NCBI GenBank assembly: GCA_009692005.1
Contig: SHZZ01000033.1
Span: forward strand, 1 to 40,413
Source of the DNA: Gemmataceae bacterium
GTDB taxonomy: Bacteria > Planctomycetota > Planctomycetia > Gemmatales > Gemmataceae
Length of the DNA: 40,413 nucleotides
Reading direction: 5' to 3'
The translations under genes were made by a program, and so were the position numbers. Of the stretch, positions 1 to 40,413 are shown in pieces; position 1 is the stretch's first letter, and every line of letters begins with the position of its first letter. The notes under the pieces were generated by a model. That model was given only the letters and a program-made list of their open reading frames with translations, was not told the DNA's origin and did not search any database.

Positions 1-14
1 AAGGGTGATGATCA

Positions 15-911
15 ATGGATCGACAACAGAAAGCGTTACGACACATCGACAAAACCGGGCGGGGCGTCGAGATCGGCCCGAGCCACAACCCGCTCGTCCC
101 GAAGAGAGAGGGATACCACGTCCACATCATCGACCACATGAGCCGGCAGCAACTGATCGCCAAATACGAAGACCACAAGGTTGATCTGGGCAACATCGAA
201 GAGGTGGATTTCGTCTGGAGCGGGCAGAGTTTCGCCGATTTGACCGGAAAGCGGAAATACTACGACTGGGTGATCGCGTCGCACCTGATCGAGCACACGC
301 CGGACCTGATCGGTTTCTTGAACAACTGCGATTCCATCCTGAAAGACGACGGCGTGGTCTCACTGGTGATTCCGGACAAACGCTACTGCTTCGACTACTA
401 TCGACCGATCACCGGGCTGGCCCGCATCATCGACAGTCATCTCCAGCAGAACAAGATTCATTCCGCCGGCACGGTGGCCGAATACTTCCTTAACGTCGTA
501 TCGCGGGACCGCCAGATCGCATGGGGTGCCGGTGCCGGCGGCGCGTTGAACTTCGTGCACACACTTGACGATGCCACCAGCGGCATGAAGACGGTGCTTC
601 AGGACAAGGCCTATCTGGATGTCCACGCCTGGTGCTTCACCCCTCACTCGTTCCGGCTGATCGTCCACGACCTCTGTTCCCTGGGACTGATCGGCTTTCG
701 GGAGGTCGACTTCCTCCCGACAGCCGGGCACGAGTTCTTCGTCACGCTCAGTCGGTCCGGGAAAGGGATCAACCAGTCCCGGTTGGAGTTGTTGGACATG
801 ATCGATACGGAACTCTCCCAGGCCGCCTCCGAGTCCCGCTGCCGATCACTCTCGATGAAGGGTTTCGGGCTGATCAGGCTGCTCCGCCGGCTGAAACGCC
901 GCTTCACCTGA
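15..911 (+). CDS. Class I SAM-dependent methyltransferase
   Basis: The 298-residue protein has an N-terminal glycine-containing SAM-binding motif (GVEIGPSHNP, about residues 18-27). A later segment, DWVIASHLIEHTPD followed by LKDDGVVSLVIPDKR, is the usual motif II/III layout of class I methyltransferases. The substrate cannot be read from the sequence. Relatives with the EIGPSHNP motif often sit in cell-surface polysaccharide or glycosyltransferase clusters, so a sugar or surface-glycan substrate is possible (inference). The ATG at 15 follows AAGGG at positions 2-5 with about 9 nt spacing, so the gene looks complete although it lies at the window edge. The neighbour downstream is transposase debris, so this may be the edge of an accessory block. 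Its own upstream context is outside the window. Confidence 0.85.
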   Translation: MDRQQKALRHIDKTGRGVEIGPSHNPLVPKREGYHVHIIDHMSRQQLIAKYEDHKVDLGNIEEVDFVWSGQSFADLTGKRKYYDWVIASHLIEHTPDLIGFLNNCDSILKDDGVVSLVIPDKRYCFDYYRPITGLARIIDSHLQQNKIHSAGTVAEYFLNVVSRDRQIAWGAGAGGALNFVHTLDDATSGMKTVLQDKAYLDVHAWCFTPHSFRLIVHDLCSLGLIGFREVDFLPTAGHEFFVTLSRSGKGINQSRLELLDMIDTELSQAASESRCRSLSMKGFGLIRLLRRLKRRFT

Positions 912-1093
912 CCGGCATTCCGCACCAGTCGCCGGGCCGAACCACACGCTGCACCTGACCCGGCCCGCACGAAGGCTTCCCCAGATGTGTAGCCACCTGA
1001 GCCGGCAAGGGCAACTAAACTGGTCATTCGGCTGCAAAGATTGCGCGGCGGCCTTCGTAGGGGGCTCTGACGCTACACCACAGGGGGTTCGCT

Positions 1094-1225
1094 ATGGCAG
1101 ACAAACCGGCTCTAAACTTGGAAGAGTTGAATCTGGAGTACGAGGGGAAAAAGCCCGCGAAGCACGCCTTCCGCGCCCGAGTCCAAGGACGGCACGACGG
1201 ATCATTGGGCAACCAGCAATCTTGA
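1094..1225 (+). CDS. Small open frame, 43 aa, unrecognised; possibly a truncated gene start
   Basis: An ATG at 1094 has a good purine-rich ribosome binding site (CAGGGGG, about 6 nt upstream). It opens a 43-residue frame that begins MADKPALNLEELNLEYEGK and ends at TGA 1223-1225. I recognise no family. The frame runs into the region where a different frame starts to encode a transposase tail. It may therefore be the 5' end of a host gene cut by an insertion, or a decayed transposase start read in another frame. The good start context is the only support. Confidence 0.3.
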   Translation: MADKPALNLEELNLEYEGKKPAKHAFRARVQGRHDGSLGNQQS

Positions 1226-1511
1226 AATGGACGAGTTGGAGCAATTGCGTTTAGCAGATGCTTGTTGGAAAATCGAAGAGTATCATCGTGGCTTAAAACA
1301 GGTTACTAATGTGGAGGGTTGCCAATGCAGAAAGGCTAACGCCCAGCGAGTTCACATAGGCCTGGCATTACGAGATTTTTTGGTGGTCGAAAAGTGGTGC
1401 TTTTATAAAGGAACAAACTGGTTACCCGCCAAATGGGATATCCTGAGGGATGCATTCCGGGCATACCGAGTTAATCCCAAGTATCGCTTGCCCGACCAGG
1501 CAACTGCGTAA
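1170..1511 (+). pseudogene. C-terminal remnant of a DDE transposase (IS4/IS701-like)
   Basis: Read in the frame of the ATG at 1227 but starting upstream of it, the translation gives DGTTDHWATSNLEMDELEQL followed by a WKIEEYHRGLKQ block (around 1267-1302) and a C-terminal tail ending near LPDQATA. The segment with WKIEEYHRGLKQ is typical of the last acidic catalytic block and C-terminus of IS4/IS701-like transposases. Homology extends upstream of the internal ATG (to about 1182) and then stops, so the N-terminal two thirds, including the first two catalytic aspartates, are missing. I found no convincing terminal inverted repeat or target duplication. It is therefore a dead fragment, not a mobile element. 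The exact IS family is uncertain. Confidence 0.75.
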
Positions 1512-2064
1512 GTCCTAATATTAATAAAAACAATGTAAACAAAATACTTATGAGACTTTTCAAAGCAAAAAATCTGATGGAGCTTAAGGTGGGCCCCATT
1601 GTCTAGACCAAAAAAGTACTTTCCTTAACTACACTTTGGATCCTTCCTCCGGCCTGCCACCGGGGGTGATGTGGGTTGGCCTGAATATTATTCTGCATCG
1701 GGAAAAAAAGAAAAACAGCACACTTCACCGGAAAATTGCAAACTCCCAAACCCTTCGTGATGCCTGCCCTGAAAGCGTTGTGCGACCCCAGCGCTTCAGT
1801 GCAGAACGCTTGGCCTGGGTGGTGAGAATGGGGCGGTGAATTAAAGAGAAAGGCAATTCGCAAGAATGGATCAAGAAAAATCGGCACAGGACATCCATCT
1901 TCTTGCTTGATTACAGCAATTAGGGTTCTTAGGATGTTAATACCTGTCCGGTTCTGCATTGGTTGGTTAATATTCAAATTCTCGCTCGAGGTGATCACAC
2001 CCCGGAAGGCCAAAAGGATGATGATTTGCCTGGGTCTTGTTTTCCCTACAACGGTGAGGTGAGC
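1512..2064. other. AT-rich intergenic region between transposase remnant and ABC operon
   Basis: These 553 bases hold no gene I can support. The first 100 bases are very AT-rich (runs such as TAATATTAATAAAAAC), unlike the GC-rich genes around them. A minus-strand open frame covers 1603-2139 but runs into the ABC gene in antisense, lacks a start context and has no recognisable motif. The region probably carries the right-hand debris of the insertion and the promoter of the ABC operon. Confidence 0.5.
1907..1935 (+). promoter_or_regulatory. Candidate sigma-70-like promoter for the ABC operon
   Basis: TTGATT (4/6 to the -35 consensus) is separated by exactly 17 bases from TAGGAT (4/6 to the -10 consensus). 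It lies about 130 bases upstream of the ABC ATPase start. The match is modest and planctomycete consensus elements are poorly defined, so this is only a candidate. Confidence 0.2.
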
Positions 2065-2964
2065 ATGGCTGGTGAAGTAATCGTAGAAACCCGGAAGTTG
2101 ACAAAAGTGTACCGGGATTTCTGGGGCCGCCAAAAGCACACGGCTCTCAAGGCTTTGAACCTGGAAATCCGCAAAGGCGAGATCTTTGGGTTATTGGGGC
2201 CAAACGGGTCGGGAAAAACCACGACCATCAAGCTCCTCCTGGGGCTGCTTTTCCCAACCGATGGGGAAGCGTTTGTCTTTGGCAAACCCGCCGCGGATGT
2301 CACCAAGAACGAAAAGATCGGCTACCTGCCGGAAGAATCTTACCTCTACCGTTTTCTCAACGCCGAGGAAACCCTTGATTTCTACGGCCGTTTGTTCAAC
2401 CTCGATGCCCAAACTCGCAACACCCGGGCCCGCGATTGGATCGAACGGGTCGGTCTTGGATCCAACCGCAAAAGGATTCTCAAAGAGTATTCCAAAGGCA
2501 TGAGGCAGCGCATCGGCCTGGCTCAAGCCATGATCAACGACCCCGACTTGGTCATTCTCGACGAGCCGACCTCGGGCCTCGACCCGCTGGGCGCGCGCTG
2601 GATGAAAAACCTGATCGCTGAACTAAGGGAACAGGGTAAAACGGTCATCATGTGCAGCCACCGGTTGGAAGATGTGCAAGACATCTGCGACCGCATCGCC
2701 ATTTTGAACCAGGGTGAATTGCAAGCCTATGGTGATGTGAAGGAACTTTTGCAGGATGTCAACCGGCTGGAGTTGCGGGCCAGCGGGGTTCAAATTAACG
2801 ACAGCCTCAGGCAGGAACTCGAGGAAGTGGTCAAACGGCACGGTGGCAAAGTCGATTCCATGGGCCACCCAACCACGACGCTGGAAGATTACTTCCTGCG
2901 GATTGTCGAGGAAAGCAAGGCCCATCCCGGACGGCGATTCATCCCGTCTGAAGCCAAGAAGTAA
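2065..2964 (+). CDS. ABC transporter ATP-binding protein
   Basis: The 299-residue ATPase has all hallmark motifs: Walker A GPNGSGKT (residues 45-52), signature YSKGM (142-146, a variant of LSGGQ), Walker B DLVILDE (161-167), D-loop SGLD, and H-loop SH (198-199). It would power the ABC-2-type permease encoded 53 nt downstream, at the inner face of the cytoplasmic membrane. The frame is open further upstream to 1963, but the ATG at 2065 is preferred. It follows GAGGTGAG closely and gives the normal family N-terminus, with beta-strand residues ETRKLTKVY. The C-terminal 80 residues form the extra domain seen in drug/lipid/polysaccharide-type exporters (CcmA/NatA-like). The cargo is not deducible. 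Confidence 0.95.
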
Positions 2965-3017
2965 ACCCGGGGCCTCGGTTCACCTGGATCGTTTGACAGG
3001 GCAGGAAAGCAACAGCA

Positions 3018-4943
3018 ATGGACCAGACACTTTTCGCAACACTGATTCTCGAACGGGACCCCCTGCGGTGGGAAGATGTTCCGACGGGGATTCTGTCCTG
3101 GATTCAGGTCGCGGGCGGTATCGCCGCCATCGGGTTGATCCTCTGGACACTTTTCGGCTGGACGCGGATGTCCAAGGCCGACAGCGAACGGATTCCGGCC
3201 TGGAAGAAAATGGCCTTTGCCATTCTGGCCGGCTCGGGGCTGATCCTGTTCACCATCGTTTTGGGATTGAAAGCAACCCTGTTGGGACAGGAAGGCTCCG
3301 CAGATGCCCAGCGCCAGAAGCTTCAGGAGGCCTTGCAAACTTTGGCTGGGTTGCTCAGCCTGGGCGCGGCATCCTTGCCTTTAATGATCAACCTGCCCCG
3401 GATGAGCGGCAGGCGCATATTCGGCCTGGCCAAGTTGAGTTTCCAAGAGGCGGTTCGCCGCCGCGTGGTCTACGCTTTTGCCGCACTTCTCCTCGTCTTT
3501 CTCTTTTCCAGTTGGTTCATCCCCTACAAGCCGGAAGACCAGGTGCGCAGTTATGTCCAGGTCGTTTACTGGGCCATGACCCCGCTTTTCCTTTTAACTT
3601 CCGCCTTGCTGGCGGCCTTCAGCATTCCCGCCGACATCCGCAACCAAACCATCCACACAATCATAACCAAGCCAGTGGAGCGGTTTGAAATTGTCTTGGG
3701 CCGGTTCCTTGGTTTCACGGCGCTTATGAGCTTGATCATGGTCGCCATGACAGCGCTGAGCCTGTTGTATGTGCTTCGCGGGGTGGACCCGGCGGCGGCG
3801 GCGGAAAGCCTCAAGGCGCGCAAGCCATTTTACGGCGACTTGTCCTTTTTAAACACCGACGACTCTCGTAAAGGAGACAATGTCGGCCGGGAATTTGAAT
3901 ACCGCAGTTACATTGCCGGGCCGGGCATGGGCGGACGCGGGCCAGCCACCGCCGTTTGGAATTTCCCCTTCCCTCCCTCCAGCCTGACCAGCCGCAACAA
4001 GGTCCGCTGCGAGTTCACCTTCGACATTTACCGCACCACCAAGGGGCGTGAAAACCGCGGTGTCGCCTGCTCCTTCATCTTCACCACCTGGCGTTTCCGC
4101 GAGGGCGATGAGAGGAAGTACGAGGCGGAAAAGCGTCAAGCCCTGCAAGACCGCAAGGGCCGCTCCGATGCCGATATTGAAAACGAACTGGCCGAGAAGT
4201 ACGGCTATTACCCCTACCCCAGCAAACCGATCACGGATTATCACACCCTCTTTTTGGACATCCCCGCCGGGCTGTTCCGAAACGCCCTGAAGGAAGACCC
4301 GGCCCGCCTTAATGAATTAAAGGGCGCCAACCGGCCGATCAACCCCATCACGGTCAAGGTGAACTGCCTCGACCCGACCCAGTATGTCGGCATGGCGCGC
4401 TACGATTTCTATTTCCGCGAGGACGACCAGGATTCCCCCTACGAAAAGTTTCATTTCGCGGTGAACTTCTTCAAGGGCGCTTATGGGCTGTGGCTGCGCA
4501 TGTGCCTGGTCATCGGCCTGTCGGTCGCCATGAGCACCTACCTGACCGGCGTGATCAGCCTGCTGATCACCTTCATACTGTTTTTGGGTGGCCTGGTGCA
4601 GGACTTCATCCAGCAGGTTGCCGCGGGGGCAAACCCCGGTGGCGGACCGATGGAATCGCTGTTTCGCCTGGTGCGCCGTGAAAACATGGCGGCTCCTCTG
4701 GAGCAGACAACGGCCAATCAGATTGCCACCAACTCCGATGTCGCCTTCCGTTGGATCATGCGCCGCCTGCTCGATTTGATTCCCGATATCGACCGACTCG
4801 ATTTCACCTTGTTTGTAGCTGAGGGGTTCGACATCTCCTCGGCCCAATTGGTTTTGAATTCACTGGTTCTCTTTGGGTATCTTCTCCCTTGGGCGCTACT
4901 TTCCTACTTCCTGCTCAAGTGGCGTGAAATAGGCTCTTCCTGA
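3018..4943 (+). CDS. ABC-2 family transporter permease with large extracytoplasmic domain
   Basis: The 641-residue membrane protein starts at an ATG preceded by AGGAAAG. Hydrophobic segments lie near residues 26-47, 66-88, 105-124 and 150-168. A further pair at about 180-260 includes the stretch FSIPADIRNQTIHTIITKPV, a typical ABC-2 cytoplasmic coupling motif. Residues about 270-480 form a hydrophilic domain that would face the periplasm. It is followed by more membrane segments (about 495-535) and a final helix ending in FLLKWREIGSS. The size and inserted soluble domain are much larger than a minimal ABC-2 permease (about 250-400 residues). It is translated with the ATPase upstream and with the membrane-anchored protein 19 nt downstream, and the three probably form one complex. 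The substrate is unknown. Confidence 0.85.
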   Translation: MDQTLFATLILERDPLRWEDVPTGILSWIQVAGGIAAIGLILWTLFGWTRMSKADSERIPAWKKMAFAILAGSGLILFTIVLGLKATLLGQEGSADAQRQKLQEALQTLAGLLSLGAASLPLMINLPRMSGRRIFGLAKLSFQEAVRRRVVYAFAALLLVFLFSSWFIPYKPEDQVRSYVQVVYWAMTPLFLLTSALLAAFSIPADIRNQTIHTIITKPVERFEIVLGRFLGFTALMSLIMVAMTALSLLYVLRGVDPAAAAESLKARKPFYGDLSFLNTDDSRKGDNVGREFEYRSYIAGPGMGGRGPATAVWNFPFPPSSLTSRNKVRCEFTFDIYRTTKGRENRGVACSFIFTTWRFREGDERKYEAEKRQALQDRKGRSDADIENELAEKYGYYPYPSKPITDYHTLFLDIPAGLFRNALKEDPARLNELKGANRPINPITVKVNCLDPTQYVGMARYDFYFREDDQDSPYEKFHFAVNFFKGAYGLWLRMCLVIGLSVAMSTYLTGVISLLITFILFLGGLVQDFIQQVAAGANPGGGPMESLFRLVRRENMAAPLEQTTANQIATNSDVAFRWIMRRLLDLIPDIDRLDFTLFVAEGFDISSAQLVLNSLVLFGYLLPWALLSYFLLKWREIGSS

Positions 4944-4962
4944 TAAACGTTGGGGAATTGAC

Positions 4963-7140
4963 ATGGCCAGTCCATTTCAGAAACATGCGCTGCAACGCAA
5001 AATCGCCTACATGGCGTCGATCCTGGTTTTGTTCACCCTGGCCTGGTTCTGGCGGCATTACCAGGTCGATGTGCAAGCTTCGGATTTGGCCATTAGGGAA
5101 GTGAATCGCGGCGATGTGGAACTGTCCGGGTCGGTGGTGCGCCTGACCCTGACCGGATCGCGCGGCCTGGCCACTTGCGCTTTGTGGATGGCAGCCATCG
5201 ATAAGCAAAAGAAAAACCAGTGGAACGAGCTGGAACTCTTGGTCCGCTCATTGACCAAACTGCAGCCTTACTTCATCACTCCCTGGCTGTTTCAAAGCTG
5301 GAACCTGGCTTACAATGTATCGGTCGAATCAGACCGCATCCGCGACAAGTATTTTTACATCTCCCGTGGTATTGAACTCCTGGCCGAGGGGGAAAAGCAG
5401 AACCGCAACCACCCCGACCTGCGCTTCAACATCGGCTTTTATAACCAGCACAAGATTTGCCAAAGCGACGAGACCAACACGCTAAGGTCGCTGTACCAGC
5501 TAAGCTGCATTCCCCCGAACGAGCGCGATCCCATGCGCTTTCGTGTCTTCACCGATGACGGGCGTGAACTGCGCTGGGGCGAGTTCGCCTCTTACCTGGC
5601 CGACAACCCAAGCAACCAAACCATGCGCGGTCGCATAGAAAAGGCCATGAAAGAATTCGACGCGTTTTGCAAAGAGCACCCGCAACTGATGCGCCGTCTT
5701 CGCGATGGCATCCGCCGTGACACCAAGTTCGAGCAAGCCCGCCAGTTCAGTTGCGAATCCGTGGACGCGGTCCTGCAATTCCTTGCCGAAAACCAGATGG
5801 TCCCCTCGCTGTTCGAGGAATTGCCTGCCTCCCCCCCCAATGGCTGGGAAACCAAAAAGAACAACCTGAAAGCCGCCGGCCAGCGCTTCCCCTTGTTGCC
5901 TCCACCCAGGCGGGTTGAAAGGCCTCAGGTCGAATTCCTGCCCGGAGAGTTGACCCATGAATCGAAGCTGGGCGACGAGTTTGACGCCTTCGCCGACGCC
6001 CGCGCCTGGTATGGCTACTCGCAAGAACCGATTCCTCCCCCAGGCGACCTGCCCGGATCCACCAGCGAAATCACCGACCGCTCGCGCCAGCGCAAGCCGA
6101 GACAAATCGCCACATTAATTTTCCGCAACTACCCGGCGCGGGCGCAAAGCTACATCGCCGAGCGTTTGGAACAGGAAGGCTGGTACGACGATTCAGGCTG
6201 GCGAATTCCAGGCTGGTTTGAAGGAGACAACTTCAGCGATGGCCAGCCGGCGCTAATTGGAGGCGGGCGGGAAAAGTGGTCCCTGAAATCGTGGGAAGAC
6301 GCCGCGCGCATGTGGCAGGACTACGCCGAAAAAAACCACATGCTGTTCAAATCGGCGGATGACGAGGCGAACACGAGGCGCCTGGCGGCGGAATTCCGCC
6401 GAGCCGCCAATCTTACTGAAGGCGACATGGTGCCAGACCTACGCGAGGAGAGCATGGAACCCTCCCTGCGGGAAAAATACCACGCAGCCAAGTTTATTAA
6501 AGAGCTGGAAGTTTACCGTCAGATGAGCAATTTCCTTCACCATTACAACCGCTCTCGGGCCGAAGCCAACCCCGTGGCCGTCAATTGCAAAAAGCTCTTC
6601 TTCAACGCCGAAACCGAAAGGCTAACCGACAACCCGCGCGCCGCGCTGGAAATCTACCGCAAAAAGGAATGCATCCAGGACTGGAAAGACAAGGTTCTTT
6701 TGACTTCCAAGCGGGTCGGCGATAAGGACCTGCGCGTGCTGACCGATTATGGCAAGGATTCTTTCTCCCAGGAATACACTTTCGAAGTGCAACTGAAATA
6801 CCTGAACCTTTTCGACCGGGAAGAAGGCCAGTTGATCAAACAGCAATTGGCACAACGACTGGAACTTTTCGATTATGCCTCCATGGGGTTGACGCGGTTG
6901 GGCCTGGCCCCTGGCGTGATTCCAACTTGGATCCCCGTGGCCACCCTGCTTGCCCCTCGTCCATTCAAGGACATTGACCTGATCCCCGGCCCCTTTGATG
7001 GCGTGGATGACGAAGGACGCCCCTTCGTTGAAGACCATGTGCAAACCACCGTCCTTGGCCGCAAGCGCCTGACGCCCAAGGCGAAGCCGATTCCGCCCAT
7101 GCCACCTCCGGGCTTTCGTTTGCCTGGGGGCGCTCCCTGA
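4963..7140 (+). CDS. Membrane-anchored protein of the ABC operon, function unknown
   Basis: The 725-residue protein has one N-terminal membrane anchor (about residues 14-31, YMASILVLFTLAWFW) and a long soluble region that would lie outside the cytoplasm. Residues about 60-330 are rich in helical, aromatic and charged segments resembling a TPR-like solenoid (for example LVRSLTKLQPYFITPWLFQS and ISRGIELLAEGEKQNRNHPD), but I cannot assign clear repeat units. The C-terminus ends in a proline-rich tail. I recognise no enzyme motif. The gene starts 19 nt after the permease, so it is very likely a partner of the transporter, perhaps a periplasmic scaffold. That role is inference from position. Confidence 0.8.
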   Translation: MASPFQKHALQRKIAYMASILVLFTLAWFWRHYQVDVQASDLAIREVNRGDVELSGSVVRLTLTGSRGLATCALWMAAIDKQKKNQWNELELLVRSLTKLQPYFITPWLFQSWNLAYNVSVESDRIRDKYFYISRGIELLAEGEKQNRNHPDLRFNIGFYNQHKICQSDETNTLRSLYQLSCIPPNERDPMRFRVFTDDGRELRWGEFASYLADNPSNQTMRGRIEKAMKEFDAFCKEHPQLMRRLRDGIRRDTKFEQARQFSCESVDAVLQFLAENQMVPSLFEELPASPPNGWETKKNNLKAAGQRFPLLPPPRRVERPQVEFLPGELTHESKLGDEFDAFADARAWYGYSQEPIPPPGDLPGSTSEITDRSRQRKPRQIATLIFRNYPARAQSYIAERLEQEGWYDDSGWRIPGWFEGDNFSDGQPALIGGGREKWSLKSWEDAARMWQDYAEKNHMLFKSADDEANTRRLAAEFRRAANLTEGDMVPDLREESMEPSLREKYHAAKFIKELEVYRQMSNFLHHYNRSRAEANPVAVNCKKLFFNAETERLTDNPRAALEIYRKKECIQDWKDKVLLTSKRVGDKDLRVLTDYGKDSFSQEYTFEVQLKYLNLFDREEGQLIKQQLAQRLELFDYASMGLTRLGLAPGVIPTWIPVATLLAPRPFKDIDLIPGPFDGVDDEGRPFVEDHVQTTVLGRKRLTPKAKPIPPMPPPGFRLPGGAP

Positions 7141-7163
7141 TTCTCTTTTTCCTGGGGTGTTTC

Positions 7164-7913
7164 ATGAGCGATACAGTTCTCAGCATTCTCTCGCATCCCG
7201 ACGACGCGGAATTTCTTTGCGCCGGAACCATGGCTCGCCTGGCCAAAGAACGCGATTGCAAAATTCACATCGCCACCATGACCGCGGGCGACTGCGGGTC
7301 AGCCACGCAAAGCCCTGGGGAAATCGCCGCCATCCGCAAGAACGAAGGGGCCCAGGCCGCGGCCATCATAAATGCCAAGTACCATTGCCTTGAGGAAAAA
7401 GACCTGCTGATTTTCTACGCTCAGGAACCGTTGTTCAAAATCACCCGCCTCATCCGCGAAGTGAACCCAAAATTCCTTTTCACCCACTACCCTTCCGACT
7501 ATATGCCCGATCACGAACAAACCAGTTTGCTGGTCAGGGCCGCCGCCTTTTGCGCCCCCGTGCCCAATTTCTGCCCCGGCGGGCCCCCGCCCACCAAGAC
7601 CATTCCCCACCTCTACTATTGCGATCCCATTGAGGGAACCAACCCCTTCGGGTCAGCGATTGAACCTCAGTTCCTCATCGACATTACCAGCGAATTGGAA
7701 ACCAAGGCGAACATGCTGGCGGCCCACGCCAGCCAGCGCGATTGGCTGCTGAAGCAGCATGGCCTGGATCACTATGTCCAGGCCATGAAGAAATTCGCCT
7801 ACAACCGAGGAACCTTGGCCGGAGTTCAGGCCGCCGAGGGTTTTTCCCAGCACCTGGGCCACAGCTATCCGCAGGATAACATCCTGGCAAACCTCTTGGG
7901 CGCCATCAGCTAG
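7164..7913 (+). CDS. PIG-L family zinc-dependent deacetylase (LmbE-like)
   Basis: This 249-residue protein carries the family metal-binding signature SHPDDAEF (His11, Asp13, Asp14) near the N-terminus and a second metal-ligand region, PDHEQTS (Asp116, His117). Known members (MshB, BshB, PIG-L) remove the acetyl group from N-acetylglucosamine-containing substrates. Many bacterial members act on thiol precursors or surface glycans. There is no signal peptide, so it acts in the cytoplasm. It starts 23 nt after the membrane-anchored protein with GGGGTG upstream of its ATG, which suggests cotranscription with the ABC exporter. A role in modifying an exported glycoconjugate is possible but not shown by the sequence. 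Confidence 0.9.
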   Translation: MSDTVLSILSHPDDAEFLCAGTMARLAKERDCKIHIATMTAGDCGSATQSPGEIAAIRKNEGAQAAAIINAKYHCLEEKDLLIFYAQEPLFKITRLIREVNPKFLFTHYPSDYMPDHEQTSLLVRAAAFCAPVPNFCPGGPPPTKTIPHLYYCDPIEGTNPFGSAIEPQFLIDITSELETKANMLAAHASQRDWLLKQHGLDHYVQAMKKFAYNRGTLAGVQAAEGFSQHLGHSYPQDNILANLLGAIS

Positions 7914-7993
7914 TTCGCCTGGCAGCAATCCATTTCCTCCTTCCGTTCGTCTGAATAACGCCCAGGTTTTGCAACCACCAAGGGAGATTAGCC

Positions 7994-9109
7994 ATGTTGT
8001 CCAGGGCTTTGTTGGCGGGATTGGCTTTGTTAGGCCTGCAGGGGAATTCTTTCGGCTTTCAAGAAAAGAAAGCGCCCGAGAAACCGAGCGTGGAAGTGGT
8101 GTTCTGTCTCGACACGACCGGCAGCATGGGCGGGTTGATCCAGGCAGCCAAGCAAAAGATCTGGTCGATCAGCAACCAAATCGCGGGGGGCAACCCCGTG
8201 CCGCATTTGAAAATCGGCCTGTTGGCTTACCGCGATAAGAACGATGCCTACATCACGAAGACTTATCCCTTAACCGATGATCTGGATGCCATTCACGCAC
8301 AGTTGAAGGAATTCCAGGCTGCGGGCGGTGGCGACGGCCCGGAGGCGGTCAACCAGGCGCTCAACGAGTCGATAACCAAATTCCAATGGAGCGCGGATAA
8401 GAAAACCCTGCGGATCATTTTCCTGGTGGGCGATGCCCCGCCCCACATGGATTACAACGACGATGTCAAGTACACGGAAACCTGCCGCCTGGCTTGTGAA
8501 AAAGGGATCATCATCAACTCGATTCAATGCGGGTCGAACGGGGAATGCGAAAAGCATTGGAAAGAGATTTGCTTCAAGGCGGAAGGCAGTTATGTGCGCA
8601 TCGCGCAGAATGGCGGTGCGGTGCAAACGGTGTCGACGCCTTTCGACGCCCGCCTGGCAGCGATCAATGGTGAACTGGCGGAAAAAACGCTGGCTTTTGG
8701 CTCGGTTGCCTCGCAAGCGGATGGTGCGAGGAAAAACCGCGCCGCCGCTGCTCTTGCCCCAGGCGCCGCCGCTGAACGCGCCGCCTTTCAAGCCAAAAAC
8801 CAGCAGGCGGCCAGCTACGATCTCCTCGATTCCATCAAGAAAGGAACCGTGAAGCTAGAAGCTCTGAAGGAAGAGGAACTGCCCAAGGAACTGCGCGAAC
8901 TAAAGCCTGAACAACGAAAGGAATATCTGGCCAAGCTCGATCAGAAGCGCGCTGATTTGAATAAAGAAGCGATCGATCTCGACAAGAAACGGTCGGACTT
9001 CATCGCCAAAAAACAAAATGAGGAAGCCGGGAAAACCAAAAGCGGTTTCGATTCACAAGTTCAGGAAGTGATCCGCAACCAGGCCAAGAAGTTTAACATT
9101 AATTACTAG
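7994..9109 (+). CDS. Secreted von Willebrand factor A domain protein with C-terminal coiled coil
   Basis: The 371-residue protein has a signal peptide (residues 1-21, hydrophobic core ALLAGLALLGL). A VWA domain follows, with the MIDAS motif DTTGS at 40-44 and a downstream core segment IIFLVGDAPPHMD. Around residue 265 it changes to an Ala/Lys/Glu-rich region (about 265-371) that looks like long helices or a coiled coil. VWA domains bind protein partners through a metal ion, so this is probably an exported adhesive or scaffold protein. The start has an ideal Shine-Dalgarno site (AAGGGAG, 7 nt upstream). It lies 80 nt after the deacetylase, and an intrinsic terminator follows, so it is probably the last gene of the run. 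Confidence 0.88.
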   Translation: MLSRALLAGLALLGLQGNSFGFQEKKAPEKPSVEVVFCLDTTGSMGGLIQAAKQKIWSISNQIAGGNPVPHLKIGLLAYRDKNDAYITKTYPLTDDLDAIHAQLKEFQAAGGGDGPEAVNQALNESITKFQWSADKKTLRIIFLVGDAPPHMDYNDDVKYTETCRLACEKGIIINSIQCGSNGECEKHWKEICFKAEGSYVRIAQNGGAVQTVSTPFDARLAAINGELAEKTLAFGSVASQADGARKNRAAAALAPGAAAERAAFQAKNQQAASYDLLDSIKKGTVKLEALKEEELPKELRELKPEQRKEYLAKLDQKRADLNKEAIDLDKKRSDFIAKKQNEEAGKTKSGFDSQVQEVIRNQAKKFNINY

Positions 9110-9148
9110 TGGCGGTTCAAGGGCCAGTTTGTCCAAGGCAAGGTTCAA

Positions 9149-9185
9149 GGAAGCAGGGCGCTTTCGCGCCCTGCTTCCTTTTTTT
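9149..9185 (+). terminator. Strong intrinsic terminator after the VWA gene
   Basis: A perfect 13-bp stem (GGAAGCAGGGCGC at 9149-9161 pairing with 9166-9178) has a TTTC loop and is followed by a run of seven T. It lies 40 nt past the VWA stop and closes the plus-strand run that begins at 2065. There is no matching T run on the other strand, so it acts mainly on plus-strand transcripts. Confidence 0.92.
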
Positions 9186-9213
9186 GCGAGCCGCCGTTAA
9201 GCTTGCCCCTTCC

Positions 9214-10191
9214 CTATTTTTGTTCCAGCCCGGGAGGGATGGGCGGCTCCTGAATGGTGGCCAAAGAACGCAACACCGCGGGGTCGATTCCGCCAGGAAG
9301 AAATCTCACCGATCCGTCCGCCAGCAAACCATAAGCGCCTCCGGTGTGACAACCGCCAAAAGGCAAACCGGGGCCAATGCACTTGCTTGCCTGCATGGGA
9401 ATGAAACGCAGTGTGGGTTCCCCGGCGGCCATCCATGGTCCGTTTTGATGATTGGATTCCATGGCCTGGAGAATGTTTCCCATCCCGCGGGTGAAATCCT
9501 TTAAGCGGAAAACCCGGTTGTGGTTGAAGTAACCGCTTTGTGCATCGACCGTTTCCTGAATAGCGGAATCCTGTCCCAGACCGGAAATCCCCAGGTAGGC
9601 AGTGCAGCTTTCGCCATTAACCGCACGGTCCTTGGTAACGGCGGGGCAAAGGTAATGGCCAATCCGCTGCCTTGCCACCGCGGCGTTGTTGGCGGAATTC
9701 CAGGCGGAAGCATAATCAATTTGTGTGGAAACTCCCGCTGCCACTTTGCGGCTTCGCGCATCGAGAAAAATAGGATCTGCCAGCCAACTCAAGCACTGAT
9801 TCACTGCCAGGCCTTTTTGATCCAGGGACGGCCTGGGAAACAGTTCGCCATTAGCATCGAAATACAAACTGGTGGAGTGGCCCAAGGCGCGCAAATGGTT
9901 GGCGCAGTTCAACCTGGCGCTGGATTCCCACAGGGTAGCCAAGGTCACCCAGAAAAAACCGAGCAGGGTAAAAAGAATTCCAAAGCCGCCAAAAACCATG
10001 GCTGCCATGGCAGGTAACCGGCCGGGAATTTCCTTCCCAGTTTCGTTAATCCCGCGCAAGGCATAAAAACCCAAGGCCAATGCGGGAATGCCCAGCAGAG
10101 CCTGAAAAGGCACCGCCAGCAACCCCAGGAGAAAAGCAAACCAGGCTAACAGCGTGTGGCGCAAAGGAACCCCTTTTACATTCCGGCCCAA
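9214..10191 (-). CDS. DUF1559-like protein with N-terminal membrane segments (H-X9-DG type)
   Basis: The 325-residue protein begins with two hydrophobic blocks (about residues 12-45 and 62-90) that resemble a DUF4190-type membrane module. A DUF1559-like body follows: CANHLRALGHSTSLYFDANG, a YLGISGLG segment, and a C-terminal HTGGAYGLLADG motif. That last motif is the histidine, nine residues, DG signature known at the end of planctomycete DUF1559 proteins. Typical DUF1559 proteins start with a pilin-like methylation leader; here it is replaced by the two-helix module. The start is a TTG directly after the glpD stop (TAATTG), with GGGGTAGAG just upstream inside glpD. Translational coupling is therefore likely. 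Its function is unknown and no link to glycerol metabolism is evident beyond position. Confidence 0.8.
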   Translation of the reverse strand: MGRNVKGVPLRHTLLAWFAFLLGLLAVPFQALLGIPALALGFYALRGINETGKEIPGRLPAMAAMVFGGFGILFTLLGFFWVTLATLWESSARLNCANHLRALGHSTSLYFDANGELFPRPSLDQKGLAVNQCLSWLADPIFLDARSRKVAAGVSTQIDYASAWNSANNAAVARQRIGHYLCPAVTKDRAVNGESCTAYLGISGLGQDSAIQETVDAQSGYFNHNRVFRLKDFTRGMGNILQAMESNHQNGPWMAAGEPTLRFIPMQASKCIGPGLPFGGCHTGGAYGLLADGSVRFLPGGIDPAVLRSLATIQEPPIPPGLEQK

Positions 10192-11718
10192 TTACTCTAC
10201 CCCGGTAATCTCACGAAGGACTTTTCTCGCCCAGGCCAGTTCCCCTTTGGTAGCGAGCAGGCCCAGGCGAGTCCGCTGGAACAAGAAGTCGCCGCCAGTA
10301 TGCGCCATCTCTTCTTTTTGCTGAAAGAGAAATTCCCCGGCCAGGTCGGGAAATCCGGGAATTACCGGCTCGAGGAAACGGGGTTCCTGGGCCAGGACCG
10401 CGGCCACCCTTCTCGCCCGCGTTCCATAACGGCTGAGCAAATGGGCTCCAGGCTCGTTATTGACCCCGTAGCGCCATTTCAATTCCAAAAGCCCTTGTCG
10501 AAAAAACACCTCTTTGCGAACGCCATGGCCTCCTGCCAGGAGCAAATTTTGGGTTGTGCAAGGTTGTGTATTTCCCAACTTTCGCGAAATGGTGTTGGTA
10601 ATCTCCTCGGCCATCGAACGAAAAGTGGTGAATTTTCCCCCCACTGCGGAAAGAAGCCCGCTGGATCCTTCATGCAAAAGGAATTCCCGCGAGCGGGCCG
10701 CCGGGGAGGCAGCGGAGTTGACTAATGGACGCAGCCCTGCAAACGAGCAAACCGGCGCATCCAAACCCGAAGGAAGCTGAAAAAACGCGTCCACACCCTC
10801 TTGCAAGTAGGCAACATCGTCCGGAGTGGCCTCGACCTTGGAGGGGTCGCTCTTGCAATCGGTGTCGGTGGTTCCAACCAAAGTTTTCCCCATCCAGGGA
10901 ATGATGAAGAAAACTCTGCCATCGCGAGGATGAAGAAGAAGCAAGGCGCCAGGCAAGTTCCAATCAGGGTAAACGAGGTGAATGCCTTTGGTCTGGCTTA
11001 ACAAGTTTGGCCCGGATTCCCCGGCCAGTTTCCTGATTGAATCGCACCAGGGGCCAGTGGCATTGAGAACGGCCCGTGCTTGCAATTCCCCCTCCTTACC
11101 GGAAAGCAAATCGCGGACGCGCAGGCGTGAAACCCTTCCAGGAAAAATATCAAGGGACGCCACCTCCGCGTGGTTGACCAGCCTGGCCCCTTGCTGAGAA
11201 GCCGATATTAACACTTCCAGGCAGAGACGGGAGTCGTCCATTTGCGCGTCAAAGAAGGACAAGCAACCGGCGGGCAACATCTTCCAAGGGATTTTCAATT
11301 TCCCCACATCCCAAGGAGAGAGCGCTTTGCTGGATTGGATATTCCACGGCCCTGCCAAAAGGTCGTAAAGCTTCAACCCGGCCCGCCATTTCCACGGCGG
11401 CACCCGCGAGCCGGGAAACAGAGGCAGGAAAAAAGGGAGTGGTCGCACCAGATGCGGCGCGTTTCGCAGCAATCTGCCCCGTTCACGCAGAGACTCGTAG
11501 ACCAGTGAGAACTGGCCCCGCTCGAGGTAGCGCAGCCCTCCATGAATGAGCTTGGAGGAAATGCCCGAGGTGCCCGAGCCAAAATCGTTCTTCTCAATCA
11601 GGACGGTTTTCAACCCGCGCCGGGTGGCATCGAGGGCGACGCCAGCCCCGGTGATGCCTCCGCCGATAACCGCCAGGTCAAAAATCCCATCGGCCAATCT
11701 TTGGAAATCCCTGATCAT
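10192..11718 (-). CDS. glpD: FAD-dependent glycerol-3-phosphate dehydrogenase
   Basis: The 508-residue protein oxidises sn-glycerol 3-phosphate to dihydroxyacetone phosphate at the membrane and passes electrons to quinone. It shows the FAD dinucleotide-binding motif AVIGGGITGAG (residues 16-26), the family block SSKLIHGGLRYLE at about 57-69, and the C-terminal DAO_C region (about residues 390-505). Its length fits aerobic GlpD. The frame is open to 11784, but the ATG at 11718 matches the normal family N-terminus (MIRDFQRL) and lies just ahead of the FAD motif. Its ribosome binding site is weak. It is divergent from the GYF-protease gene, and a DUF1559-like gene is coupled to its 3' end. No glpF or glpK is in the window. 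Confidence 0.95.
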   Translation of the reverse strand: MIRDFQRLADGIFDLAVIGGGITGAGVALDATRRGLKTVLIEKNDFGSGTSGISSKLIHGGLRYLERGQFSLVYESLRERGRLLRNAPHLVRPLPFFLPLFPGSRVPPWKWRAGLKLYDLLAGPWNIQSSKALSPWDVGKLKIPWKMLPAGCLSFFDAQMDDSRLCLEVLISASQQGARLVNHAEVASLDIFPGRVSRLRVRDLLSGKEGELQARAVLNATGPWCDSIRKLAGESGPNLLSQTKGIHLVYPDWNLPGALLLLHPRDGRVFFIIPWMGKTLVGTTDTDCKSDPSKVEATPDDVAYLQEGVDAFFQLPSGLDAPVCSFAGLRPLVNSAASPAARSREFLLHEGSSGLLSAVGGKFTTFRSMAEEITNTISRKLGNTQPCTTQNLLLAGGHGVRKEVFFRQGLLELKWRYGVNNEPGAHLLSRYGTRARRVAAVLAQEPRFLEPVIPGFPDLAGEFLFQQKEEMAHTGGDFLFQRTRLGLLATKGELAWARKVLREITGVE

Positions 11719-11849
11719 GAAGGAATATTCTGCCACCCTGGGGAAAAATGACCAATGCCACCTTGGTTGAATTCCTTTCCCCACAAGCAGAATCGGGTAA
11801 TGGTTTTTCTTGAAATAAGGAGGTCAGCCAGGGTAAAATCTTCTTATCC

Positions 11850-14183
11850 ATGGAACCTTCCAACGCCAGATACTGGTTGTTTGAACCGGGCAAACCGACG
11901 CGGGGCCCTTATACCCTGATCCAGATTCAGGGCTTGGAAAAAAACACCGTCTTGTCGCCAAAAACTCATCTCTGCCTGGTGGGAGAAACGGCTTGGAAAC
12001 CCATGAAACTTATTTTAGGGGGAAGCCCGCCTTGTCCATTGAAAGTGCAAGCGCAGCCAGTGGTGGAACCTGTTAAAACCCCTGAAGCTGGCGAACCGGC
12101 CTCCCCTGCGCCACCTCCCCTGCCCGACTTGAATACACACGAAACCCCGCCGCCTCTGCCAGGAAGCCTTAATAACCAGGACCTTATCTGGAAATGGGGG
12201 CCCATCGGCGCTGTGGCAATCCTACTCCTTCTAGGTATTTCCATTTCTTCAATCGACAAAAGCTCAAGGCCGCACGCCGTTTCCGGTTTGGAGGAAATTA
12301 AGAAAAAGGAGCTGCAAACCCGGCAAGAACTGGAATTGAAATTGCTGGGCCATAGAAAACTGTGGTGGGAAGTCAAAAGCGAGGTTCTCGAAAAAACCTT
12401 GAAAGTTCTGGCTTCCAGCGAATCTGCCAAGGCGCTTGGCAACGCCGACCAGGATGGCCCATCCATGGCAGAAGAAAAAACCAGGAAATACCTGGTCGAG
12501 CGCCGCGGTCAGGCGCTGTTGAAAAAAGCAAAATCCCTCCTCGAGGACCTGCCGGATTCCGCCCTGCAGGAATTCCGGGAAAAAACCCAAGACGATGCCC
12601 GGATGGAAAACACTTTTTTGGACTGGATGACTTTAGAAGGGCTGCGGGATTTTGGTTATCTCACGCGCATTTGGCAAGAACAGGGAAAGGAACCGCTTCA
12701 TTCATCGGAAGAAGCGGCGGTGTTTTTGAAAAACTCTGGCAAACCAAGCCTGGATAAACCGATCCAGGTAGAGAGGCTGAGAGGAAAACCGGGCCTGCGA
12801 ATTCAGTTCGGCGCCTTGAGTTTTGCAGAGGAAGTGGAAATCAGCTTGCCCACGGGAATAGTAGCCGGGCCTTTTTTCCGTTTGTGTAAATTACTTGGGC
12901 GAAAAGGGAGTGATGCTGACACCCTGACCTGCCAGGTGGAAAACTCCAGGTTTCAAGCCGATTTCTGGCCGGGTTTGCAGGCCTATTTGGAAAAGGGCCA
13001 GGCCAGGCCATGGGCCTACTCCCTCTTCCGCGATTCCCACCAGCAGGCCTGCCTGGCGCTAGCCACGGGGCAAGCCGCCGAGATTCCGGACAAGTACGCG
13101 GTCTCGGGAAAAGAAAAACTACCCCTCAAGGATTTGTTCGCCAAACTCTCCCCCTCAGTGCCCTTAATAATCAATCACGGCAGCGGCAGCGGCTCGGGAA
13201 TCCTGGTGGAATTTAGCGGCAGAATGTTTGTCATTACCAACCGCCATGTGGTGGCGGGCATGGGAAATCGCGGCTTGACGGTTCGCTTTCTCAAAGGGAC
13301 GGAACCCGGCAAGGAAACCCACTGGGATGTCGGCCCCAGCCTGGCCAAGGTTGTCCATCATCACCGCACCGCCGACCTGGCTCTGATTGACATCAACGGC
13401 GCCAGGAAAATGCTTGAAGAGCAGGAAATCAAACCTGTAGTCATCTCCCCGAGGAAATACACCCCGGCAGTGGGCGAGGAAGTTTTCGCCATCGGCCACC
13501 CAGGCGGAGGCAAAGAAATCCTGACCCGGACCCTGACACACGGCATCGTTTCCGCGGTGGGAAGGAAAATGGAGAACTCCAACTACTTGCAAGTGACAGT
13601 GCCTTTGAATCCGGGCAACAGCGGCGGGCCGCTATTCGATTACTTTGGCCGGGTCGTGGGCGTAAACACCATGATCATAAGGAAAAGCCAGGACCGCGGA
13701 GGAATCGCCCTGGAGGCTTTAAACTTTGCTTTGGGAATTCCATATGTCCATGAAATTCTGGATGCTGCAAAAACCAGCCCTTCCAACGAGGAAACCGAAC
13801 CGGGAAAAGCCGACATTGCTCAGGCCACGGGGAAAATGATGCAGGGTGTTTCCTTCCTAGCCAAGCAGGGTTACAAACCGCTAAACGGCACCCTGGATTC
13901 CAGCACCAAGACCTACCAGATTCCTCCCGGGGGAAAGGCGCAAATGGAATTTGATAGCGGCGGCGCCATACGCCTGGCAATTGCCGGCGGGTGCGCCGGC
14001 GCCAAAGACATCGACTTCCTCGTCATTCATTCTGAAAACAACAAATACCTGGCCATCGAAGAAGAGGTGAGCGACCAACCGAACCTGCTCTTCACCAACC
14101 CCGACAAGGGCCTCTTGACGGTAATTCTTTACAACCCGACGGAAACGGCGGCCGCGGTCGCCATTTCCCTGCATAAAAAATAG
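11850..14183 (+). CDS. GYF_2 domain, transmembrane segment and trypsin-like (S1C) serine protease fusion
   Basis: The 777-residue protein has three parts. Residues 5-60 form a GYF_2-like domain (YWLFEPGKPTRGPYTLIQIQ and later WKPMKLI), which in known proteins binds proline-rich peptides. A proline-rich linker leads to one transmembrane helix at about 116-135. The C-terminal half is a DegP/HtrA-like trypsin fold with a full catalytic triad: His466 in TNRHVV, Asp509 in TADLAL, Ser591 in NPGNSGGP. A last beta-rich stretch (about 685-777) lacks PDZ features, unlike DegP. The topology suggests a cytoplasmic GYF domain and a protease outside the membrane, which could link intracellular sensing to envelope proteolysis (inference). 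The ATG at 11850 lacks a close Shine-Dalgarno; AAGGAGG lies 26 nt upstream. Confidence 0.9.
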   Translation: MEPSNARYWLFEPGKPTRGPYTLIQIQGLEKNTVLSPKTHLCLVGETAWKPMKLILGGSPPCPLKVQAQPVVEPVKTPEAGEPASPAPPPLPDLNTHETPPPLPGSLNNQDLIWKWGPIGAVAILLLLGISISSIDKSSRPHAVSGLEEIKKKELQTRQELELKLLGHRKLWWEVKSEVLEKTLKVLASSESAKALGNADQDGPSMAEEKTRKYLVERRGQALLKKAKSLLEDLPDSALQEFREKTQDDARMENTFLDWMTLEGLRDFGYLTRIWQEQGKEPLHSSEEAAVFLKNSGKPSLDKPIQVERLRGKPGLRIQFGALSFAEEVEISLPTGIVAGPFFRLCKLLGRKGSDADTLTCQVENSRFQADFWPGLQAYLEKGQARPWAYSLFRDSHQQACLALATGQAAEIPDKYAVSGKEKLPLKDLFAKLSPSVPLIINHGSGSGSGILVEFSGRMFVITNRHVVAGMGNRGLTVRFLKGTEPGKETHWDVGPSLAKVVHHHRTADLALIDINGARKMLEEQEIKPVVISPRKYTPAVGEEVFAIGHPGGGKEILTRTLTHGIVSAVGRKMENSNYLQVTVPLNPGNSGGPLFDYFGRVVGVNTMIIRKSQDRGGIALEALNFALGIPYVHEILDAAKTSPSNEETEPGKADIAQATGKMMQGVSFLAKQGYKPLNGTLDSSTKTYQIPPGGKAQMEFDSGGAIRLAIAGGCAGAKDIDFLVIHSENNKYLAIEEEVSDQPNLLFTNPDKGLLTVILYNPTETAAAVAISLHKK

Positions 14184-14186
14184 GCC

Positions 14187-14918
14187 TTACTCCCCTTTAA
14201 GTTTCTTGGCCAACGCTTGAATCAGTTTTTTGCTTTCATCCCGCGCCTGATTAAACCTCTCCACGGTAGGATTGGGCTTTTTCAAATAATCGAGAATAAC
14301 AGCCTCGGCGTCCATGAACTCCTGGCAAGCGCGCGCCACTTTCGCCGCGATACCGTGCGGAATTGTGGTCACGCCATTCAGGTCAGCATGGATAATATCG
14401 CCCGGGTGAATGGTCACCCCGCCGATATGCACCGTCACCCCCACATCCAAAATCTGGCAATAGCCATGCGCGCAAACGGTTCCGCCGGTAAAGACGGGGA
14501 AATTAAGTGTGGCAACCTGATCGAGGTCGCGGCCCGTGCCGCTTGTAATCAAGCCCACCGCCCCAAAGGTTTTGTAAGTGGTGCACATGATTTCGCCGAA
14601 GGTGGCGGCAGTGGAGGGATCATCGAGGTCCTGAAAAACCACCACCGGCGGGCCGGGCAGTTTCCTGAAATCCTCGAGTTGCGCCGACATGCCGCCGTAG
14701 ACATTGCCCCCCCGGGGGGGCGCGCCAGCGCGAAAAGTCGCGGTGCTGGCGTATCCCACCATGGGGGGCAGCTTGGGGTAACAGGCGGCGATGCGCCGGT
14801 CCATGTAACCCGCTGTCCATGGGCGCAGGTCGCATAACTCCACCACATTGCAAACGGTCGGGGTGTCGAATTTTCTTAACAGGGCCAATTCTTCCTTCGA
14901 AAGAATTTCCAGAGTCAT
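14187..14918 (-). CDS. RraA-like / HMG aldolase family protein
   Basis: The 243-residue protein belongs to the RraA-like fold (formerly annotated as dimethylmenaquinone methyltransferase). It has the metal-binding/active-site segment LITSGTGRDLDQV and a late block, GDIIHADLNGVTTIPHG, that matches the family. Members include 4-hydroxy-4-methyl-2-oxoglutarate and oxaloacetate-decarboxylating aldolases as well as the RNase E inhibitor RraA. The C-terminal extension (about residues 200-243) and the HGYCQILDVGVTVHIGGV region fit the aldolase-like members better than true RraA. It converges on the protease gene with only 3 nt between stop codons and no terminator between them. The physiological substrate is unknown. 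Confidence 0.85.
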   Translation of the reverse strand: MTLEILSKEELALLRKFDTPTVCNVVELCDLRPWTAGYMDRRIAACYPKLPPMVGYASTATFRAGAPPRGGNVYGGMSAQLEDFRKLPGPPVVVFQDLDDPSTAATFGEIMCTTYKTFGAVGLITSGTGRDLDQVATLNFPVFTGGTVCAHGYCQILDVGVTVHIGGVTIHPGDIIHADLNGVTTIPHGIAAKVARACQEFMDAEAVILDYLKKPNPTVERFNQARDESKKLIQALAKKLKGE

Positions 14919-15281
14919 GCTTTCCTCGCTTTATTTAAGGGTAGTAACCGTTCCAGGGCCAGGTTGGAGATCCAAGAAACAGGGCGCTGAGGCGCCCAGC
15001 TCGCCAGTTTATAAGTGTGCAGCTTGAATAACTGTCAGTCGGCGGTTCCTTGGTAATTTCGAAATCCAAATAGCCCCGTGAATGATTACAAAAGGCAAAG
15101 ACCTCGAATACCAAATGCCGGAAGGTTTATCAAACAATTTCAGTAAGGGCCTCCCTGTTTACTCGTGTAAAGGGAATTTACCTGTGTCTTTCGGAATACG
15201 GGGCACGGTTTCCCTTTTCCTTTGTCCCTCGCCAGGAAAGCAGGGACAATAATTAGGTTGTTCCTTAAGGGGATGCTTCCG
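14919..15281. other. Intergenic region with a small GC hairpin; divergent upstream regions
   Basis: About 360 bases separate the RraA-like start (minus) from the small membrane protein (plus). A 6-bp hairpin (GGGCGC-TGAG-GCGCCC, 14982-14997) is present. I see no gene, no tRNA-like fold and no convincing promoter hexamers. Confidence 0.4.
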
Positions 15282-15590
15282 ATGATGAATTACCTCCTGG
15301 CAGTATTGTGGCTCCTGATCGGTGCAGGTTTGTTCCTTTATCCCATGTTTACCAATGACCAACGCATGCTGATCCGCCTGGGGGAAGGAACGAAATTTAA
15401 TGCCGGTTGGCTGGCTCTGTTGTTGGCGCTTTGGAATGGGGTTCGCATCTGGTCGAGGTTCTCGCAGGAGGCCCTTGCGCAAAAACAAAGGGAGGTCATG
15501 GTGGAACGGGAAAAACGCCACCAGGAAGAACCCCCGGTAACCAACCCGCAATTCCGTTTCGACAAACCGGAAGACCAGCCAAAGAAATAG
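15282..15590 (+). CDS. Small two-helix membrane protein, unknown function
   Basis: The 102-residue protein has two hydrophobic segments: residues 3-20 (NYLLAVLWLLIGAGLFLY) and about 40-56 (AGWLALLLALWNGVRIW). A charged tail rich in Lys, Arg and Glu follows. The preferred start is the ATG at 15282, about 9 nt after AAGGGG; ATGs at 15273 and 15285 are alternatives. The family is not one I recognise. The next gene starts about 180 nt downstream behind its own candidate promoter, so it is probably transcribed separately from the cytochrome c biogenesis operon. Confidence 0.7.
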   Translation: MMNYLLAVLWLLIGAGLFLYPMFTNDQRMLIRLGEGTKFNAGWLALLLALWNGVRIWSRFSQEALAQKQREVMVEREKRHQEEPPVTNPQFRFDKPEDQPKK

Positions 15591-15719
15591 AGAATGGGAA
15601 ACCTTCCTTTACAGGGGTAATCAGGTTCGCTATAAAACTAGTGCAGGAAGGCGGGAAGTGACGGGGCAGCGAGAACGCTCGACCCGCGTGAACCGCAGCC
15701 AGACTCCCACCCGGATTAT

Positions 15720-15749
15720 TTGACTTAATTCCCTATTATGAAGTAGATA
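15720..15749 (+). promoter_or_regulatory. Candidate promoter of the cytochrome c biogenesis operon
   Basis: TTGACT (5/6 to the -35 consensus) is followed after 18 bases by TAGATA (3/6 to the -10 consensus). This would place the transcript start near 15756, inside a perfect 12-bp palindrome and about 18 nt upstream of the lipoprotein ATG. The -10 match is weak. Confidence 0.3.
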
Positions 15750-15754
15750 CTTGG

Positions 15755-15766
15755 CCCGCCGGCGGG
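15755..15766. promoter_or_regulatory. Perfect 12-bp palindrome overlapping the ribosome binding site
   Basis: CCCGCCGGCGGG is a perfect palindrome that ends 7 nt before the lipoprotein ATG. Its 3' half (GGCGGG) is also the only candidate Shine-Dalgarno sequence. It could be a protein-binding operator or an RNA stem hiding the ribosome binding site. Either role is inference. Confidence 0.4.
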
Positions 15767-15773
15767 AAACAAA

Positions 15774-16844
15774 ATGATATCGCGGAACTGTAATTTATCT
15801 TGGTTGGCGCTGACCCTTGCTTGCGTTTTCCTTCTTGGAGGCTGCCAAAAAGAGGAAATCACTTCTTACGAAGTGAAAAGGCTAGCGCCGCCAGCGGGGT
15901 CAAACAGCGGCCCGGCCCGGATTCTCGGCGGGATCTTCCCGCGCCAGGATGCCACTTGGTTTTTCAAATTGATGGGCCCGGCTGAAACGGTTGCAAAGCA
16001 TCTGGAACCGTTCAACCAATTCATCCGCACCGTGGAATTCTCGCAGCCGGAAGCCACGCCACCCGTTAAATGGGCAACCCCCAACGGTTGGAAAGCCGGC
16101 CCGGCCTCGGATTTGCGCTTCGCCTCATTCCTTTTGGAAGAAGAAGGCGCCATCAAACTCGAACTCACGGTGATCAAGCTGGGAAAAGAATCGGGCGGGT
16201 TGTTGGCTAATGTCAACCGCTGGCGGGACCAAGTTGGCCTCCCCCCCGTGTCGGAAGCCGCTTTGCCTAAGTTGGCTGTGAAAGAAAACATTCACGGGTC
16301 AGATGCCTTCCTGGTTGACTTAACAGGCCCGGGGAAAAAGGGGCCTTCCATGCCCCCGTTTGCAAAAACCAATCCACTGCCCAGGCCTCCGGCGCCAAGT
16401 CCCGAAGGCATGCCTGCAGTCAAGGAATTCCGCAAACCCGGGTCGTGGGAACAGGTGAAGAATTCTCCCCTAAGCGTGGCCACTTTCCGCCTCCAGGATC
16501 AAAAGGGAAAAATGGATGTCACGGTGACGCCGCTTTCTGGCCGGGCGGGGGGTATGGGGGAAAATGTCAACCGCTGGCGTGGGCAAATCGGCTTGCCCCC
16601 ATGGACGGCGGAAGAGTTGCACAAGAACACCCGGAAAATTCAGGCCGGCCCACTGGAAGCCCAATGCGTGGACCTGGAAGGAAGCTCCGGGCCAGGGCAA
16701 GAACGCCTTTTAGGGGCGATTCTTGAGAACGGTAACGACACCTGGTTTATCAAAGCCCGCGGCCCAGCAGAGTTAGCCGCCAGCCAAAAACAGGCGTTTG
16801 AACAATTCGTTTCGTCCTTGCGTTTTGAAGAGGGGAGAAAATGA
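15774..16844 (+). CDS. Lipoprotein with internally duplicated domains, first gene of ccs operon
   Basis: The 356-residue protein starts with a lipoprotein signal peptide ending in LLGGC (lipidated Cys24). The mature part contains two kinds of repeats in mirror order. Segment A (about 47-90, LGGIF...TWFFKLMGPAE...FNQF) matches segment A' (about 309-353, LGAIL...TWFIKARGPAE...FEQF). Segment B (about 97-185, with VNRWRDQVGLPP at 147-158) matches B' (about 219-303, with VNRWRGQIGLPP at 265-276). A proline-rich linker joins B to B'. I do not know the function. The stop overlaps the ResB start by 4 nt (ATGA), so it is translated with the cytochrome c biogenesis genes and may be an assembly or heme-handling accessory (inference). 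Confidence 0.82.
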   Translation: MISRNCNLSWLALTLACVFLLGGCQKEEITSYEVKRLAPPAGSNSGPARILGGIFPRQDATWFFKLMGPAETVAKHLEPFNQFIRTVEFSQPEATPPVKWATPNGWKAGPASDLRFASFLLEEEGAIKLELTVIKLGKESGGLLANVNRWRDQVGLPPVSEAALPKLAVKENIHGSDAFLVDLTGPGKKGPSMPPFAKTNPLPRPPAPSPEGMPAVKEFRKPGSWEQVKNSPLSVATFRLQDQKGKMDVTVTPLSGRAGGMGENVNRWRGQIGLPPWTAEELHKNTRKIQAGPLEAQCVDLEGSSGPGQERLLGAILENGNDTWFIKARGPAELAASQKQAFEQFVSSLRFEEGRK

Positions 16845-18148
16845 GCCTGGATCAAAACACTCCTGAAGCGCCCCGAGAACAAAGTTTTAAAAAGGGTTTT
16901 CTCCTGGCGGTCAAAGCCATCGCCTCGCTTCGCCTTACAGTTTCCTTGTTTGTTCTTTCGTTTTTTCTGGTCTTTGTTGGGACCTTGGCCCAGGTCGAAA
17001 ACCCGACCTGGACAGTGGTCACCGACTATTTCCGCTCCCTCGTGGTCTGGGTGCCGAACCAGTTGCTGGCCCGTTTTTGCCAAACCTTCCGCTGGATTTC
17101 CCCCACGGCGCAATGGCCAGGCGGGTTCTTTTTCCCAGGCGGGTGGACTTTGGGTTCTCTGCTGCTGATTAACTTGCTGGCCGCCCACTTGATGAAGTTT
17201 CAACTCTCCTGGCGGCGCTCGGGCATCCTGCTGATCCACGCCGGACTGATCCTCCTCATGGTCAGCGAACTGGTTACCGGTCTTTTTGCGGTCGAAGGAA
17301 ACATGACCATCGAGCAAGGCGGTGCGGCGAATTACCTAGAGTTGCGGGAAACCTCCGGGTTCCTCGGCAAGATCAACGGACCGGAACTGGCTTTTTCCGA
17401 CCCCTCCAATCCCGATAAGGAAAATGTCACAGTCATTCCCAACCGTATTCTCCGCCAGGGGGGAAAGATCTCCCACCCCGCCCTCCCCTGCGATGTGGAA
17501 GTGATCTCCTACATGGCCAACTCGACACTGAAAGAGATTGATCCGGAATCGCCTGAGGCAAAATCCAACCCGGCCAGCAAAGGCGATGGTTTGCAATTCA
17601 AGGGGGTTGACAAAAAAGAGATGTCCGGCACAGCCAAGGACCAAAAAGTCGATATCCCCTCGGCTTACATTCAACTGAAAGACAAAGCCACGGGGCAATC
17701 CCTGGGGACTTACCTGGTTTCCCTGTGGTTATCCCTTTCAACTGTGAAACAAACCCAGGAAGTCACACTGGCGGATGGGAAAAAACTCGACCTGGCCCTG
17801 CGTTTTAAAAGGGCCTACAAGCCCTACACCGTGGAATTGCTCGAATTCAAGCACGAGGTCTACTTGGGGACCACCAAACCCAGAAATTTCTCCAGCCGGG
17901 TGAAACTCCTGGCGGAACAACCGGACGATTCACGCGAAACCTTGATTTCAATGAACAACCCGTTGCGGCATGCCGGTGAGACTTTTTATCAATCTGGTTT
18001 CCTCCCGGGAGACAAGGGGACCATTCTGCAAGTGGTGCGCAACCCCGGCTGGTTGATTCCCTATTTTTCCTGCTTTCTAGCTGCCCTGGGAATGCTGATC
18101 CACTTTGGCCAGCACTTGAACTCGTTTTTGGCAAAGAGGAGGGGGTAA
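16841..18148 (+). CDS. resB: ResB/Ccs1-like cytochrome c biogenesis protein
   Basis: The 435-residue membrane protein is the ResB (Ccs1) half of the System II cytochrome c synthase, which carries heme across the membrane and attaches it to CxxCH apocytochromes with CcsA. The sequence shows the family N-terminal helix with LRLTVSLFVLSFFLVFVGTLAQ features (about residues 27-48) and a helix pair containing IHAGLILLMVSELVTG (about 128-145). A large periplasmic domain (about 150-395) ends in ETFYQSGF, and a last membrane helix sits near 400-425. It overlaps the lipoprotein gene by 4 nt and is 1 nt from CcsA, so coupled translation is almost certain. Confidence 0.9.
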   Translation: MSLDQNTPEAPREQSFKKGFLLAVKAIASLRLTVSLFVLSFFLVFVGTLAQVENPTWTVVTDYFRSLVVWVPNQLLARFCQTFRWISPTAQWPGGFFFPGGWTLGSLLLINLLAAHLMKFQLSWRRSGILLIHAGLILLMVSELVTGLFAVEGNMTIEQGGAANYLELRETSGFLGKINGPELAFSDPSNPDKENVTVIPNRILRQGGKISHPALPCDVEVISYMANSTLKEIDPESPEAKSNPASKGDGLQFKGVDKKEMSGTAKDQKVDIPSAYIQLKDKATGQSLGTYLVSLWLSLSTVKQTQEVTLADGKKLDLALRFKRAYKPYTVELLEFKHEVYLGTTKPRNFSSRVKLLAEQPDDSRETLISMNNPLRHAGETFYQSGFLPGDKGTILQVVRNPGWLIPYFSCFLAALGMLIHFGQHLNSFLAKRRG

Positions 18149-18149
18149 C

Positions 18150-19877
18150 ATGATTGCAAGCAAGCCGAGCTGGCTGGCTCCCCTGATCACGGTTGCAATC
18201 GCTTTTGCTTACCTGGGATACGCCGCCTCACCCAAGGCCGATCCCGCTGACGGTTTTCATTTTCAGGAATTCGCCAGCCTTCCCGTGGTCGATGGCGGGC
18301 GAGTCAAGCCGATGGACACCTTTGCCCGGGTTAGCTTGATGGTGATCAACGATGGCGTGCAATCCTACCAGGATGAAAAAAAGGTATCCCAGCCGGCGGT
18401 GAAATGGCTGCTGGAAGTCATGACCAGCCGGTTCGTGGAAAACCCCGTGGCGGAAAATCTTAAAGTATTCCGTATTGAAAACGACCAACTTCTGGGATTT
18501 TTGGGCCTGAGCCAAAGGCCGGGGTTGCGCTATTCCATAAATGAAATCGCAAGCAAATTTAAAGTTTTAGAAGAGCGGGCCATTGCCGCCGAGCGAAAAG
18601 ATCCCGATAAACTCGATGCCCTTGATAAAAGTGTGATCCAACTCGCCAAGCATTTGCAAATCCACATCGATATCGCCACCCATAGGGCGCCCCTTTTGAT
18701 CCCGGCAAACGGCGACTGGAAACCCTTCATGCAAGCCGCCATGGAATCCCGTGCGGAAGAGCGGCCCGACCCGGCGGTCAATTCCTTCGGGAAAATACTC
18801 ATGGCCTTCGGCGATGGGAAGCCGAAGGAATTCAACGCTGCCCTGGCGGATTATCAAAGTCAAATCGAAGGAAAAATCCCCCCCCAGCAGCGCATCTCTG
18901 GCCTGGAGGTTTCCTTCAACCACTTCTCCCCGCTGAGTCAGTGCATTTATTTATATGTTGTCGTATTCCTCCTTACCTGCGTTGGCTGGGTATCCTGGAG
19001 GGAGAGCCTGAATAGTGCCGCGTTTTGGCTGGCGGTTGCCACTTTCATGCTACACACCTGCGCTTTGAGCGTCCGCATGTACATGCAAGGCCGACCCCCG
19101 GTTACCAACCTTTATTCCTCCGCAGTATTCATTGGCTGGGGATGCGTCTTGGGGGCCCTGGTTCTGGAATATTTGTACGCCAATGGCATTGGCAATTTGA
19201 AAGCCGCCATTACCGGAGCTTTGACGCTGCTAATTGCCAACCACCTGGCTGGGGAAGGCGACACCCTTGAGATGATGCAGGCCGTACTCGACACCAACTT
19301 TTGGCTGGCAACCCATGTCACCTGCATAACTCTGGGCTACACTGCAACTTTTCTGGCGGGTTTCCTGGGAATCTTTTACATTCTGCGCGGCACCTTTACC
19401 CCTTTCCAAACTCCGGAAGCGGGGAAGTCCCTGATCCGCATGACCTACGGAGTTCTCTGTTTCGCCATTTTCTTCAGCTTCGTCGGCACGGTTTTGGGCG
19501 GCATTTGGGCCGATCAATCCTGGGGCCGTTTCTGGGGCTGGGATCCCAAGGAAAATGGCGCCATGCTAATTGTCATTTGGAATGCTTTAATCCTGCATGC
19601 CCGTTGGGGAGGGCTGGCTCGCGACCGGGGAATTGCCCTTTTGGCCGTGGTGGGAAATATGGTCACTGGTTGGTCTTGGTTTGGCACCAATCAGCTTGGT
19701 GTCGGGCTGCATGCCTACGGGTTTAATGATACCCTGGCGAATGGCCTCACTTGGTTTTGGGCCTCGCAGTTGGGGGTGCTGGCACTGGGATTAATTCCCA
19801 CGAGAAACTGGTGGAGCAACCAGGTTCAAACCGCCGAGGCTGGTAAGCAAATCAAGCCCGGGATGCGGAAGGCCTGA
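18150..19877 (+). CDS. ccsA: CcsA/ResC-like cytochrome c synthase subunit with N-terminal periplasmic domain
   Basis: The 575-residue protein is the heme-handling half of the System II synthase. Residues about 30-255 form a soluble domain preceded by one membrane helix. From about residue 265 the CcsA core begins. It contains the tryptophan-rich heme motif SWGRFWGWDPKE (457-468), normally facing the periplasm, and candidate heme-ligand histidines at 302, 389 and 521 (GLHAYGF). Typical CcsA proteins are about 300 residues; the N-terminal extension is common in fused or planctomycete forms. It is the last gene of the coupled operon and probably matures CxxCH proteins such as the DUF1549/DUF1553 proteins encoded nearby. 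Confidence 0.93.
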   Translation: MIASKPSWLAPLITVAIAFAYLGYAASPKADPADGFHFQEFASLPVVDGGRVKPMDTFARVSLMVINDGVQSYQDEKKVSQPAVKWLLEVMTSRFVENPVAENLKVFRIENDQLLGFLGLSQRPGLRYSINEIASKFKVLEERAIAAERKDPDKLDALDKSVIQLAKHLQIHIDIATHRAPLLIPANGDWKPFMQAAMESRAEERPDPAVNSFGKILMAFGDGKPKEFNAALADYQSQIEGKIPPQQRISGLEVSFNHFSPLSQCIYLYVVVFLLTCVGWVSWRESLNSAAFWLAVATFMLHTCALSVRMYMQGRPPVTNLYSSAVFIGWGCVLGALVLEYLYANGIGNLKAAITGALTLLIANHLAGEGDTLEMMQAVLDTNFWLATHVTCITLGYTATFLAGFLGIFYILRGTFTPFQTPEAGKSLIRMTYGVLCFAIFFSFVGTVLGGIWADQSWGRFWGWDPKENGAMLIVIWNALILHARWGGLARDRGIALLAVVGNMVTGWSWFGTNQLGVGLHAYGFNDTLANGLTWFWASQLGVLALGLIPTRNWWSNQVQTAEAGKQIKPGMRKA

Positions 19878-20014
19878 AAGCCAATAAGGCTTTGGTTCAC
19901 GAGCCTTGAGTTCGACTCAGTTTGAGCTGACGAACGCAAATCAATTTGTTCGCTACTTTAAATTGGAAATGCGCTCCCGGGTAAGTTCTCGGCCCACAGC
20001 GGCGTACCAGAATT

Positions 20015-20039
20015 GCCGCGCTCCAGCGCGGCTTCTTTT
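20015..20039 (+). terminator. Probable intrinsic terminator of the ccs operon
   Basis: An 8-bp GC-rich stem (GCCGCGCT at 20015-20022 with AGCGCGGC at 20025-20032) is followed by TTCTTTT. It lies about 140 nt downstream of the ccsA stop and points away from it. A smaller hairpin (AAAGCC-AATAA-GGCTTT) directly follows the ccsA stop at about 19878 but lacks a T run. Confidence 0.55.
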
Positions 20040-20109
20040 GCCAGGCTAGTGCCTGGTGTTCCCAAGAAAGACCATTGGCGAAAAAGAAGACCTATTCCCG
20101 GGGCTAAAG

Positions 20110-22869
20110 TTATTTTTGCGCCAAGGTTGCAGGGTCCTTCATAAGAGGAGCGATAATATCGAGTTGCTCGATGGTTTCGCCTCCCGCAATGGTGCACATT
20201 GCCCGAAAAACCTCGGGAGTCACCTTCGCGGTGATCTTGCGAACTTTCCCATCGGCCATGACGGCGACGCCATAACGGGACTTTTCCTTGGCATCCAGGA
20301 AAATCAGGAAGGGTTCGAGTGCGTCAGCACCTTCGGAAACTCCCAGGATGGTAGCTCCACCGCCTGCTAGCCAGGGTTGGGCTCGGTCCAAAGAAACTAC
20401 CATCAGGGCAATGGTGTTGGCAGGCATATCCTTGATATCCTCAACTTTAGTTTGTCGATCATAGCCAAAGATCCCCAGTTTCTTTGCCGAGGCTTGGTCG
20501 ACCATCTGATACTCGGCGGCATCGAAGCCCAAGCCTGATATTCCCACGAAATTGGTCAACGCCGGTTCATGGGAACTGGTTCCAGGAGCCATGACGGTGT
20601 TGGGGGTTTGGTAAAGGAATTCGGGCACCACGATTCGGGCCACATTGGCGTTATGCCCGTCGGCCCAGGGTTTGGCCCGGTCGAGATTGCGGGAGAAAGG
20701 CGCCAGGTCGCCAATGCCAACATAGGGAAGCAATTCCGACATCCAGCCGACGCGTTTTTCCGGAGGAACACGAAGGCCAAACTTGGCTGTTTGACTCCCC
20801 TCTTTGGCTGTCCCCATGGGGAAGGCTTTATTGTTGGCAACATAAACCATCAGGGCCTTGGCCATGGGCGAGGCGCTTTGTCCCAGGAGTTTCAAACCCA
20901 GGTCGTTCTTTTGTTTAATAAACCCTTCGGCCATAACGCTTTCAAAATCCTTCAAGAAATTCTGAGGCAAATGCAAAGCGCCACCTACCATCATGATTGT
21001 CCCGGATTGCGGAATGTAAGTAACCTCGGCTCCAACAAGGCCATTTTTGGCCATGGGATTGCCACCACCGGGTCCACCGGGTCCGCCGGGCCCACCCGGT
21101 CCAAATTGTCCAAGGGGTCCACCCAGCCCGCCGGGGAATCTTCCGGGGGGATTTCCCTGGGCTGAAGTGTCCTCGGGAAGGTTATTTTCAAAGCGGGTTT
21201 CCACATCCAGTTTGAATTCCTTGAAGAGCAAATCGACTTTGGGCATGAACGGGCTTACCAATTTGGCAAAGTTGTAGCCGATTTTTTGATCTTTACTTCG
21301 AGCCATTAACAAAAACGACTGGGTTTCCGAATTCAATTTGGGGATCATCAGAAATACGGTATCGATTTTGGAATAACTGTTGAGTTGTTCCAAGGCTTCC
21401 TTGGGGAAAGGTGCGCCGTTGGGCAATTTCTGGGTTTCTAAATATGCCGTCAGCAGCGGAATAAGTGAGGCGTATTCTTTGACATCCAGACCGAAAGACA
21501 TGGCCAATTCGGAGTCGGCGCCAAGGCTTTGAGCGAGTGGCGTGGCAGGCAAATTGGAAAGGACCAAGCCGTGGGCCAAATTGGCAGGCAAGGTTTGAAA
21601 CAAATTTCCTCGAACTGCAGATGCCACCGGAGGCGGCTTGGGTTGATTGGGATCGCCGCCTTCGGCGCCGGGCCCCATTGGTTTTCCACCCGGGCCTGGA
21701 GGTCCGCCGCCTGCAATTGGAGGAGGTCCGCCCGCGCCCAGAGGCCCGCCCCCGCCCAAGGGGCCGCCCGGGCCCTGGGGGTTATTGGGATCGCTCATGG
21801 GTGGCGCAGGAGGAGGAGGAGGAGCGGATATTTTTTTGGGTTTGCCTTTATCCTTGCTCAAATAGTCATTCATTTTTTCCGGGGTGGCCATCACCACGGT
21901 GCGAGCATCGGCAAAAAACAGACTCAATTTTTCACCAGGCTCAAAGCTGCAAAGGGAAGTGCTAAGCGGGTCTAGGTTTTTCTTGACCTCATGCCAGATC
22001 AAACCTTCAATTGGCAACCCTTCGATCAGTCCTAACGATTCAATTAAGTGGTTTTTGTCAAACGCCTTGTCGGAACGGAGCACCGTCATTTTCCAATATT
22101 TTCTCAACATGGCCAAGGGATTGGGCAGAGAAGAAACCCCATTGGAAGCGTTCAGGATTTGGTCCATTTCATCCAGGCCCAGGCCAAAAGTCCGCTTGAA
22201 ATCCTCACGGGTAAAGGACCCAGGGGTATTCAACAGCGCCTTGGCCATAAGGCTGTCGAAGAAAGGCTTCATTTGAAGGACAGCAACCAATTTGGTGTCG
22301 TTGGGAAGTCGGTTAGAAGGGTCAGGATCGACGCCATCCGCTTTGGCAGGAGTTGGAACGGGGTCGCCTTTTTTCTCTTCCTTCTTGCCGCCTTCTTTTC
22401 CTTCCTCTTTATTTCCATCGCCCATTGGAGGCGCGTCATCTGTTTTGCCCCCCTTGCCGGAATTGGGGGTGGCCTTGCCCATGCGATCATCCTTGCCTGT
22501 GCCGGACGATCCACTACCCATGAGGAGCAAGGCGGCACCAATGGCAATAACCGCCAGGACGGCCACGCCAATCCCAATCATTAACATGGGGTTGGATTTT
22601 TTCTTGCCGCCCTTCTTCGCCTTCTCCTGAGATTCCGCGGCAGCGATTTCTTTCTTGGCTTTCACCGCGGCAGATTTCCCATCCACCTTGGTGTTACCTT
22701 TTTTCTCTTCCTTGCCCTTGGGTTTTTCTTCTTTGGAATTGGCTGGCGCTTCCACCTTGAATTTGTGCTTGCACTCAGGGCATTCCATTTTCTTCCCAAC
22801 TTGGGTGGGGTCGGAAATGGTCACCATCTCTTCGCAACCTGGACACTTTTGCTTGAAAGCGCCGGCCAT
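20110..22869 (-). CDS. Zinc-ribbon, transmembrane, Gly/Pro-rich protein with DUF1559-like C-terminus
   Basis: The 919-residue protein starts at an ATG behind a good AGGAG (9 nt spacing); the frame is open 60 nt further up without support. Order of parts: a zinc ribbon with Cys9, Cys12, Cys30 and Cys33; a Lys/Glu-rich, probably disordered stretch; one membrane helix (about 95-116); another charged region; a long soluble domain; and two Gly/Pro-rich tracts, the first reading PPPPPAPP and GPGGPLGGGGPLG, the second GPGGPGGPGG. The last 160 or so residues (FVGISGLGFDAAEYQMVDQA...YGVAVMADGKVRKI) resemble the end of DUF1559 proteins, with a DG near the end but not the exact H-X9-DG. Similar hybrid proteins occur in planctomycetes. 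The role is unknown, perhaps envelope structure. Confidence 0.85.
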   Translation of the reverse strand: MAGAFKQKCPGCEEMVTISDPTQVGKKMECPECKHKFKVEAPANSKEEKPKGKEEKKGNTKVDGKSAAVKAKKEIAAAESQEKAKKGGKKKSNPMLMIGIGVAVLAVIAIGAALLLMGSGSSGTGKDDRMGKATPNSGKGGKTDDAPPMGDGNKEEGKEGGKKEEKKGDPVPTPAKADGVDPDPSNRLPNDTKLVAVLQMKPFFDSLMAKALLNTPGSFTREDFKRTFGLGLDEMDQILNASNGVSSLPNPLAMLRKYWKMTVLRSDKAFDKNHLIESLGLIEGLPIEGLIWHEVKKNLDPLSTSLCSFEPGEKLSLFFADARTVVMATPEKMNDYLSKDKGKPKKISAPPPPPAPPMSDPNNPQGPGGPLGGGGPLGAGGPPPIAGGGPPGPGGKPMGPGAEGGDPNQPKPPPVASAVRGNLFQTLPANLAHGLVLSNLPATPLAQSLGADSELAMSFGLDVKEYASLIPLLTAYLETQKLPNGAPFPKEALEQLNSYSKIDTVFLMIPKLNSETQSFLLMARSKDQKIGYNFAKLVSPFMPKVDLLFKEFKLDVETRFENNLPEDTSAQGNPPGRFPGGLGGPLGQFGPGGPGGPGGPGGGNPMAKNGLVGAEVTYIPQSGTIMMVGGALHLPQNFLKDFESVMAEGFIKQKNDLGLKLLGQSASPMAKALMVYVANNKAFPMGTAKEGSQTAKFGLRVPPEKRVGWMSELLPYVGIGDLAPFSRNLDRAKPWADGHNANVARIVVPEFLYQTPNTVMAPGTSSHEPALTNFVGISGLGFDAAEYQMVDQASAKKLGIFGYDRQTKVEDIKDMPANTIALMVVSLDRAQPWLAGGGATILGVSEGADALEPFLIFLDAKEKSRYGVAVMADGKVRKITAKVTPEVFRAMCTIAGGETIEQLDIIAPLMKDPATLAQK

Positions 22870-22944
22870 GATCGGAACTCCTGATTTGGGAACGCACGGG
22901 CAAGCCCTGGAATGGGACAACACAGGCATCTTACCCTAAAAAGG

Positions 22945-22973
22945 GGTATCGGGCACAAGATGTTTCATGTAAA
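22945..22973 (-). promoter_or_regulatory. Candidate promoter for the zinc-ribbon gene
   Basis: Read on the minus strand, TTTACA (5/6 to the -35 consensus) is followed after 17 bases by GATACC (3/6 to the -10 consensus), about 75 bases upstream of the ATG at 22869. The 172-bp gap also holds TATAAC at about 23011 on the plus strand, a possible -10 for the MCE gene, but without a clear -35. Confidence 0.28.
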
Positions 22974-23041
22974 AATAGGTGCCGCGGCGGTTTTTCCCCT
23001 TTACTCCAGGTTATAACCCCCAGAAATGAGGACGGGCATTC

Positions 23042-24112
23042 ATGGGGCGCGAACTTTCCCAAAAGCAAGCGATACAACTGGCGCTAATCTGCCTGGTGGG
23101 CATTGGCCTCGGGTTGGCGGGTTTGTTCGCCATCGGGTCGAAATCCTGGCTGGGGTCCAAGGCTCTGAATCTTCAGGCAGGCTTTGTGGAAATCCGGGGA
23201 ATTGAGACCGGCACCCGGGTGCGCGTCCAAGGAATGGATGCCGGGCAAATCACGCGAATTTCCCCACCCAGGGAACCCGGCCAGCCGGTAATTCTGGATA
23301 TGAAAGTGCGGGAGGAGTTTCGCGACTTGATCCGGCAGGACGCTACTGTCCGCATCGTGCCGGAAGGATTGCTTGGGGGCAAGGTCATTGAAATTCACCC
23401 GGGAAGCCCCGGCGCCCCCTTGGCACCTGATCATGCCAGTTTGAAACCCGCTCTTTCGCCCGATTTATCCGACCTCATTTCCCAGGCATCCGATTCTCTG
23501 GAAGCCATCCGCAAGGGGAACGGCTCGCTGGGTAAACTCATCCACGATCAAAAACTTTATGACGACCTGGTGCTGCTGGCCCGGCAATCGCTGCGCACCA
23601 TGGTCTCGGTGCAACAGGATGCCGACGCCTTCAAGGAAATCCCGTTCTTCCGCGATTATGTCGCTGATCAGATTCGCATTCTCATTCATTCCAACCGGGA
23701 AAGAAAACGCATGACGGTGCCCTCGGCGGAACTTTTCGAAAAAGGAACCTCGATCCTCACCAAGGAAGGGAAAAGCAAACTGGATGAGGTGGGAAAATGG
23801 TTTCTTGGGCACCCCAAGGAAGGGGAAATCGTCATTGCGGCTTTCGCAAACCCGGCGGACTTTCCCCCGGAAACCGTGGGAATCATCACGCGGCAGCAAA
23901 GCGAAGCGGTTTCGGAATACCTGCTGAGCCAGCACAAGATTCACAAGACCGGGTGGATACCCTGGTATAGCGAAAGGAAAGTAAAACCGCTTGGGGCTGG
24001 GGCCACCGGGGTTCCTGGATTGGAAGCGCCACCGGGCACGCCGCTTTCCCGCCTTGAGTTTCTCCTTTTCCTCACCCCTTCCCCGGAAGCCAGGAGTACT
24101 AGCCAGTCGTGA
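23042..24112 (+). CDS. MCE (MlaD-like) domain protein fused to an OmpA-like C-terminal domain
   Basis: The 356-residue protein has an N-terminal membrane anchor (about 10-31). A single MCE domain follows (about 41-118), with the features ALNLQAGFVEIRGIETGTRV, VQGMDAGQI and EGLLGGKVIEI. MCE proteins form hexameric rings that move lipids between membranes. A short helical region contains KGNGSLGKLIHD, a segment seen after many MCE domains. Residues about 226-345 (LFEKGTSILTKEGKSKLDEV, then a solvent-exposed ITRQQSEAVSEYLLSQHKI) look like an OmpA-type peptidoglycan-binding fold. Its stop overlaps the following sigma factor gene by 4 nt (GTGA). No Mla-type permease or ATPase is adjacent, which is unusual for an MCE gene. 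Confidence 0.82.
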   Translation: MGRELSQKQAIQLALICLVGIGLGLAGLFAIGSKSWLGSKALNLQAGFVEIRGIETGTRVRVQGMDAGQITRISPPREPGQPVILDMKVREEFRDLIRQDATVRIVPEGLLGGKVIEIHPGSPGAPLAPDHASLKPALSPDLSDLISQASDSLEAIRKGNGSLGKLIHDQKLYDDLVLLARQSLRTMVSVQQDADAFKEIPFFRDYVADQIRILIHSNRERKRMTVPSAELFEKGTSILTKEGKSKLDEVGKWFLGHPKEGEIVIAAFANPADFPPETVGIITRQQSEAVSEYLLSQHKIHKTGWIPWYSERKVKPLGAGATGVPGLEAPPGTPLSRLEFLLFLTPSPEARSTSQS

Positions 24113-25035
24113 CGGAACCGACACCGGACGGGCTGAAGGAAGCCGCAATCATTCGCGCCTTTGCCCGCATCCACCTGCCGCGAATCGCGGTGGAATCATC
24201 CAGGCTAGCCGGACATTTGCTGCGAGCCCGGGATATGTTCGAGGCCAAGCGGGAAGCGCAAGTTCCCCCCTGCAAATCTCTGCTGGACCGATTGTATCTA
24301 TTGGATTTTTACCTCGCCATGGCCTGCCTGGAAGGAGGCCAGAATGCCTGGGAGGAGCTGTTTAAATCGCGCGGCGGCAGGCAGGATCAGCTTTTGATAG
24401 ATGCCTTGAGGCAAAAAGCCGTGCGGCTTTATCCCCGCGACGAACCACGACAAGAAGAAGCAGTTTGTGAGTTTTGGGGCTTCCTTTTGGCTGGGGCCAA
24501 AGACGATTCCATTCCCGTTTTGCAACGCTATGACGGCCGGCGGCCGCTGGCCCCCTGGCTGATCCGCGTCTTTCACAATCTGCACCTCAGCCGCATGCGC
24601 GGATCCCGTCATGAAAAGGCCCTCCCTGAAGACGAGCCGGACCAATCTTACTGGCAATCGCCGGATGCCTCCGAAGAGCGCTGGCATCAGGAATTTCGCC
24701 TCGCGGCACAGGAATGGCTGGGCGAATTGGAAGAACAGGGGCTGTTGCTTTTGGGGCTGCGCTTTCGTTACCGCCTTAGCCAGCGGGAAACGGCCAGTTT
24801 TCTTGGCATCCACGAAAGCAATGTTTCGCGCCTTACGGACAAGGTGCGGTCCCGCTGCCTGGATTTTATCGAAGGCCGCCTCACAAGCTTGGGATGGAAC
24901 GGCAACGGGCTGGCCGATTTTGTTCAGACTGAAATGGAAAGCCTGGTCCTCGACGATCCACGATTGGGATCAGAAAACCTGGCGGCTCTGCTGGCGCGAA
25001 AGGGGTTGAAAACTCCACTTCCAGACGGTGATTGA
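24109..25035 (+). CDS. ECF-like sigma-70 family RNA polymerase sigma factor
   Basis: The 308-residue protein starts at a GTG that overlaps the MCE stop. A region-2-like segment is seen at about 120-170 (VLQRYDGRRPLAPWLIRVFH, then LHLSRMR, typical of regions 2.3-2.4). A region-4 helix-turn-helix lies at about 215-250 (RYRLSQRETASFLGIHESNV, then SRLTDKVRSR). Two parts exceed a plain ECF factor (about 180-200 residues). One is an N-terminal helical extension of about 60-110 residues; the other is a tail of about 50 residues after region 4. No anti-sigma gene is adjacent. It is translationally coupled to the MCE gene and is followed closely by a sigma-54 activator. Confidence 0.85.
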   Translation: MTEPTPDGLKEAAIIRAFARIHLPRIAVESSRLAGHLLRARDMFEAKREAQVPPCKSLLDRLYLLDFYLAMACLEGGQNAWEELFKSRGGRQDQLLIDALRQKAVRLYPRDEPRQEEAVCEFWGFLLAGAKDDSIPVLQRYDGRRPLAPWLIRVFHNLHLSRMRGSRHEKALPEDEPDQSYWQSPDASEERWHQEFRLAAQEWLGELEEQGLLLLGLRFRYRLSQRETASFLGIHESNVSRLTDKVRSRCLDFIEGRLTSLGWNGNGLADFVQTEMESLVLDDPRLGSENLAALLARKGLKTPLPDGD

Positions 25036-25113
25036 ACCTGCGACGACATGACGATTTCACCCCATTTCCCTTTAATAATTCTGGCAAACCTCTCTTTCTC
25101 AAGGAATTTGGGA

Positions 25114-26214
25114 ATGACTCGCGGAGCTAATCCCGCACTGAAATCCAACTCTACCCCTCTTGAGGATATCGTTGGCCAATCTCCCGCCATGGTGCGGGTA
25201 TACGACCTGGTTCGGCGCGTGGCGCCCACTCAGGCCACGGTCCTTTTGATTGGGGAAACCGGCACGGGAAAGGAATTGATCGCCAAGGCCGTTCACCATC
25301 TTTCTTCTCGCGCCGATGGGCCTTATGTCCGCGTCAACTGCGGCGCCCTGCACGAAAGTCTTTTGGAAAGCGAACTTTTTGGCCATGTGAAGGGAGCATT
25401 CACTGGCGCAATTGAAAACAAAACCGGCCGGTTTGAGGCTGCGCACGGCGGCACGATTTTCCTCGACGAAATCTCCTCTATGAATCCCAAGCTGCAGGTT
25501 AAACTGCTGCGAGTCCTTCAGGAAAACGAACTGGAAAGAGTGGGGGAAAGCAAAACCATACGGGTCGATACCCGGGTTGTCGCCGCCACCAACCAATTTC
25601 TGGAAGACGAAGTCAGCGCCGGCCGCTTCCGCGAGGATCTTTACTACCGCCTCAATGTCGTGCCCATTCTCCTGCCCCCCTTGCGCGAGCGGAAGGATGA
25701 TATTCCGGCGCTGGCGGAATTTTTCCTGCGGCGCCACACTGCCATTAACAAAATGGGGGACAAGAAGTTCTCCAACGCCATTCTGCGAGCCTTGGATGTT
25801 CACGACTGGCCGGGCAATGTCCGAGAATTGGAAAATTTTGTCGCCAGGCTTGTAGTGCTTTCCCAAGGCCCAACCATTGAAACTGGTGACGCTGGGCTTC
25901 CGGGGTCGGGGAGGAAGCCGATCCCTCCCCAGCGGTTTAATCCGGGAGAAAAAACTGCCAGCGGGTTGCAATCGTTAATCCGCCAGGTGGTGCGCCTGGG
26001 GATACAAATTTTGCCCGAAGGCACCCTGGCCGACCGCATCGTTGGCGCGGTGGAACGGGAACTGATCAACCAGGTGCTTGAACAATGCGACCATGTCCAG
26101 GTGAAGGCAGCCACTCGACTGGGCATCAACCGAAACACTCTTCATAAGAAGGTTCAGGAAGTTTCGCGGTTGAGCGAGGCGGAGGCAGGCCCAGCCGAAG
26201 TTGAGGAAACCTAA
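25114..26214 (+). CDS. Sigma-54-dependent transcriptional activator (AAA+ and Fis-type HTH, no receiver domain)
   Basis: The 366-residue protein is a bacterial enhancer-binding protein that uses ATP to open sigma-54 promoters. It shows Walker A GETGTGKE (47-54), the sigma-54 contact loop GAFTGA (94-99, intact), Walker B GTIFLDE (113-119) and an arginine-finger region near [16 protein letters not shown] Fis-like helix-turn-helix lies at the C-terminus (about 325-360, [17 protein letters not shown]). It has no N-terminal response-regulator or GAF domain, so it is a short, possibly constitutively active or partner-controlled form. The start at 25114 follows AAGGAA; a start at 25048 is possible but has no good binding site. 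It begins about 80 nt after the ECF gene. Confidence 0.93.
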
Positions 26215-26247
26215 AACGGCCTATCTTCCCTAATCTTTAAGTGGAAG

Positions 26248-26332
26248 GGGAGAATAGTTACCTGACCGGATTATTCTCCCAACCGGGCATTAAATAAAAG
26301 ATGAAATTATCCCAAAAATTAGTTGCCCGGTT
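26248..26332. promoter_or_regulatory. Two adjacent hairpins upstream of the DUF1501 operon
   Basis: GGGAGAATA (26248-26256) pairs with TATTCTCCC (26272-26280). Directly after it, AACCGGGCA (26281-26289) pairs with TGCCCGGTT (26324-26332). Both stems are 9 bp and perfect. No T run follows, so they do not look like a classic terminator. They lie in the 200-bp gap between the sigma-54 activator and DUF1501 and could be binding sites, a processed RNA element, or a weak terminator for the upstream genes. Confidence 0.45.
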
Positions 26333-26417
26333 TGGCCAAAGAGGATAAATTAATAGAGGCCTACCGGATTGTGCCTACCTGTATTGTCACTCCTGCTTCC
26401 GCTTTTCAAGGTGACCC

Positions 26418-27749
26418 ATGTTTAATTTGTCATTTGGAAAGTCCAAGGATTGCGAATCGACCAACCGCCGAGAATTTCTCCGCATGGGGTCCCTGGGGCT
26501 GGCGGGGCTGACCCTGCCCAAGTTATTGCAGGCCGAAGCCGCCTCCAAGGCCGCTTCCAAAAAAGTGGAAGATCGAAGCGTCATCTTCATGTGGATGCAG
26601 GGCGGACCCAGCCACATCGATAGCTTCGACCCCAAGCCAAACGCCCCGACAGATATTCGCGGGGAATTCGGCGTCACCCAGACGGCGCTTCCCGGTGTGC
26701 AGATTTGCGAACACCTGCCGAAGCTCGCCGCCAACCTTGACAAGTTCTCCATCGTTCGATCCGGCTACACTTACAACGGATCGCATGGCGTCGCTGACGC
26801 CTACATGCTCACCGGCTTCCGTTTCAACCCCACGGTGGTCCATCCGACCTACGGCGCGGTGATGTCCAGGGAACTCGGGTATCGCAAGGGCATGCCGCCC
26901 TATGTTCAACTGGGAACCTCCATCGATCAGCGCTTTGGCGGCGGCTTGCCGGGCTACGCAGGCAGCGAACACAACCCTTTTATCATTGATGACGACCCCA
27001 GTAGGCCCAACTTCAACATCGACGGCGTCTCTTTGCCCAGTGGCCTGACCGCCTCGCGATTTGACCGCCGCGGACGCATGTTGCAAAAGCTCGACAACTG
27101 GCAAAAGCGCGTAGAGACTTCAGGCAATGACATTGGCGCCATGAACAGCTTTTATGAAAAAGCCTTTTCCATGGTGACCTCGCCTGATGCTAAAAAAGCC
27201 TTTGACATCAACCAAGAACCCGAAGCCATGCGCGAACGCTACGGCATGAACCGCTTTGGCCAATCCTGCCTGATGGCCAGGCGAATGGTGGAAGCCGGGG
27301 TTCGCTTCGTTAATGTCACCATGGGCGGCTGGGATACCCACGCCGGAAATTTCAAAACCCTGAAGGACCGCAATTTCCCCATCATCGACAAGGGCTGGTC
27401 CGCGTTGCTGGAAGACCTGCAAATGCGCGGCATGCTGGAAAACACCCTGGTAATTTGGTGCGGGGATTTCGGCAGAACGCCCAAGATCAACTCCGCAGCC
27501 GGGCGCGACCACTGGGCTGGCTCCACCATCTTCTGCCTCGGCGGGGGCGGCTTCAAAACCGGCGCGGTCATTGGCAAAAGCGACAAGCACGCCGAACAAC
27601 CGGCCACGCAACCGATCCAAATTGAGGATATTGCCGCTACCCTGTACACCGTCCTGGGCATCCCCCTGGATAAACACTATGTCGCTCCGGATGGACGCCC
27701 CTTCCGCATTAACGCCACCGGCAAGGTCGTGAACGAAATCCTGGCCTGA
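26418..27749 (+). CDS. DUF1501 domain protein, Tat-exported
   Basis: The 443-residue protein starts behind AAGGTG and has a twin-arginine signal (RREFLRMGSLGLAGL, Arg17-Arg18). The body is a planctomycete DUF1501 protein of the sulfatase/alkaline-phosphatase superfamily, with MWMQGGPSHIDSFDPKPNAP near residue 56, a WDTHAGNF segment and VIWCGDFGRTPKINSAAGRD near 350. Members are usually encoded next to DUF1549/DUF1553 proteins, as here. Their enzymatic activity is not established. It heads a three-gene plus-strand operon with a cytochrome-like DUF1549/DUF1553 protein 30 nt downstream and an overlapping PPC protein. The Tat signal implies it folds in the cytoplasm and is exported. Confidence 0.93.
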   Translation: MFNLSFGKSKDCESTNRREFLRMGSLGLAGLTLPKLLQAEAASKAASKKVEDRSVIFMWMQGGPSHIDSFDPKPNAPTDIRGEFGVTQTALPGVQICEHLPKLAANLDKFSIVRSGYTYNGSHGVADAYMLTGFRFNPTVVHPTYGAVMSRELGYRKGMPPYVQLGTSIDQRFGGGLPGYAGSEHNPFIIDDDPSRPNFNIDGVSLPSGLTASRFDRRGRMLQKLDNWQKRVETSGNDIGAMNSFYEKAFSMVTSPDAKKAFDINQEPEAMRERYGMNRFGQSCLMARRMVEAGVRFVNVTMGGWDTHAGNFKTLKDRNFPIIDKGWSALLEDLQMRGMLENTLVIWCGDFGRTPKINSAAGRDHWAGSTIFCLGGGGFKTGAVIGKSDKHAEQPATQPIQIEDIAATLYTVLGIPLDKHYVAPDGRPFRINATGKVVNEILA

Positions 27750-27779
27750 TTTCCCCCCCTGCCTTGTGAACGGACTTTT

Positions 27780-29942
27780 ATGAGACTGGCAATTTATCTC
27801 TGTGCGGCGCTGGTGTGGAACTTGGCGCCGGTTCGGGCAGAGACCCCGGCTCCGGTGTCGTTCGTTCATGAAGTTCAGCCCATCCTGACCCGCCTGGGTT
27901 GCAATCAGGGCGCTTGCCATGGGGCACAGTATGGCCAAGGAGGGTTGAAACTTTCCCTCCGCGGCTTCGATGAACCCGCAGATTACAGGGAAATCTTCCG
28001 CGGATCTTTCGGCCGAAGGTTGTCTACCCTGGCCCCTGAGCAGAGTCTCCTCTTAAGAAAACCCACTTTGGAAGCTCCCCACGAGGGAGGCAAGCGGTTG
28101 ACCACCGACAGCCCCGAATTTGAAACCCTGGCCAGATGGATCTCGCAAGGCGCCCCCGGACCCCTGGCAAAAGAAAAGGTCTTTAAGTCTCTGGCCATCA
28201 CTCCCTCCGAAGTTTTGGCCAAACCGGGGCAGGTGTTTCCTTTAAAAGTCATGGCGCAATTTGAGGATGGCTCCGAGGAAAGTGTTTTGACTCGGGCTTC
28301 GATTGAAAGCATGAACTCCTCTGTGGCCAGCGTGGATAGTTTCGGGAAAGTAACCGCCACCGGTCCCGGCGAGACGGTCATCATGGTCCGTTTCCTTTCC
28401 TCGGTCGCGGTTTGCAGGATCACCCTGCCATTTGGAACTGCTAAAGGGTTGGAGCCGTTTCAAAACGGCAACCTGGTCGATCAACTTTGGGCCAGTAAAT
28501 GGGGCAAAACTGGCTTGACCCCTTCTCATCTTTGCAGTGATGAGGAGTTCTTTCGCCGCATTCATTTGAATACCCTTTCCACGCTACCCACGCCGGAGGA
28601 AATCCGCGCTTTCCTCGCGGACCTTTCCCCCGATAAGCGCCGTCAGGCGATTGAAAAAGTGCTTTCCCGACCGGAGTATGTCGACTGCTGGACTTACAAA
28701 TGGGGAGATTTGCTGCGCAACAGCCGCGATTCCCTGCAGAAAAAAGGGATGTGGTCGCTGCACAACTGGTTGCGCGAAAGTTTCCGCGAAAATAAGCCGA
28801 TGGACCAGTTCGCTGGCGAGTTGCTTACCGCGGTCGGAAGCCCCTACGCCAATGGCCCGGCCAATTTCTTTGTCCAGGGCAACCGCGATGAGTGGACCGA
28901 GTCGGCTTGCCAGGTGTTCCTCGGCATCCGCATTCAATGCGCCAAGTGCCATCATCATCCTTTTGAAAACATTTCGCAGGGCGATTTTTACGGCATGGCA
29001 GCCTTTTTTGCCCGCGTCGCCAAAAAGAACAGCACCGAGTTCGGCCTGCAAGGCCGAGACACCACGGTTTTCTTGAATGCCACTGGCGAGGCCACCCATC
29101 CGCGCACCGGCAAACAAATGCCGCCGCGGCCCCTGGGTGCAACGGTGGAGGATAACCCCATCGACCGCAGGCTGGCCCTGGTTTCCTGGCTGAAAAACCC
29201 CGACAACCCCTCCCTGGCCAAAAATCTGGTCAACCGATACTGGGGATATTATTTTGGCCGCGGACTCGTTCACCCCATCGATGACATCCGCAGCACCAAC
29301 CCCGCCTCCAACTCTGAACTGTTCGATGCCTTGGCCAAGGACTTGATCGCGCACCGCTACGACATCAAGCATATGCTGCGCACCCTCATGAATTCCCGCG
29401 TTTATCAATTGAGTTCCGTCAGCAATCCAGCTTCGGCTGGGGATGGGGAAAATATTTTTTGCACCCATTTCCGCTCCAAGCGCCTGACAGCGGAACAGCT
29501 TCTCGATGCCGTCGATTACGCCTGCGGCACACGGGAAAAATTCACCGACTTGCCTCTCGGGTACCGCGCCATTTCCCTGCCAGACTCCCGCTTCGCTTCC
29601 AGTTTCATGGATAATTTCGGCCGACCCCGCCGCGTCATCGCTTGCGAATGCGAGCGCAGCGAAAGTTCTAACATGATGCAAGCCTTGCTCCTGATGAGCG
29701 GCAGCCTGCTCAACCGCAAAGTGTCCGACCGCAACAGCCGCATCAACCGCCTGATCACTTCCAAGGCGCCCTTGCCTGACGCCGTTGATGAACTCTACCT
29801 GTGCACCCTTTCGCGCTTGCCCGTGGCTGGTGAAAAGCAAGACGCGCTGGCGGAAATTGCCCTGGCTCAAAACCCCCGCGAGGGCTTGGAGGATCTCCTG
29901 TGGTCGCTACTCAACACGCGCGAATTTCTTTTCAATCATTAA
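27780..29942 (+). CDS. DUF1549/DUF1553 protein with N-terminal cytochrome-like segment and Big_2 domain
   Basis: The 720-residue exported protein has a signal peptide (about 1-20). An early segment, CNQGACHGAQYGQGGLKLSL, carries a CX4CH motif (Cys41, Cys46, His47). A bacterial Ig-like (Big_2) stretch sits near 135-215. DUF1549 follows at about 235-440, including QCAKCHHHPFE with a true CxxCH (Cys387-Cys390-His391). DUF1553 covers about 460-715. Such proteins are abundant in planctomycetes and are thought to be surface or periplasmic proteins linked to polysaccharide use, though biochemical proof is scarce. It is 30 nt after DUF1501, and its 3' end overlaps the next gene by 43 nt. The CxxCH motif would need System II maturation. 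Confidence 0.92.
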   Translation: MRLAIYLCAALVWNLAPVRAETPAPVSFVHEVQPILTRLGCNQGACHGAQYGQGGLKLSLRGFDEPADYREIFRGSFGRRLSTLAPEQSLLLRKPTLEAPHEGGKRLTTDSPEFETLARWISQGAPGPLAKEKVFKSLAITPSEVLAKPGQVFPLKVMAQFEDGSEESVLTRASIESMNSSVASVDSFGKVTATGPGETVIMVRFLSSVAVCRITLPFGTAKGLEPFQNGNLVDQLWASKWGKTGLTPSHLCSDEEFFRRIHLNTLSTLPTPEEIRAFLADLSPDKRRQAIEKVLSRPEYVDCWTYKWGDLLRNSRDSLQKKGMWSLHNWLRESFRENKPMDQFAGELLTAVGSPYANGPANFFVQGNRDEWTESACQVFLGIRIQCAKCHHHPFENISQGDFYGMAAFFARVAKKNSTEFGLQGRDTTVFLNATGEATHPRTGKQMPPRPLGATVEDNPIDRRLALVSWLKNPDNPSLAKNLVNRYWGYYFGRGLVHPIDDIRSTNPASNSELFDALAKDLIAHRYDIKHMLRTLMNSRVYQLSSVSNPASAGDGENIFCTHFRSKRLTAEQLLDAVDYACGTREKFTDLPLGYRAISLPDSRFASSFMDNFGRPRRVIACECERSESSNMMQALLLMSGSLLNRKVSDRNSRINRLITSKAPLPDAVDELYLCTLSRLPVAGEKQDALAEIALAQNPREGLEDLLWSLLNTREFLFNH

Positions 29943-31960
29943 CCGCTTTGGCCCTTTTCGCGGCCCTTGCCGCCAGCCTGCAGGCCCAAACTTCCTTCCC
30001 GCAGATCACCCATGTGTTTCCCGCGGTGGTGCAAAAAGGGGCTACGGCTGAAGTAAGCCTTTTTTGCGAAGCCAGCACCCCGGCCAACCCCATCGCCGTC
30101 CTTTTCGAAGGGAAAGGCATTACCGCCAAGCCCCTGGTAGCCAAGGGGAACTCCTTGAAATTCCAGGTCACGGTAGCTGCCGATGCCGTCGCCGGCTTAA
30201 GGGAATTCCGTTTGGCAGCCGGTTCGGGCGCCTCAACGGTCGGGCAGATCCTGGTCAGTGATTTCCCCGTCGTGGCGGAACAGACTAATCCCCACATCGA
30301 TTTTTCCTCGTCCCAGGCCATTAAATTGAACTCCGTCGTCTCCGGGTTGTTAAGCGCCCGCGAACAAGTTGACGCCTACAAATTCACGGCCCAGGCCGGG
30401 CAAACCCTGGCTTTTTCCGTCACCTCACACTGTTTCTTCTTCAAAAAACATAGCCAGTTTCTACCCATTGATCCTTTGATTTCCCTCTACGACGCAACCG
30501 GCAGAGAAATTGCCGCCAATGACGATTTCCATTTTGCTGACCCATCCCTGATCTACAAATTCACCTCGCCAGGTGATTACCTTGTTGTCGTTCGCGATGT
30601 CGACTACCAGGCCAGCGCAATTATGCCTTATAACCTGACCCTGACGGCCGGGCCGCTGGTTAACTGGGCTTACCCCTTGGCACATCCTTTGTCTCAACCT
30701 GCGGCAGTCCGTGCCGGCGGCGCCAACCTGCCTGATTCCAATCTCAACTTGCAACCGGTCAGCCAGGATTTCTCCCCGGGGGTTTACCCTCATGCTCAAA
30801 TCAAAACCTCGCTCGGTTATTCCAATGCCTTCGCCATTTTCCGCTCCTCTCTTCCCATCCAGGAGGAGTTGGCCCTTCTAAATAAACCACTCTCTTTTCC
30901 TTCTGTCGTCAATGGCCGGATTCTCAAACAGGGCGAGTCCGACACCTACTCTCTCTCCTTAAAAAAAGGTGACAAGATCAAAGTGGAAATCCAGGCCAGG
31001 CGTCTGGGATCCCAACTCGATTCTTTCCTTTCTCTCAATGACGACAAGGGCCGGGTGTTGGCCAGCAACGATGACCTGGCCAATTCGACCAAAGATTCCG
31101 GTCTGCAATACGCTGCCACCGCTGATATCGCGGTAAAAATCACCGTTCGGGATTTGCTCAATCGCGGCGGGTTGGGTTTCAATTACGCCCTGGTTGTCGA
31201 CCGCGAAGAACCCGATTTCTCCTTCACTTGCGATGACGACAAAGCCGGGATTCCCGCAGGGTCCAACGCCGCCTGGTACATCCGCTTGCGGCGAGGGGTG
31301 GGCTTCCAGGGGCCTGTGGAGTTTACAGTTTCCGGACTGCCCCCCGGCGTGACCGTGGCGCCTTTGGTTATTTCTGAAGGCTTGAATGACGGCTGCCTGA
31401 TTTTACAGGCCGCACCTCAAGCGGCCCTGGGGGCGGCCCTGGTGCAAATCACCGGCAAAGCCAAAAGCGTTGATGCCAAGGGAAACCAAGTGACCTTGGT
31501 CCGGCCCGCGCAACCTCTGACGGAATTGAAAATGCCAGGCGGTGGCAGAAGCACCTGGCCCGTGACCACCCAAATCGTGGCGGTCACCAAGGACCGCGAT
31601 ATCACCTCGGTAAAGGTGGACCAGGAAAAGATCACGCTAAAACCCGGCGAATCGGTGACCATTGAAGTAGAAATTCTGCGAGACGCAAACTACCAGGGGC
31701 GGGTGACCCTGGATGTGATCCACCGCCACCTGGGCGCTATTTTCGGCAACCCTTTGCCCGCCGGAGTGACCGTGGTGGATGCCGGTGGAAAAACAGCCCT
31801 TTCGGAAAAAGAATCCAAGGGGAAAATCATTTTGAAAGCCGCACCAGACATGAAACCCGTGCCGGAATTCCCCATCACCGTGCTGGCCAATGTCTCCTTG
31901 AATTTCACGGTAAAGCGCGGCTACGCTTCCAAGCCTATCTTGCTAACCGTGGCGCCATAG
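29900..31960 (+). CDS. Secreted PPC (pre-peptidase C-terminal) domain repeat protein
   Basis: The 686-residue protein starts at GTG 29900, 7 nt after GGAGG and inside the end of the upstream gene. A hydrophobic signal peptide follows (about residues 12-29, SLTALALFAALAASLQA). Two PPC-like beta domains are visible. One lies around 130-250 (VDAYKFTAQAGQTLAFSV, later DPLISLYDATGREIAANDDF). The second lies around 335-430 (ESDTYSLSLKKGDKIKVEIQ, later LDSFLSLNDDKGRVLASNDD). The rest is beta-rich and Ig-like. PPC domains are found in exported, often surface-bound proteins. As the third gene of the operon it probably works with the DUF1549/DUF1553 and DUF1501 proteins. The gene ends 26 nt inside the convergent small gene. 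Confidence 0.88.
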   Translation: MVATQHARISFQSLTALALFAALAASLQAQTSFPQITHVFPAVVQKGATAEVSLFCEASTPANPIAVLFEGKGITAKPLVAKGNSLKFQVTVAADAVAGLREFRLAAGSGASTVGQILVSDFPVVAEQTNPHIDFSSSQAIKLNSVVSGLLSAREQVDAYKFTAQAGQTLAFSVTSHCFFFKKHSQFLPIDPLISLYDATGREIAANDDFHFADPSLIYKFTSPGDYLVVVRDVDYQASAIMPYNLTLTAGPLVNWAYPLAHPLSQPAAVRAGGANLPDSNLNLQPVSQDFSPGVYPHAQIKTSLGYSNAFAIFRSSLPIQEELALLNKPLSFPSVVNGRILKQGESDTYSLSLKKGDKIKVEIQARRLGSQLDSFLSLNDDKGRVLASNDDLANSTKDSGLQYAATADIAVKITVRDLLNRGGLGFNYALVVDREEPDFSFTCDDDKAGIPAGSNAAWYIRLRRGVGFQGPVEFTVSGLPPGVTVAPLVISEGLNDGCLILQAAPQAALGAALVQITGKAKSVDAKGNQVTLVRPAQPLTELKMPGGGRSTWPVTTQIVAVTKDRDITSVKVDQEKITLKPGESVTIEVEILRDANYQGRVTLDVIHRHLGAIFGNPLPAGVTVVDAGGKTALSEKESKGKIILKAAPDMKPVPEFPITVLANVSLNFTVKRGYASKPILLTVAP

Positions 31961-32387
31961 CTGGAACCACCAACTCGATTTCCACTTCCACTTCTTCATG
32001 AAGTTCCTCGCCCTCTCTGGCCCCGGTTTCCCCGGGCCAGATTTTGAATCCACCCTTGAGAGCAATGCCAAAAAACGATTCCGCGATTTCCCAGGCGCCC
32101 CAAATACTTTTACCCTCTTGGTACCCCTGGTAAAGCACCTCATGCTTGCCTGGATAGGTTTTCGTCCAATGGCACTTACCACTCGCCAAGTCGTATTTCC
32201 CTTTGAAAAAAAAGGCCCCAACCAAATCCCGCCCCGAGGCGTGGAGGGAACCATTGACAAAATGCATATCCAATTCCATCCATTGTTTTCCCAGTGGGGG
32301 ATTTTTTTGAATAAAGAAACCGACCCACTTTCCGCTGGGAAACCGGGGGTCCGTTTCGAACTGTATGCCATCGTCACTTATAGACAA
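31935..32387 (-). CDS. Conserved small cytoplasmic protein, function unknown
   Basis: The 150-residue frame encodes a beta-rich protein with the segments GKWVGFFIQ, GRDLVGAFFFKGKYDLASGK, CHWTKTYPGKHEVLYQGY and IWGAWEI followed by FKIWPGE. The pattern of glycines, aromatics and WTK-Y is like a small family of uncharacterised bacterial proteins (recognised from memory, not searched). Its start is a TTG at 32387 with no good Shine-Dalgarno, so the true N-terminus is uncertain. The last 26 nt overlap the 3' end of the convergent PPC gene. No partner is obvious. Two competing frames in the same stretch have less natural composition. Confidence 0.72.
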   Translation of the reverse strand: MSISDDGIQFETDPRFPSGKWVGFFIQKNPPLGKQWMELDMHFVNGSLHASGRDLVGAFFFKGKYDLASGKCHWTKTYPGKHEVLYQGYQEGKSIWGAWEIAESFFGIALKGGFKIWPGETGAREGEELHEEVEVEIELVVPAMAPRLAR

Positions 32388-32470
32388 TTTTTATCAGAAT
32401 CCCGAATTACATGTGGAAAAACAAACCTGTATTGAAGGATCGAATCCAAACCGTTGGAAATTCAGAGCGG

Positions 32471-32507
32471 GAAGTGTCAGCAATGGTGCCATTTTCGCTC
32501 ACACTTC
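32471..32507. repeat. Imperfect hairpin with nested inner stem
   Basis: GAAGTGTCAGC (32471-32481) can pair with GCTCACACTTC (32497-32507) with one mismatch. The loop contains a second perfect inverted repeat, AATGG-TG-CCATT. Together they can form a nested cruciform or RNA stem-loop. Confidence 0.5.
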
Positions 32508-32701
32508 GCCACCACTTCACTATTTATGGAAGTAAACTCACTCCCCCCCACAAAAAAACTGGTGGGAAATAAAACCCACATGGTGGTATTTTGGCCCCCC
32601 GCCACGACAAGGATTAAACTTTAAGTCATTATTCCAAAAAGGGTTACAATAAATTTGTAAAATGCCACATCACTGGGCCACTTTTGAGCCAAAATGGCAC
32701 C
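32485..32701. repeat. Distant 17-nt inverted repeat in the sigma leader
   Basis: GGTGCCATTTTCGCTCA (32485-32501) and the reverse complement of 32685-32701 match at 16 of 17 positions, with about 183 bases between the arms. This could fold the leader RNA or serve as paired binding sites for a dimeric regulator. Confidence 0.5.
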
Positions 32702-32766
32702 CTGGTGCATGAAAAGCAGGCAATAAATGAAAAAATATACTTTGGTGCAGTAGACTGTGAAAAAAC

Positions 32767-32778
32767 CATGAATTCATG
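32767..32778. repeat. Perfect 12-bp palindrome
   Basis: CATGAATTCATG is a perfect palindrome flanked by AAAAA on the left and a T-rich run on the right. It sits about 290 bases upstream of the chosen sigma start and may be an operator; nothing else supports this. Confidence 0.4.
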
Positions 32779-33055
32779 CCATTTTTCCCTTTTATAGTAA
32801 CTTTTTGACCTATCCTGGGTTAGGGACAGTAGAGAGCCAAACCGCTCGCTTTTTTTCTCCCACCGGAAACTTTGGCAAGCTTTTTGCTCTGAAGTATGAA
32901 TCAAAACCCTGACCCGAATCGTCAAGAAGGTGGGGGAAAAAGCGAATAAAAGGTGCGAGGTCCAAAAAAGGAAACAGGACCATGAACCTTTTCCTCTTTC
33001 AAGCGTAAAGGAAAACGCCAAGAGTTTGGCGCCAGGAACTCAAAGGAACCCTGCT

Positions 33056-34732
33056 GTGTTATTCAATCAGATTGCACTGAAGCAACTGCAAAACCAACTG
33101 ACCCGCTTTGCTCCCTTGGGACGGCGGACCCAGCAAAAGGAACGCGCTGAGAAGTTTTTCCAGGAAATCGATCCGGCCAGGCAATACCCTTACCAGTTCA
33201 TCTGCTTCCGCATCACCGGTTACCGGCCCGATTCTTATCCCGATTTGCTGATCAGTGGCGAGGATTTGCGCCATGATCTCGCCCTGCTGATTCAAGCCCT
33301 GGCCAGCGGCCAGGCGGTGACTGAAACCGTTTACACGGTGGAGGAAGTCAGCAAGAAATGGAATGTCTCGACCAAGACCGTCCGCCGCTGGCGAAACTTG
33401 GGCCTGGTTGGGCAAAAAATCATCCGGGATGGCAAACGGAAAATCGGCTTCACCCAGTCGGAAATCGAGAAATTCGCAGCAGGGAACATCGAACGGATTG
33501 AAAAGGGCGGAAAGTTTTCTCAACTGTCCCTGGAGGAAAAGGCAGCCATTATTCGCCGCGCACGCCGCATGGCCCGGTTGACAAGCGTTAATTTGACCGA
33601 GATCAGCGTCCGCATCGCTCGGCGCATGGGCCGTTCGCCCGAGACCATTCGCTACACGATCAAGAACTTCGATATGGAAAATCCGGGAAGCGCCATTTTT
33701 CCCCAGCAGACAGGGCCGCTTTCCCAGGAATCGCGGAACACCATTTTTAACTCTTACCACAGGGGTGAAACAGTGGACACACTTTCCAAACGCTTTCAAC
33801 GCAACCGCGCTTCCATGTACAGGGTAATTAATGAAGTGCGAGCCGAGCGGCTCCTCGAGCAGCCCCTGGATTACATGTTTCACGATAGTTTCAACGACCC
33901 GGGGCTGGAACTAGCCATCCTGGCGCCGATGCCTGGCGAGGCCGAGTACGAGGAAAAGCACAGGAACATGAAGGCCCCCAAGGATGTGCCGATTGAATTG
34001 GCCTCTCTTTATGAGTTGCCACTTCTTTCCAAGGATCAAGAACAGCACCTGTTCCGCAAGATGAACTATTTGCGGCACCAGGCGGCCAAGCGGCGGGAAG
34101 AACTAAGCGGCGAGACCGGCCAGAGCGTGGATGCCGCCAAGGTCCGAGTCAAACGGCTCGATGAGATCGATGAATTGCTCCACCAGGCAAGCCTGGTCAA
34201 GGATCACCTGATCAGCGCCAATATGCGGCTGGTGGTCAACATTGCCAAACGGCATCAAGGGCAGGCGGAGAAATTCTTCGATCTGATTTCCGACGGGAAC
34301 ATGTCGCTGATCCGAGCTGTGGAAAAATTCGACTTCTCCCGCGGGTTCAAGTTCTCCACCTACGCCACCTGGGCCGTCATCAAGAATTTCGCCCGCAGCA
34401 TTCCGGGGGAAATTCATCAGCATGAACGGTTTGTCACCGGCCATGAGGAGGTCTTCAACCTAGCGCAGGATTACCGCACCGATGAACGGGAAATTCTCGT
34501 TCAACGGGAACGGGCCAACCTCAGCGTCAACCGCTTGCTGGATTACCTGGAACCCCGGGAAAGGGAAATCGTGCGCTTGCGCGCCGGCCTCGATACCTCG
34601 CAAAAGGAATCCACCCTGGAGGAAATCGGTCTGAAGTTCGGCATCACCAAGGAACGGGTGCGTCAGATTCACGCCCGCTCCATGAGGAAGCTCAGGGATA
34701 TTGTCGAGGACCGGCACCTGGAAATGCCATAA
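33056..34732 (+). CDS. Sigma-70 family factor with N-terminal helix-turn-helix modules
   Basis: The 558-residue protein has an unusual N-terminal half. Residues about 90-145 look like a MerR/excisionase-type HTH (TVYTVEEVSKKWNVSTKTVR, then RWRNLGLVG). Two further helical HTH-like segments follow at about 157-207 and 222-270. The C-terminal half is RpoD-like: region 1.2 at about 312-335, region 2 at about 379-458 (ANMRLVVNIAKRHQG, KFDFSRGFKFSTYATWAVI), and region 4 at about 492-557 (LEEIGLKFGITKERVRQIHA, then RSMRKLRDI). Region 3 seems reduced. The GTG at 33056 follows AAAGGA with 8 nt spacing; the frame is open to a GTG at 32930, which would add a charged, low-complexity 42-residue extension. 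It probably directs transcription of a specific regulon and may bind DNA through the extra HTHs. Confidence 0.88.
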   Translation: MLFNQIALKQLQNQLTRFAPLGRRTQQKERAEKFFQEIDPARQYPYQFICFRITGYRPDSYPDLLISGEDLRHDLALLIQALASGQAVTETVYTVEEVSKKWNVSTKTVRRWRNLGLVGQKIIRDGKRKIGFTQSEIEKFAAGNIERIEKGGKFSQLSLEEKAAIIRRARRMARLTSVNLTEISVRIARRMGRSPETIRYTIKNFDMENPGSAIFPQQTGPLSQESRNTIFNSYHRGETVDTLSKRFQRNRASMYRVINEVRAERLLEQPLDYMFHDSFNDPGLELAILAPMPGEAEYEEKHRNMKAPKDVPIELASLYELPLLSKDQEQHLFRKMNYLRHQAAKRREELSGETGQSVDAAKVRVKRLDEIDELLHQASLVKDHLISANMRLVVNIAKRHQGQAEKFFDLISDGNMSLIRAVEKFDFSRGFKFSTYATWAVIKNFARSIPGEIHQHERFVTGHEEVFNLAQDYRTDEREILVQRERANLSVNRLLDYLEPREREIVRLRAGLDTSQKESTLEEIGLKFGITKERVRQIHARSMRKLRDIVEDRHLEMP

Positions 34733-34784
34733 TTTATAAACCCCAACCGGGTAAGCGTTTGAAAAAGCCTTCCTGGCCCTGTTT

Positions 34785-36071
34785 TTATCCCAGAAGTATG
34801 GCCTTACCGCCATCGGTGATGGGCACGGGGCGGTCGCCATCATAGAGGTTGCCCTCAGGGTTGATCCCCATGGCGGCGTGGATGGTGGCGAAGAAATCGG
34901 CAACGCTCACCGGGTCTTTGACCACTTTTTTGGCCAATTCATCAGTCTCGCCGTGAGCCCCGCGATGCCGCAATCCACCGCCTGCCAATAACACACTGAA
35001 AGCTTTGGATTGGTGGCCACGGCCGCCACCGCCATCGAATTCCGGCGGGCGGCCAAATTCCGTGCTGATCGCCACCAAGGTCTTGTCGAGCAGTTTTCTT
35101 TTCTCCAAATCCGTGATCAGCGCGGCCAGGGCCTGGTCTAATTCGCGGATGAGAAGGTGCTGGTTGAGTATGCCTTCATTGTGCACATCCCAACCGGTGC
35201 CGTTGACGAAATTCAAGTTGTGGGAAACTTCAATAAAGCGCGTGCCGCGCTCGATCAATCTGCGCGCCAAGAGGCATCTTTGCCCGAACTCGCCGCCATA
35301 GGCTTGGCGTAAAGAGGCAGGTTCCTCATCCAGCTTGAAAACGCGGTTAAAAGAAGGCCCGGCCAAACGAATGCTTTGCTCCAAAGCGGCCTCATAATCC
35401 GCCATTTCCCTGGACGGGCCTTTGAGAGAATTCACCCGACGCAATTCCCGCAGCAAGGCCTGTCGGCGGTCGCTGCGAGCGGGGGTGACGAATTCCGGCC
35501 GAGACAAACCGGCTGGTCCACTTTCCGTATCGGTCAGGTAGAGGAAATTGTGGGCAGCCCCAAGAAACCCAGGTCCGCGGGTTATATTAGGATAGCCAAT
35601 CAGGACATAAGTCGGGGCTGCATCCCCACCAGGTCCGCGCTGATGGGAAACAATAGACCCAACGGAAGGGTATACCGCCGTGCCGCTTACAGGCCGGCCG
35701 GTGTGCATGCGATTTACCGCTGCCGCGTGTTCATCAATGACATCATGGTTAATGCTGCGGATAGCGGTCATGCGGTCCATGATGCGGGCGGATTTTTCCA
35801 GGTGTTCACAAACGCGCACTCCCTGAACCGCAGTGTCAATGGCCTTGTAATAGGAGCCGGGGATTTTCTTTTTCGCGTCCCCCAGTTTTTTCGGGTCGAA
35901 GGAATCAGTCTGGCCAATTCCGCCACCCAGCCAGATGTAAACACAATGCTCGGCCTTGCCCAAGTTGGGCTTGGCCAAAACGGCCTTGGCCAAAGACGGA
36001 CCGGCCAAGTACAAGCCAGCCGTGCCAGCCAGGAATCCGCGACGAGAAAATTTTTGCATGCTTTGCATCAT
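34785..36071 (-). CDS. DUF1501 domain protein, Tat-exported (second copy)
   Basis: The 428-residue protein starts at an ATG whose ATGA overlaps the stop of the upstream DUF1549/DUF1553 gene. It has a short twin-arginine signal ([12 protein letters not shown], Arg10-Arg11). The core shows [20 protein letters not shown] near residue 45, TGWDVHNEG near 290, and a late [20 protein letters not shown] block near 340. It is a distant homologue of the first DUF1501 protein in this window. It lies downstream of its partner, the opposite of the first operon. It converges on the sigma gene with 52 nt between the stops and no clear terminator. Catalytic function is unproven for the family. Confidence 0.9.
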
Positions 36072-39000
36072 GGCATCCAGACAAATTCGGGAAGATTGAA
36101 CAGACTCCATACAGCATCCTCGGTACGCTCCCGCCATGCTGAATCCAATCGCCTACTGGGCTCGCTTCCAGCTCGGGCCCGTTTCTCCATTTCCAACTTC
36201 ACCCGGGTCGATTCATCCACCAGATGGTTTGTCCAGGAGATTCGCGGCAACCGTGGCGGAGGCGCAGGCGTGGCGGCCTCAAGCAAATTCCTTGAGAAAA
36301 ACCCCGGATCCAACAGGGTTAGAAAACGGGACTGCTCTTCCGCCGAGGGCATTCGCCCTAAAAAGCGCAGGAACAAATCTTCGGATAGCTGACCAGGAGA
36401 TTTGGCCTCGACCGCTGCGCGGGTCAGACCATTTTCCTCCGACAAGCGGGCAATCCAGCTTGCCAGAGTGCCGTTGGAAAGGATAGCTGGCTGCACCAGT
36501 TGCGCAGCCGATTCCCTGTCCGTGGCGGGGTTTTGCCTGGCGCCGCGCCACCCAAAGGCCTCCAGCACATCGATAACCGCCTGGGCCCTGGGCAAGGCCA
36601 GGCTGGGGCGATCCCGCTCGTTGGAAAGCGAGGTAAACTCCCAGGCCCGCTGGGGAAACCCAAGGGAAATCATGGTCGTTGCCGCCTGACGGCTGTCGGG
36701 ATCGAAGGTTATTTCCTCCACCTTCATTGGGAGTGAAGCGGCTGAGAAAAGGCTATCCACCACCTGCTCACCAGAAAGTCTCCGTCTGTCAGGAGCGTTG
36801 AAAAACCGTCGTTCCGCCGAAGAGGCCAGGTTGTTTCCCACAGGTTCCCGTTGGTAGGCGTGCGATTTCAGGATCAAGGCCAACACCGGCTTGAGCCGGT
36901 ATTCATTACGCACCAACTCACGGGCCAGCCAGTCGAGTAATTCCGCATGGCTGGCGGTTTTGTTTTCCCAATCCCAGGCCGGTTCCACCAGCCCGGCGCC
37001 TAGCAGCTTTTTCCAAAACCGGTTGACCAGCACCCGGGCAAACCGCTGGTTGGCTGGCGAAACCAAAATGGCTGCAAACTTTTCCCGCGAGTCGTTGGGG
37101 TCGGCAAGCCACTGCGGGGGAACCTGGTTCGGGGAAATTTCTGGAAACGGCCAAACGGGAGAAATTTTTTCCCCGGGCTTTAGGCTGGCCTTGATCAGCG
37201 ATTCCCGCGCTTTTTTCTCGAAAAAACCGGCCGGAACAGTGCTCGACTTTGGCAGCGCCGTTTGTTTCCTTTCCAGCATGGCTGAAATCTGGAAGAGATC
37301 CTTTTGCCGGGTTGAATGGAAGGGGGAATCATGGCAGCGGGCGCATTGCATCTCCACCCCTAAAAACGCCGTGCCCAGGATATGCGCCTTGGCAGCCATG
37401 GGAACATCGTTATCCGCCGCCATGCCAAAGCCGGCGCTCCCCCCCGATTGCGAGTTGCCGCGCATCATCACCAGTTCCGTAACAAAGCGATCAAGGGGTT
37501 TATCATCTTTTAAGGCATCGAGAATGAAAAAACGAAATGGTCCCGTGTTGTTCAAAGTGGGTTTTAAAATATTGGGGTTCTCGGCCAGCACATCCTGCCA
37601 GTAGCTGACCCAATGGCCGGCGAAGCGCTGGTCGGCAAGCAGCCGGTCGATAACCAAATTTCTTTTTTCCGCCCGAGTGTCGTTTAGGAAAGCGCGGATT
37701 TCTTCAGGCGAAGGAGGCAGGCCAACCACATCGAGGAAAACCCGGCGAAGGAAAGTTGAATCGGAAGTCAAAGGGGCGGGTGCAATTTGGCCCGCGGTCA
37801 ACGGCTCGGACGGCCATTGGGCGCCCGAGCCAATCCACTTTTCCACCACGGCGATTTGCCCAGGCGTGAGCGGTTTCCCCGATGGGGGCATCGGCTCGGC
37901 CGACTTGGGGTCGATGCGAGCCAGCAAATTCGATTTCCCTGTTTGACCGGGCACGATCGCCAGTTTCCCGGAGTTGCCTGCCCTGAGCGCGCTTTCACGA
38001 GTGAAGAGTTTCAACCCCCCCTTCACTTTTTCCCCATGACAGCGGAAGCAATTCTCCCGCAATATATCCAGCGCTTCATGAGCAGTGCCGGTTTTCTCAC
38101 CCCCCGAGACCAGGGTTCCCCTGGCTTGCTGCATTTTTTGATTGAGGAACTGGTCCACTTCATTGTTACTGGGAAGCCCTTGAATGCCTGAGGGAACCTT
38201 TGGGCCTGGGTGCATTCGCGCCCATTCCCGCGAGGCCACGGCCCGCATGGCCCAATAGGCATCGCGGCTAGAAGCCAACTTTCTTCGGTTGCGATCATCA
38301 ACCTGAGTAAGTTTCTTTTCCATTTCTTGGCATGCCTTTTCCCAGCCCGCATCGGTCAGCCAAAAAATCTCCTCAAAAGGCGCTGGCTTGCCTTGATCCA
38401 AACTGGCGGTCTTATCCCCTTTTCCCGCTGCCAGAATGCGAAAATGTTTGTCCCCTTCCAACCGAATGGCCAGGCAGCATTCCCCCGTATCGTGGCGGAA
38501 TTTTTTCCCTCCCACCAGAGATTCAAAAACGACCTGGTGAATGCCTCCGGACGATTGAATTTCTACCAGCTTTTCTTTGTCGCCATAGCCGCACGGCCGA
38601 GCCAAGGGCTCAGGCGGGACCGGCACTGGCGCCAGCGCCTCGTGACCTCCCGTTTCCTTCGAATGGACCGGTGTGGTAGCTATCAGTTTTCCATCCAGCC
38701 ACATTCGCGAGGCGCCTTTCGATCGCACCAGAAGGGAATGTTTCCCCTTGGGCAGATCAATGCTGGCGGAGGCGCGCAAAGTCACCGTGCCGAGCCACGA
38801 ATCGCGGATGCCCCAGGAGTCGTAGCGCAACGGCAACCGGGGAAAGAGAAACCAGTTTTGCTCAATTTGCAAAGCGGGTTGGCCCAACTCCGCTGGGGTT
38901 TGCGGGAAATACTCGATGGAATTCCATCCTTCGTGAAGAGAAAGGGCCACACTGCCGCGCACCTGCAGGGAAGGAAAAAGGAGATCCACCTTTAAGGTGT

Positions 39001-39805
39001 TTTCTTCTGGCCCGACACGACGGTAGCGGCCGGCCATCACTTGATCGGCCACTCTGCCCCGGTGGATCCCCAGGTCGTCAAGCAAGCCGCGAAAGCTGTT
39101 GGAAGGCGAACCGCCCATGGAGGAGCCGATCCAGATGGCATCGTTATCGACCACGGGCTGGCGAACGGTGGCCCCGCCCATGTCCCACTCGCCTTTCAGC
39201 TGTTTTTTGCCATCGATCCAGGCGGTTGCGGAATTAGGCTCGCCAAAGGTGTAAGTCACGGCCACATGGTGCCAGCCGCTGCCCGGCTTGATTCCGTCGC
39301 TGGAGGTCCAGCGATGCCAGAGGCCGGGGTTTTCTTTTGAAGGCTGACTGGCAAAAAGAAAGCTCACCCGCGCAGTCCCATTGACTTCTCTGACGCGCAA
39401 GGCCCAGTTTTGGTTATCTTTGGGATAGGCGGGATTGTGGGTCCGCCCTTTCCCAACGATGTATAGATTTTCACCTTTTTTCATCTCTGAAATGTTTACC
39501 CACGACTCCAGAGTGATGGCATCGCCATTGGAAAAATCGAAGCGACTATTGTCGCCCGGGTCGGAAAAGGTAAAGCGCGACCCTTGGCCATCAAAGCGGA
39601 CGGCGGTATTGCCAAGGGGAAAGTCGGGAAAGGCCGGGGGGCGGGGGCCGGGTTGATCTCGGTGTACGCCGCCCACAGCTTCCAACCGGGTGGTTTCCTC
39701 CGTGCCGAATTGCCAAAAGGCCAGCGGTTCCGCCCCTGTGGCTGCCGCGGGGGCGGCCAAGAGGCAAGCCGTGAACCACCCCTTAATCATTGCGTCCAAG
39801 CGCAT
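36068..39805 (-). CDS. Large LamG, cytochrome-like (PSCyt1), DUF1549, DUF1553 protein
   Basis: The 1245-residue exported protein starts at ATG 39805, 5 nt after GGGGA, with a signal peptide (about 1-25, [16 protein letters not shown]). A LamG/concanavalin-like domain covers about 25-270 ([32 protein letters not shown]). A PA14-like beta stretch (about 280-480) follows. PSCyt1 is marked by CFRCHGE (Cys586, Cys589, His590) and [23 protein letters not shown]1549 (about 680-890) contains [10 protein letters not shown] (Cys821, Cys824, His825), and DUF1553 runs from about 930 to the end. Two CxxCH motifs suggest covalent heme. The glycan-type LamG domain fits the idea of a polysaccharide-binding surface protein (inference). 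It is the first gene of a two-gene operon with DUF1501. Confidence 0.92.
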
Positions 39806-39970
39806 GTTTTTCCCCAAAAATGCAAAATTTCCCACTTGGGAGATTTTAACAAATCCTTGCATTAGGAATGAAACTATTTTTACGGAAGGCCCGCAGGTCA
39901 GACAATTAGCCGGACCGTTTTAAGCTGGTCGTTCCCAGGGAAGAGGAAAAAGACGAGCCCGAAGGGCAAC

Positions 39971-40005
39971 CGACGGGTTGCATTTTAAAAACAAGAAACC
40001 CGTCG
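39971..40005. repeat. Inverted repeat with AACCCGTCG arms
   Basis: CGACGGGTT (39971-39979) and AACCCGTCG (39997-40005) form a perfect 9-bp stem with a 17-nt AT-rich loop. The left arm is preceded by ACGAGCCCGAAG. The pair AACCCGTCG and CCCGAAG/CTTCGGG is familiar from dispersed REP-like elements in planctomycete genomes (from memory). Confidence 0.6.
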
Positions 40006-40056
40006 CTCACGCTTGGCCCCCAGAGGGTGCTTCCGGCTTGGCACTTTGGGGCCTCG
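39996..40056 (+). repeat. Dispersed repeat, copy 1
   Basis: This copy begins AAACCCGTCGCTCACGCTTGG and ends TTTGGGGCCTCG. It closely matches 40265-40341 with a few substitutions and a shorter middle. Weaker similarity continues past the end of both copies (CTTCCCCAA versus CTTTCCCAA, then GCTT-CT). Confidence 0.7.
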
Positions 40057-40206
40057 TTAAAAAAACCGCCTTACTATCCCCTTCCCCAATTCGGAAATCG
40101 CTTTCTTGTTCTTTCTCTGGGATCGCCGCGCAGAGAGCGCGGCCAATCAATTTGCCAGGCCTGACCCTGGCGTTCCCAGGGGGAAAACCGTTCTCGTCTT
40201 TTTCCT

Positions 40207-40240
40207 CCCTCTCCACGCTGCGAAGCAGTGGGGGAGAGGG
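40207..40240. repeat. GC-rich hairpin between the two repeat copies
   Basis: CCCTCTCC (40207-40214) and the purine-rich arm ending GGAGAGGG (to 40240) pair around an inner stem CTGC-GAA-GCAG with a bulge. It is followed by ATTGAGGGTGAGGGGACC, a short element often seen in intergenic repeats of this group. Confidence 0.5.
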
Positions 40241-40264
40241 ATTGAGGGTGAGGGGACCAAAAAA

Positions 40265-40341
40265 AAACCCGTCGCTGACGCTTGGCCCCTTGGGGCCTTG
40301 CACCCGTGAGGGTGCTTCGGGCTTGGCCCTTTGGGGCCTCG
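40265..40341 (+). repeat. Dispersed repeat, copy 2
   Basis: Begins AAACCCGTCGCTGACGCTTGG, as in copy 1, but carries extra bases in the middle that form a small inverted repeat (CACCC-GTGA-GGGTG). It ends in TTTGGGGCCTCGG, and the similarity to copy 1 goes on for several tens of bases. Confidence 0.7.
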
Positions 40342-40413
40342 GAAAGAAACGCAACCTACATTCCCTTTCCCAACAGCGTTTTCGCTTCTAAGAATATTCC
40401 TTGCGCTTCCTTG

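Follow-up and report, generated by a model that had tools for sequence, protein, structure and literature searches.

A predicted lipoprotein encoded next to resB-ccsA in planctomycetes with a putatively circularly permuted Mog1/PsbP-like domain

The window, by which we mean the entire stretch of 40,413 nucleotides analyzed here, contains a gene on the forward strand (15774..16844, with an ATG start codon) for a putative lipoprotein of 356 amino acids, referred to as P0001, in which two kinds of segments follow each other in the order A-B-B'-A' (hereafter ABBA). The stop codon of this gene overlaps by 4 bases (ATGA) with the start of resB at position 16841, as had been described in an earlier, sequence-only reading of the same DNA, and the product of the latter gene (16841..18148, forward strand) was identified as ResB (CcsB) of System II by its match to PF05140 (E = 8.2e-18). 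The third gene (18150..19877, forward strand) codes for a CcsA-type cytochrome c synthase subunit, which matched PF01578 (E = 9.7e-19) and obtained 117.2 bits against TIGR03144, which is under the cut-off of 187.6. A Trp-rich motif, WGRFWGWDPKE, was recognized by eye in the CcsA-type protein; the role of the WWD motif in CcsA-type synthases is described in the part of the CcsB/A review that was available (PMC10663686). A small predicted membrane protein that matched no Pfam family above the cut-off is encoded 5' of the lipoprotein gene (15222-15590, forward strand), and may belong to the lipoprotein-resB-ccsA unit.

P0001 starts with a signal peptide (15774..15845, forward strand), in which the lipobox LGGC was read from the sequence and Cys24 is the residue predicted to be lipidated, in line with the earlier assignment of the protein as a lipoprotein. 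A lipobox-like N-terminus was observed in 131 of the 144 unique homologs whose genes adjoin resB. The segment that follows the lipidated cysteine, CQKEEITSYEVKR (15843..15881, forward strand), is predicted to be disordered, with pLDDT values below 50 at residues 6-19 of the mature window protein in the AlphaFold2 model.

Profiles for the A and B segments, which were iterated from the window protein and run on the stop-to-stop frames of the fetched loci, placed four segments along P0001, all on the forward strand: A1 at residues 49-89 (15918..16040; profile match 6e-19), B1 at residues 100-185 (16071..16328; 4e-26), B2 at residues 219-303 (16428..16682; 9e-27), and A2 at residues 311-351 (16704..16826; 7e-17). 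The segment order proposed in the sequence-only reading was thereby recovered, and the boundaries differed from those given there by no more than a few residues. The local alignment scores were 93 for A against A' and 132 for B against B', compared with means of 18.8 (sd 4.0) and 25.4 (sd 4.6) for shuffled sequences, and none of 2,000 shuffles reached the observed score in either case. A blastp comparison of one half of P0001 with the other agreed (E = 3e-17 for B/B' and 8e-11 for A/A'), and the cross-comparisons A/B, A/B', A'/B, and A'/B' yielded scores at chance against shuffles. The ABBA internal homology of P0001 is real.

In the C-terminal half, B2 and A2 are the first and second parts of a canonical unit. 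In the N-terminal half the order is permuted: A1, a β-hairpin followed by a helix (in mature-protein numbering, the AlphaFold2 model has strands at residues 25-33 and 37-46 and helices at 47-51 and 54-61), is located ahead of B1, which corresponds to the first part of a Mog1/PsbP-like unit and here comes second. The halves are connected by a linker (16344..16412, forward strand) that is predicted to be disordered, with pLDDT values below 50 at mature residues 168-190.

No Pfam family was matched by P0001 at E-values up to 1, and no NCBIfam family was matched. Likewise, when single BA, BABA, AB, and BABABA relatives were compared with Pfam, no family was matched at E-values up to 0.01. The Pfam matches of 14 BABA members were weak and confined to 1 or 2 members each, the best being to NPCBM_assoc (E = 0.013), and one BABA member matched Tsi3, a protein of Mog1/PsbP-like fold, with an E-value of 0.072. 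When P0001 and the profiles A1 and A6 were searched against PDB sequences, nothing significant was obtained; the sole row for profile A1 was the PsbP structure 2xb3 (E = 1.2).

The AlphaFold2 model of the mature window protein, based on an alignment of 24 sequences, had a pLDDT of 85.2 and a pTM of 0.53, and consisted of two domains modeled with confidence and joined by a disordered linker. For the B'A' half, the best Foldseek match was 2xb3, a cyanobacterial PsbP (E = 1.3e-6). Searches with VIA aligned this half to 3lyd (Z 12.7, rmsd 4.0, 142 residues aligned), LpqN (Z 12.6, rmsd 3.4, 147 aligned), Mog1 (Z 10.4, rmsd 3.8, 136 aligned), and 2xb3 (Z 10.3, rmsd 3.7, 133 aligned); the VIA matches were mostly inside model residues 187-331, and those with Mog1/PsbP-like fold names had Z scores from 8.2 to 12.7. 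B'A' is thus predicted to be a Mog1/PsbP-like domain with the ordinary chain order. B and B' were not predicted to adopt unrelated folds, an outcome that would have spoken against the sequence-only reading, but rather to have their strands and helices in the same order.

To represent the permuted order we used a natural protein with a single A-B unit (L074), which was aligned with the AB stretches of 49 other loci and modeled with a pLDDT of 91.8 and a pTM of 0.85, values that suggest one compact domain. The succession of strands and helices in this model was that of B'A', except that the hairpin and helix of A came first. A Foldseek search of the PDB, which follows the chain order, gave no match at E-values up to 0.001, the best VIA Z score was 4.1, and no Mog1/PsbP proteins were among the matches listed by either program. 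Most of the top Foldseek rows were fluorescent proteins, the best with an E-value of 0.038, and these were discarded. Circular permutation would be expected to produce just such a case, a confidently modeled domain whose parts are each homologous to those of a known fold but which a chain-order search misses. We infer the same fold for AB and BA from the sequence homology and from the order of the predicted secondary structure elements.

To describe how the two orders are distributed, we compared the architectures in relatives. P0001 had matches at E-values up to 0.001 in 44 of the 59 genomes in a planctomycete sample, with its own genome counted and with some of the relatives containing B-A only. 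Directly 5' of resB-ccsA, the window's class contained mostly ABBA and AB proteins and once ABAB, and the sampled Verrucomicrobiota and other planctomycete classes contained BA, BABA, and once BABABA. The permuted forms located directly 5' of resB in the 59 genomes were 24 ABBA, 13 AB, and 1 ABAB protein (G006). The BA proteins in this sample were mostly encoded away from resB, with two exceptions, one beside the second ResB of G004 (L044) and the other beside a divergent ResB of G023 (L051).

A scan of contigs resulted in 577 confirmed loci, the best 80 of which comprised 29 BABA, 49 ABBA, and 2 loci cut by contig ends (L136, which reads BBA, and L160, which reads AB, are cut in this manner). 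All but one of these 29 BABA loci were from records labeled as Verrucomicrobiota or a subgroup thereof (28 loci), the remaining one being labeled Planctomycetota (L137), and these 49 ABBA loci were mostly from planctomycete-labeled records. Another 40 loci were obtained from 292 planctomycete genomes. Here, classes other than that of the window contained BABA, BA, and once BABABA, and the window's class contained ABBA, or BA in three genomes (L192-L194); ABBA was also present in two genomes of family f55 (L173, L174), which are grouped outside the window's class. The pairs L214/L108 and L217/L107, whose members are located on contigs of equal length, were each counted once, and L069, L078, L082, and identical sequences were left out of the domain statistics. 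It was also noted that the resB locus of a metagenome-assembled genome titled Candidatus Kuenenia stuttgartiensis (L094) is almost identical to that of an uncultured Planctomycetaceae (L093), and the label of the former record is probably wrong.

A few of the individual proteins are of interest in their own right. The BABABA protein encoded directly 5' of resB-ccsA at L182:1457-3025 (forward strand) contains three units and is the only one seen. The ABAB protein at L034:3458-4654 (reverse strand), found in one genome, corresponds to the permuted unit duplicated in tandem. The window's own genome contains a short BA paralog away from resB on contig C35 (L002:1396-1944, forward strand), which has a signal-peptide-like N-terminus without a lipobox and is followed by a gene that we take to be queA-like; stand-alone BA proteins of this sort are present in many relatives.

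These comparisons of domain order indicate that B-A is the older, ancestral unit, present once or more per protein. The segment after the lipidated cysteine has a family form that is roughly C..xE[IV]xxYxVPK, and the strict form of the motif was found in 81 of the 144 unique homologs, in permuted and canonical proteins alike (44 of 73 ABBA, 18 of 45 BABA, 11 of 12 AB, 6 of 11 BA, and both the single ABAB and the single BABABA protein); it is missing from many BABA proteins of other planctomycete classes. Since proteins of both orders share the position, the anchor, and the motif, they appear to be encoded by one and the same gene in which the first domain was permuted. Profile comparisons agree in part with this view. 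The large majority of the canonical BABA units preferred the profiles of the second ABBA half (44 and 45 of 48 for B in the two units, and 43 and 41 of 48 for A), and the A segments of the AB-only proteins preferred the profile of the first ABBA half in 12 of 13 cases, with no such preference for their B segments (5 of 13).

A phylogeny inferred from ResB and CcsA of 144 unique loci, excluding 4 loci with short ResB/CcsA segments and 8 copies, requires the order to have switched between permuted and canonical no fewer than 3 times, although the tree was built quickly, has many open forks, and is without an inferred root. Such a number would be in keeping with a single origin of the permutation followed by losses.

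The lengths of the linkers were also compared. In the ABBA proteins (n = 76), the median lengths were 8 amino acids between A1 and B1 (interquartile range 7-9), 39 between B1 and B2, and 7 between B2 and A2, and the linker from A to B in the AB-only proteins was 9 amino acids (n = 13). In the BABA proteins (n = 48), by contrast, the median from the first A to the second B was 32.5 amino acids, and the two B-A joints were 12.5 and 12 amino acids long. Hence, A and B are closely joined in the first ABBA domain, and the long linker is found at the new domain boundary, so that the linker lengths invert as a permutation predicts. Furthermore, the first and second parts of the AB and BA units are reciprocally homologous, as expected for a permutant at the sequence level. 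We consider it highly probable that, in the lineage of the window, circular permutation has turned the N-terminal B-A domain into A-B and left the C-terminal unit in the original order. The permuted fold, one of two explanations offered in the sequence-only reading, has thereby gained support from the architectures of the relatives, the linker lengths, and the structure prediction.

The other explanation offered was that three tandem B-A units lost the first B and the second A, a route that would produce the same permuted domain as the outcome in terms of fold. In favor of this proposal, the natural three-unit protein at L182 is encoded at the same locus and the number of units varies between BA, BABA, and BABABA. 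No ABABA or similar intermediate was present among the architectures seen. Nor did the profile preferences give a sign that A1 and B1 come from different units: A1 was divided between BABA units 1 and 2 by 32 to 41, and B1 preferred BABA unit 1 in 62 of 76 proteins. The short A-B joint is also unlike the long A-B linker of the BABA proteins, and we regard loss from three units as a rather unlikely route to the permuted order.

A different possibility is that the two halves are swapped, such that A1 completes B2 and A2 completes B1, which would result in two intertwined Mog1/PsbP-like folds of the ordinary type within one chain. Domain-swapped dimers are formed by the Eag chaperones of the same fold, according to the part of the source available (PMC12881460). 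We also examined covariation by mean-field DCA, for which 205 canonical units, 90 AB units, and 76 proteins of the ABBA type were used. For the contact pairs of the canonical domain, the coupling of A1 with B1 was slightly below that of A1 with B2 in 7 of 8 comparisons on the 76 ABBA sequences, a slight lean toward a swap. In the AB units, the canonical A-B pairs had a mean percentile of 0.60 to 0.65, where 0.5 is expected, with no null run for this value and with the second halves of ABBA proteins included in the canonical set.

An R/D pair at the hairpin between B and A was also considered. The two residues are strongly associated in the canonical units, where R occurred with D in 71 of 129 cases, and in the second half of the ABBA proteins D was present in all 21 cases with R. 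In Fisher tests that ignore kinship, the association was weak for A1-B1 (p = 0.068), and the p-values of A1-B2 and of the cross pair A2-B1 were 0.35 and 0.038, respectively; the last value indicates that kinship alone can generate p-values of this size, and there were too few independent pairs for the association to be evaluated on the ResB and CcsA tree. Taken together, the covariation data on the pairing of A with B are underpowered and in part unfavorable to A1-B1, leaning slightly against it.

However, several observations argue against a swap. AB-only proteins are encoded at the same locus (13 loci, 12 of them unique), one of which is predicted to be compact with a pTM of 0.85. The linker between A1 and B1 is short and constant at 8 amino acids and that between B1 and B2 is long. 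Finally, 30 of the 76 ABBA proteins have lost both R and D from A2/B2 and retained R and D/N in A1/B1, kinship again being ignored. Even so, AB-only proteins could swap segments between the chains of a dimer. On balance, an intertwined arrangement within the chain seems quite improbable to us.

We then surveyed the association between the lipoprotein gene and resB. In the planctomycete sample of 59 genomes, which includes the window's own genome, 39 genomes contained a strong ResB match (E-values of at most 8.1e-46), and in 38 of these the gene for a permuted lipoprotein was located directly 5' of resB on the same strand; in the 39th genome (G030, L081) the contig ends inside resB. The other 20 genomes contained no permuted form at E-values up to 0.001, only BA forms. 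In a sample of 79 genomes from Verrucomicrobiota, a match of BA or BABA type was located directly 5' and on the same strand, as judged by coordinates, at all 23 full-length ResB loci, which were found in 21 genomes. Of the remaining 58 verrucomicrobial genomes, three (G351, G364, G397) combined a BA-type match with a ResB match that was weak, split, and located on a different contig, and 6 in which ResB was matched only weakly, in a frame of about 900 amino acids, contained no match of BA or BABA type.

The resB gene also adjoined the lipoprotein gene in 76 of the best 80 of the 577 loci (3 were cut by a contig end and 1, L142, lacked it) and in 39 of the 40 further planctomycete loci (all except L195), although these two sets of loci were chosen by the lipoprotein itself. 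With copies included, resB was adjoining at 156 loci and not at 24, a count that leaves out L002 as well as L082, which overlaps the place of L051. Because the sampled genomes are related to each other, none of these counts is independent. The gene is nevertheless found next to resB in the relatives, where its absence would have spoken against the sequence-only reading, and the neighborhood and the co-occurrence both back the suggestion in that reading of a System II candidate. We regard a link of the lipoprotein to System II as probable, with good confidence.

A fused ResB-CcsA protein in G058 (L038:3907-7941, reverse strand) was found to contain a B-A unit inserted in ResB, between what look by eye like its first two membrane segments. 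This insertion was seen in 1 of 147 chains, comprising the 144 of the tree and 3 new ones, and thus in one species; ResB of G146 (L213), which belongs to the same genus, contains no B-A insertion.

The lipoprotein might alternatively share an operon with resB-ccsA while working elsewhere in the envelope, in which case the conserved neighborhood would reflect operon inertia. Stand-alone BA paralogs occur away from resB in many genomes, including that of the window, which implies that the domain is not exclusive to a role in System II, and three such paralogs in Verrucomicrobiota are from genomes without a full-length ResB. Set against this are the co-occurrence in two phyla, at 38 of 39 and 23 of 23, and the natural insertion of a B-A unit into ResB, so that operon inertia is in our view unlikely. 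The full explanation that best fits the data is that the protein is a lipoprotein partner of System II, composed of Mog1/PsbP-like domains of which the N-terminal one is permuted, and we assign a probability of roughly 60% to this reading.

As a partner of System II, the lipoprotein is probably an overlooked helper of the attachment of heme to cytochromes c, and it would then serve ResB-CcsA of Planctomycetota and Verrucomicrobiota as an accompanying subunit or assembly factor. Once exported and lipidated at Cys24, the protein would be located at the outer surface of the membrane containing ResB-CcsA. The segment after the lipidated cysteine is proposed to be a docking motif, with the flexible IxxYxVPK stretch docking on ResB or CcsA, and the PsbP-like domains on their disordered tethers would hold the apocytochrome or stabilize the periplasmic side of the synthase. 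If the domain serves as a tethered binding surface, moved termini would cost little, and this would account for the tolerance of the permutation.

Photosystem II has PsbP as one of its assembly partners, and the idea of a tethered assembly factor draws on such non-enzymatic partner roles of the fold, in PsbP and in Eag, as well as on the opening of a chamber in fused CcsBA. In the parts of the sources available, a dimer of Eag chaperones closes in a claw-like manner around a transmembrane segment (PMC12881460), and the periplasmic chamber of fused CcsBA opens and admits CXXCH (PMC10663686). We put forward this mechanism, docking on ResB-CcsA and holding of the apocytochrome or of the periplasmic side of the synthase, as a tentative suggestion.

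Given its position beside a heme exporter and synthase, the protein could instead be a heme chaperone that passes heme to or from ResB-CcsA. However, no His, Met, or Cys was found in the invariant or nearly invariant domain columns of the ABBA and BABA alignments, which makes heme handling unlikely, and a role as a heme chaperone is accordingly very improbable. ResA/CcsX and CcdA are the usual helpers of System II and would act on the same machine as P0001. Thiol reductases of the ResA/CcsX type have a CXXC active site, whereas P0001 is without CXXC, and thiol reduction is therefore also an unlikely function.

The B2A2 half of P0001 has the predicted fold, in the ordinary order, of the Mog1/PsbP-like proteins, which include PsbP, CyanoP, Mog1, DcrB, LpqN, and Eag. 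DcrB is itself a periplasmic lipoprotein of this fold, according to the part of the source available (PMC7716261). Unlike these proteins, the AB half of P0001 has its two parts exchanged. Both genes downstream of P0001 belong to a known system, CcsB/ResB-CcsA, which is usually described as consisting of CcsB, CcsA, and thiol-reducing proteins in the available part of the CcsB/A review, where no such lipoprotein is mentioned (PMC10663686). Nor is such a protein mentioned in the available part of a survey of System II in anammox bacteria, the main text of which contains the word "lipoprotein" 0 times (PMC4222556). Among the literature matches listed, as judged by the title and the start of the abstract and with few subscription journals covered, there was neither a PsbP/Mog1-like lipoprotein beside resB nor a permuted Mog1/PsbP fold. 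The fold and System II are already known, but our searches turned up neither a permuted version of this fold nor the near-constant third gene.

The chances seem to us about even for a broader reading, in which the ResB-CcsA of both phyla is a three-part machine with a PsbP-like lipoprotein, and in which one lineage fixed a permutation of exactly one of the two domains, at the same locus and after a similar docking motif, and later trimmed the protein to AB or BA alone or re-duplicated the unit to ABAB. If true, this would represent a natural experiment on the spread of a permutation in a working complex. The unpermuted relatives at the same locus in sister groups mean that the ancestral, the permuted, the single permuted, and the re-duplicated forms can be compared directly. 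Planctomycetes make large multidomain cytochromes, and a third neighbor gene that is near-constant in two phyla would fill a gap in the account of how apocytochromes are delivered to the synthase.

Several other genes in the window were also noted. A protein of 939 amino acids that is rich in Pro and Gly (20110-22929, reverse strand) has a DUF1559 match and an N-terminus that by eye resembles a zinc ribbon. A protein of 600 amino acids (32930-34732, forward strand) contains sigma-70 regions 2 and 4 after several helix-turn-helix matches, which is an unusual combination. Finally, at 34785-39862 on the reverse strand, a DUF1501 gene is located beside the gene for a PSCyt1/PSCyt2/PSD1 protein of 1264 amino acids with a lectin-like domain, and the latter protein may be one of the clients of the cytochrome c machinery.
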